From Balamuthia mandrillaris (taxonomy: Eukaryota > Discosea > Longamoebia > Balamuthiidae), in the NCBI GenBank assembly GCA_031835245.1, contig JAVKOQ010000089.1, positions 1 through 64,000 on the forward strand: a stretch of 64,000 bases of DNA, given 5' to 3'. Made by a program: the position numbers and the translations under genes. Each line of letters starts with the position of its first letter. The stretch's first letter is position 1. This document shows positions 1-64,000 of this stretch, in pieces. The notes beneath the pieces were generated by a model that saw nothing but the letters and a program-made list of their open reading frames with translations, was not told the DNA's origin and did not search any database.

Positions 1-99
1 CACGTAGAGCAGAGCCCAAAGCAATTATTAAGCACCATGGTAGCATAGCAGCCTTCAAGGAACATTGGGCAAAGCTGAGAGCTTGCATCTAGACGAAGC

Positions 100-1180
100 A
101 GGTCCAGAAGGACTGTTCTGGAGAGCTTTTTTAATGGAGGAAAAATTTGAGGGTGGGCAAAGCAGCTGGAGTGGATAATATCAATGGGGAAATGATGAAG
201 TATGGAGGTAAACATGTTCAAGACACAACGACACTGATCAAGGCCATTAAGAACCAAGGAGTTACTCTTCTACAACACAGCCAAGGTGTTTGAGAGAGCT
301 ATCTTAGTGCAGTTGAACAAACAAACAAGAGAGCAAGGATGGATAAGTGATTGCCAGGGCGGATTTAGAAAAGGAGAAGGAGTCATGGATCAAGTGTGGT
401 GGTTGAAGAAATGCCTAATGAAGAGAAGCAAAGAAAGTACTTATATTGTTCTGTTGGATATCAGCAAGGCATATGACATGCTTAACCATGATATATTGGC
501 AAGGACATTGTGCAAAAGAGGAGCAGAAGAGGCAACAGTGGGCATTATTGCAGAGTGGTACCATGGTATAACAAGTGTCATTCGCATAAATAAGCAACCC
601 TCTAAGGAATTTCTGGTAGAAAGAGTTAAGCAAGGAGGAGTTTTGTCTCTCTTCTTGTTTAATGTGTATATCAACGTGGTGGCAAGGAAGCTACAGGTGG
701 CAAAGGAGAAGGAAGGAGGAGATAAAGCAAGGAATGTTTGCTTGTTGTTTGGAGATGATTTGGCAGTCTGCCATTTGGAAAAAAGTGGTGAGCCATTCAA
801 CAGTCTGAAGAGGACAGTAAGTGCCTTGCTGAGGAAGAAACAGCAGAACACTTCCTATAAAGATGCCCAGATCTTTGGGAAGCTTTATTAATATCCATTT
901 GAAAGAAGAACAAACACGTTCATTCAAAAGAATGTACTTGTCAAGATGCCCTTATGTAACAATCTCAACAACAAAGGCAAGAAAATCCCATTGTATATTA
1001 GAAGTAACTCACAAGTCAATTCCAAATGGACTATTTAGCTTGTTCAAGTCAACCAACAGTATTAATGAGGACTTTGTTAAAGAGTCTTTAACGATGGTTG
1101 ATATCGGTGTGCTTTATACCCAAGAGTGTGACTCATGTCTAATGTGCAAAGAGAGAAAAGAAAGAAAGGAAAGGAAATAA
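100..1180 (+). mobile_element. Decayed LINE-type (non-LTR) reverse transcriptase fragment
   Basis: The stretch encodes pieces of a non-LTR reverse transcriptase. Around 149-205 one frame reads GKAAGVDNINGEMMKYGG, the usual fingers motif. In 286-891 a second frame gives the QGGFRKGEG motif, motif A as LDISKAYDMLNHDIL, a degenerate motif B/C region (VKQGGVLSLFLFNVYIN) and the catalytic box as FGDD, where FADD is usual. The frame changes between the N-terminal motif and the rest, there is no endonuclease domain, and the thumb region dissolves after about 890. A further frame (863-1180) ends in a Lys/Glu/Arg-rich tail with a CDSCLMC cluster that may be the element's C-terminus. It is a truncated, dead copy; no target-site duplication was seen. 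The 5' end of the element is probably outside the window. Confidence 0.8.
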
Positions 1181-1669
1181 AGAAGATGAAAGCAGCTACA
1201 GAAAAAACAAAACATAAACTTTGCCAACACAATGGGACTTGTCCATGAACTTTAAGTACCTCTATGGAAGATTGGCAACATTTGCAACCCAATTGAGGTA
1301 GTAACTGATATTTTCTTTGGTGAACTTGTGTAGCTATACTTTCTCTGTGTTAAGAATTACCTTTAATATTGGTTCTGTTGCCCCTTTTCTTTCCTTTCCT
1401 TTCTGTTGACATCTGTGATATAGACTAATTGCCTACTGCCACATTGCTGGGCTTCTTCCTTTTATTTTATTGCTTCTTTCTTTCTTTCTTTTAGTTAGTT
1501 AGTTTTGGTTCACACCACACTTTCCCTCTTGACACTTGTAGTGTAAAAAAAGTTGCTTTACTTGGAGTTGAACAAAGATACCTTTTTATTTTGGTATAAA
1601 ACAAAAATCAAATCAAAGTGTTTCCTTTCTTAATGTAGTAGTAATAAAAGTTTAGTAGTAGTATTCTTT
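1181..1669. other. AT-rich spacer without recognisable gene
   Basis: AT-rich sequence with TTTC and TTAG runs. No protein motif, RNA gene or repeat family was recognised between the LINE remnant and the inverted repeat that begins at 1670. Confidence 0.5.
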
Positions 1670-1827
1670 TGTTGGAAAACCAACAATTCACGATTAATGA
1701 CTTCCTGTCAACAGTCTCCCTGGATACCCCAAATTCTCTTACTCCTTTTTATTTTCCACTTTTCCAGATAATGTGGATCAAGAAAGGGATGGCATGTGAG
1801 CCACTCTGGGTTTATTCACAAGAAAGG
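1670..1827 (+). repeat. Left arm of a long inverted repeat (TGTTGGAAAAC...)
   Basis: This stretch begins TGTTGGAAAACCAACAATTC and its reverse complement recurs at 2873-3045. The two copies share the start, the words GACTTCCT, GGATACCCCAAATTCTCT and GGATCAAGAAAGGGATGGCA, and the end CTCTGGGTTTATTCACAAG. Small insertions separate the copies. A TGTTGG start is typical of copia or gypsy LTRs, so these may be two solo-LTR pieces in opposite orientation, or the arms of a fold-back element enclosing about 1.05 kb. No coding potential was seen in the arm. Confidence 0.75.
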
Positions 1828-2872
1828 GTTTATCCCTCATCAACACTTTCTTTATGTATTTTATCATGAAAAGTGAAGATCTCTCTAGTTAACATAAATG
1901 ATAGCCTTCATTTGGAGTTTGTGTTAGTGATTGAAATTCATTGGATAGTTGTTGATGGTTTATGAATTTTGATTAATTATACAATTTACTCTTGCTCCTG
2001 TCAAGTGGAAAGAAATGTAACAGAGCTCAAGAGATGGAACAATGTAAGCAAAGTTGTAAACGAGTCTGGAGATTATGGGCAGCAAGAGCAAGTTGGAAGC
2101 ATGGAAGTTCTTCTGCATTTTATCAGTCTTTGGAAGTAATGTAAGCAAGGAAAAGAGGAAAAAGGAAAGGGAAAGAAAAGGATAGCTAGATGATACAAAG
2201 TTGGTCTGAAATCTCATTCAACACCTTTCACTTGTGAATTGAGTAACAATTGGGAAGGCATTGAGGATGAGGGAGTAAGAAAAGTAAGAGTACACTATGT
2301 ATGTACAAGGCTTACTTTTTATGTATAGATTGGTGTTGCTCTCAGAGCAAATAAACTTTTTATTACTACTACAATTTACTCAGTGTCAAAGAGGTGTGAA
2401 GAAAGTAATGCAGCTACACTATCATGCCCTTCCTTCCTTTTGCTTGAAGCTACTGTTCCTCTTTACCTTGTTTTGGCACATCTCTTTCTCTCTCTTTTTC
2501 TCTCTCTCTCTTTTCCTCTCTCTCTTTCCCTCTCTCTCTTTCTTTCTCTGGGCATTATTGCTCTAACTCAGCAAAAAACAAAGAGGACAAGTTGAGGAGA
2601 AACCAGGAGCAGTGACACATGGATCCAGGGCTCTTTGCAATAGCAAACTGGACTGCATCCCACCAGCGAGTGCCAGCAACAAATGAGGGCCTATGGAAAA
2701 CAAGCTTGATGGGCCATCTTTTTGAATGATCATCACATCACATGAATTGATCACACTTGGAGCCATAGAGTATGCTTCGCTCTCTACCTTGCTGTGCTTC
2801 CTGTTTTGGCTTTTTGTTAAAAGCCCTTTTTCCTCATGACACACACAAAGCACACACTTTGGTCCACACCTC
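1828..2872. other. Spacer between the inverted repeat arms
   Basis: Holds a (CT)n/(TTTC)n tract around 2486-2550 and no convincing gene. A 96-residue reading frame on the minus strand (2563-2853) has no recognisable motif and is probably chance. If the arms are one fold-back element this would be its internal segment. Confidence 0.4.
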
Positions 2873-3045
2873 TTTTCTTGTGAATAAACCCAGAGTCACT
2901 TATACCATGCCATCCCTTTCTTGATCCACAGGGTTTATTCTCTTTCATCCCTCTCTGGAGATTTCACAAAGGGTGAGAGAATTTGGGGTATCCAAGGAGA
3001 GTGTCGATAGGAAGTCATAATGACGTGAATTGTTGTTTTCCAACA
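2873..3045 (-). repeat. Right arm of the long inverted repeat
   Basis: Reverse complement of the left arm at 1670-1827, starting (on the minus strand) TGTTGGAAAACAACAATTC at 3045 and running to TTTATTCACAAGAAAAG near 2873. Substitutions and short indels show the copies are old rather than recently duplicated. Confidence 0.75.
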
Positions 3046-3748
3046 ATAGTATCTCAGGACTGTTATACCACTTTCCCATAATACCTATTCCTATCTCTCC
3101 TTGTATATATATTTCTTTCTTTCATTCTATTAAAGGTCTTTCCCTGTACACAACGAGTTGGTATCCGTTGGGTTGTTCCCTCACTGGCCTTATCACAGGA
3201 CAATACTTGTTGCAGTCTCCTTACTCATCTCTTTCTCTTTCTCTGCCTATATAATCTATATAACAAGGTTGACTTCACAATTGCCTTTGTAGCAATTTGG
3301 GCAGTGCATATTAAATTAGAGACATTATGTTCCTCAGCAGCTAGAATGTGTTAGCACTGACCTCTCAGGGCTTAAGTGGCTGTTCTCCTAGAAAATCCGT
3401 TGATCAAGTTGGCAAGGTAGATTGCTAAGCAACAGAAAAAATTGATTGTTGGAGTGTGCTGTTGTGCTGCAGCTTTACTGCACAGATGGTTCAGGTCATC
3501 TGCAAAAGCGTGTTGGGAAGTAAAAGTTGCCGGCAACAGAGGAGAAGGAGTTGATCTCTCTCAGTTTTCTGAACTACAATAACACGCAATTGAAGCACAG
3601 GAAACGTTGTATATTTTTGTTGCCAATGGATCCATAGACACTATCACTGTCGCTCAGATGCTCTTGCCAACGATCCTTGTTGGTAAAATCAACCAACATT
3701 TTTTTTGACTTACATAAGTGATTCAAATCCTCTTGCGCTACGCACATC
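3046..3748. other. Upstream flank and possible 5' LTR of the chromovirus
   Basis: No gene is seen. A segment 3511-3698 starts TGTTGG and ends CCAACA, the same termini as the better supported 3' LTR at 7255-7451, and is of similar length (188 against 197 bp). Only the last part (CTCTTG, ATCCTTG, TTGG, ATCAACCAACA) resembles the 3' copy, so the assignment as 5' LTR is tentative. The word TGTTGGTAAAATCA at 3679-3692 also occurs at the edge of the element fragment at 13.4 kb. Confidence 0.35.
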
Positions 3749-4597
3749 ATGGAAGCCCCAGCCACTCTCAACACCCTCCGTGAACAGCTTCACAAGGCAC
3801 AACAGGAGTACCTTCGCATGCTCCAACAATCTTTTCAACTTGAGCTCGACATCCCCAGCTGTCCTGAGACTGAACGCGTCGCCAAAGAAGAAGAACAGCG
3901 CAAGTTAGACGAAACCCAACAAAGTGGTCTATACGCTGTTGTAACCGTTCCATGGCCTTTCTAGTGTGTTCGGCGGTTTCCATCTCGGCCACACTAGGCA
4001 ACTCTTCCACGTGCAACACTACTGCTGCCGCTGTTTCTCCTCCCTCGCCCGTTCCACAGATCTCTCCCATACAGTCACCTCGTTCGAGTTCACCCTCTCC
4101 CATTGACGTTTCCGTCAACAACACAACTGCTTCCAACAGCACACACGTTGCCTCTGTTCCAGAAACACAGAACAACACAACTACTCCTCCCCCTCCTACT
4201 CAGAAGAAAATGCCTCGCCTTCCCCCCCGGACTACCTAAGTTCGACGTCAGCAAGCGCCAGGACCCCGCTCTTCACACCATGGAACTGGAGTATCACCTT
4301 AACGCCTACAACTACCCTGAGGATAGATGGACGCAAGCCCTCATCACCACCCTTGTTGGAGACGGACGTCTTTGGGCCATTAGCGCTCTACGAGACCAAC
4401 CATGGAACGTCGCTCGAGACCTCTTCCATCGGCACTACCGCCTTCCAGACATCGAGGCCACAACGATTGAGGCCGTCACGTCGTTTCGACAGAAGCCTGG
4501 CGAAAGCGTTCATCAGCTCATCGATCGGTACTCTGTACTCTGTAATCGTCTTCCTGACACCTTCTACGACTACCTTAAAGCCTTTTTCTTTGGATGA
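3749..4597 (+). pseudogene. Chromovirus gag remnant, broken by frameshifts
   Basis: The reading begins at ATG 3749 (MEAPATLNTLREQL), an amphipathic helix rich in Gln, Leu and Glu, and stops at about 3964. Other frames continue a Pro/Ser/Thr-rich linker (3952-4239), then a capsid-like segment (about 4230-4597) with LPKFDVSKRQDP, MELEYHLNAY, VARDLFHRHYRLPD and RQKPGESVHQLIDRYSVLCNRLP. The last is the retrotransposon gag pattern in which a charged 'F..LkQ..geSv..Y..rF..l' segment folds as part of capsid. At least two frame changes and a stop separate the pieces, so no intact Gag is made. No CCHC knuckle was found. Confidence 0.75.
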
Positions 4598-4789
4598 GCC
4601 CTTCTTCCCCACATCAAGTCGAAGTACAAGCAACAGACTCTTCGCAACAAGCCACAAGACGTCATCGCTGCTTTCGAGCTCGCAGTCCTCATAGAAACAG
4701 AGTTTCCCCAACCTTCTTCGAAAGATAAAGGTCACAGCAAATCACCTCAACGGGTCATTGCTCTCAACTCTATCACCGTCACTGACGAT

Positions 4790-5110
4790 ATGCCCGGACT
4801 CAACGACCCTATTTGTGCCCCGATGACCATCAACGGCCGTCGTGTCACTGCTGTCATAGACTCTAGCGCCAGCCACTCCTTTATGGACCCTTCTATTGTT
4901 GACTTAGTTCGTGCCAAAACCAAGCAAGCCTACTACACGGTCAAACTCGGACACTGTGAAACCACCGCTACATGGCCGCCGAAACGGAGCCACTCGCTAT
5001 TGGCTTCGGCGAACGCCGTTTCCATCACATGTTCTCCGTGTTGCCTCAACCAGACGGTCAGTCGATCATCTTGGGCCGCGACTTCATGCGCAAGTCCGGC
5101 ATGGGCATAA
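4790..5110 (+). pseudogene. Retropepsin-like protease remnant of the chromovirus
   Basis: The frame from 4790 reads ICAPMTINGRRVTAVIDSSASHSFMDPS, which matches the flap-less start of a Ty3/gypsy aspartic protease, where the catalytic motif is normally D-S/T-G-A. Here the glycine is replaced by serine (DSSAS), which would be expected to impair activity. The second half of the protease continues in the next frame from about 4972 (AIGFGERRFHHMFSVLPQP, IILGRDFMRKSGMGI), so a frameshift also splits the domain. Confidence 0.75.
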
Positions 5111-7347
5111 CGGACGTTCCAATCGACTACCCTGAGGAACCACTACCCCGCTCCAAGGACCACGACATCACCCGACGCCAACAGCAACGTTTGGTGAAAG
5201 CTGTCAAGGAACACATCCGCAAGCGTATTCTCGAAGCCATCGAGAAATACCTCCAGGAGAATGAGGCTCTACCGACAGGACCTTCCTGTACCCTCCCCGA
5301 AGCAGTTCTCCATCTGGACACTGGAGACAACCCGCCTGTCTTTCGCCATCAATATCCCATCCCGCACCATTTAATGCTCGTGATCGATCTGCAAGTGGCG
5401 GAATGGCTGCGTACCGGCGTCATCGTGCTTGCCCCACCCGACAGTCTCTGGAACTCTCCTCTTACCGTCGTACCCAAGAAGGACGCTGACGGCAACGTCA
5501 CCCAGTGGCGTGTCTGCATCGACCCGCGCCTCCTGAACAAGCTCCTCTTAGACCTCACATACCCCTTCCCTACTATCCGCAGCATTATCTCCAAAGTGCA
5601 AGGCTTTTTCATCGCCTCTGCCCTCGACCTTATCTGGTCTTACACGCAATGCCCCATTGCTCCTGAAGACTGCGTCAAAACTACATTCACATGGAACGGT
5701 CGTCGTTATATGTTCGTCACCGCCATTTTTGGCATCAAGATCGTTGCACAGCACTTCCAGCGCCTCATGGACGTTGTCACTGCCGCTATTGCCGAGTTCA
5801 CTTCCCATTACATCGATCACCTCGCTGTCGTTTCCCAAAGCGTGGAAGAACATATCGAGCACCTTATCCGCGTTATCCTCACTCTCACCGCTGCGGGACT
5901 CCGTATCCGTCGGGAGAAGTGTCAGTTCGGGTACAAACGCCTCTGCATCCTCGGTTTTATCATTGACCGCAGCAACATCCTTCCCGACCAACGCAAGCTC
6001 TCCACCTTCGCACTCCTAGAAGTACCTTCCACCGGCAAGCAAATGCAATCCTTCCTTGGCTTTGCAGGCTACCTCCGCGACTTCGTTCCCATGTTCGCCC
6101 AACTCGTTCGCCCCCTTGACGCCCTCCGAGATCGTCCACCGCCCTGGCGTTCACATGATTCTCGAGGACTGTCTCTCTCGGCTATACCCACGCTCCTTCT
6201 GGGACAACGGTGGTCTTACACCCCCCTCCATCCCTTCGATCACGTCGCCATCGATCTGTTTGGCCCACTTCCCACTTCTTCCAAAGGCTTCAACTACGTT
6301 CTGGTCACCACAGACATCGCTACCCGGTTCACTTCTCTCCGCCCAGTCCACGCCAAGACTGCCAAAGATGTGGCCCGCACCCTCTATCAAGTCATCTCTG
6401 ATTTCGGCCTCCCTAAGATCCTTCAGTCTGACAACGGCACTGAGTTCGTCAACGCGGTCATCAAAGCTCTCAAGACACTCTCTGGCTTTGAGCACCGGTT
6501 CATCTCGGCCTATCATCCTCGAGCTAACGGAGCTGCAGAAAGCCATGTCAAGCTGGCCCGCAACACCCTTAACAGCGATTGGTCTCACTGGCACACCTTT
6601 CTTCCTGCCGCCCAATATGCAATCAACCAACGCGTTACCCGTCGTCACAAGTCTTCCCCTTTCCAACTGTTCTTTGGTCGCCCAGCTACCACTCCACAAG
6701 ACTATTCTTCTTCCTCCTCCCAGCTTCCTACCGAAACTCTCCTCTTGGAGAACGCCAAGCAAATGCATGATATTGTCTACCCGGCATCAGCATCTTCTAC
6801 TCGGAAGCACAGCTCCAACACCAAGGCTCAACATGATTCTTCTAAGCCACTCCGCGAATTTTCCGCTGGCCCCAAAGTCATGCTACACAAGCCTCCCAGG
6901 TCTCCCAAGTCTCTTCCTGAATACTCTGGCTCTTACACAGTCATCCGCTGCAATCGTGGTGGTGCATACTTCCTCCAGGACAGCACTGGCGTTACCCTCC
7001 TGGACAATTTCAGCCCCAACCAGCTGAAGCTCATCCCCCCCCACCCTACTACCAATGACCTCCCACCCGATGAGTACGAAATAGATGAAATCCTTGATCA
7101 CAAAGGCCCAGCCAATAAGCGTGAATACTTTGTTCACTGGAAAGGCTACCCACATTCCGATAACCAATGGATCCCTGCTAAAGATGTTCATGCTCCCAAA
7201 CTCGTCAAACGTTATTGGGACCTTCTCAAACAACACTTATCTCAAGACTCCTCATGTTGGATCCGTCCCGGACCCTCAGCTCTCCTTTCTTTTTGTATCC
7301 TCCATCCTTCCTTTCTCCCTTTTCCCCTTTCTCTCGGTGTACTTTGA
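4972..7347 (+). pseudogene. Chromovirus Pol: RT, truncated RNase H, integrase core, chromodomain
   Basis: A 791-codon open frame. Residues about 1-45 are the end of protease. RT follows with WRVCIDPRLLNK, motif A ALDLIWSYTQ, and the catalytic box YIDHLAVV, in which the second Asp of YIDD is His; this copy therefore should not polymerise. After RPLDALRDRPPP the RNase H domain is missing; only its last motif survives in the +1 frame near 6128-6190 (HRPGVHMILEDCLSRLYP). The integrase HHCC zinc module is also gone, but the DDE core is present: VAIDLFGPLP, LQSDNGTEF, and YHPRANGAAES. The C-terminus has a chromodomain (EYEIDEILDH, REYFVHWKGYPHSDNQW), which places it among Ty3/gypsy chromoviruses. 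An open frame this long despite two internal deletions suggests a non-autonomous derivative or a recent loss. Confidence 0.9.
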
Positions 7348-7451
7348 AGCAACGGCGGAGATTCACTCTCGTTGTCCTTCCTCTATTCTCTTGAATACAC
7401 TCCTTGTCTCGTCACCGACTCTTGTATCCTTGAGGTTGGATTCAACCAACA
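7255..7451 (+). repeat. Putative 3' LTR of the chromovirus
   Basis: Starts TGTTGG just after the Pol chromodomain and ends CCAACA, giving short inverted termini of the TG...CA kind. The first about 80 bp recur, inverted, at 13.3 kb together with adjacent Pol sequence. The proposed 5' partner is strongly diverged, so the limits are provisional. Confidence 0.45.
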
Positions 7452-7804
7452 TCCTACTATCGAGCGTATCATCACCCCTCGTCTTGCTCTTACCCGTTGC
7501 CGAGTACCTGGCCTACACCTGTGGTAAGCATATTCTGGTTATCTTGACGGACCGCTGTTCTTCGCGTTTTGGCCTCATAAGAATTTTCGTAGAGTCAATT
7601 CGGAAATTTGATAGGGATCTTGTTCAAGATCAAGTTGTGCTGACGTAACCGGCAGAAAAAGACAAAAGGGGTACAGTACCCCTCAAAAAATGTGGCATTT
7701 TTTCGTGTCGACGTGACATATGGTGGACAATTACTGCTCGTTTTGTGCTTTTTTTTTGTGTTCTCACGACAAACACGAAAGAGAAGCATGCCTCTCGTCC
7801 TGCT

Positions 7805-10200
7805 ATGACGCCAGAACAACAAGCAGAAAAAGCAGCACGCACGGCTGCTTCGAAGGCAAAGTCCAAAGAAAAGGCAGAAGTCAAGCGCAAGGCTCGTGCT
7901 CTTCTTGATGGTTTAAAACTTCGTGAAGCCTTCCGAGCACTCCCTATGAAACAAATCGACCTCTTCGAATACCCAGACTCGGTTGGCCAGCTTCTGGACG
8001 GTGTGTGGGGAGGCTACTTCGAAGACCACCTGAGCAACCACTCCGTGAGACACGTGCTGTGGACCTTGCTCTTGGAAGCAAGCTTCTGCTCAGCATAAGC
8101 CAAAAGATGGAGAAGGAGCGCAAGAAGATGTATCAAGAGAAGATGACGAAGGCAGCACACAAAGCGGTATCATCCCAAATAACCGTGAAGGTGGAAAAGA
8201 AGGTTTTGCTTTCGCTTGGCAAAAGAACAGTTGGTTCACGGCACAATCATCAGATGGTGAGCCAAGTTTCACGTCAAAAATGGCGACGATCACAACGATT
8301 GGATCCAAACAAGACAGCTGACTCTTGTGCCATCCAGGATTACCTCGCTTGGCGGACTTCTATAACTACATCTGAAGTGCGTCGCTTCATTGTGGTGATG
8401 CTCAAGTCAGGCTACAACCGCGCAGCAGATGTGAAAGCGATGATCAGCGATGAAGACGCCCTCTACCACTTCGCCACTGACCTTTTCCCCCGCGACCGCT
8501 TCTTGGTGCTCTATCGATGCTTTCGGTTTTCTGACAACTTTGTCCATCATCTTCAAACTACAATAAACGAGAACACAGCCAAAGCGTGGTCTCCAGCATT
8601 GATTGCTGCAATTGATGAGTCTCTCTGCCCCTACATGGGAGCAAATAACCCCAACCACGTCTTCATTATTCGCAAACCTCACCCTAACGGAACCCAATTC
8701 TGGTTATTAGTGGACCGCTCTGGTGTTTGCCTCTACATGTCCATGTATGAGCGAGGCAAACCAAAGGAAGCAGCAGCAGAGACCTTAGCCCACCTTGCCT
8801 CCTTTGCACTTCTGTGAAGCGAGATAGACCCAATGCCATCTTTGGCCAATGGCTTCTTAATGGCCTTGGTGACAAGGAGTCCGCCCATGCCCGTCTTCGA
8901 GTCAATGCCATTCCTCCTCAACAAAAGCAACGTGGTGGGCAACCTCACATTGCTACTCCTGATGAGGCAAAAGAGCAACTCAGGTGTAGTAAAGTCCCAC
9001 CAACCCTTTTTGGTCCAGTTATAATGACTACAACGACTTCTCGGCAACAAATACCTGCTTACAGCCTTGAAGGAGATGGTGGAGAAGCAGAACAGCGTGC
9101 AGAGCTGGATAAGACATTTGTTCTAACAACTGAAGAAGCTCTAAACAACAACCCATTAGGCTTGCTTGAACGTCAAGCTGCAGAGTTAGCCCGACATTAT
9201 TCTCCATCAATGCCCTCAGATACTTCTTCGACAACAGCAGCTACAGCAGCAGCAACTAGAGCTCAGCAGAAGACAGAAGAGGAGATGGCTATTGCTCTTG
9301 CAGATACAGGCTACCTTGAAGGCATTGTTGAAGGAAACGTTGATGAGATTCGCCAAAAGCTCCGAGAGGCTGCAGTTGCAAAGAGGGCAAAGCCTGTTCC
9401 TCTTGATGCTCTTCCTTCTGACTTTGATGATGGCAATGATAACATCTTCACTACAATCCTTGCCTCTTCAATGAAACGCAACAAGAAAACGATAAACACA
9501 CTTTCTTCTGTCTCTTCTACTGCAAAGGCGGGAAATGTTGTTATCTCTTCCCTTATCGATGATGCTGACTGCAACGATCACCAACAAGTTCGTGTTTCGA
9601 AAGGAGACACGCTCTCGAGTGCGTGAATGCTACTCTGATAGGATAGATCCTGTGGATGAGCTTGACCGCGAAGTTCTTGAGTGCCTTCCGACCTTCAAAT
9701 GGCCACGATGGGAGTCATCCATAATCATGTGGATGGTGGTTGTCGCCCTTGTGTGCAATGCACGACGCTTTTGGCTGAGTGGGACCGGACAAGTGAACAG
9801 CAAAATCTCAACCAGGGAGTGGGTGTCTCGTCTCTATCGTGCCTTTTTCCCTACGCGCAAGCAGATCCGACAACCAGCTCCAGCTCTTATCAAAGGGCAG
9901 TGTCATTCGTGCAGCTGGCGCTCAGGAAAACAGTCACGCACAACACTCCTCTGTGCAAAGTGTGGATTCATTTGCAAGCGCTGCCAAGTACCTCGAGAGG
10001 ACGCTTGCCAGCTCTCCAAGCATGACATTTTTGCTTCTCAACATCGCAAACCTGGAACGCGCAGCGCTTGGACCGACTTTGCCAGGTTAACAGAAGCAAG
10101 AGAGAAGCAGCTGCTGAAGATGGCAAAAAAGGAGGTGAAAGAGGTGAAGAAGGAGGCGAAGAAGCAAAAAAAGATGAAGAAAAGAAAGACACTGCAGTAA
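7805..10200 (+). pseudogene. Decayed piggyBac-type transposase
   Basis: Three successive frames carry parts of a piggyBac transposase (DDE_Tnp_1_7 family). 7805-8098: basic Ala/Lys-rich N-terminus from ATG 7805 (MTPEQQAEKAARTA). 8101-8817: the N-terminal part of the catalytic domain with SEVRRFIVVMLKSGYNRAAD, FPRDRFLVLYRCFRFSDN and AAIDESLCPYMG, the last holding the first catalytic Asp. A frame change near 8808 leads into VKRDRPNAIFGQWL and a Ser/Thr/Ala-rich stretch where the canonical second catalytic region is not recognisable. 9535-10200: DPVDELDREV, FKWPRWESSI and CNARRFWL, then a Cys-rich C-terminal module (CHSCSW, LLCAKCGFICKRCQ) and a lysine-rich tail. At least two frameshifts make it non-functional. 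Terminal repeats and TTAA target sites were not identified with confidence. Confidence 0.8.
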
Positions 10201-10355
10201 CTGGTCCCCCCAAAGTAGACACATGATAGTTTGTTGTGTAAAAAAAATTGTGTGTGGTTTTTTGTTCAACTGTTCGCTTGCATGTTTTCCCAGTTTTCTG
10301 CAATACTTTTTTTTTGTGGACAAATTTATTGAAAAATAAAAAATAAAAAAACAAA

Positions 10356-10428
10356 CCTCACACCGGGATCGAACCGAAAACCCTTCAGCAAAGCACAGTT
10401 CGTTGTCAACCAGACATCATATGTGAAG
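10356..10428 (-). tRNA. tRNA-like (degenerate) sequence
   Basis: Read on the minus strand this 73-nt segment has a good B-box (GGTTCGATCCC) and ends that can pair as an acceptor-like stem (CTTCACA with TGTGAGG, one G-T pair). The D-arm and anticodon arm do not fold canonically, no anticodon can be assigned, and shifting the T-arm to its standard position breaks one acceptor pair. It is at best a tRNA pseudogene or tRNA-derived repeat. Confidence 0.25.
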
Positions 10429-10634
10429 AGCGATGAGGGTCCACCAGGGGTACACAGCAGAAAGAGACAGCGGTCCTCCATACAGCAACTTGTCTTTGAG
10501 TGCTTCAAATGGCTCGCTTTGTCAATGGTGATGCTATTCAAGTGTGGTCATCTTTGCTTCATAGGCATAACAAATGAAACAGAATAAACTGTAGTGCAAA
10601 GGGTAGAGGCCAGTAAGCATTAGGCGCAAAAGAA

Positions 10635-10819
10635 AGAGGGAGAGGGAGAGGGAGAGGGAGAGGGAGAGGGAGAGAGGGAGAGGGAGAGGGAGAGGGAGAG
10701 GAGAGGGAGAGGGAGAGGGAGAGGGAGAGGAGGGAGAGAGGGAGAGGGAGAGGGGAGAGGGAGAGGGAGAGGGAGAGGGAGAGGGAGAGGGAGAGGGAGA
10801 GGGAGAGGGAGAGGGAGAG
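10635..10819. repeat. (GGGAGA)n hexanucleotide satellite
   Basis: About 185 bp of GGGAGA units with a few one-base-short units, located just upstream of the ATPase-nuclease gene. It produces long artificial open frames on the minus strand. Confidence 0.95.
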
Positions 10820-10960
10820 AATTTGAGAGAGAAATTTAATAAAATAAAAGGCCAAAATAAATCAAATAATAAACTGGCCAACAAAAAAAAGTATTGTAGA
10901 AAACTGGGAAAACTTGGTTCGGCGGGGTAATACAGAAAGAAACAGACAAAAGAACTAAGA

Positions 10961-12931
10961 ATGAGTAGCGGGTGCTCGTTGAGGGCAATTGTGGAGCAGC
11001 TTGCAGAACAAAATAGGCTCACTGAGCACAAAAAACAAACAACCAAAGCATATGGAACTAAGATTAATTTCCCGTGTCTAAACAAGTTCCTCCAATGCTT
11101 ACGGATGAGCAATCTGCCACTCTATTTCGACAAGCAGCGAGCTCTTCTCTATCAAGACCTTCTTCACTTGGTGGGGGCCATGCTTGCTGGAAAATTGCAG
11201 GGGAACAGGCATGGAAGGATGGTTTTAGGCCCAAAGGGATGCGGCAAAACAACGTTCCTCATGGCAATGGCTTGTGCACTCCACCGCGCAACTCCAGCAA
11301 ACGTTGCTGTCTTCTACGTTGACCTCGCTACGTTGAACTTGGAACAGCACACCCCCCTCTCACTCATCATCAAGGCTGTGAAGGACACCACAGGCATTGA
11401 ACTCAACGTTACGACCATACTTGGCCTTTTAGGAGCGCTCGATAGGAACAATATTTTCGTGATTTGCTTTATGGATGAGTACCACACCATGTATGCCCGA
11501 CCCAGTAAAGTTGGCGAAGTGTGGCGTGAGCAGATGTTCAATCTTGGGAATCACGCTAGCGACACCCGGCGACATCTGTGCGTTCTTTTGGGAAGTGCGC
11601 CGTACATGCGAGCCCTTTGCTTCGGCAAGTATCCACAAGACTCTGCTCGCTACCCCAGCTACATGGGCGTTGCTGGCAACCTCAACTCAGCCCGCTTCCC
11701 TGTTCAGATGCTTGGACCCTTCTCCAACTCCAAGGATCTTACGAGTTTTTGTAGTTTGCTTCAGGCGTACGGATGGAGTTTACCTGATGTCAACACGATT
11801 ATGGCCATGACCGGTGGGAATCTCGTTGACGTGCTCCAAACCATTCAAGTGGAGCAATCAGTGATGGAAGTGGGACTAGAGGAGATGGAAGAAGAGGAGA
11901 AGGAAGGAGAAGAGGAGGAAACGCAGAGTGACGCTGAAATTTCGGAATTGATGGGCTTCAACCAACTCTCCGTGTCGCATGCCACTCTACATGGTCCCGA
12001 AATGCACTTGCGGCTATTCAAGTTCAAGCACCTTATGGAAGGGAAGTATGGTTTGCTTTGGGGGGAAATGCTTGCCAAGTTAGAGAAACTCGCAGAGGAG
12101 CGAAATAAGAGCGAGCCTCTATTTTCTGATCCTTGGGGCTTGGTTGCAGAAATCCCGGTGGATGAACTTAGTGAACAGTTTCAGGATTGCCGCCTTCTGT
12201 ACGATGCCACTGATGCAGGTGCACTGGTGTACAATCAGAACTTCGACTGTGACACTGTCAGATTTCTCTACCCCCTCCAAGCTCTCTACTGCCGCGAACG
12301 TCTACGCCAGCACGAGGTAGCGGAGTGGCTTACACCCCATCTGCGGCTCTGTCTACGGTATCCTTATTCCATGTTAGGCATTGAAGCTGAAAAGATATTC
12401 TGCCGAGGTATTCACACTAATTACCTGAATCTGCCAGAAAAAGAATACATGGATCGCGTGTTACGTGTGCGTTTCAGCCAGAGGACCTTGCAAGTGCTTG
12501 ACATGACATTGGAGCCAAGTTCTGCAGCTCATTTGCAGGCCCTACTCTCTCCGCATGATGAGCTGCCTGATAGACTTGGTGCAGACTGCGTCTTTTTGAA
12601 AGAAGAAGACGATGGTCTTTGCCTCTACCGTGTCCAGCTGAAGCTCGGCACTTCACATTTGTCACAATCCAGCGCCAAAACGATCATCGAAAAGTTGCAG
12701 GATGGCTCGACATGTATCAAGTAACCTCTGTGTGACTTCATCAGAAAACCTGTAACAGAGCTTCATATTAGGCTAGTACTAGCAACAACCCGTCCAGTGA
12801 CTGAGTCTGCCTGCAAAGAATTGCAACAAGCCGGAATTGAGCTGTGGGATAGATCTTTTTTAGTCAAGAATATTTGGCCAAAAGATGTAACTGTGTGGGC
12901 AAACAGTGAACAAGTGGAGGCCTATAAGTAA
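10961..12931 (+). pseudogene. P-loop ATPase fused to PD-(D/E)XK-like nuclease domain, Crinkler/CR-like; one in-frame stop
   Basis: A single uninterrupted frame of 587 codons from ATG 10961 to TAA 12722. Residues 90-98 are Walker A (GPKGCGKTT), residues 166-175 Walker B (FVICFMDEYH), and HLCVLLGSAPY near 206 fits a sensor strand; the middle carries an acidic low-complexity loop (about 308-330). The C-terminus has the REase-fold signature: D in ADCVF near 541 followed by strand RVQLKLG with the Q-x-K variant of the (D/E)xK motif. After the TAA the same frame stays open for 68 codons to TAA 12929 and supplies the next elements of the fold (IRLVLATTRPVTESACKEL, GIELWDRSFLVKNIWPK), so the stop cuts the nuclease domain in two. 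A GT...AG segment of 24 nt at 12721-12744 would remove the stop in frame, but it would be far shorter than other introns here. The NTPase + REase layout, lack of introns and transposon neighbours resemble CR/Crinkler-type proteins. Function is inferred from fold only. Confidence 0.65.
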
Positions 12932-13300
12932 GCAATGTAGCTTAGGGCCAATAATTGGCTTTACCTCTTGTTGTCTTTTTTATTGAATACTAGCTTCATT
13001 TCATTCAGCAAGAAAGAATTGAGTGTTTGCTGGATTCTTGATGTGGCTAAGCAGTTTTTCTTTTCCTCAGTGCTGGTGCCCCATTGTTTAGGAAGCTAAA
13101 GTTTATTTTTGTAAAGGAAAATATGAAAACAAGAATCAAACTAATGACAATGGTAATGGTGACAAAAATGACTGAAACAACAGCAAGGGCAGTGGTGTTG
13201 GGTCTAATGCAGAGGTGCCATTCTGCCATTTGTTAATATGTTACTTCATGATAAGCCAGTGTGTAAAGGCAAAATTTGAAATAATAATATGAGGTTTTGC
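12932..13300. other. Spacer without recognised gene
   Basis: AT-rich noncoding sequence following the ATPase-nuclease frame. No motif was recognised. Confidence 0.5.
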
Positions 13301-13301
13301 A

Positions 13302-13416
13302 GTAAAAGGGGAAAAGGGAGAAAGGAAGGATGGGGGATACAAAAGAAAGGAGAGCTGAGGGTCCGGGACGGATCCAACATGAGGAGTCTTGAGATAAGTG
13401 TTGTGATTTTACCAAC
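13302..13416 (-). mobile_element. Inverted fragment of the chromovirus 3' end
   Basis: The minus strand repeats the Pol-LTR junction of the element at 3.7-7.4 kb: CAACACTTATCTCAAGACTC, then TGTTGGATCCGTCCCGGACC and the CT-rich start of the LTR, with only a few changes. At its upstream edge it carries TGTTGGTAAAATCA, identical to 3679-3692 at the 5' edge of the full element. The homologous part stops abruptly near 13302. A poly-A run of about 20 follows on the plus strand at 13431-13450. Confidence 0.8.
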
Positions 13417-14187
13417 ATAATCTGTTTTTCAAAAAAAAAAAAAAAAAAAAGAGATAGAAGTAGAAAAGCAAAGAATCATCAGAATAGTTATCTTGAGTTA
13501 TGTGGTTCAATCGCGGTTTGATTGATGATGACGTCACCCAGCTAATTAACAGAACCTTTTAGTATGTAAAGAGAGGAGAGAAAGGGATTGGCATAATCCT
13601 ATGCTGGGTTGTGACACTTGGAAAGTAAATCATTTGTTATACCACTCTCCCATGCCAGGTTGTGCCCACAAAGATAAGATTGGAGTGGTTCTTGGTTTGT
13701 GCTTATTAGAAAAACCAGCTTTGTGTATACCATTTGTGTATTAAGCACAAGGAAATATTTATTACAGAAAGTAACAAATAGATTCTTCTACCTTCCAAAC
13801 CCTTCCTCCAACAAAACAAATTCTTTTTACCTCCCTCCAAAATTATTTTATATCAAACTGGCATAATCATGTTGTAAAATAACAGAACAGGAATGATTGT
13901 GGACACAAAATAAGTACAACTTAATTTACTAAAAGTGAAGAGTACAAGTGATATTAAAGTATCTTGTGTTGTGTTGTAAGTTGTCCTGAGAGGAAAAAAA
14001 GAAGAAACAAGGAGAGGCAGTATTTAAGCTAGAAGAAAGATTCCCAAAAGAACAAAGCATAAAAGAGAAAACAGAAAGAAAAGGAAACATCAAGAAAGAA
14101 GAAGGGGAAGATGAGAGGTTTCCTCAAGTTGATGACAGAAAAGAGAAGTCAGTAGAAAGAAAAGAAGAGTTACTATGTTGGAGTTTT
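13417..14187. other. AT-rich spacer between transposon zone and COG8
   Basis: Purine-rich on the plus strand (many AAAGAAGA-like words) and without coding features. It is the border between the repeat-rich left part and the gene-dense right part of the window. Confidence 0.5.
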
Positions 14188-16180
14188 CTAACAATCATGA
14201 AATACACTTTTAAAGTTATTCATCAAAAATGGCAATACAATATCTTTCATATTCTGTAGTATAATATTAACAATAAATTAAAAAAATAATAACAAAAACA
14301 AACCTGAAGAATTGTAAGAAAATATTTTTCTTGTTTTTTTGTAAAACATGTTTTGGTTTTTATAAAATAAAGATTCTTTAGTATTATGTTAAGTTCTTTA
14401 TAAAAAGTTTTCATTAACTTATTTTTGGATAAATAAGCAGCACATAGCCTATAAAAAAATTAATAAATGTTTAACACATAAAACAAAGGTTGTATTATAC
14501 CTTAATTCATTAAGTACTTTAAATATATCATTTGTAAACAAAGCTAATAATGGAAAAGCAAACAAAGCTTGTGGTATTTCTGTAAATAACTCTTTTTCTA
14601 TTTGACATAAAGTAAGCAATAAGGAAAATAAACTTTACAAGGGTATAATACCAGGATATTTTGGAATTATATCTAGAACTTTGTTTTGTAGTTGTATTAA
14701 ACTTTGTTGAAATTTTAAAAAGGCTTGCTGTAATCTGAATACAAATAAACAATGGATACTTTGTTCAAATAATGGCACTAATAAAGCTTTAAATGATATT
14801 AGCAAAATGTAAAAACAATGTTTTAATCATTATTACCTCTAAAATCTGCACCAACACGCCCAAGTGACATAGAGTAATGCATACATTGATTTAGAATGTT
14901 AACAATTAAGGTTCCTTCTTTAACTTGAGGTAAAAGGCTTGACAAAACATGTTAGCAAATGTTGCTTTGAACAGATATATATATAATTAAAAAAATACAC
15001 CTACTTGTATAGATAATTTATAAACTCAACATTATTTTGTGTAATCCAAGAATATAAGATGCTAACATCTTGAGTTTGGTCATGTAAAGAAGTATTGTCA
15101 TAAAAAATGGCACGATATTGTGTTATAATATCAAACAAATGTATTCGGTAGCCATCAATAACTTTGGATAACTGGTAGAAAATTTAATACAAGGGAAAGT
15201 TGTCATTGTTTCAAAAATACATACATAAGTGTAGCTATTCTGAGAAGCTATGTTTTGAATCACTTTATGTAACCATATTGTACGGCTCTGGAGAAAACTA
15301 AAGCAAGGAACATTAATATCTGTTTTTTTAAAATTGAAATGAACAAAACTCAATACGCACTGTATTTGTAGCTCTGTTTCTGTAAAGCTTGAAAGTTGAC
15401 AAAGATATCCAATGATTTGTAGACAAGTAGGAAGCTGTACATTCGATTGAAGCTTCTTTTGTAGCTGGTATAACATAGCTTGTGTTGCTTCATCAATGTG
15501 TTGGGCCTAAAAAAGTAAACGTTAAAAAGATAAAAGTAAAGTGTGTTGAGCAACAACAAGAGAATGCACACCAGATTGACCACTATGGGAACGTGTGAAT
15601 GTTTCTTCAAAAGAGTTTGGGTGAAAAGGCGAAGTTTCAAAGCTTCATCGTAAAACTCACTGCGAACACAAGTATCCATGAGCTCAGGTACTTCTAATAA
15701 GTCTAAGAGCTGTGTATGGTAGTCCAGCGTCTGTTGGGCCACTGCTCTTCGACTGGAAATGCGCACTGCCTCTTTGCAAAATCGCTCACAAGAGGTGGTC
15801 AAGTTAGGCAGCACGTCCAGCACTTGCGTCACTCGTTGGTTCATCAGAGAAAACTGTTTTGCAGCTGCGATTAACCAACCAACAAGGAACCTCGTTTGTT
15901 TTGTCTGAAAAAAAAAAAAACAAACCTCTCGATGGACGCATTGCAAACACTCGGAAGTGTCAATAAAGGATGTGTAGTTAACATAGGCTAGCTCTTGCAT
16001 TTGCTTCTGTATGGATTCAGCCTCCTTATTGTGGTGCTCAGGCTCTTTTCGCAGCTTTTGAAGTGTCATGTTGCTCAAAGAATGCAAGTAATCTTCGTAG
16101 ATGGTGTGTGACTCGCCGGTGTCCTCCAATGGCGACAACAGGCAATACAAAGAGTTATCCCTTTCATTTTCTTCTGCCAT
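14188..16180 (-). CDS. COG8: Conserved oligomeric Golgi complex subunit 8 (COG8/Dor1)
   Basis: COG8 belongs to the COG tethering complex (lobe B) that recycles Golgi enzymes by capturing intra-Golgi vesicles. The start is ATG 16180 (MAEENERDNS). Exons seen: 16180-15926, 15853-15572, 15506-15361, 15297-15225, 15171-15005, then further exons to TAG at 14188. Recognisable family segments are LQKLRKEPEHHNKEAE, LAYVNYTSFIDTSECLQCVH, VLPNLTTSCERFCKEA, LLEVPELMDTCVRSEFYDEAL, NVQLPTCLQIIGYL, RIHLFDIITQYRAIF, MHYSMSLGRVGADFR and VLNELRLCAAYL. Splicing at the listed sites restores continuous homology across each junction. The protein is about 550-600 residues, near the usual length. The last exons (14188-15300) are strikingly AT-rich in both exons and introns, unlike the first two exons and all genes to the right. 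Confidence 0.88.
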
Positions 16181-16545
16181 TGTCCTTTTCTTTTGTTTCT
16201 TCTTTCTTCTCACTACAGCTTATTTATCCGTTTTTGAGGAAGAGGAGAATGCCTGGGGGGGTCGCTCATTAATGGCCGGTTTAATGAAATCGCTCCTGCC
16301 GTCGCTAGGACCCTCACTTACACTTTTTTGCAGAAGACAACAATGTGTGAGAAGCTGCCTCCTTGCAGACTGTCTTAGAATTACTGCCGGAGGAGTCAAA
16401 AAGACGACAGTCTCCGTCGACAAAAACAAAAAGTGAAACGAAAGGAAAATTTCCCTGATGAGTGAGTATGAGCCCAGGGGATGTGATTTGGACAGAATTT
16501 CATGCACACCTCTTACTATAGCGAGTAAATTCGGGAACCAGCTGA

Positions 16546-16882
16546 ATGGAGGTACCCGCGGCGGCTGGGCTCTGTGGTGCTTGCACGTCTTACTTGGAAG
16601 GCAGCGGTACGTACGTTTGTCCGAACTTCATCCTCCCTGTCGCTCTGTGTGACGCAGCTGTCGCTTACCCTTTGGGTTGTCACAACAAAGGGTTGAGGGG
16701 TGGAGGCCACCAGCTTTTGTTTTCCTTGCTGTCTTCCTCTGTGTTGCTGGCTTGTTTGTTGGTTTACAAGTGGTGGAAGAGAAAGAAGGTCTCCTGTGCA
16801 ACAAACGAGGCCACAGAGGCTGTTATTGAAGAGCTCCAACACTCCGGTGAAAAGAGCGAGAGAGAAAGAGAGAGAGAGAGAG

Positions 16883-16954
<72 letters not shown>

Positions 16955-16977
16955 TAGGAAGACTGATATTATTGTGA
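16546..16977 (+). CDS. Hypothetical small membrane protein (doubtful)
   Basis: A frame from ATG 16546 gives an N-terminal half with five or six cysteines (LCGACTSYL, TYVCPNF, LCDAAVAY, GCHN), a hydrophobic stretch HQLLFSLLSSSVLLACLLVY followed by WWKRKK, so it could be a single-pass membrane protein. The last 40 codons are the (GA)n microsatellite read as RERERE, so the true end, if the gene is real, must lie earlier or be spliced. It sits between the start of COG8 and the end of the STYXL1-like gene, both on the other strand. No homologue is recognised. Confidence 0.3.
16857..16951. repeat. (GA)n microsatellite
   Basis: About 95 bp of GA dinucleotides with one AGAT interruption, immediately downstream of the STYXL1-like stop codon (TAA, 16969-16971 on the minus strand). 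Confidence 0.95.
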
Positions 16978-18440
16978 GGAGGGCAACAACAAGGGCGTGT
17001 GCGAAGGTGGAGGTAACACCAGGCGGGAGGAGGAGCTGTGCCCACTATCAAAACTGTGCAACTGTTCCATGAACATGAGACTGGTGTCCAACTTGTAGAA
17101 GCAACGAGCAGTAACATAGTTTACGGCCTCCTCAAAAGATAAACCAAGCACGGACTTGGCCCATGCTACAGCCATTGCAGCAGAACGTGAGCGACCGTGC
17201 ACCTGAATAAGCACGGCCTGGCCGTTGGCCCTTGCCTCTTCTATATATTGAATGCAAGCTCTCCAACAGTCACCCATTTCTGCAGAGTTGTGATCCTCAA
17301 CGGCGCACCGCAAACAGCAAATGCCGGACGCGTCTTCAAAGGGCAACTGTACATCGTTATCCACAATGACATGCTGAATGCCAAGCCTTTGCAAAGTCTC
17401 CCTGTCCACACACAGCTGGTGATTAAGCCGCCGCTCTAGACTACCTGTTGGCCTACTCCCCAGAAACAGGCGTGGCGCAATGGCGCACGGTAGAGGCATC
17501 AGTTCTTCCTCTTCCTGCTGCTGCTTTCTGCAAAGAATTGGGAACTCCTCCTTGAACGCCGCGTAGCCCCCTTCGATGTTTTATGTGTTGATTGTTCCAC
17601 CATAGATTTCAATTAAATAGCTATGGTTAGCTCTTTGGTAGCCCCTCTCCTCTCCTCTCCTCTCCTCTCCTCTCCTCTCCTCTCTCTCCTCTCCTCTCCT
17701 CTCTCTCCTCTCTCTCCTCTCCTCTCCTCTCCTCTCCTCTCCTCCTCTCCTCTCCTCTCCTCTCCTCTCCTCTCCTCTCCTCTCCTCTCTCCTCTCCTCT
17801 CCTCTCCTCTCCTCTCCTCTCCTCTCCTCTCCTCTCCTCTCCTCTCCTCTCTTTGTAACTACCAACCTTGTATGGTGTATATTTCAGCGTGCTGCAGTCG
17901 CTTGAAGAAATAATGCAAGTCTTGCTGAACTTGTTGCTGTTGTTCGGAGGATGTCCCTGTAGTGGAGGAGTGCTGCTGTGCCAGCAATGCCAAGCGGCGT
18001 AGCAATTGGTCCCTCTGCTCGTTCCCATGAGAAGCTGCCAGGCTGAAAACCTCAGCCAGCCATTGCATTCTCTCCTCACTCTTCTGATCTTGTTCGTCGC
18101 AGTATAGCACAGCTGGAGAGAGGTGTTCTGGCAACCCTTGTTGCATTGCCCGACGGATCAAGCCTTCAAAGGCTGCAAACTTTTCGTTCTCTGTGTGCCC
18201 ACCGCAATCGCCAAAAGAAAGAGCGGTAGCTATGTGCTCTGCACCATAACTTGCAGCGGTTCTAGTGTCAACCAAGAAGTGACTCTCAAACAAAGGGAGG
18301 TTGAAAACCTGGGCTGCGCTCACCATGACCGCAGGCCTTTGCCCTGCCTCCCCCCTTCCCCTCCCACCCCCAGTCCCAATCCCACTGCAACTGCCACCAT
18401 CGCCACCCCCGCCACCACCGCACGCTAGTTGAACTTGCAT
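16969..18440 (-). CDS. STYXL1-like pseudophosphatase: rhodanese domain + dead DUSP domain
   Basis: Two exons: 18440-17867 (ATG 18440, MQVQLACGG) and 17570-16969, joined by an intron of 296 nt; the splice gives IYTIQGGYAAFKEEFPILC, the conserved end of a rhodanese (CH2/CDC25-like) domain. The rhodanese part includes HFLVDTRTAASYGAEHI. Exon 2 holds a dual-specificity phosphatase fold: APRLFLGSRPTGSL, LGIQHVIVDNDVQ, then the P-loop as VLIQVHGRSRSAAMAVAW. In active enzymes this loop is HCxxGxSR; here His and Cys are Gln and Val and one residue is missing, so no phosphatase chemistry is expected. Rhodanese + inactive DUSP is the architecture of animal STYXL1 (MK-STYX). It may bind phosphoproteins as a decoy; that is inference. 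A glycine-rich run follows the start codon. Confidence 0.75.
17644..17851. repeat. (TCTCC)n pentanucleotide repeat in the STYXL1-like intron
   Basis: About 208 bp of TCTCC units with scattered TCTCTCC variants, wholly inside the intron 17571-17866. On the host's sense strand it is purine-rich (GGAGA), against the trend in this window. Confidence 0.95.
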
Positions 18441-18862
18441 GGGTCTGTAGACCGACAGAACTGTGACCAACCAAGGTTTGTTTCTTCCTTCGAAGCTCTT
18501 TGAAGCTCTCTTTTTTTTTATTATTTATTTTTTTAAAAAAAAGAAAGAAGAGTCCAACGAAAAAGACAGCACCGCTCTCCTTTTTCTCAGAAAAGGCAGA
18601 GAGGCGCTGTTTTGTTGCGGCGCACACGGCACACGCACGTCACACACACACACGTGTGTGTGTCAGAAGGGCCACTATCGCCGCGTGTTGTTGGTGATAA
18701 CACCCGTAGCTAGCAGTGGCTCTACGCGCAGTTGGGTGGTCAGCAGGATAAGCGAAAAGAAGGAGAGGGAAGGCATGGAGCCTGCAGCGCGTACCCTTTT
18801 CTACCATCGCTATGTCTCTATAAATAATGTAGGCAAAGATGCAACCGACCAACTGCCATAAG
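18441..18862. other. Intergenic region upstream of the STYXL1-like gene
   Basis: About 420 bp between the STYXL1-like start and the stop of the next minus-strand gene. Contains a T/A-rich tract (18510-18545) and an alternating (CA)/(TG) palindrome-like stretch around 18641-18663 (ACACACACACACGTGTGTGTG). No gene seen. Confidence 0.5.
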
Positions 18863-18926
18863 TCAGGAAGCAAGGATGGAGGAAGTCACGCGTGATGGGC
18901 GTGTGTTAACCAAAAAATCTTGTCGT

Positions 18927-18967
<41 letters not shown>

Positions 18968-19496
18968 TGTTACCTTGACCACAGCACCAAAGCTTGTGAG
19001 CACAATGTAATAAGTCCTGTCATTCATTGGTTTGGTATTGGTGAGGGAAGAGAAAGAAGAAAAGTGAGAATGCAAGCGAGGCAGAGGAACCATTACTTCG
19101 TCACAACGTAAATAACGTCATTCCTGGTTGGTTTGTTTTGAACGGGCCCACATACCCTAACAAACTAAGGCGACCCAAAAGGTTCTGTACGATGTAGTCC
19201 CCCCAAATGGCCAGCCGTGTTACATCCATGCAAACCGAAAGCATGCAGAACAGAATATACTGGTGGTGGTAGCATTTTGGAGAAGACATGAACAACGACA
19301 ACAACAACGCAGAGAAGAATAGTGGTGCGCAACCTACCAAAAGCAGAGAGTACTTGGCATGCTGATGCAGCCCATAGAACCCAAACAGCGAAAGAAGTGC
19401 GTTGAAGTCCACCAGCTGAAACAAAGAGTTGACCATGCTCAAACAGAACTGCACCACCAACGTGGCAGCCAAGTAGCGTTCCACCACCCAAGCCAT
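18863..19496 (-). CDS. Multi-pass membrane protein, unassigned (possibly AGTRAP-like)
   Basis: ATG 19496 (MAWVVERYLAATLVVQF) opens an exon with four hydrophobic segments: about residues 5-25, 30-45, 50-70 and 85-105 (HQYILFCMLSVCMDVTRLAIW). A first intron starts GTATGTGGG near 19158; the coding probably resumes at about 19018 (TYYIVLTSFGAVVK), followed by a second intron with a (CT)n tract in sense and a last exon DFLVNTRPSRVTSSILAS ending in TGA at 18863. The order of four helices and a short C-tail, with an 'MDVTRLAIW' segment in helix three or four, recalls the angiotensin-receptor-associated protein family, but similarity is weak. Exon limits are approximate. Confidence 0.5.
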
Positions 19497-19533
19497 CCTT
19501 GCTTTCCTATCCGCCACCAAACGTAGACCCTAG

Positions 19534-20574
<1,041 letters not shown>

Positions 20575-20729
20575 ACCAGTGGCAGCAGCAACAACAACAA
20601 GGGCTTTGAATGAATGGCAGGTACCTCAGCGGCGGCGTTAATGTCCAGCTTGGCTCCCGCCAGCCCGCCTGCCCACAAAAGAGGAGAATAATATTTTAAA
20701 AAAGACAACAAAGAGGAGCAGCAGAGAGT

Positions 20730-21173
20730 TTAGTAGAGGTAGCCAGGGAGCTTTCTCCTGATGAAAACAACAGCGAGGTTGTAAGCCAAAATAACCATGC
20801 TAAGGCCAGCGCCAATGATCAGCCACCGCTTGTTGTCGTCCATGGCCTTCTGGTGGACCTTGTCCAAAATGATAAAACCTAGTCCTCCCATTAAGAACAA
20901 GAAGCCACCCGAGAGCCCCTCTATGATATATTGTCCGTTGATCCTGTAAGGCAAGAACACTTGAGGCTTGATGTTGCCAAACTGGTCGGCGGTGCTTCCC
21001 ACAGCCGGCGGTTCCACGATAACGTCGTAGATGATGCCGCTGAAGACGAGGTAGCAGGACACCCACATCAAACCGAACACTGTCATGGCCGAAGGCAGAG
21101 ACAGTGAAGGAAGCCTAAGCTTGAGGTTGGGTACCCGCAAGAACTGGAAGGGAAGCTCGCAGAGGGCGTCCAT
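20730..21173 (-). CDS. OSTC: Oligosaccharyltransferase complex subunit OSTC (DC2/OST3-OST6 family)
   Basis: Intronless frame of 147 codons from ATG 21173 (MDALCELPFQFLRVPNLKL) to TAA 20730. OSTC links the STT3A oligosaccharyltransferase to the Sec61 translocon for N-glycosylation in the ER membrane. Diagnostic segments: LPSAMTVFGLMWVSCYLVFSG (first membrane helix), GIIYDVIVEPPAVGS, YRINGQYIIEGLSGGFLF, MGGLGFIILDKV and the C-terminal FIRRKLPGYLY, all closely matching the animal protein, which has 149 residues. The open frame continues upstream to 21335 with an Asn/Ala run encoded by (GCT)n, but homology begins at the chosen ATG. Three or four membrane helices are predicted. Confidence 0.95.
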   Translation of the reverse strand: MDALCELPFQFLRVPNLKLRLPSLSLPSAMTVFGLMWVSCYLVFSGIIYDVIVEPPAVGSTADQFGNIKPQVFLPYRINGQYIIEGLSGGFLFLMGGLGFIILDKVHQKAMDDNKRWLIIGAGLSMVILAYNLAVVFIRRKLPGYLY

Positions 21174-21417
21174 GTCTCTTGGCACTGTGTCTTGCAAGTT
21201 GTTGTTGTTGGCTGCTGCTGCTGCTGCTGCGTTTTGATTGCCGGGCTCCTTCTTCCCTTCCCCAAAACGCTCAGCGTGGTTTGTGTGTGGCTGCGTGTTG
21301 GCCCCTCGTTTTTCCTGTTCCCAAATTGTCGTCATCGGGAGGTCACTTCATGGTCACCCGGTGTTTTGATTGAGGGGTCACCACCTCCAACTGAAGGGCA
21401 GCCAACCCAAGAAGGTC

Positions 21418-21418
<1 letters not shown>

Positions 21419-21450
<32 letters not shown>
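21419..21450. repeat. (GGCA)n tetranucleotide repeat upstream of the DEAH helicase
   Basis: Eight GGCA units ending 27 bp before the helicase ATG, within its probable 5' leader or promoter. Confidence 0.9.
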
Positions 21451-21451
<1 letters not shown>

Positions 21452-21476
21452 GGGAGGGAACGGGTGCTTCACAAGA

Positions 21477-24770
<3,294 letters not shown>

Positions 24771-24991
24771 CGCATCATCATCCTCACCTTTGGTGCCCAA
24801 ATAAGGAAATTTCATCTCACGTCGTGTCTTTTTGCTGTGGTCCCTACAATATCCCAACAACACAATAAACAAAAAACAAAACAACAAAAAAACCACTAAC
24901 AGGAACGTTGGTGGTGAAGGAACCGCCTGCAAAGAATATCCTTACTACTTCATCATACCTTCTGCCCGCTTGCGTTCCCTTTTTCTCCTAT

Positions 24992-26798
24992 ATGAGTGAT
25001 TCGAAGGGCCAAGTGTCTTCTCCATCAAGCTGGAACCGCAACCGAAGAGAAATAGACCGCTGCAACGTCTTCGTTAAGTACTTGCCATCTGATTTCAGGG
25101 ATGGGGAGCTTCGTGAGCTTTTTTCTCAATGCGGCAAGGTAGTAAGTTGTAAGGTTATGGTGGATCACCAAACCCAAGGAAGTTTGGGATATGGGTTCGT
25201 ATTTGGTTCTTTTGGCCTACCGTTCATGCTGACCAAAACCATAACCACCAGATTCGTTCGCTTTTCCTGTGCAGAGGAGGCACGAATGGCCATAAAAACC
25301 ATGACGGGCCACCACGTTCAAAACAAAACCCTCCTTTGCAAACTCTCAAACCTCTGTGTCGCTTCAGTCGCCTTCTACCAATCTTTATGTCAAACCTTTG
25401 CCCTCACAGATGAACGAAGGTTCGGCCATCTGGTTTTGTTTAGCTGGCATATTCACTTCTCTCCACGTGTTGCTTGCTAACCAAATGCTTTGATACAACC
25501 AGAGCAATTAAAAGAAATGTTTTCAAAGTTTGGCAACATAGTTGAGTGCAAAGTCATGGTTGATAAAAAAACTGGAAAGAGCAAACAGATTGGCTTTGTC
25601 AGGTACAACCCTCTTCACTTGCTAGAGAAGCAGCTGCTCGTACTCAAAAATTATGCTCTCTCTCTCTCTCTCTCTCCTGCTCTCTATATTTCAGGTTTAC
25701 AAATGTGGAAGATGCCTCGGCGGCTCTAAGGGAAATGAATGGATCAAAGTTGTCGGCTGATGACCCAATTCTCGTTGGTAAGTGTGAGAGATTTTATCCA
25801 TGAGTTCGTGTTTACACCTTTCCACAGTAAAGTATGCAGAAACAGACACCCAAAAAGCAGCTCGGAAAGCACGAAAGCTGGCTTCCCAGCACGCCTCAGC
25901 AGTACGCGAGGCCACCAGCCATCTGTTATACCGAGGACCGGAACTTCCTACCCAGGTACCTCTAGCATGCAGGTTGGGAAGAACTCTTACTAACCTTTAT
26001 CGTCATCCTCGACCAAACAATAGACAGTTATCCCGATGTGCTCTACAATACCTTTACCGTACTATCCCGCCCATAACCTCCCAACGGGAGTTCTCCCAGC
26101 AGGTCCTCCCCACCATTCGGGATTGCCTGCAATGAGCGGCCCTCCCCATTCAGCATACGAAATCCCTCATTATGGCGGAGTTGCTTACCAACACGTGGCC
26201 GCCTATGCTCCCCCTTCTCCCCTGCACAGCCCTCCAACACCCATGTCAATCGTTCATTACTCGCCTCCTCATGCTCCTACCCCTATAATCAACGGGATGG
26301 TAATAACTCCCAGCCAAACTCCAACTTTTCCTCAAACGTCTCAGGTACTTTTCTCTCTCTTAAATATATTTCTTGTTTACCTAAAGCGCGCCCCTCCTCT
26401 TGATACATCCCAAGTCTCCACTGCCTTCCCTTGGTTACAACCTTTTTGTGTTCCATCTCCCCTCCGATGTCGATGATGTGGCCTTGGAGCATTTGTTTTC
26501 ACCGTTCGGGCAAATGGAAAGCGTAAAGGTTAGTTTGAAGCAGGGTAATTCTTAATATGGCTAACATAAACGAGTACAGGTCATCAAAGATAAGAAGACT
26601 GGAGAGAGCAAGGGCTATGGATTTGTGAAATACATCAGGATGGAAGATGCGATAAACGCCATTACATGTATGAATGGCTATCGCGTTGGCAACAAACATT
26701 TAAAAGTCAGCTTCAAGACAGGGCCTCCACCTGGTGCTTCCTCTACCTCACCAACACCCTACCCCGCTTTCATGACTGACGGGACTCTGAAAAGTTAA
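24992..26798 (+). CDS. Three-RRM RNA-binding protein, CELF/ELAV-like
   Basis: ATG 24992 (MSDSKGQVSSPSSWNRNRRE). RRM1: CNVFVKYLPSDFRDGELREL, KVVSCKVMVDHQTQGSLGYGF, VRFSCAEEARMAIKTMTGHH. RRM2: TNLYVKPLPSQMNE spliced to EQLKEMFSKFGNIVECKVMV and GFVR spliced to FTNVEDASAALREMNGSKL. A linker with Pro/Tyr-rich sequence follows, then RRM3: LFVFHLPSDVDDVALEHLFS, MESVKVIKDKKTGESKGYGF, MNGYRVGNKHLKVSF, and TAA 26796. Two tandem RRMs, a long low-complexity linker and a third RRM is the CELF/Bruno and ELAV layout, proteins that bind U-rich mRNA elements in splicing and decay. The reading frame shifts by one between the end of RRM1 (TLLCKLSN, about 25350) and RRM2 (about 25370); no normal intron explains it, so a sequencing indel or unrecognised feature is likely. 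Confidence 0.85.
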
Positions 26799-26939
26799 AA
26801 AAGACGCTCCTAAAAGCAGAATTGATAGACATACATAACACAAGCATCTTTAAAACAGAGAACAAAAGCGGGGCTGTAAATTTGTTTGTTTATAAACTAT
26901 AAAATAAGATATTATAATATAAGAATCATAAAAAAGAGC

Positions 26940-29900
26940 CTATTGGCCACGATATTGCTGTTGCCTTCCTTTGGCAAGTTCCATGCGAGCCTGCTCCAGC
27001 TGCTTCTCCAACCTTAGGATTTCGATCTGCTTCTCCAAGTCTGCCTTTGCAGACGGGGTGAGTGAAAGCCTTTTGTTGGAGGATTCTTCCTTCTCGGCTT
27101 CAGCAGCGGCCTTGGCAGCTTCCACCAGCTGAGAGGTGGCAGCTGCTACGGCCTTGGCTGCCGCTGACAGAGTCTTTTGGGATTGACTCGTGGGGTCAGC
27201 CTTGGCTCTGCTGGCTGCTACCAATTGAGCGGTAGCAGCAGCAACTGCTCGAGCTGAGGCGATCAACCTCTCCTCTTCGCACTTGCCTTGTGCTGAATCA
27301 TTAGCGTTTCTGACCAGTTCTTGAGTGGTGGCCGCAACGGTTTGGGCTGCGCTGATGAGACCGTTTGCCCAAGTAGGATCTTTACGGTAAAGGTGCTTGG
27401 TCTTGGGGTTCTTGCCCTTGGCCACACGTTCCTTCTGAGCTACGTGGGCGCCGCGCACCAAGGAAGCTGTGGCTTGCGTGATGGCTCGTGCTGCCTCAAT
27501 AATGGCCTCAGTAACTTCGAGTTCCCCAGGCTCGAAAACTTCTTTGCGGGGTCGGTCCATCAAGATCTTGGCCGAGTTTTCAATAACTTGGGCACATGCA
27601 CGAAGCTCCTTTTCGGCCAGTTCTTCAAGGTCCTCACCGGTATCTTCCTCCAAGGTAAGGCCTTGTCCACCAGGAAGCAGGTTAGCAGCAGCTACGACTT
27701 CTAGCAGATGGTCCGCACACTCTCGAGCAAGCGAGGAGACAGCGGCTTGACTCTGCAGGTTTTTTTCCTTGGAGGCGCTCTTGCAGGACTCGAGCAACCG
27801 CATAGCACACTCGGCTGTTAGTTTGGCGGCAGCGTCCAACTTTTTTCGTACCTCCAACTCCTGCGTAGTCTTTCCACCTCCTTTAGCGCAGAGCAGCAAC
27901 TCGTTGACAGCAGCAGAGGTAGACTCACAGGCGGCCATGAGCTCCTCTTGCGAGTTGCCACACCCAACCACCAGCTCACCGGTCGAGGCAGCCACAGAGC
28001 GTGCTGCCGAGACCACTCTCTCTGCATCAGCTGAAGAGTCTCCTTGGAATTGAGGAGAGTCGTACTTGCTGAGGATATCCTTGATGGCTCCTTTGGCTTT
28101 GTCGATCTCCATGATGCCTCTGGCTGACTGAGCGGCAGCTGTCTGGGCAACTTCGATGAGAGTGGAGATGGCACCTGCCGTAGATTGCAAGCTATCCCTC
28201 AGCACCTGCTGTACCAGGGGTTCTTGCCCTTTGCCGTGCGCATCTTTGCCGATGGAAAGCAGGTCCTGGGCCGCTCTCTGGCTGTCCTTGCAGGCATCGA
28301 TGAGCTTCTGCTGAGCTACCTTGTCTCCGCCAAGAGCGCCTGTAGCCTTGGTGAAACGGGCCAACTCCATGCCCAATACCCCCAAGGCTTTGGCTGTTCT
28401 TCCCAATTGGTCCTGGGAGGCCTGCACGCTCGATGCAAACGCCTTGCTGGCCTCTTGCATGTCTTTAGCGTTGCTGATAAGGGCGTTTTGGCATTGCTCC
28501 CAAGTCATTCCTGGAGCCAGCTCGTTAGGGTCTACTTGCCCTGCTGCGGCGAACAAGGATGAGGCATCCAGATCGGCAACCACCCGACCCAACTGGTAGA
28601 TAGCGTCCTCACATTCGCGCTCTCCTGATGGATTCAAAACGACATAGGTGAGTAATGATCTCAATGAATGGACTAGGAAAAAGCACAGAAAGACTTACCA
28701 GTAGCGCCAGCATAACAGGCGTCCAGTAACCTGGTAATAGCGCTGGTAACGCCAGCGAAGGCAGAGCCCATCGTTTGGTGGTGGGTGCGGTTCTTGGGGT
28801 CGTTGGCAACGTTCTTGGCCCCTTCCAACAGCTTGGCGCTGGCCGTGACGGCTGCTCTGCCCTCCGAGGTGAGGGCGGCACGAGCTTGCCCATCGGTGGT
28901 GCTGCTGGAAGCCTCCCTTACTGCAGCCACCACGACGGGTACCAAGGCTGCCACCGCCTTGGAGGCTGCGCCCATGTCGTCCACGTTGAGCTTCGACGAG
29001 TTGACCAGGTTGGACAGCTTTTTGACCAGCTCCTGCGTGTGAATGTTGAGCTCCACCTTGCACTCCTTGTAAGGCTTGCTGGCTGGAGAGAGAGGTTGAT
29101 CGAAGGCGTGGGCGGCCTCGCTTACCAACCTTAGCGCCTCCTCGATATCCCGCATGTTGGATACACCCGACTTGAGTGAGTTGGCAAAATTAAGAAGGGC
29201 CTGGTTGGCCTCTTTGCTCTTGTTAGCAACATCCGCTGGAGAGCCCTTCCCTGCCGCGCTCTCTCTGACTGTCCGCAGCAAGCCCAACATGCACTCTGCC
29301 AGTTCTTTTCCCAGTATGATGAGGGAGCGCTGGGTGTCTTTGTTGGAAGTGGTGGCTGCTGCTGACTTTATGAGGCCGACCAGGTGGGGCACGTGGCGTT
29401 CGGTGGAAGTGGCTGCAGCCGGCCGCTGCTGTGAAGCAGCTGGATCTGCAAGTTGCTTGATATCCGCAGCAATATCGCGCATGAGCACACCCAGCTCGTG
29501 CTGGCAATCCTGGTGGGTCTTTCCGGGGGTACCCTCCAGTTGCCCAAACGTGGCCGCGATGCCTGCAGAGGCTAATTCTCCAATGCAATTCTCGAGGGCT
29601 TCGATGGCGTTATCGCACTCCTTGACACCTGGAGAGAGGGCCGTAGCCGCGTGTTCCAGGGCCTCGATGGCTATCGGCATGTTGTTTGCTGCAGAGGAGA
29701 GCTTCATCTGGGCAGTGTTGTTCTTAGGATTGCCACAGACGTCGGCAGAAGCGCTGAGCACCCTCTGTGTGGCCTCCACCAGCGACCTGGTAGAGGACAA
29801 CAATTGGTCAGTGGCTGCGTCTCCTCCAGTGGAGACCGCCAACTTAAAGTCCCGGAGAGCAGCAAATCCCGCATCTATTTGGTGAGGAGCAACGCCGCTC

Positions 29901-32900
29901 CGTGCACTTCTCGCAAGAGAGGCAGCGGACGTGGCTAGTTTCTCGGTGGCTAGGATGGTGTTTCTTCTTTGGGTAGGATCAACGTTGTTAGAGGTGGCAG
30001 TAGCCTTGGCTTGGGCCACAATGGCCGTGGCAGCCTGTGTCAAGCCCTTGCACGCTATCACTACTTTCTTGGTGTTATCAGCGGCTCTCAGCTCATCAAG
30101 AGCGTGGGCGGCTTGGATGGTGGCGCCTGCGAACTGACGAGGGACAGCGCTAGCCTGGCCGCTGTTGGAGGCTGCTGTGTTGGACACATCGACTGCCTGA
30201 TCCACTGCATTGACAGCCCTAAGAGAGAGGGAGCCCAGCTTGTCTGGAGAGGTTCTGGCGCAGGTCACAATGCCCGAAGTGGCCTCACCAAGGGCTTGAA
30301 GGGCTGTGGGCAGTTCGTTGAGTGGGCGTTCCTCGCTAGGCACTCCTCGGTCCAGCTTTTCAAGCGCACGGGCCAACAGGTTTAGGGCCTCTTTGATCTG
30401 CTTTTGACCAGGCTGAGCGGAGCCAAGAGCATCGAGCATCTCTTGCAAGAGACGGCTGACAGAGTTGGCAGCAGCCAAGAGATTGCCCTTGGAGGAGGCC
30501 CCTCCAGTGGTGGCTGATATTTTAGCAAGCTCAATGACTTTGGCGCCCTGGTAAGCCATTTCTTTGGCGGTGGCCACCAGTTTCTCTGTCGCTTCTGAGT
30601 CAGGGCAGGAGGAGGCTGCAGCGATGGCTGCATTTACGAAAGGAGATACAGCGGCGGAGGCCATCTTGGCAGCAGGCACTAAGCCTTTCAGGTTGCTCTC
30701 CGCTGTTACGGTAACGTTCTGCACGGCGGCAGCGTAGGAACGGGCTGCCGCCACTAGTTGATCGGCTTTGGCAGGAAAGTCTCCACAGCTGCCCGGCGAG
30801 AACTTGATGCGATTGGCTTCGTTGCTGAGCATAGTGGCGGCCTCGTCCAGGTCCTTCGTGTCGATGCCACGAGCGATGTTGACGAGAGAGGCCAGCGTGT
30901 TGGTCAGGTCTTGTCCGAGAGAGGTCAACTTGTTTCTCATCTCCATGTTGGTTGGGTTGTGGGAGAGCTTGTTGGCGCCCTCGATGAGATCACTGCTGCG
31001 GGCACAAAGGTTCTTAGAAGCAGCAATAATGCTTTTTTGTGTGGAACTGTCAGGGACGTAGCTGGTGAGGGTCTTGGCTGCGTTAACCACCTGATAGGTG
31101 GCGCCAGCCGTGTTCTTGGCAGCAGGGCCAACGTCATCCGGTGTATTGAGGGCAGCCTCCTCCAGCGGGGGAATCGACTCCTGCAGGCTCTTGGCTGCAA
31201 AGTCCAATAAGTCCAGTGCAGAGTCAGCATTCTGGCCTGGGAACTTGGGCAGAGTGCCAGCCTCGGCAGCAAAGGCAGCAGCTTCCAGGTCGGCGGCCAT
31301 GTAGGTAATCTGCTCTAGGGCCTTGCCGACTTCTTTGGTGGGGCCTGCCATGGAGATGGCTTGCGTAGCCACCATCAACTTTTGCAACGCGGCTGCCGCT
31401 TCGTCCGCTGCCGAGTTAAGGCTGGTTTTTTTAGTGAGGTCGGCGATATGCGGGATGGAGCGCTTAGAGGTGGCCACGAGGTTGGCCAAAGGAGGAGCTG
31501 ACTGCTTGCCAGCAGCAAGGAGGTGCTCCTGGGCAGGGCCATCGGTGTGGAAATCGTTGGCATATCTGATGGAGTTGACCAATTCGGCCAGAGCACCTGC
31601 GGCAGTCCTTGCTGCCTCCAGCAGGCTTTTCTTGGTCTCCTCGTTGCGCGCTCCGGAGGCGCTGCTGGTGGAGGTGGCGATGAGGGCTGCGCTGGAAGCA
31701 GCCGCTGCTTTGGCCCAGTATCGCACGCTCTCCATGACGGCACTCTTACCGTCGTTCAACAGGGCTTGGGCGGCGGCTTCCAGAGCAGCGGCGCTGGATT
31801 CCACCTGACCCATACTGTAGGAATCATTGGGATTGGCGCTAGCTTGACGGCAGGATGACACCAGCTTGGCACAGGCATCAGCCAGAGTCTTGGCAGCCAG
31901 CAGCAGTGAGTTGCGACTCTGTGGGTCTGCCGTAGTTGCCACCACCTTGGTAGCCTGCAGTACCTGATTTACAGCTTCTTGGATGGCAACGGAAGCCGGG
32001 TTTATGATCTTGGGGTCCTTCCTAGCGTTGCTCGTCAGGTTTTCAACGTTGGTGCGAATGGTCTGGACAGGTGTGAGAAAGTCCTGCGGTTCATTGCCTC
32101 TCTGCCCAGCACATGTGGAGCTGTCCATGAGCTGTGCAATAGCGTCTCCGACCACTTTGGCAGCCGCCCTCAGATTGGCGAGTGAATATTCATCGAGACC
32201 GCTGGCGGCCATAGCATCTAACAGCTGTTGATTTGCGGACTCCAAGGCTCGGCATACGGTTGCCACTTGGTTCTGACACTCAGGGTTGAGAATGGCAGGG
32301 GTAATAGCCGTTGTGGTGGTAAGTACACCGGCAGCTGAGACTGCCACTTGCTGGCAGCCCACGATGGCCCTTTGCCTCCTTTGTGGATCTTGAATGCCTT
32401 GTGCCAGGAATTTGGCCTCTCCCACTAGGGCTGAACTGGCCGCTGCCACCATCTTGGCCGACTCCAATATCAATTGTTGGGAGGGCTGATCCGCAAGGGT
32501 GCCTGCTGCAGCTGCATTGATATATGTGGCAGCACTTCGCAGTCCCAGCTGGGCAGCTCGGAAGGCTTCCATAGCCTGAGGGCTGTTGGGGTTTTTAGCG
32601 AGCTCGCTCGCTGCTTGGAACAGCTTCGCAACAGAGTCAGATAAGGCCTTGGCTCCATCCAACAGAGACACATCGTCTCCCGCCAGAGAAGCCTCGTGCT
32701 TGGCTGCCGCTATCAGATCCCTCAAATTCTGGTAGAGAGCTTTGGCTCTGGCATCGGCCTCTGGCCCTCCTGCTGGGGCAGCCGCTATGAATTGGGTGGC
32801 AGAGGCTTCCAGAGCAGCGAGCGCGTCGGCCAAGGCCATACCCGCACCATCCGATATGGCCAGAGCAGGATTCTCGAATTGGGAAACTATTTGGTTGGCA

Positions 32901-34590
32901 GCAGCAATGGCGGTTGCTAGATCCGACACAGAGATGAGCTGTGCATGCTGCCCCCCAAATCCTTCCCTGCCTGCGATCCTTCCCGAGACACCCAGCATTC
33001 CCTCCTGTCCTTGGCTTGGATCGAAGTTGCCCTGACCAAATGTGGAGGTTGTGGTGGAGTAGGCAGTGCCACGCACAGGGGCTATCTGTTCTTCCTCTGC
33101 CATGTCTCCGTCTTCATCATCAATAATGCGGGAAGCATCTAGTGTATGTCATATAAATTGGGTTGCCATATAATGGAGGTTACAGTCACGCTATCAGAGT
33201 ACAAAAGGCGAAGGCACAACAGACCTTTTCTGGTCTTCAATATGATATCTATGTAGCCTGCAATAAGCTGCGATATGGCCTCTCCTTCATCAGTTTGCAT
33301 AGAAATGTAGCTATCTTCATAGTCGCCAAAATCCATCGTGAAACTGGTGAGTGATGCTGCCCATCGCTTCAAGTGGGTTAACGGGTACTCTTTAATGACA
33401 GCCTAAGAGGTAACAGAGAGAATTTGTTGAATGAGATGGTGTGTGGGTTTCGCTGAAAGAATCTCTCTCTCTCTCTCTCTCTCTCTCCTTTGCGCAAATG
33501 TACCTTGGTTTCAAAATCCATTCGCATGATAGAATGTCGAGTAATGCCCAACGTTCTAGGAACCAACTTCTTCTTTACCTTCTCCTTGACGGTGAAGAAG
33601 GTGATACCATAGGTTTTCAGAGAACGACAAAGTTGCACATAGCGGTATTTAGCGTTAACTTCGGTCATGCCAATTAACTTGGCATACTCCTTTATGACAT
33701 CCTTTTCCATGTTCTTTGATTTGATATGTGCTGGAGATACAAACTCCTTCAGGCTTAAATCATAAGCAGGAGGACCAAGAACAAAGCATGGATGAGCAAT
33801 CGGTACATAGAGGCGAGGGATAGCATCAACATAAAACACTAAGGGAAAAAAGTGTGCGTACTTCATCCATCCAGGCTTAGCATGTCGGGAAGCAGTGTAG
33901 TCCCCTTGGGTAACCTGACATTTGAGGGCTGCAAGGTCTCGAGCTTCTTCACGGGTAGTGGGGTGGTCCCCTGATATGATGGCGTTACTTGCCTGTACAT
34001 ACAACAAATGGAGTTGAACGGGGTCCGTCCTGTCCACGTTGGCGTCGTTGAAGAAGAACTTTTTCTTAAGCAGCAGAATCTCTTCCTCGTTTACACCTTG
34101 TTCTTGCAAGGACACGCTGGGGTTGAGCCACTGGTTCGAGTCTTCTTTCTTGAGAGAAAATTCCTCGGGGTTCTTTATACCCATTTTGGTGCCGACGACC
34201 TCTGTTATTTGGGCCACGGTACTGCTGTCGTCCACCAATACAGTTTTTATGGTGTCATCCAAAAGTTTTATTTTGAGCTGTCGGTGTTTCTTTTTGTACT
34301 CTAGCTCCGTCTATGGAAATATGGTGCAAGAAGAAATAGGTCAACGGGTAGATCAAAGGGACAGACAGAGGAAAATGTACCCCACTCTGAAGGTCATAAA
34401 ATCGCAGGGTCTTTTCGGGCTTTAACCAACGCGGCTTCTCGCCGGCTTGAAATATGCCGTGGTCAACGCCGCCCGCTCCTGTCTTGTCTCTGATCTCTTT
34501 ACACATCTCCGAAACTGACATGTCGGGGTTAAAGCGCATGACCTTAGTGGTCCCCAAGGTCGACAGCTTGATCTTCAAAGACAGTGCCAT
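26940..34590 (-). CDS. Talin (FERM head, helical-bundle rod, I/LWEQ actin-binding module)
   Basis: Start ATG 34590 (MALSLKIKLSTLG), stop TAG 26940. The head is spread over several exons (34590-33138): F0 with MRFNPDMSVSEMCKEI, F1/F2 with VQLHLLYVQASNAIISGDHP, and F3/PTB with KRWAASLTSFTMDFGDY and GEAISQLIAGYIDIILK, the integrin-tail-binding lobe. A single exon of about 4.4 kb (28699 to about 33138) and a last exon (28624-26940) encode the rod, rich in Ala/Leu/Ser helices such as ALEAAAQALLNDGKSA. The C-terminus is the I/LWEQ (THATCH) domain (WANGLISAAQTVAATTQELV, LIASARAVAAATAQLV) and a dimerisation helix ending LAKGRQQQYRGQ. Total about 2,480 residues, as in Dictyostelium TalA; there is no villin headpiece, unlike TalB. 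It links adhesion receptors to F-actin. An intron near 33465 has a (CT)n tract that is purine-rich in sense. Confidence 0.95.
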
Positions 34591-35643
34591 CTTTGCCGCT
34601 ATTATTTGGGGTTTCCCCACACTCGAGCTTTATTCTTGTACACCGGTGAGCAGTTCCTTTGTAGGAGAACAAGGCGTTGAGTTCACATTAGCTGGCTAGA
34701 AACTTATAAATCAACGTACCAGTTGGAAGAGTCGGTCCTATCTATTTTCGTCTAGTTCTCCTACCGCTGTTGGGTGTGAGGAGGGATGTGCAAAGTAACA
34801 CCCAACGTTTAACAAACAAGCTATGCTATGAAAAGTGCACGACAGGAGTGATGAATAAGAGGGTTGTAGGGTGCGTTTGTGGTGTAATAAAAGAAAAATA
34901 CCTTTTTGGTTGTGTTGTTGGTTCGCTGCTGCGTCGCTGCGTCGAGGAAACGTTCGCTTGAGGGGTTTGGTTCTGCCCCCTTTTTTTTGTTTGCTTCTAG
35001 TTTGATGAACCGACACCCACCACAAAACAGCAACACTAAAAAAAACCACCAATCAAAAGAGGGGCGTTGTCGGGCTGAGCCTTAATCCTGCAGTATATCA
35101 GGTCAGCAAAAGGTCATGTCGAGCTCAGGTGACATCACGTATTACCTTTTAAAGGAAAACACACGTCAGCAGAGCTGCCCTTCCCTTCGCCAGTTCTCTG
35201 GCTGCTCGCTAAAGGTAGTGAGCCCGTCTCCGTCCCCGCCGCCCCCCCCAAGGGGGACAAGACTAAAGAAACCAAACCCAAGGCCCCGCCCCAACGCACA
35301 AAGATCGAGGGAGCTCAAGCAAGCCGACCGTTAACAAGCACACCTTTAAAGACATACAGTACAGTTCAACGGAAAGTTTGGGTCAGGCCTGGTTCCTTCC
35401 TTCATTCATTCATCCCCGTTCATCTCTTCCAATAAAAACGCCCAACGGCAAACCACCAACCACAAGAAGGAAAGGGTGCATAAGGACTTACCAATCGACC
35501 AGGTGGTTCCATTCCTTCAAGACACGTTCGTGCAGGCATTACTATTGGGAACGAAGTTCGGTGGGTGAGCAGCCACACGCAACACGCTAGAAGCAAAGGA
35601 TCGGCAGCTGCCGGGTTGTTTGGAAGAAAGAAGAAGGCATAAA
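34591..35643. promoter_or_regulatory. Bidirectional intergenic region between talin and RhoGEF
   Basis: About 1.05 kb separating two divergent start codons. Contains a short C-rich stretch (35226-35260) and, at 35422-35440, the 19-mer ATCTCTTCCAATAAAAACG discussed separately. No gene is recognised; several open frames here have no motif. Confidence 0.5.
35422..35440 (+). promoter_or_regulatory. 19-nt promoter-like element (copy 1)
   Basis: ATCTCTTCCAATAAAAACG, ending 204 bp before the RhoGEF ATG. The identical 19-mer lies at 54731-54749, 200 bp before the PP2C ATG on the same strand. It joins a CCAAT word to an A-rich TATA-like stretch, so a core-promoter role is plausible. Confidence 0.5.
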
Positions 35644-38600
35644 ATGAGCAAAAAAACAAGAGCAGTAAGCCTGACAAAGGCGGCACGCACCCTGGAAGAC
35701 CCCAATGGGGACCCTTGGAAAAGTAAGTACGCCGCACAACATTTTGCGAGTGAAGAAAGGTGAGCTTGTCTTTTGTGTTTAATCTGTGTTGGCAGCCCCG
35801 CGCACCATAGCCATGCGGCCAGTGCAGTTGAGAGAGGCTCCGATGACCTTTGGCGAGTCGGTGGAAGCTGGCATCTTGTCCTCTCTGCCTCGTGAAGAGA
35901 AGATTCGACAAGAGGTCGTCTTTGAGCTGATCGAAACAGAGACGAAATACAATAACGACCTTGGCATTGTAGAAACGGTGAACCTGACTTTCTTTTTGTT
36001 TTGTGCTGTGTGTTGGCCTCTTTGCTGACGCTCGTCGTGCTTGTTCACTTCTTTTGGCCTTTTTTGCTTCGCGAAGGTCTTTTTGGAACCCATCCGACAA
36101 AAGCAATTATTAACAAAGGAAGAAATAACGGCCTTGTTCAGCAACATCGAAGACATCATTTCCGTCAATGGCTCCTTCCTTCGCGTATGATGTTTTGGTG
36201 TTGAGCAGTGTACCTTCTGCCTCCCTCCCACACCAGACTAAACATTTCCACACTCACACCAATAGGAACTTAAAAAGCTGAAGCTGCAAGGCCCTGTTAT
36301 TCTTGACGTTGGCAAGCATATGCTTGAGTGGGTCTGTTGTCTCACTCACTCTTCTCTTCATCGTTCTCTTCTCTCTCTCTCTCTCACTTCTCTCTCTTCT
36401 CTCCCTCCCTTCTCTCTACTCTCACTTACTTCTCTCTCTCCCTCCCTTCTCTCTTTGCTTTCTGTTTACTTTTGCGGTCGTGGCTTGTGGACAGGTGGAA
36501 CCATTCAAGGTGTATGGCGTGTTTTGCAGCAACCACCGCCGCATTGTGGATAGAATCGACGACTTTAAACAGAAGAACAAACCCTTTGCTAAATTCTTAG
36601 AGGTTTGACACATGCGATTCCCACTGACCCGCTCTCTCCTCTTCTTTTCGTCTTACCATTTCCTCTGTGGTTTCTTTCCTATCTCACAGGATTGTTTTGT
36701 GCTGCCGGTATGCAGGCTGTTATCATTGGACAGTTTTCTAATGGCTCCATTGCAACGAATATGTAAATACCCTTTGTTGTTAAAGGTAAGTTTGTTGGAG
36801 GGATGGATGGCAATATTTTGTTTGATATAGAATCATTGAGAGCCCCCTTGAGAAATAGAAGATCTGCGAGAACACACCAGAAGGCCACTCGGATTATCAT
36901 ACCATACGGCAAGCAACGGAAGCACTGGAAAACATAGTTAAGATGATCAATGAACAAACGAGGGAGATGGAAAACATTGAAAAAATCCTCGCCATTCAGA
37001 ACAAGATAGAACAAAACGCCAACTCGGAGGTACTCTTGTTATAATCACCAGTTTTAGCATCATGCCCTAAGGGATTGAAATGTTGTGCTATGTGAAACTT
37101 AGAAGCTAGAATTGGTGGCGCCAGGGAGACACTTGGTGCGACAGGGGTTGTTGCATGTGCGCATAAGCTCCAGCCAATTCGAAGCCATGTTGTTTCTATT
37201 TAACGACCTGTTACTGGTCACAAAGCTGAACAAACAAGGGAACTACTTGCTAATTCATTCGCTTCCATTGGACCTTGTTCTGTTGAAAAATTGTGTTGTA
37301 GTAGGTGAGTAAAGTTTCTTCGATTTGAATATGTTGGCCTGGCTGACCCAAGTTCCTTAATCATTGATGCGTCTCCCACCCCCAGAAAAGGACTTTGAAG
37401 TGGTGAAAATGGGAGGCAATTCTTTCACATTCAACGCTCGTACGGCGGAGGAGGCTCGACTGTGGGTCAATGATCTTGAACGTTACACACAGCAGTGCTT
37501 AGCAGAGAGCGTACGGATTATGGAAGGTGGACATATGCAACGCTATGCCACTAATCCCAGAGGAGTGAATGGTTAGTCTTATTGCTGTTATCAAGCCTCA
37601 GACCAAACTTATCTTTCTCTTTGAAACAGCTCCTACATCAACAGGAACTCCCCAGACTGAAAAGCGAGCACGGAGAGAGGGACAATCAGAGCGACCCCCG
37701 CTCGAACGGCAGCCTCGCGCAAAGGGTCTTCATCGTAGAACATACTCTCTCGACAAGGATATAATTTTCGAACACACAAAACTTTCTCCTCGCCGATCAC
37801 CTCCTATAAGCAACGCCAATGAGGCGCCCTCTGAATTAACTTCCCCTCCGGCAGAAGCCTCAGCCAACGCTGAGGACTCACCTTCGCCAGCTACATCTCA
37901 AATACCTGCTTCAACCACTATTCCTTCTTCTGCCTCTTTAACACTTAATGTTGCTGAGCCCACAAAAGAGAATTCTCCTTCTCCTCCTCCTTCAGCTTCC
38001 CCAGGATCCGCTGTTTCAACCTCCGTTGCATCTCCGCATAGTCCGTCTTCCACCAACAATCACTCTTTCTCCACATTGCCTGCGCCCACCCCTCTAACCG
38101 CTACTGCCACTGCTACAAAAGAGCAATTTCCACCATCACTAGACCAGCTTCATGGTGAGGCAGACCAGGCTGTTACTTTGGACGGAGACGCACCACTGGA
38201 AGTATTTAAAGACAACTATGCGAAGGAGCTTAAATTGAGAACAGAAGCTGAGGCCTATTCCAAGGCCTTGGCAGAGGAGTTAGCCAAGCTCAAGAGAAAA
38301 CACCGCTACCATAGGGAGAAGATAATACGCGTTGAGAAACGGTACCGTGAAAAGGAAAAGCAACGCAGCAGAGATGACCAAGCCAAATCCAAGCTTCTTT
38401 CCAAATACAAGTTCGAGAACCGTAGCCTTCGAGAGGATAACGCGAGACTGCGAGATGAGCTATCCTTCGAACAAGAGGAGAATACTTACCTCAAGCTGCA
38501 ATTAGAGGCTTCCGAAGAGAGCATGTCTTCAATGAAACAGCTGCTCGCCTTATACTCCAAGCAACTTGACATGCTCACTGCCACCTTGAACCACAACAAC

Positions 38601-38669
38601 ACCATTACCCTTTCCTCTTCTTCCTCTTCCCTTTCTTCCTCTTGCTCTCAAGAACTACTTCTTTCTTAA
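35644..38669 (+). CDS. RhoGEF with DH-PH module and C-terminal coiled coil
   Basis: ATG 35644 (MSKKTRAVSLTKAARTLEDP), TAA 38667, at least nine exons. The DH domain runs from EEKIRQEVVFELIETETKY through LEPIRQKQLLTKEEITALF, DVGKHMLEWVEPFKVYGVFC and the conserved helix LDSFLMAPLQRICKYPLLLK, then ENTPEGHSDYHTI. The PH domain follows: LVRQGLLHVR, AMLFLFNDLLLVTKL, FTFNARTAEEARLWVNDLER. The last exon is a Ser/Pro-rich linker and a long coiled coil (about 38180-38590; ELKLRTEAEAYSKALAEELA, KQRSRDDQAKSKLLSKY). DH domains exchange GDP for GTP on Rho/Rac GTPases; the coiled coil suggests dimerisation or targeting. It starts divergently from talin and ends 118 bp from the converging RasGEF gene. Confidence 0.9.
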
Positions 38670-38786
38670 GTTTATTACTCTTCTTACAAGCATCACTCCT
38701 TCCATCATTCCAGCCGTTACTTGAAAAAACAATTAAAATAACATAACAAAACATTTAAAGGGAGGGACTAAGCCAGCAACGCAAAG

Positions 38787-41700
38787 CTAGTCCAGCTGAG
38801 CTTTAGTGGCGTTCCTTGGTTCGCAAAGCAAGCTTGCCGCGTAGAGCTCTTTATCGGACATGACAGGCTGGGCGATCCACCTCTGAATATCGTCCGCGGG
38901 AGCGAGTTGGTAGGGTATTTCTTGATACTTTTGGATGGTGCTTATGATGCCATATACCAAACGCCGCTTTCCAAAGTTGATGAGACCATGGGCCAAGTCT
39001 GTGTTGCCGTCCTTGATGAATGTTAGGTCTGTTAAGTACACGCCACTGTTTACACTGCTGTTAGCTCTGTTTTTTCCTTTCATATATTGATTGGAAATGA
39101 ACAACTCACATGTAGGGAATACAAGGCGGTGCTGCCTCCGCCAATGATTGACGATATCTCTTGAAAGAACCTTCCATAGACATTAGGGATTCCAACTCGA
39201 CCAATGCCTTGTTCAATGTGTAAGCGATTAGAAAACAGAAGAAGCAGTATGGAATAGAGAGCGAGTACCGCTTGGGACCGTCTGTGAAGTTTGCCTCGAG
39301 TCCACTTGAGACGAAGAACAGCCGAATTGTTAATACCGCTGATAACAGCGGTGAGGATATGGTAGTTGTGCATGTCTTTCAAGTGCTTTATGTTCGTGTA
39401 GGCATGAAAATTAGCACCGGTCACTTATTTACGCGGTAAAAACAAAAAGAACATACCTGAGCAACTTTGATGATATGAGTAAGCAGCTTCGCTCTTTCTC
39501 TCAATTTTTTCGTTTGAACAATTTCGGTGGCAAAGCGCAGTGATACATGATTGAAGAGATCAATCATGGCAACAATGTTCGGAGCTTTGTGTTCACTCCA
39601 AGCTGAACCGAGGAACTCAGTAGGCTATGCAGTCAAAAAGAATGTTCAAAATGAGCGATTCATTAATATGAATTCCAAACTGTAAAAGAGAAGAGGAATA
39701 CGCCACCTCAATGTTTACATAGATATGCCAACATTTGAGTGTAAGTTGTCGCGCCAGCTCCTCTTCATCAATGCCGAACAGCGTTAGCCTATCTGAAACG
39801 TTTTTCATCTTGGTCTTGGGGATGGATTTGCTGCTTGCAGGAATATCCTTGCCTCGTTTCTTGCATTATTTGTTTTAAAAAATTTGAGAAAAAAAACAAG
39901 CACGTAAAGAGAAACTATGAAACATACTGCTGGAGGGTTATCAAGGGCCTTCTGCAGTACCACTGCCATTTCCTTGTGGCCTCCTTCGATGAGTTGTTGC
40001 TGAATGAACAAACGCACTTTGCGTGCGAGGTCGCATTGAGGAAAGTTGAGGTCGTAATAAGACGTCTGGATCCAGTCGCGCATTACCAGGCATACCCTCA
40101 GTTGGATTTTCTTTACGTTCTGTTCGTACGCACTAATACCACCATCTCCGTCATGGGCTATTTTCTCGTAAGGCGGCACATGGAAACGCTCTAACAGTTT
40201 CGAGAAAAGCTCGTCGGGAGTAGAAAATGACCGGTATGTCAGCAGGAAGGCGTGTTGGAACGCAGAATTTACCTCTGTTTCAGAAGTAAGGTGCTGCACG
40301 AGTTTGTTCAAGGTACCAGCTTCCACCATCTTCTCTCCACCACTCACCACCTCCTTTTCAAAGACAAGGCCATCTGTCGTATGAAATTCTTCCCAAATGT
40401 TTTTTGTCTCTCCAGAACCTGAACACCTCTTGAGTTAGTTCGTTGTACGTTTCATTTTTTTCGCTAGAAAGTAAAGGGTTGTTACCAGCATCACTTGCAA
40501 CTTGCGTGTATTCCTTCCTAGGACCGAGGAACACGTGAGCGTGGAATGGTACGTTTTGGTTCCGTAAAGAGCGTTCAGGGTCAAGCAGTACCGCTCCTTC
40601 ATTCAAAATAGATAAAAAATTATATGTTAAATTAAACAGTTGCAAAACTAAGTTAAAGCACAAACCTTCCTCAACTTTACTTCGGTTTGTAACAAGGTAA
40701 AGAGAATGTTCAGAGCGAGGGAGGTTAGCGTGCTTTTTGCCGCAGATTTGACCGAGAACATCATTGACCGGATCAGCAAACTGAGTCTTGAGGCTTATGT
40801 GCTTGCCAGAGGGAAGATGAACTGTCAATGGTCTTGGCCGCAGTAACAGTCGTACTCTCTTGATTTGCTGTTAGTGAGAGAGAGAGAGAGAGAGGCATAT
40901 AAGTTTTTGAGTGTAAATCAAAATGTATGCACAAAAGAAGTACCTTGGAAGAATAATCGGAGAGAGTGCGAGTGGGCTTGAGCCACTGTCCGTCGTGCTT
41001 CTTCTTTCGCAGTGAATAAAGGCCATAATCTTTGGAAGAAAGCTTAGTGTTGGCGGTACTGCTTGCTGTGATAGATTCATCATCTTCTTCTTCCTCGTCT
41101 TCATCCTCCTGGTGGGCAGTGTTGCCGGGCTGGCTGGCAGCCTGCCACATGGAATGCACAATCTGTCGAATGACATCGCTGATCCGCATGTCGGCCTCAA
41201 AGCGCATTTCTTCAGCAGTGCGGCTGGTTGTAAGGTAAACCTTCAGCACTCGGGGCTTTCGCCGTAGATGTAGGATAAGGGATTGGGGAGGGAAAGGCAG
41301 ATCACTGTCTTGGACGGAAGACGTAGTGAACTGAGCCAACCACCTGTACTCGGCAAGCCTGCGGGTCTCTTCCAGCCAAATGCCGTTGGAGAGCTGAGAT
41401 GAAGCGGAAGCTTTGGCAGCGAGACCAGCCACCAGCCGAGGAGAGGCACGGTCAACGCCCTCCAAATAAAAGCCGTACTCTTCAGCGAGGCCTTCCTCCA
41501 GTTCGAACGCCTTCTGAGCCTTTGCCAGAGCTTCACTGACGCGGAAGGCCGGGTCCACTGCCAACACGTGTTTTATTTGTGGGGGTGGTGCTCGGGTTGC
41601 TGCTGCCTTGCTGCTGTGCTTCCTTTTTTCCTTATCCTTACCGGCTTGCTCTATCTCGGAGGAGGACGCCTCAGCTGTCGGCTGTAGTGACGGAGAGAAC

Positions 41701-44700
41701 AGAACAGGAACATTCCATGGCCGCAGCTTGAGCTGACAGATGACTTCACCTTTGAGCTCGTAGGAGGCCAGCGTGCGGCTGTTTTCCAACCAAGTGCCCT
41801 CATGCAGAAGCCCAAAGAAAGAGGAGCGGTAGGCTGGCAGTCCACCGCCTATTTCGCCATCTTTGTCAACAGAGGAGGAGGATGAGGATTGCGGGATTGG
41901 GTGTTTCTGCATAAGGGTGTCTATGCATGATTGAACAGTTGTGGTTTCCTCCAGTGGCACTACCACCTGCTGTCCTGTATAATCAATAAGCACTCGCAGG
42001 TGATCTCCTTCCACCTTTCCTCTCTCATCCTCCAAGCCCTGTTATCACAAGAAATGAACAATGAGTATATTGCAATTCCTTTTAAACAGGGCAATACAGG
42101 CATTGCAAAGATGTATGTACCTCCAACACTTTATTTTGCTCAAACTTGCTAATCATTTCTTCATAATCCTCCAATAGTTCCTCCTCGAATATGTCCAACT
42201 CGTAGTCAAGAATATCGGAGCTGAATAAGCGAAGTTTCTGATAATAAGAGCAATATACAGTCAGCTTTGCAAATAAAAGGAAAAAGAGTAAACTCTACCT
42301 CAATCAGTTCGATGATACCCATGTGGACGAACTCTCGACGTATCCGCTGACGCTTTTCCAAGTTTTCCTCATCACAAATGAGGCGGTTAATAATAAACGC
42401 GCTGTTTATCTGCCCATCCGATCAGGAGAGTTAGAGAATATCATCATCAACCGAAAAGGCGAGAAAAAAGGCAAGAGGAAGAGAAACGAAGGCATGTGTA
42501 GTAAAGAAAACTCACCACACTATCAACTGAATAGCCATGCTCTATTAAGGGATCCATTAAGCGAGCAAAGCGGTTTTCCTGTGGCAACCCTCTGACCTTG
42601 TGGTAGTAGTCAAAGCTTTCCAAAACAAGCTGATGTCCAATAAAGTGAACTTCCATTATGAAGCTCAGTATGTCAAGGGCGACATCGCGCACTGGCACGC
42701 TTGGTATATACAGACAGAGAGCCACGCAGCATACAGAGTCCGTTGTGGTAAGCACAGAACGTAACGATACCTGCGGTTATAGTTGGGATTAAAATGTTAG
42801 CCATCTAACAAAAAAAGCAAAATGGCACACGGTGGTGATAATGGTGTGTACGTTCAAAAGATGGCGGATGCACTTCAGAGCAGCCTCCAACACCGGATAG
42901 TCGGCCACAGAGAAATTGAGCTTGCGAGCAGTGATAAGGATCAACCGCACCAACGCATCTATGCCTCCTACTTCCACGAATTGGGCAACCCAGGCTTGTG
43001 GTTGACTTTCCATTGCCTGGAAGAGATCTTCTATTTGTTTGGCTGTTGGTCGGCCTTTGAGCATGGCACAGAAATCGGAGGCCAGAATCAGCTTGGCCTT
43101 CGCTGCCGTTGTCTTTGTCTTTGAGGACGAAGCCTAGGCAATAGTCACAAAATAAGATTAAAGACCAAGCAATAAGAAAATCAGAAGCAAAAAAACAAAA
43201 CAAAAAACAAAAAAAATGGGAGAGATGATGATAGGAGCGTACCAGCATTTCCAACGTAGAACCTTTGTATTGAGTAAGGAGTTTCCACTTTTGGTTAGCT
43301 GGCAATTTTTTGAGGGTCTCTTTCCTTCGGTTAGAAAAGTCTTGTTCGCTCTGGTTTGAGCATCGCATTCATTAGCGCAAACAAAATAATAAAACAAAAG
43401 GTCTGTCTTTGGGTGAAGGAGCCACACAATAGAACGAGGGAATAACGTACCAACAAACGATCAAAGGCAACTTTGAACTTGGAGTAGGAGGGAATGTTTT
43501 TGTCCTCAGAGGCTTTGTCTTCAACTGGCCGAGGAGTGGTGAGCAGGCTTGGGGCTGATGAGCCAGCCACAGCCACCGTTTGTCTTCGTTTGCTAGGAGC
43601 GTCAACGGAGTCCTCCTCCGATTCGGTCTCCTCGCTTTGTCCATTATCACTTTCAGCCAATTTGAGGAGATTCTCAGAGCTGCGACCGCTGCGACGGAGG
43701 GGAGCATGGGCGGGAGGTCTTAGCGAGTGTTCAGCAGAGGAATGAGCGAGAACGGCGGCGGTGCTGGCTCGCGCTCGAGCGATGGCGCTGGCATCCAACG
43801 TACCGGCCCGCGATGATGAAGCTGAAGGTCCTCGAGCGGACGTTGATTTGCGGCGACTCTCCACAAAGCGTTTCATTTCATCTTCTGGTGATTCGACTTT
43901 CTTTGGGGCTTGCAGGAGTTTGAGTTGCTCTGGCGATAGGAACGAAGTTGCACGAGGTAAAGGGTTGGAATCTTCGGCAGAAGAACCTGCCCCGTTTCCT
44001 CCTCTCGGTGAAACAAGAACGGTGGTAGGGTCAGCAGTGGTGGTGCGTTGATAAACTTCCGCCAGATTGGCTGTATGAATGGACCTCCTCCATTGCTGGG
44101 AAGAGGTTCGATTGAGGCCGCTGGGTATAGTAGGCTTGGAGGAGCGCGTTGTGCCGATCCCATTGCCCCTTGCTCGCTCGCCAAAGCCTCCATCAGCGTC
44201 GGATCTGAGGAGTGCCAGCGCTCCTTTACTGCGTATTACTTCCTGCACCTCGCTAGGTAGTTTGTTGTTGTCCAAACTGAGTCGCAGTAATTGCTTCATC
44301 TGGAGGAGTGCCGGGGGTACCTCCTTCAGTTCGTTGTGATGCAAAATAAGCACGACAAGCCCTTCCAGCCTGGCAAGCTCTGATGGCAGCCGTTGGAGCT
44401 GGTTGTATTCGAGGTAGAGCTTGCGAAGGGAGGTGCAGTTGCCAATCTCGCTAGGCAGCTCTACCAGTTCGTTTTCCTGCAGGCAAAGCTCGGTTAGGTT
44501 GGTAAGCTGCCCGATGGTCAGCGGTAGCGTCTTCAGCATATTGTCATGCAACTTCACGCCCCTCAGCTCGGTGGCGTTACCCAGCTCTGGTGGTAGCTGT
44601 GTGAGCAGGTTGTGTTGCGCGTAAAGGTTGGTCAGTTGCTGCATCCGTCCCAACGTTGCCGGCAAAGTGTTCAGCTTGTTCTCTGATACATCCAACTCCT

Positions 44701-45548
44701 TCAACTTTTGACATCCACTCAATTCCTTTGGTAGCTCTTTCAGTTCGTTTCGTCGCAGGTTCAGGTTCTCCAATTGCAGCAGTTGTGCCACCTTATTCGT
44801 TCATTCATTTAGTTATTATGTTCACTTTAGACTTGAATAACAAGAAGAGAAAAAGGAAGAACAAGAACAAGAACAAGAACAAGAAGAAGAACAAGAACAA
44901 GAACAAGAACAAGAACAAGAACAAGAACAAGAAGAAGAACAAGAACAAGAACAAGAACAAGAACAAGAACAAGAACAAGAACAAGAACAAGAACAAGAAC
45001 AAGAACAAGAAGCAAACCTCTTTGGGTAGAGCAGTAATCCTATTTTCAGAGAGGTCCAAAACGGCAAGGTTGGGCAAGGCGCAGAGCTCCAATGGAAAGC
45101 TATCAAAGCTGTTCTTCAAGAGGTAAAGGGCCTGCAGGTTCTGCATACCGGTGATGTCCTTTGGGAGGTCCGTGATCTGGTTGTCGCCCAGGTGGAGTAG
45201 CTGCAGGTTCATGAGGTGAGAGACCAGGGCCGGAAATGCGGTGAAGCGATTCTGGTTCAACCGCAGCTCCTTGAGGTCCTTGAGCTTAGCCAAGGAGGGC
45301 ACCGTGCTCAGCTTGTTGTCCTCCAGGTTGAGCACCTCCAAGCTCAACAACCTGACCAACTCGTAGGGGATCTTTTGTATCTTGCAGGAGCGCGCCTCCA
45401 GCAAGGTGAGCTTGGGCAGCTGCTCCACCAGCTGCTCCAACGCCTCCACCAGCTCCTTCTCCTTGAGCTTCACTTTGCTTACATAGAATTCTTTGCTGCC
45501 TCGCAGGTCCACCGCTTGTTGTACCAACGACGACAGTTGCGCCCCCAT
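38787..45548 (-). CDS. LRR - GBD/FH3 - talin-type UBL repeats - RasGEF multidomain protein
   Basis: One gene of at least a dozen exons, ATG 45548 to TAG 38787. The start MGAQLSSLV fits the N-myristoylation consensus. Domain order: (1) Leu-rich repeats of the Ras-associated LP type over 45480-44200, e.g. [20 protein letters not shown], interrupted by an intron with a CAAGAA satellite; (2) Ser/Arg-rich low-complexity linker; (3) formin-type GBD/FH3: [71 protein letters not shown]; (4) a tandem of ubiquitin-like units resembling talin F0/F1, each ending with a Trp-Leu motif ([42 protein letters not shown]); (5) RasGEF N-motif [34 protein letters not shown]; (6) RasGEF catalytic domain [71 protein letters not shown]. 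About 1,750 residues. Probably an exchange factor for Ras or Rap. That all parts are one transcript is inferred from splice sites and lack of stops plus promoters between them. Confidence 0.8.
44859..45012. repeat. (CAAGAA)n hexanucleotide repeat in an LRR intron
   Basis: About 150 bp of AACAAG units with AAG insertions. In host sense (minus strand) it is pyrimidine-rich TTCTTG and follows the donor GTTTGC after ITALPKE; the intron ends before [12 protein letters not shown], exactly between two leucine-rich repeats. Confidence 0.95.
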
Positions 45549-46125
45549 TTCTTGCTCTCTTCTTGTTCGCTTTCTCGCTTCTTCTGCTTCCTTTCTTTTT
45601 CTCTCTCTCTCTCCTTTCTCCTTCTTTGTGAGCAAGCAGCTCGCTTGTGGCGGCTGTTTGAACTCGCAAGCTTCTTTTTTTGGGGGGGGGGGGAAGAAGA
45701 GAGGAGGGTTTAGTTTTTTTTTATATTATTTGGAGGGTTGTCGTTAAGTTGGTTGCGGCTTGGCGGCCTCCCCTCTTTGTTTGTTGTTATTGTTCGCTTT
45801 CTGCTGTTCTTCGTTTTTTTCTTTCTTTCTTTCTCTCTCTGGTGGGTTCTCGCTGCTAAATGGTTCCCTCCCATTTTCGTTGCAGCCGATGGAACGCCGG
45901 CGGTGACAGATTGGACAGGTTTTGCCGTTACCGGTATCCCCATAGGGCGAGTTTCATTTAGCTCTCTCGCTATGCGATCGTTTTTGCTTTTATTCCACCC
46001 CCCCCCCCACCAGCCACCACCACCCCCACCACCACCACCCCCTTTTTTTTTTCATTTTGTTGTTTTGTTATACTTCTTCTTCCCCTTATTATTCACTCCC
46101 ACACAACAGTTCAACTTCTCCCCCA
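45549..46125. promoter_or_regulatory. Bidirectional intergenic region, LRR-RasGEF / coactosin-like
   Basis: About 580 bp between two divergent start codons. It contains a G run at 45682-45692, a poly-T tract near 45715, and a C/A-rich stretch (45999-46042). No gene is recognised. Confidence 0.45.
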
Positions 46126-47288
46126 ATGCCTGTCCGGTTTGCTGACCAAGGGTCTATCAAGGCCGCCATTGCTGACGTGCTTTCCCCCACAACCTTTTCT
46201 GGATGGTTCGTTGTTCTTCTCTTCTCTTTCTGCATTTCTCTTCTGCTCTCTGTCTCTCTGTCTCTCTGTCTCTCTGTCTCTCTGTCTCTCTGTCTCTCTG
46301 TCTCTCTCTCTGTCTGTCTCTCTCTCTTCCCCTCCCCCTCCCCCTCCTCCCTTGAGTGGTGGTGTGATGAGAAAAAAATTAAGGTCTTGTTCGTCGGATT
46401 CACGCCGTGACGATGCCATAACGGATTTTCCTGATTCTCTCTTCTCTCTTCTCTTCTTTCTCTCTCCCTTTGGAAGTCCTCCCACCTTTTAACTCAAGTA
46501 TTGCTGTCCTTTTTCCCGAACAAAGGGTGTTGGTGGGTTACTCTGGCCCCGAAACTCTCGTCCTTCAAGCCAAAGGCAGCGGCGGCGTCCCTGAGCTCGT
46601 CTCTAACTTGAAAGGTTTCCTTATTCTGCTTTGCTTTTCGTGTCCCTTTTCTCTTCTCTCTCGACGCTCTGTGTTCTCGTCTGCCTCGGCAGTCTCTTCT
46701 CTGCTGCACATTTTGCTGACACCAAGAGTGAACAATAGATAACGAGGTTCAATACTGTTTGGTCAGGATTCCTCTTGAGAATGCTGTTTCTTCCTGTAAG
46801 TGTTTTTTTTTTCAGTTTCGTTTTTGTACTTCTATGTTGTTTTTTTCTTACCATCATACGTTTGCAACCTTCAGCCCGAGCCCAAGGAGACCCTCAAAAG
46901 GTCAGCAGCTTCTTGTTGTTTTTTTTTAACTATGCCCTCTTAGCTCTCACCTTCATTCTCTATTTCTCTTTTCTTCTTTCTCACTTTCTAGACCCGAGAC
47001 GTGTTCATTGCATGGTACCGTTCGCTGCATTCATTGTTTTTTTTTTTCAGACCTTGTGTGGGTTTGAGTTACTAACGTAATGTTGCGCGGTGTTGTGATG
47101 ATAATAATAGGACTGGGCCAGCCGTGAAGATCATCGAGAAAGGCAAAAAGATGGCTCACGTCGGCGACGTCACCAAAGTGTTGGCTCCCTCCCACGCCGA
47201 ACTCACCGCCATCAGCAAGCAAAACTTCACAGAGGCTGTCGTCCGTGATCGTAGCGACGTTTTGTCTGGCTCTCACGTTATTGATTAA
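46126..47288 (+). CDS. Coactosin-like ADF-homology actin-binding protein
   Basis: ATG 46126 (MPVRFADQGSIKAAIADVLS), TAA 47286; about five exons. Splicing exon 1 (ending at about 46206) to an acceptor after GAACAAAG near 46527 gives TTFSGWVLVGYSGPETLVLQ, the first strand of an ADF-H fold, then AKGSGGVPELVSNLKDNEVQYCLVRI, and in the last exon TRDVFIAWTGPAVKIIEKGK, VTKVLAPSHAELTAIS and FTEAVVRDRSDVL. The GKGSGG-type loop and the long C-terminal helix are coactosin features; about 130-140 residues, the usual size. Coactosins bind F-actin and protect barbed ends from capping. Intron 1 hosts a box C/D snoRNA (46360-46438) next to an octanucleotide repeat. Confidence 0.75.
46246..46328. repeat. (TGTCTCTC)n octanucleotide repeat
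   Basis: About ten TGTCTCTC units inside intron 1 of the coactosin-like gene, 32 bp before the snoRNA. Confidence 0.9.
46360..46438 (+). ncRNA. Box C/D snoRNA, intronic copy 1
   Basis: Box C GTGATGA at 46364-46370 and box D CTGA at 46431-46434, 60 nt apart, plus a C'-like box GTGACGA at 46407-46413. Flanking GAG and CTC can pair as a short terminal stem. Between C and C' it carries TTAAGGTCTTGTTCGT (46379-46394), complementary over 16 nt with one G-U pair to the highly conserved 18S rRNA segment ACGAACGAGACCUUAA. It lies in intron 1 of the coactosin-like gene in sense orientation, the usual way such RNAs are made. A second copy is at 52120-52202. Confidence 0.85.
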
Positions 47289-47406
47289 TGTTGCTATCGT
47301 TGTCCTCTTATCTTTTAAATACCACCCTTCCTCCTTATTTACTCTTGGGTTTCTTCACCTTGTTCTCTCACTCCCTCCACAATGATGACTGTACAAAAGG
47401 AACGCT

Positions 47407-50298
<2,892 letters not shown>

Positions 50299-50683
50299 CT
50301 TCGCCTCTTCAAGCTCCCTCTCCAACTTTCGACGGGAGTGGAGTTTGGGAGAGTTCCCTCTGCTTTACTGCTGCAACGCAACGTTCATTTTTTTGAGTCT
50401 CAACTCTTTTTTTTTGGCGGGAAAATGACTACCGCATAATCATCCTCACCCATGGTAATGGTTGAGGGGTAGTTAAAATTTTGCGGAGTTTGCATGTTAA
50501 TCCCCACCAGTGGTTGATTGGCCCTCCCAGACAATACCTAAAAAGGAAAGTATCGAAGCGACATGCCCTTTTTAAAGCCGAATAATTTGTTGGTTAGAAA
50601 AAGAAAAGCAAAAAAATTTTTGGCTACTCCGTCCCTACGTCCTTTGCGCAGGTGGAAGAAGACCAAAGGGGGTGGTTAAGAAG
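50299..50683. promoter_or_regulatory. Bidirectional intergenic region, MCM3 / secreted protein
   Basis: About 385 bp between two divergent start codons; AT-rich, with a TTTAAAG word at 50570. Nothing else recognised. Confidence 0.45.
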
Positions 50684-51747
50684 ATGCGATTTCTCGTTTC
50701 TGCGGTTGCATTGGTGCTGTTGTTGACAACTGTCGCTGCGCAATTTGAGAGCGCGCCTCTTCGATACAGCGCGGACAACGTTTTGTCCTTGGAGCTGTTT
50801 CCCACGAGCAGATGGAGTTCCGATGACTGCTTCACCAGCAACTGTACAGACGACGTGGTGCTGAACTTCGACCTCTATGAGGTGTTGGAGGGGAGCGGCG
50901 AGTGTTTCCTGAAGGAGAATTTGTACGGAAGGGAGACCGGGAGTTTGTTGGACATTGAAGATGACACGATGCAGGTGGGGTTGTCGTCCATCTTCAACAC
51001 TCTTTTCAACGGCGGCAACACTTGTATCGAGGATTTGGAGACCGCTTTTGATACGGTTGCTTGTCTCATCGCCAACGAATGTACGCTCTTCCCACCCGCC
51101 AAGGAGCATGTTCTCTCTTTACCTCATTTTTTTTTCTTTGCGTTGCATCGTTTTCTCTCTGTCTCCTCTTGCCTTTCTCGTTAATTTCTAGCTCTCTTTT
51201 TTTGCCTTCCGTCTGCTTAACCTCTTCATTGTTTCTTTCCTCGATCTCGCTTAGTTTTACATAACAAAACTGTGTTGTTTTTTCCATTCAAACAGACGAC
51301 ACAGAGGGACTGGAGGAAGTGTCAGTGCGAATCATCGAAGGCGTGGAGGGAGGCATCGACGCCCTATCGGAGGGCTGCCTCGCTCACCCCGTGCGCTGCG
51401 GCGCCGCCCCTCGCCTCATAATCAACTTTTTGATCCCCTCCTTCTGCTCGAGCGGCTGTCTGGAGAACAGGCCTCGGACGTGCTACCCTGGCCTCAGCCC
51501 CAACGAGTTCCACTGGCTGGCGTACAGGTACGAGCTACAGCAGGCCAAGAAGAGGGTCAGCCAGCTGCTCACCTGCGCACAGGAGGGGCAGACAGCCTTG
51601 AAAGCCTCCTTGAAGGAAGACCCAGAGAGCGCTCCTGTACCGGATCACGCCACCATCAACCAAGTCTTTGATACCGTTCGCTATACCACTGGTGTTTGTC
51701 TGCCGGAATGGGAGGATTCTCTTCTATCTACTTTTCTCTCTCCTTGA
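50684..51747 (+). CDS. Secreted protein of unknown function
   Basis: ATG 50684 gives a clear signal peptide (MRFLVSAVALVLLLTTVAAQ, cleavage likely after VAA). Exon 1 (to about 51080) and exon 2 (51296 on) join as ANEYDTEGLEEVSVRIIEG. The mature part has about 17 cysteines, in both exons (DDCFTSNCTDD, GECFLKEN, ACL; GCLAHPVRCGAAP, SFCSSGCLENRPRTCYPG, LTCAQEG, GVCLPEW), suggesting disulfides, no membrane segment, and a predicted length of about 280 residues. The intron is 217 nt. No known domain is recognised. The gene converges with DDX18/Has1, with 142 bp between stops. Confidence 0.7.
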
Positions 51748-51889
51748 TTCATTTTTCTCACCAAACAAAAAACAAATACAAAAAAAAAAAAAAGAAACGA
51801 ACCTGAAAGTTTTTTTTGTTGTTGTTGTCTCTATTGTTATTCTGAAGTTTGTGTTGTGGAGGAAGAGAGGATGACCTGACCTAGGGCAG

Positions 51890-52089
51890 CTAGAACTTTG
51901 TGAATTGCCTTTGGTCTCCATCTATCCGTTGGCCGTAGGGATTGTCGGCGCTGAACCTTCCTACTCCCCTCACTTTGCCTTTCTTGTCCGCAAATTTGGC
52001 CAACTTGCGTCCTTTTGGCTCTCTGTTGCTCAAGTCTGCAATAAGGAATTACGATTGTTAGTTTGAAAAAACAGGGAGGGGAGCAGAGT

Positions 52090-52129
<40 letters not shown>

Positions 52130-54459
52130 GAAAATCCGTTATGGCATCGTCATGGCATGAATCCGACGAACAAGACCTTAATTTTTTTTCTCATCACACT
52201 CACCAGGAGAGAGAAAGGGAGAAAGAGAAAGAGAGTTAAAAAAAGCATACTTAGGTTGACTTTAGGGGGTACGGTAAAGCCGAACGATTTCGCTACTTTG
52301 AGAAGATCGAGTTCGTGCACGTTGAAAATGTGCTTATGAGAGTGTGAGGCATACGCCAGAAGGTAGGAACGATAGGCATCCCGAGCTGAACGATGAAGAT
52401 AATAGTTCTTTTCGACTAGTCTCTCCAACTTGTATCAAAAGTAATCAGCATGAGATAGCAACAAGAAAAGAAGGAGAGAACGAAAGAAGAGAAGCAGGTT
52501 AGAGACATTACCTGTGACTGCACGTTGGCAATTTTGCTAGAGGGGAACTCGTACTCATCCAAAGTAACTCGAGCTTTCTTCAAGTACCTCAGGTAACCAA
52601 GCTCTTGGGGAAGCACGAAGAGAAGAGCACGTCCCTGACCACCAGCTCTGGCCGTTCTGCCAACCCGATGAATGTATTCCTTGGGGTCATCGGGAGGATC
52701 GTACTGAATGATCCAATCAACGGCAGGGATGTCCAGACCTCTGGCTGCCACATCCGTGCACAGCAATATTCCGTGCTTTGCATTGCAAAACTCAAAGAAA
52801 GTATTTGTTCGTTTTTGCTGCTTTTGCCTTCCCTAAAAATCAGACAGCTTGTGTTAGTAACAACTTGTGGTTAAATTTAAAAAGAAAAGAACATACATGA
52901 AGGTCGAGCACAGGAATATCAATATAATTCAGGAGCTCAGCGTGATATTTGACAGAATTGCAGGAGGAGAAGAACACAATGACCTTTTTCTTGATGTTTT
53001 TCTTGAGGAATGTGAACAACAACAAAAATCGTACTTCGCTAGGCACCACCACGTAACCCTATTACCACAGCCAATTTAGATATGTGCAAATATGTAAACA
53101 ATCAAGCAAGCCGAACCTGTTTGAGCCCATCGACAGTGGCTTTATCCCTGTGGTCGTCCGCTCCGATGTACTTCACAGTGGACTTCAAAGAGATCCTTGC
53201 CAGGTCTTCAATCTTTTTGGTCTGAGTGGCAGAGAACAAGAGCGTCTGCCGCTCTTGTGGGAGAGCTTTAACGATGGCCTTCATCTCTTCCTCGAAACCG
53301 ATTTCCAAGATACGGTCAGCCTCGTCGATGACAAGGCACTTCAGGTTGTGGAAGTTGAAACCCTTTGTGTTTTGAATGTGGTCCAAAAGACGACCAGGAG
53401 TGGCTACCAGCAAGTTCACGCCCTTTTGCAGCTTATCAGCCTCCGTCTTACGGTTAGCACCGCCGATCACCAGTCCGTGCGTCTGTGTGTGGTACTTGAG
53501 CAGCTCTCGTGCCACACCATAGATCTGAAGGCATAACTCTCTGGTAGGAGAAATGATCAACACTCCCGTTCCTGCGTACAAATTTTCGTAGTGGCATATA
53601 AGTGCAAAGAACGAGACATGAGAGAAGAGAATGGAAAAAGAAAAGTAGCGAAACGAGAGAGAGAGAGAGAGAGAGAGAGAAGAGAGGAAAAGGGAAAACA
53701 GGAAAAACAAACCGTTTCGAGGACGGAATTGGATACGATGAAGGAGTTCAATGGCGGGAATGAGGAAGGCCAATGTTTTGCCAGAACCCGTTCTGGCGGC
53801 AGCCAACACGTCTCCACCGGCTAACAAGTGGGGCAAAGTCATGGCTTGGATGCGCGTCAGCCGCTCAAAGCTTTGGTCCTGCAATGCACGCTTCGTGTTC
53901 TCGGAGAGAGTAAAGTCGCTGAAGAGTTGGTCGGTCAAGAGCCCACCTTCATCCGCTGTTTGTAGTTGTTTGGCAAAAGTAAGAGAGAAAATACACCGGA
54001 AGAACAGGAAGGAAGAAGGGAGAAAGGAGAAGAAAGGAGAAGAAGGAAGAAACCCGAACCAGAATATTGGACCTGGTCAGACACAGGAAGTTCATCGCGG
54101 TTCCATTCTTCCTCAGACAGCTTTGCTCTTTTGTTTGTGGTAGTTTCTTCTTCCTCGTCTTGGTCTTCCGCTTGTTCCTCTTGTGCTTCATCTTCCTCGT
54201 CCACTTCTTCCTCTCTTTCTTTCTTCTTTTCTGGCCTTTTCGGAGATTGTTTCTTATCCGCAGCTTGCTTGTTCTCCTTTGTCGGTGTTGTTGGCGCCGA
54301 CTTGGTCTTTTGGACAGGAGAAGAAGAAGCGGGCTGTTGCTGCACTACGCTTTCAGGGACGGAAGCTTGCTCCGCAGCGGCCGCTCCTTTTTGTCCTTTA
54401 GACCTCGATCGCTTTCGCTTTCTCTTACTCACATTGTTATTGTTGTTTGGTTCGCTCAT
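51890..54459 (-). CDS. DEAD-box RNA helicase DDX18/Has1
   Basis: ATG 54459 ([20 protein letters not shown]), TAG 51890; about eight exons. After a basic and acidic low-complexity N-terminus come the Q motif ([31 protein letters not shown]), motif [43 protein letters not shown] as [12 protein letters not shown] in [10 protein letters not shown], then [58 protein letters not shown]. The Has1-specific C-terminus follows: [53 protein letters not shown]. Has1/DDX18 acts in nucleolar pre-rRNA processing for both subunits and in releasing snoRNAs. Fittingly, its last intron carries a box C/D snoRNA (52120-52202). Sense-strand (CT)n tracts lie in introns near 52095-52120 and 53655-53680. Confidence 0.95.
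52120..52202 (-). ncRNA. Box C/D snoRNA, intronic copy 2
   Basis: On the minus strand: box C GTGATGA (52197-52191), box D CTGA (52129-52126), and the same internal antisense TTAAGGTCTTGTTCGT as copy 1. Across about 75 nt the copies differ at only a few positions (for example one extra A in the A-run and TTCATGCCATGACGA for TTCACGCCGTGACGA). GAG before and CTC after can pair as a terminal stem. It is in sense within the last intron of DDX18/Has1, again beside a (CT)n tract. Confidence 0.85.
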
Positions 54460-54948
54460 TCTTTTTTTTTTTTGGAAGTTTTGTTTCCACTACACTCTTC
54501 ACCACAAACTTAAAAAAAAAAGTTTAAAAAGTCACAGTCAAAAAAAAAAAAACGGAGGGGGACCCCTTCTTCCTGCTTCCTGCTTCCTGCTTCCTGCTTC
54601 CTGCTTTCTTCTTTCTTTTCTTTTTCTTCGTTAGGGCCAAGGGATGACTCCTCGTTTTGATTTGTTTTTCGATTATGGGATCGCTATGATCGACTGTTTT
54701 GAAAAATGATTGGAAGGGGTCCAAGGGATGATCTCTTCCAATAAAAACGTCCTGTAATGCCCTTTTTTTTGGATAAAGTGCTGCTAATGAATGAACCAAC
54801 AGGCCACCGGCGTTACACCCCTCTGTTGTTTACGATATTGGACATTGGCTAGGCTACCAACCTAAAAAAAGTGCGCAAAGAAAGGAAGCGAGAGCTCAAA
54901 GTCTTCTACAAGTTAGAAAAAAAGAAAAATTAACGGGAGGTTGGTACC
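54460..54948. promoter_or_regulatory. Bidirectional intergenic region, DDX18/Has1 / PP2C
   Basis: About 490 bp between divergent start codons. Holds a heptamer repeat TTCCTGC (54568-54605, about five units) and the 19-mer element at 54731-54749. No gene is recognised. Confidence 0.5.
54731..54749 (+). promoter_or_regulatory. 19-nt promoter-like element (copy 2)
   Basis: Identical to 35422-35440; ends 200 bp before the PP2C ATG. Same strand and nearly the same distance from the start codon as in the RhoGEF gene. Confidence 0.5.
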
Positions 54949-55675
54949 ATGGAGGAAAAGGCCAAGAAGAAAAGCTCCAAGAAAGGAGATGACCCCAAAG
55001 AACTCTTCTTGAGCTTTGGCGGGTCGGAGCTGCAAGGTCGTCGCAGCACCATGGAAGATGTTACCGTCTCCTTGAAGAACTCCAAGCTTGCCTTCTTTGG
55101 TGTCTTTGATGGTTTGTTTTCTTTTGCTAGAGCGACGGATGTGAATGAAGGACTAGCTAACGCTTTTTCTCCCCTTTCCTGGTCTTATTGATAATGAATA
55201 AAAGGACACGGAGGACGTCGAGCTGCTGACCATTGTGCTAAAAACTTACACAAGCACCTTCTCGCGGAGCCGGCTCTCAAGGAAAAACGCTACAAGAAAG
55301 CAATGTACTTTTCCTTCCCTTCTTCTCTTCATTATCCATTATCCAAGTTTTCAGCGTGTTCGTTGTTTCTTACTGTCGTTTCTCGTCTCCTGTGTTGAGT
55401 GCTTGAGTGTTCCTGTGTTTTCTTTTTCTTTTTCGTTGTCTTGCTGTCTGCGTGTTTGCTTCTTCGGTAGCTTTGGTTGTTGAGCGAACAAAAAAAAAAA
55501 AAAAAACAATGCTAACATGGCACAACGTTACAATTATTGGTGGTTCCTTTGCAACAGTCGAAACGCTTTCCTGCAGACAGACTCGGAGTTTTGTCAACAA
55601 GCTCAAGACCGGAAATGGCGGGACGGATCCACTGCTGCTATCGTCCTTCTCAAATACGATCGCGCCAAAAGTATT

Positions 55676-55712
<37 letters not shown>

Positions 55713-56711
55713 CCGCTTTGGCTTTCTTTTTGTTGTGTTCATGCTTTAACAGTCTTTTGCTTTTTTTTTTTTGAAAAAAGCAACTCGGGAAAGAAGAAGG
55801 TTATTGTTGGTGGCAAACGTGGGAGATACCAGAGTGGTTGCATGCCGTCAGGGCAAGGCAAAGCCTCTCACTGTGGATCACAAACCCCTCACGGAGCGTG
55901 AAAGAATCGAAAAGTATGGCGGTTGTATACTTGGAGGTACGTTCATGTCCCATTATTGCTCAGAAGTTTTGAAAAAAGAGTCACCAAAAGAGTTTAACTT
56001 GGAAAATAGGAAACGTAAACGGAGTATTGGCTGTCTCACGAGCTATAGGCGATGTAGAACTAAAGCCTGGTCGACCCATTCAGGACAATCCTGTCACTGT
56101 AATCTCTCTCTCTTCTCTTCTCTTCTCTTCTCTTCTCTTATCTTCTCTTCTCTTCTCTTCTCTTCTCTTCTCTTCTCTTCTCTTCTCTTCTCTTCTCTTC
56201 TCTTCTCTTCTCTTCTCTTCTCTTCTCTTCTCTTCTCTTCTCTTCTCTTCTCTTCTCTTCTCTTCTCTTCTCTTCTCTTCTCTTCATCGTTCTCTTCTCT
56301 TCATCGTTCTCTTCTCTTCATCGTTCTCTTCTCTTCTCTTCTCTTCTCTTCATCGTTCTCTTCTCTTCTCTTCTCTGCTCTAACAAAGCCCAAAAAAAAA
56401 AGGCCCAACCAGACGTATGGAAGTACGAAGTGACGGATGATTTGGAGTTTTTGCTGTTGGCATGCGATGGTGTGTGGGACGTGTTCTCCAACGACGATGC
56501 CGTAAAGGTGGTGCGCAAGGCCCTCAAACGCAACGGTGGAGACGCGAACGCAGCGGCAGAGGCCCTCACCAACGAAGCATATGAGCGCAAGAGCACTGAT
56601 AACATCAGTGCTCTCGTTGTTGTTCTTAATCCGTTGATGCGCAAGTCGGAAGGAAGCCAGCGAAGACGATCGTCTCTTGAACCGAGAAAAGAAGATGAAG
56701 CAAACAACTAA
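54949..56711 (+). CDS. PP2C-type (PPM) protein phosphatase
   Basis: ATG 54949 (MEEKAKKKSSKKGDDPKELF), stop TAA 56709; about seven exons. Metal-dependent Ser/Thr phosphatase. Motifs: GGSELQGRRSTMEDVTVSL (motif 1, R-x-x-M-E-D), FFGVFD spliced to GHGGRRAADHCAKNLHKHLL (the DGHGG metal motif), WRDGSTAAIVLL, VANVGDTRVVACRQGKAKPL, LTVDHKP, GVLAVSRAIGDVELKPG, FLLLACDGVWDVFSNDD and STDNISALVVVL (C-terminal metal-binding D-N). All metal ligands appear present, so it should be active. A short basic tail ends RSSLEPRKEDEANN. One intron (about 56100-56400) is a (TCTTC)n repeat; another holds (CT)n near 55680. Confidence 0.93.
56107..56370. repeat. (TCTTC)n pentanucleotide repeat in a PP2C intron
   Basis: About 265 bp of TCTTC units; the last third is interrupted four times by ATCG (TTCATCGTTC). 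Pyrimidine-rich in host sense. Confidence 0.97.
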
Positions 56712-56845
56712 GGTCTTCCTTGTTGGTTTTTGTTGCAACTGATGAAGCGAGATGGGATAAATATGTGTTTGTGAGTTATAAAGTCTTTTAAAAAGAGAAG
56801 AAAAGATTTTGTCAAAAATGGAGGGTAACGAGGGCGTGATTTTTT

Positions 56846-59020
56846 TTAGGATTGTTCTGTCTCTCCATCAGGCACTTTGTTTCTCTGGAAGAGAGGAGAG
56901 AGTACGTTGTGGCTAGGCTTCTCCTTTTTATCCAACCAATCCTGCAGCTGACCCTGTTATGTTATTTATTTTTGTTAGACCAATTTTGTTACGCAAATGG
57001 AGGAGAAAGAGGGAAGCAATAACACACCGAAGCAGCCAACAGCAAACCAACGAAGAGAGGGCAGGGTCTAGTGGGTCTTGTCATGAACTCGGGGTGGAAC
57101 TGAGTACCGACGAAGAAAGGATGGCCCTTCAGCTCCACGATCTCCGCTCTTTGGCCATTGTCTCCAAAACCAACGAAAGAGAGGCCAGCGTCCTGCAGGC
57201 TTTGAACGTACTTGGGGTTGACCTCGTAGCGGTGCCTGTGGCGCTCATCCACGTAGTCTGTCCGTTGGTAGAGACGAGCAGAGAGGCAGTCGGGCGTGTT
57301 AAGTTCAGTTCTTCTCTTGCCTAGGCGCATAGTGCCTCCCATGTGTGTCTTGGATACCTCCGGCATGTAGAATATAAGGTCCGAGTAATCATCCACCTCC
57401 TTCTTTTTCTGTTGCTGCTCTTCTGTAGGAGTTGAAGAAACGCAAGAAGAGGAGCCTTCTTGTTTTAGAGCGGTAAACTCCTCGCTGCTGGCATTCTCCC
57501 ATCCGACGATGTGGCGAGCATACTCGACGACTGCGATTTGCATGCCAAGACAAATGCCCAGATAAGGCACCTTGTGCTCTCGGGCGTACCGGGCAGCAAT
57601 AATCATGCCTTCGGTGCCACGATCTCCAAATCCACCAGGCACTAACACTCCGTCAGCGCCCTTCAACTTAGCCCATGCCTCCTCGTGGCGTTCACGTTCG
57701 TTGCTATCATGGGCGTATTGAGGTTCCAGATAGAGCGACTCAATCCAGTCGATGACGAGCTTGCGACTCGCTGACAGAGCCGCGTGCTGTAGTGCTTTGA
57801 TGACTGACAGATAAGAGTCGGTTAGGCCGGTGTACTTGCCTACCATCGCTATGTGTACTTGTTGGCTCAAATCACCAGCATTGAGCTGGTCAACCAGATC
57901 TGCCAGTTTGTTCCATTTGAGAAGCTTTGGGACTTTGCGTGGTGTGTACAGCTCCAATTTTTGCAGAATCTTCATTGGCACACCTATTATGTAAATTCCG
58001 TGTAAGAAGATATCTCCAATCGTCATGCCTCACCCCGCGTCTAAAAGAGGTGAAGGTTAGGTCACAAACCTTGGGCTTGCAATAACAGGGGTACTCGATA
58101 GAGGTTGGACACATCATGGACAGAGATGACATTGTCCTCAGCCACATGACAGAAGAAGCCCAGCTTTTGTCGCACATCTGGAGCCAAAGGTTGAGAGCTA
58201 CGGCAGACCACCAAGTCGGGGCTGAAGCCCAACGCTCTCAGCTCTCTGACAGAGGCCTGAGTTGGCTTGGTCTTTTGCTCTCCCACGGCGCCCACCACCG
58301 GCACCAAGCTCACATGAATGTGACAAAAATTGCCCTTGCCCACTCGGAACTGAAACTGTCTCATAGCCTCTATGAATGGACCTTGTTCTATGTCTCCAAC
58401 TATGTATTTGCGTGGTTAACAAAGTGAAAAATGAAGAAAGAAACAATAAGTGGGATAGAAAGAACGCACTAGTTCCTCCCAACTCAATGACACAGAGCTC
58501 AGGAGCTTGGCCGCTGCCATCCACGCAGAGAGCAGCCACTCGCTGGACCCAATCCTGAATGGCATTCGTGATGTGCGGCACCACCTGCACGGTCTTTCCC
58601 AGGTACTCTCCCTTGCGCTCCTTCTCGATGACGTGGTTGTAGATCTTGCCAGTGGTGATGTTGTGGTCGCGGGTGAGCGTTATGTCCATGAACCGCTCGT
58701 AGTTGCCCAAGTCCAAGTCGGCCTCACCGCCGTCATCCAACACGAACACTTCTCCGTGCTCAAATGGGGACATAGTTCCTGCATCAATGTCTGTGCAGTA
58801 AGGGGGGAGAGAAGGGAGTGTTAAGGCGACGGTCGTAGAGGCGGATGGAAACAAACTCCGGAGGGGGAAGGAGGAGGAAAAAAACGTCACTTATGTAAGG
58901 GTCAATCTTGATGGCAGTCACGTTGAAGCCCAAGGAGCGCATGATCATGCCGGTGCTGCTGGCCATCACGCCTTTGCCGAGTCCGCTCAGCACGCCGCCT
59001 GTTACCAAAACGTATTTCAT
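56846..59020 (-). CDS. CTP synthase
   Basis: ATG 59020 ([20 protein letters not shown]), TAA 56846; five or six exons. Makes CTP from UTP, ATP and glutamine. The synthase domain has [10 protein letters not shown] (ATP loop), [54 protein letters not shown], then [49 protein letters not shown]. The glutaminase domain has [33 protein letters not shown], the nucleophile in [31 protein letters not shown] and the His-Glu pair in QFHPEF. An insert rich in Ser, Gln and Lys ([20 protein letters not shown]) lies between WENASSEEF and FYMPEV. The gene converges with PP2C, only 134 bp between stops. Confidence 0.96.
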
Positions 59021-59695
59021 GTCTTTTGTTTTCCCTTTCGTGTTTTTAACTTTTCTCTCTTTCTCGACTATCTGACAGGGGCAGCGCTGGCGAGTGCGAG
59101 TGTGAGGGCCACGGCCGTCGTCTGCGCTTTTTCTTTTCTTCTTTTCTTCTTTTTTTCTTTTCTTTCTTTTCTTTTTATTTTATTTTTTATTTTTTTTGGT
59201 TTGGCGTTGCTTCGATCTCGTATCTCGAATCTGATCAACCTCTTAGAAGCATTATACTAGAGGTAATAGGGTTATGTCGACAATAATTGAATAATTGCAA
59301 TTTCGGCACGATCGAGGGTTCGGAGGGATTCATTAATTCGTACCCCTTGTGGCCAATCACAGAGTAGCACCATTCTATGATTGTTGGGTTGCACTTCCGA
59401 GAACGCAATATTTCCCCCCGAAGTTCTCATTGGTTACGGTATCTTATATGAACCTGGTTACCTTGAATTGCACCTTTTTTCTCCTTTTTTTCGTTGAAGT
59501 TGTTCTTATAAAGCTGTATAGCAAAAATTTTTCGGTTTTATTCTCTTTTTTTCTTCGTTCAAGTAAAAACACACCACAAACAACCTCAGCTGAAACTCCC
59601 CCTTTGTCTTGCCCAAAGGAGTTCATACACAGCCTTTTTGTACATTCACCTACAGGGGATCTGAAGCTTTTTTTTGTACTTAAAAAAAAATAACA
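59021..59695. promoter_or_regulatory. Bidirectional intergenic region, CTP synthase / glycoprotein
   Basis: About 675 bp between two divergent start codons. A T-rich tract (59126-59200) lies near the CTP synthase start; TATAAAG at 59507-59513 is 183 bp before the glycoprotein ATG. No gene is recognised. Confidence 0.5.
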
Positions 59696-61159
59696 ATGGC
59701 CTTCTCCCCTGTTTATATTGCACTCCTGGCCTTCTTCTTGGGATGTGCCTTTGCCCAGGAGAACATCACCTATTCCGACAGCGGTGTCTGCGGAGGAGGT
59801 AACTGTCTGGACGGTATGCAGGTCTCCGTGACCGCTGTCAGGCTGACCGCCTGCATGAGCCGCGTTACCTTCACCTTTACTCCGCCCGCTGGAGGATGCT
59901 CTATCTCCCATGCGCTGTTTCCTGTGCCCAAGGCCGGATACCTGGTTCCCAATGAGGACCTTTCGTCCACCCGGTGCAATCTAACCCCTGAGAGCGTTGA
60001 TAAAGACGGTAAATCCTGCCCACTTTGGTTTTTTAAACATCCTGTTCTGACCTTGTATCCTGAAAACAAAAAAAAAATAGACAACAGCATCGGAAAAAAC
60101 TGTAAGGCGCAACAGGACTACATCGCCACCTCCCCCTACAACTACATGAAAATTAACTTTGGCTGCGAGGGCACCGCGGACCTCTCCATGGACATCATGA
60201 GCACTGGCATGAACTTTGGAGAGATCGTGATCAAGGCCGGACAGGCATGCGAGCTCTGCAGCGTCTCTGCCCCCATCCCCATGATCGACGTCACCTGCGA
60301 TGACGCCTTCGGGGACTGCGATGATGACGACCCTTGCACCGTGGACTCCTGCGCCTCCGTCAACGGTTGCCAAAAAGTCTGCCAACATGACCGCATTCCC
60401 AACTGTGGGGTCTGCGTGGATGAAGTGGACTGCGCCGATCAGAACTCCAGGGAAATCAACCCGTGCGCCTACTGGCGATGCAGCAACACCACCGGCACCT
60501 GCGAGCAGGCCTTTACTCCAGGCTGCCTGCCTTGCTCTGACTCCGAGTGTGTCAGCCCCTACGGTGACAGCGACAAGGACTGCCGCAAGATGAAGTGCGG
60601 CGAGAGCGGCAAGTGCGAGACCTACGTCGACCAGTCCTGTTGCGAGGACGGATGGGACGGCTCTGGGTGCCTCAGTTGCGTTACCCGCGTTGGCTGCGTC
60701 TACTACACCGAAGAGGAATACTGTTCCATTCCTTCTGAGGAGCTTGACTTTATCCCTGGCGCCTCCTCATGGGGCTCCTTCAGCGACTCTGGCTCTTTCA
60801 ACTGGACCACCGAATGCCCACCTGGCACAGATGGATGGGTTGGCGATGGTGAAGGAAAGTCCGACGGTGGCGACGACGATGACACCGTGGCCAAGGGTGT
60901 CGGTGGGGCCCTCGGCGCTGTCGGTGGCTTGCTTGCCATCGGAGGAATTGCAGCGGCTGCTGCTGTGTACACCATCCAGAAGGCCAAGGAGAGGGGCATC
61001 GCCAAGCGTTTGGAGATGGTGGGCTTCTCTTCCGAGGAGCAGGCCTTTATCATGAACAACGAAATGTTTGACGCCGGAGGCATGAGCGGCGAGAATCCCT
61101 TCTTCATCAGCCGCGGCGACGGTGGTGCCATGACCCTCGTTCCGAACTCTGGCGCCTAA
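59696..61159 (+). CDS. Type I membrane glycoprotein with Cys-rich CTDC-like ectodomain
   Basis: ATG 59696; signal peptide MAFSPVYIALLAFFLGCAFA. A first domain of about 170 residues with paired cysteines is followed by a Cys-rich stalk: DDDDPCTVDSCASVNGCQKV matches the Dictyostelium CTDC repeat (D-P-C-T-x-D-x-C-x5-G-C), and two looser copies follow (EINPCAYWRCSNTTGTCEQ; DKDCRKMKCGESGKCET). A Ser/Gly/Asp-rich linker leads to a Gly/Ala-rich membrane helix (VGGALGAVGGLLAIGGIAAA) and a 60-residue cytoplasmic tail with FSSEEQAF. The frame is open throughout, but 60009-60080 is probably an intron of exactly 72 nt (see findings); without it the product is 463 residues. Highly biased, GC-ending codons suggest strong expression. 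Probably a cell-surface protein. Confidence 0.85.
   Translation: MAFSPVYIALLAFFLGCAFAQENITYSDSGVCGGGNCLDGMQVSVTAVRLTACMSRVTFTFTPPAGGCSISHALFPVPKAGYLVPNEDLSSTRCNLTPESVDKDGKSCPLWFFKHPVLTLYPENKKKIDNSIGKNCKAQQDYIATSPYNYMKINFGCEGTADLSMDIMSTGMNFGEIVIKAGQACELCSVSAPIPMIDVTCDDAFGDCDDDDPCTVDSCASVNGCQKVCQHDRIPNCGVCVDEVDCADQNSREINPCAYWRCSNTTGTCEQAFTPGCLPCSDSECVSPYGDSDKDCRKMKCGESGKCETYVDQSCCEDGWDGSGCLSCVTRVGCVYYTEEEYCSIPSEELDFIPGASSWGSFSDSGSFNWTTECPPGTDGWVGDGEGKSDGGDDDDTVAKGVGGALGAVGGLLAIGGIAAAAAVYTIQKAKERGIAKRLEMVGFSSEEQAFIMNNEMFDAGGMSGENPFFISRGDGGAMTLVPNSGA
60009..60080 (+). other. Probable 72-nt in-frame intron
   Basis: Starts GTAAAT and ends AAAATAG after an A-run; contains no stop in the coding frame and is a multiple of three. 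Its translation (KSCPLWFFKHPVLTLYPENK) has AT-rich codons unlike the surrounding GC-ending codons. Removal joins SVDKD to DNSIGKNC. Confidence 0.7.
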
Positions 61160-61502
61160 AACCAACAGGCCACAGAGCCTTTGGGTGCTTCTCACCCTTT
61201 TCCCCCTGCTGCAGGACGCACGTGCTGTATTCTTTAATTCTTTTATTATGGGAATTTTTTGTTGATTTTATTGGAATTTTATTGTAAAAATAAATAATCG
61301 TCGACATAAGTCGGCAAATAAGTTATTGATCGATACGTTCATCTATGACGTCATCCAAATGAGATCCACAAACGCCAAAGAAGAAAAAATCATCAGAAGA
61401 AGAAGAGAGAAGAAAAGAGGCTTTCGCCTGCCTGATCGAAGCCACCAGCTTGCCGATACTTTTTCCCCCCTTCCTTCCTTGGTTTTCTGTTGATGCTGTA
61501 AA

Positions 61503-63619
61503 ATGGGAGACTCTGACGTGAAGGACATACTCGGTATGGCCCGAACACCCAAGAAATCCTCGGGGCGTGCCGCCAGCTCCCGCAGGACCCCCACCAAAGC
61601 CAAAAGACCTGATGGCATGAGCAGGGAGGTCTTTGCGCTCACCGGGGGAGTGTCAGTGCCCTTGGCACCCACCACTTCCCCCATGGCCAAAGGTCTCAAG
61701 GAAAAACGAAAGACTGGCAAAAAAGTTTCATGGTGGGTAGCGTTTTTTTTTTGTTTGGTTGGAATCTCTGTTCTCTTCTCATCACTTTTTCTCGTAACAA
61801 AAAAAAAGGGTATGGCGACCCTTTACAAACTCGGCACGGGAGGATGGGGCTGTATTTTATCATTGGGTCAAAGCGAGTGACAAAGAAGAAGGTTTGTTGT
61901 GTCGAAGTTTTCGTCCATTTGCTGTTTTGCTGTGAAGTGCGGAGTGGCTCAATAGTTCATCGTGGAACTGACTTTTTTTTGTTGCTTGTCATCTCTATTT
62001 ACGTTGTGTCTGTTGTAAGACTACTACTATGCCAGATTCAACAAGAAGGTGCCGCAGTACCGATACACTCCTCAAGAGTACGACCTCTATTTTAAGTGTA
62101 TGTACTTCCGCTTACTTCCTTGTAGCTTGGTGAAGCTCATGTTTGCTCTTTTCATCTGTCTTCTCTCGCCTCTCTCTCTCTCTCTCTCATATTCACAAAA
62201 CTGCAGCGGATGACTGGACAAAAGAGGAGACAGACATGCTGTTAGACTTGTGCGAGCGCTTCGATCAGCGGTTCATCGTCATCGCAGACCGTTTTCCCGA
62301 GTTTAAAAAGAATGACGAGAAAACAGAAGCGGCGAAACAGAAGACCAGCGAAGAGGCAAACACCCGAAAGGAAATGGAGGAAGAGAAAGAGGAAGAGGAA
62401 AATGAAAACGAGGAAGGCAGGAACGCAAGCACTAGGTCAACTGGTCGCAGCGTCGAGGACCTCAAAGCTCGTTATTACACGGTGCAAAAAAAGCTGGTAG
62501 AGTTGCGGCTGGCAGGCAAGCCAGAGCTCAATGAACATCCTCTCCTGAAGCTCCCTTATGACAAAGACCATGAGGTCAAGAGAAAGCAGCAATATGAGCG
62601 TCTGCACGCGCGTACAAAAGAGCAAGTGGCTGAGGAGGAGAGCCTTGCCGAAGCTTGCAAGCTCATTGAAAAGTATCGCAGCAAGGATGCTAAAGGCAAG
62701 GAGGAGGTACAAAAGCTTGCCAACTCGGTTTTATTGGGCATTCCTCTGCCTTCGGTACTATCCACTCTTACTTTCTTTTCACATCGACTTGTCTCTAATT
62801 TTTTCTTGTTCTTGTTCCTTCAAAAATACAGCAAAAGAAATCACGACGGTCTTCTCTTGGGTCCACACAACGAGCTGGTGTATCTTTGGCATCACGCTCT
62901 GCGAATTCGTTGACCGTCAGCACGCGCACTGCCCATAAAGTTGATCTCATTCTAAAGGAGCTTGACATTGGTACTTCCCTTCCTCCCTTCCCTCCCTCCC
63001 TTCCCTCTGTGATAACCATCTCACACGCGATCTCCCAACAGAACAACAACCGCTACCAACATTAGCTGTGTGTGAAGCGTTTAATCAACTGCGACAGGAT
63101 ATAGTTGTATTGATAGACTTACAGAAGCACATGCAACGCAAAGAGTACGAGTGGCGTTTGCTGCAGGAGCAGAAGAAACAACTATCAGAGCAGGTTGGTT
63201 TACTTTTTTTTTTAAAAAAAGAAAAACTGTTTTATCGGCTGCTTGTTTGACTCTTTCTCTGTTCGCTCTTGTAGAAACAAAAGGTTGCGGCTATAGCAAA
63301 AGAGCAGCTTCCACCGCGCGAGTATGCCAAGTTGGAGGCAATGTTGTCAGCTCAGCAGAACGGCAACGGCCTCCATCGTCAAGACAAAGAGAGAGGCCAA
63401 CAACGGCGAAAGAGAAGGGTGGCTGATGGCTCACCCGCTCCAGAGCGAAGCAGAAAGAGACAAACAAAAGAAGATGACCACAAAGGAAAGGCTAAAGCGG
63501 AACAAGTGGATAACGATGCTATCGATGACAACAAACTTCAACGAAAACAGGAAGCGATGGATGAAGCAGAGAAGTCGCCGCGAAAGGGCAAAGACGAGGA
63601 TGCGGAAGCAAATATGTAA
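61503..63619 (+). CDS. DMAP1: DMAP1/SWC4-like chromatin subunit
   Basis: ATG 61503 (MGDSDVKDILGMARTPKKSS), TAA 63617; about seven exons. DMAP1 (yeast Swc4) is shared by the NuA4/TIP60 acetyltransferase and SWR1/SRCAP remodelling complexes. Evidence: FALTGGVSVPLAPTTSPMAK and EKRKTGKKVSWW near the N-terminus, then WVKASDKEE, YYARFNKKVPQYRYTPQEYD and the SANT-type domain DDWTKEETDMLLDLCERFDQ with RFIVIADRF; an acidic insert (KEEEENENEEGRN) splits it from SVEDLKARYYTVQKKLVELR. The C-terminal third has AVCEAFNQLRQDIVVLIDLQ and the coiled region KHMQRKEYEWRLLQEQKKQL, ending in a Lys/Arg/Asp-rich tail. Converges with the hydroxylase gene, 41 bp between stops. Confidence 0.92.
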
Positions 63620-63660
63620 ATATCGATTTAGTACAACGAACACGAAGAAAGAGAGATAAG

Positions 63661-64000
63661 TTATTGCCAGTAAGCAGACCAACGCTTGAGAGCATCTACT
63701 TCTTCCGCGGATAGTTCGGGATGCCACAGGTCCACTATCAGAACTATCCTGTAGCCCTCTCCCTGATGCCGCACTTGATGCTCGAAGCTATCATCGAATA
63801 GAATGCACTGCCCTTCCTTCCAGCTGCGCGCCTCTCCAGCCACCTCCACGTAACAGTCTTTGGGTGGCACCACCAAACCCAAATGTGCTCTTAGCCTCAA
63901 GTTTGCTGGTCCATAGTGCTGCATTGAGAGAGAGTGAGAGGATGGGAGAATGAGAGAACGCTTCCAAAAGAACAAGGAGGTAAAGAACATACAGGACGAA
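63661..64000 (-). CDS. Aspartyl/asparaginyl beta-hydroxylase domain protein (C-terminal part)
   Basis: Last exon 63918-63661 (TAA at 63661) and the last bases of the preceding exon at the window edge, separated by an intron GTATGT...CAATGCAG. Encoded segments HYGPANLRLRAHLGLVVPPK, SWKEGQCILFDDSFEHQV, YRIVLIVDLWHPELSAEEVD are the core of the ASPH fold: the first His region, the 2-oxoglutarate-binding Arg and the iron-binding His in FEHQV. Fe(II)/2-oxoglutarate hydroxylases of this type modify Asp or Asn in EGF-like or other domains. The N-terminal part is outside the window, so membrane anchoring cannot be judged. Confidence 0.85.
   Translation of the reverse strand, partial: SSCMFFTSLFFWKRSLILPSSHSLSMQHYGPANLRLRAHLGLVVPPKDCYVEVAGEARSWKEGQCILFDDSFEHQVRHQGEGYRIVLIVDLWHPELSAEEVDALKRWSAYWQ

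Follow-up and report, generated by a model that had tools for sequence, protein, structure and literature searches.

Gene content of the window and the host introns

The window in this work is a stretch of 64,000 nucleotides of Balamuthia mandrillaris, an amoebozoan of Centramoebida (assembly GCA_031835245.1, contig JAVKOQ010000089.1, positions 1 to 64,000 of the forward strand). A coactosin-like gene lies on its plus strand and a DDX18/Has1-like gene on its minus strand. The spliced exons of the coactosin-like gene make a single open frame of 150 amino acids, which matched Cofilin_ADF of Pfam (E 7e-16). For the DDX18/Has1-like gene, Pfam showed CTE_SPB4 in the exons flanking the last intron and DEAD in the upstream ORF. 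These domains agree with the genes that the original prediction had named as hosts of a common intron segment, and the finer names coactosin and DDX18/Has1 fit as well and rest on that prediction itself. All splice sites given here are predicted ones, chosen so that the reading frame was kept open.

The window also holds a talin rod reading frame (28673-33103, minus strand), and residues 1-500 of this talin showed 100% identity over 93% of the query to the Balamuthia mandrillaris "Cytoskeleton assembly control protein". Going by eye through the ORF list, we found frames like a non-LTR reverse transcriptase (286-891), an LTR-type polyprotein with integrase and chromodomain (4972-7347) and a PiggyBac transposase (8005-8817).

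A segment common to two introns

Intron 1 of the coactosin-like gene and the last intron of the DDX18/Has1-like gene do contain a common segment, at the places where it had been predicted: the arms 46372-46442 and 52118-52188 are complementary at 96% over 71 nt. We call the two copies A and B. Each of them lies in sense to its own host, which is also as proposed, and copy A as a DNA query against the whole genome returned copy B at 95% (E 9.5e-28). Box C GTGATGA and box D CTGA, expected for both copies, were located in A and in B, whereas the C'-like GTGACGA expected for both is present in A and is replaced by ATGACGA in B. The coordinates of all elements are listed in Table 1.

A snoscan-like scan of the 64-kb window gave five candidates, compared with 3.6 per shuffled window, so the scan alone is not specific. 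The three candidates other than A and B had guides of 10 bp.

Table 1. Coordinates of the intronic snoRNA copies A and B with their elements and host introns, and of the U24-like candidates elsewhere in the genome. Positions are those of the window unless a contig is given.
Feature	Position	Strand	Remark
Intron 1 of coactosin-like gene, host of copy A	46206..46525	+	GT..AG
snoRNA copy A, box C to box D, 71 nt	46364..46434	+	
Box C GTGATGA, copy A	46364..46370	+	
Antisense element 5' of D', copy A: TTAAGGTCTTGTTCGT	46379..46394	+	16 bp with own 18S 1445-1460 (15 Watson-Crick, 1 G-U)
D'-like box CGGA, copy A	46395..46398	+	invariant in 6/6 copies
C'-like box GTGACGA, copy A	46407..46413	+	TGACGAT invariant in 6/6 copies
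Putative second antisense element (D guide), copy A	46418..46430	+	
Box D CTGA, copy A	46431..46434	+	
Last intron of DDX18/Has1-like gene, host of copy B	52036..52250	-	GT..AG, frame runs on to stop
snoRNA copy B, box C to box D, 72 nt	52126..52197	-	
Box C GTGATGA, copy B	52191..52197	-	
Antisense element 5' of D', copy B	52166..52181	-	16 bp with own 18S 1445-1460
D'-like box CGGA, copy B	52162..52165	-	
C'-like box ATGACGA, copy B	52147..52153	-	
Putative second antisense element (D guide), copy B	52130..52142	-	
Box D CTGA, copy B	52126..52129	-	
U24/SNORD24-like candidate, intron of TPR-protein gene	C48:126650-127300	-	83 nt before predicted 3' splice site
U24/SNORD24-like candidate, intron of ubiquitin-activating enzyme E1 gene	C7:474100-474700		71 nt before predicted 3' splice site

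Six copies in the genome

The genome searched comprises 64.8 Mb in 775 contigs. A DNA search with copy A revealed a third copy, C, on another contig and 79% alike. The 18-mer AAGGTCTTGTTCGTCGGA, which consists of the antisense element followed by CGGA, occurs exactly six times genome-wide: in A, B and C, and in copies D (contig C66), E (C84) and F (C336). With copy C as the query the same six loci were recovered, and with copy E the loci C, D, E and F. Thus a check for further genome copies, as the original prediction had advised, led to six loci including A and B. When up to three mismatches to the 18-mer were allowed, 51 matches including the six exact ones were obtained, compared with 93 for a reversed control pattern. 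The six exact matches and the two with two mismatches were read, leaving out the 43 with three mismatches; at the two loci with two mismatches no C/D boxes in register were seen by eye.

The host introns of the family are 194-320 nt long. The intron that hosts copy C belongs to a Cid1-type poly(A) polymerase gene (PAP_assoc, Pfam), those of copies E and F belong to a CHCH-protein gene (Pfam), and for the host of copy D no Pfam match was obtained within the gene piece searched. E and F lie within 3-kb stretches which are 90-95% alike and carry the same CHCH-protein gene. They are therefore haplotypes or a segmental duplication, leaving five host introns in all, and for some regions both haplotypes may be present in the assembly. 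The proposal of a duplicated gene was right in its snoRNA reading, which is supported here, and too narrow in the word "duplicated", because the copies form a dispersed family in five host introns. Both retrotransposition and recombination into introns are possible ways by which the copies spread.

The scattering of the copies over unrelated introns, together with the retroelement-like frames seen by eye in the same window, might suggest a short interspersed repeat or mobile element which contains C/D-like words by chance. A transposable repeat would give many copies with borders unrelated to C/D boxes, and the original prediction had named dozens of box-less copies as the outcome that would speak against the snoRNA reading. 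Instead, the 64.8 Mb contain the exact 18-mer at six loci, each with C/D boxes, and the matches at up to three mismatches stay below those of the control. Moreover, the repeat of A and B barely exceeds the distance from box C to box D, and a transposon has no need to conserve an antisense element for 18S rRNA. We consider the mobile-element explanation extremely improbable.

Boxes and conservation

In the alignment of the six copies, GATGA of box C, the 18-mer, TGACGAT of the C' region and CTGA of box D are invariant. Box C reads RTGATGA without mismatch in A, B, E and F; in C and D it is GGGATGA, with one mismatch. Box D CTGA is found in all six copies, and from box C to box D the span is 71 nt in A, 72 nt in B and 68 nt in C, where it is counted from GATGA. 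The internal boxes are also present, with TGACGA in six of six copies and the D' box CGGA in six of six, the latter with one mismatch to CUGA; such a mismatch is common in internal boxes.

Conservation was counted in copies A-E, the five distinct ones, over 68 columns from box C to D, with the elements marked by the analyst on the alignment. Invariant columns made up 38 of the 44 in elements and 8 of the 24 in spacers (p 1.4e-5), and without the 18-mer used for searching the contrast is still p 2.2e-3. The boxes and the antisense element are fixed in five intron contexts while the spacers change, which supports the snoRNA reading. Copies A, B and E fold no better than shuffled sequences and no stable terminal stem was predicted in them; there is no clear terminal stem in A or C, and by eye a few pairs are possible in B and E.

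Pairing with 18S rRNA

The 18S gene of the organism was located via its 5.8S gene, identified with Rfam, and this single 18S copy was used throughout. The element 5' of CGGA pairs with 18S positions 1445-1460 by 16, 16, 15, 14, 14 and 14 bp in copies A to F, and each duplex includes one G-U pair and ends exactly at CGGA. An antisense stretch of about 10 nt or more directly 5' of a D or D' box is present in this way in all six copies, at D'. The duplex energies are -22.0 to -23.8 kcal/mol, compared with -16.7 (A/B, C) or -18.8 (D, E/F) kcal/mol at the next-best place in the rRNA, of which the LSU part is incomplete. Dinucleotide shuffles reached the observed pairing score 5, 6 and 11 times in 1000 for A, B and C, and their highest scores exceeded the observed ones. 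Copy A scored 16.4 and copy C 15.4, their reverse complements 11.8 and 14.2, and their reversed letters 11.0 and 9.4. Because the shuffles and the reverse complement of C (14.2 versus 15.4) come close, the pairing alone is not overwhelming.

By the +5 rule, the fifth position before D' faces A1449 of the 18S rRNA. In yeast numbering A1449 is position 1326, a placement into which seven modified yeast positions all fit, and the yeast letters give an identical target there. In an excerpt of a published table (PMC11542601), Arabidopsis Am1330 equals human Am1383 and stands 55 nt after Gm1275/Gm1328 (yeast Gm1271); the yeast cell of this row is empty, and O. tauri Am1297 and P. abyssi Gm1064 are included. 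Through the yeast numbering and this excerpt together, A1449 corresponds to Am1330 in Arabidopsis and to Am1383 in human. The snoRNA reading gains support here, since the 18S element ends at the D'-like box and its +5 nucleotide corresponds to a methylation site of plant and human.

The box C/D snoRNA family is thus very probably real, as judged from its sequences. With high confidence we propose that A and B are two genes of this one family, whose D' element would guide the 2'-O-methylation of A1449. The RNA would be released from the spliced host intron, and core C/D proteins sitting on its C/D motif would protect the ends. The element 5' of the D'-like box would then pair with 18S 1445-1460, and fibrillarin of the C'/D' unit would 2'-O-methylate A1449.

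Position before the 3' splice site

The distance from the end of box D to the predicted 3' splice site is 91, 90, 96, 79, 66 and 67 nt in copies A to F, where copy D would have 97 nt with an alternative acceptor. In mammals, according to an excerpt of PMC8178906, about 70 nt to the 3' splice site was reported as optimal for C/D snoRNAs, most of the most abundant ones are less than 100 nt from it, and it is not usual for a C/D family to be distributed among several hosts. The similar distance in all copies supports the snoRNA reading.

We also searched the genome with Rfam SNORD24 (RF00069), and obtained five sub-threshold matches, the best with 33 bits at a gathering score of 41; such a search yields sub-threshold matches in 11 of 14 control genomes as well. 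Two of the five were examined in sequence, leaving out those on C113, C2 and C237. Both candidates have GCCA/TGGC ends and an 11-bp match to the organism's own LSU 1699-1709, and their box C is poor by eye (AAGATGT). They resemble the A-F family in lying in introns of unrelated hosts with similar 3' spacing, but differ from it in the target (LSU 1699-1709) and in the GCCA/TGGC ends. A genome search for U14 (RF00016) gave no match at E <= 1. For a test by random placement, seven introns were taken (those of A-E and of the two U24 candidates) and one common RNA length was assumed; 3' distances as narrow as the observed ones arose in 58 of 200000 placements, and in 79 of 200000 with the alternative acceptor for D.

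The same spacing could come from an intronic cis element under selection, such as a splicing enhancer or branch-point regulator, which does not act as a guide RNA. In human, base pairing of SNORD2 with the intron of its host changes how that host is spliced (PMC10324135, in excerpt). However, a cis element leaves unexplained why the copies match 18S rRNA at a known methylation site and why they resemble the plant snoRNA snoZ43, and we find this explanation very unlikely.

The second antisense element

The putative guide 5' of box D (D guide) falls into two groups, ACGGAATTT in D, E and F and ACGGATTT in A, B and C, the latter being one A shorter. Its longest run of contiguous Watson-Crick pairs with the rRNA examined is 9, and no convincing target was found for it in the organism's own 18S and incomplete LSU. 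One weak candidate is 18S 1435-1443, which adjoins the D' target on its 5' side and has a mismatch at position -3 and A1436 as the +5 nucleotide; here the contiguous Watson-Crick pairs number 9 in D, 8 in E/F, 7 in A/B and 6 in C. Another weak candidate is LSU 318-326, with 9 pairs in E/F, flush with box D. Both candidates are a poorer fit for copies A, B and C than for D, E and F, and duplex energies favour neither. For the D guide of A/B, the score of the 18S place is reached by 11 of 2001 18S windows and by 0 of 2516 LSU windows, but in 2000 trials with shuffled guides it was reached 407 times. The second antisense element may be either functionless in A, B and C or serving a second site.

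A 12-bp match between the D guide of copy C and "LSU" 2362-2373 was rejected, as it falls on non-rRNA sequence within the LSU copy. In this copy (C49:80500-90400, minus strand), about 1 kb of non-rRNA with pyrimidine-rich tracts replaces domain IV/V, at about positions 1880-2850 of the LSU match, and it may be an insertion or a misassembly. Pattern searches for an intact LSU domain IV/V of the organism did not find one and gave decayed LSU-like pieces or a chance match. LSU-like pieces occur at the ends of contigs C50 and C76 and at the start of C60, where a stretch like integrase/chromodomain follows (by eye). Compared with the conserved letters, these pieces carry many G-to-A and C-to-T differences.

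The two groups of D guide raise the question of whether A and B are snoRNA-derived pseudogenes without stable RNA, the active genes being E/F, C or D. The shorter D guide of A, B and C, which gives a worse fit to either candidate target, and the lack of a clear terminal stem in A would be matched with this view. But A and B retain the exact box C, D' element, C' and box D, they form the longest duplex with 18S (16 bp), and in them box D ends 91 and 90 nt before the predicted 3' splice site. Copy C, which also has the shorter D guide, varies in its spacers yet keeps the elements. So we regard pseudogenes as an unlikely explanation, though the least unlikely of those weighed here against functional snoRNA genes.

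Relation to known snoRNAs

Rfam scans covered the window, one further locus and, singly, copies A and E, and in none of them was a gathering score reached. The scans of the window (5 matches) and of the further locus (8 matches) placed no snoRNA model on the copies. With cmscan, copy A alone had 4 matches, two of them to CD-box families, and the lowest E-value belonged to a lncRNA family matched on the opposite strand. For copy E, 17 of the 18 matches listed (E <= 10) were CD-box families on the sense strand, with SNORD49 lowest in E-value and snoZ43 second. The snoZ43 model (RF00330) aligns through the D' antisense element, at 15.1 bits in A and 19.4 bits in E, below its gathering score of 43.

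An excerpt of PMC3511168 gives RF00330 the name AtsnoR32 and the site Am1327, which it sets beside human Am1383. An excerpt of PMC8053127 assigns Arabidopsis A1330 to SnoR32, which it also lists for U1266. In the plant entries consulted, snoZ43/AtsnoR32 carries the same element GGUCU[C/U]GUUCGUCG after box C, for the same 18S site. Unlike it, the Balamuthia copies stay under the gathering score, and no second element for U1266 is seen in them. From these likenesses of sequence, the Balamuthia RNA seems to act at A1449 in the manner of snoZ43/AtsnoR32, yet it is outside that Rfam family.

The guide of human 18S Am1383, which we take to be the intron-encoded SNORD30/U30, acts on the same rRNA nucleotide as the +5 site of the family. 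No SNORD30 match was listed by cmscan for copies A or E. The human guide is given under another name, RF00338, in an excerpt of PMC3511168. In our literature search we found no report linking SNORD30 to A1383, and none on snoZ43, on a box C/D snoRNA of Acanthamoeba or on a snoRNA of Balamuthia.

Among amoebozoans, Dictyostelium discoideum offers a comparison through excerpts of PMC8817022. Its C/D snoRNAs are likewise guides using D and D'. However, the C/D genes there are intergenic (all in a set of 47, except CD38), whereas the present family is intronic. The same source describes C/D genes as largely outside introns in Dictyostelium and in other species with three-digit introns. Its Table 1, with 49 sites of RMS score >0.75, has no site matching Am1383.

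Meaning for Balamuthia and for snoRNA evolution

The family is an exception to the picture of C/D genes largely outside introns in the excerpts of PMC8817022, with two families examined in Balamuthia. Going further, one may speculate, though we would not yet count it as probable, that Balamuthia has vertebrate-like C/D snoRNAs coupled to splicing. They would be single genes in unrelated housekeeping introns, with box D 66-97 nt before the 3' splice site, and would have been copied from intron to intron; D, E and F would perhaps methylate a second site (18S A1436 or LSU A322) which is absent from A, B and C.

As a small case, the family illustrates the movement of a snoRNA from intron to intron. 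It is mildly surprising that an amoebozoan has such a multi-host intronic organisation with similar spacing, and that a guide is kept for a site absent from the lists for Dictyostelium and yeast. With it, an amoebozoan would have a guide for a methylation of plant and human that is missing from those two lists, and this distribution fits an ancestral methylation which was lost in some lineages.
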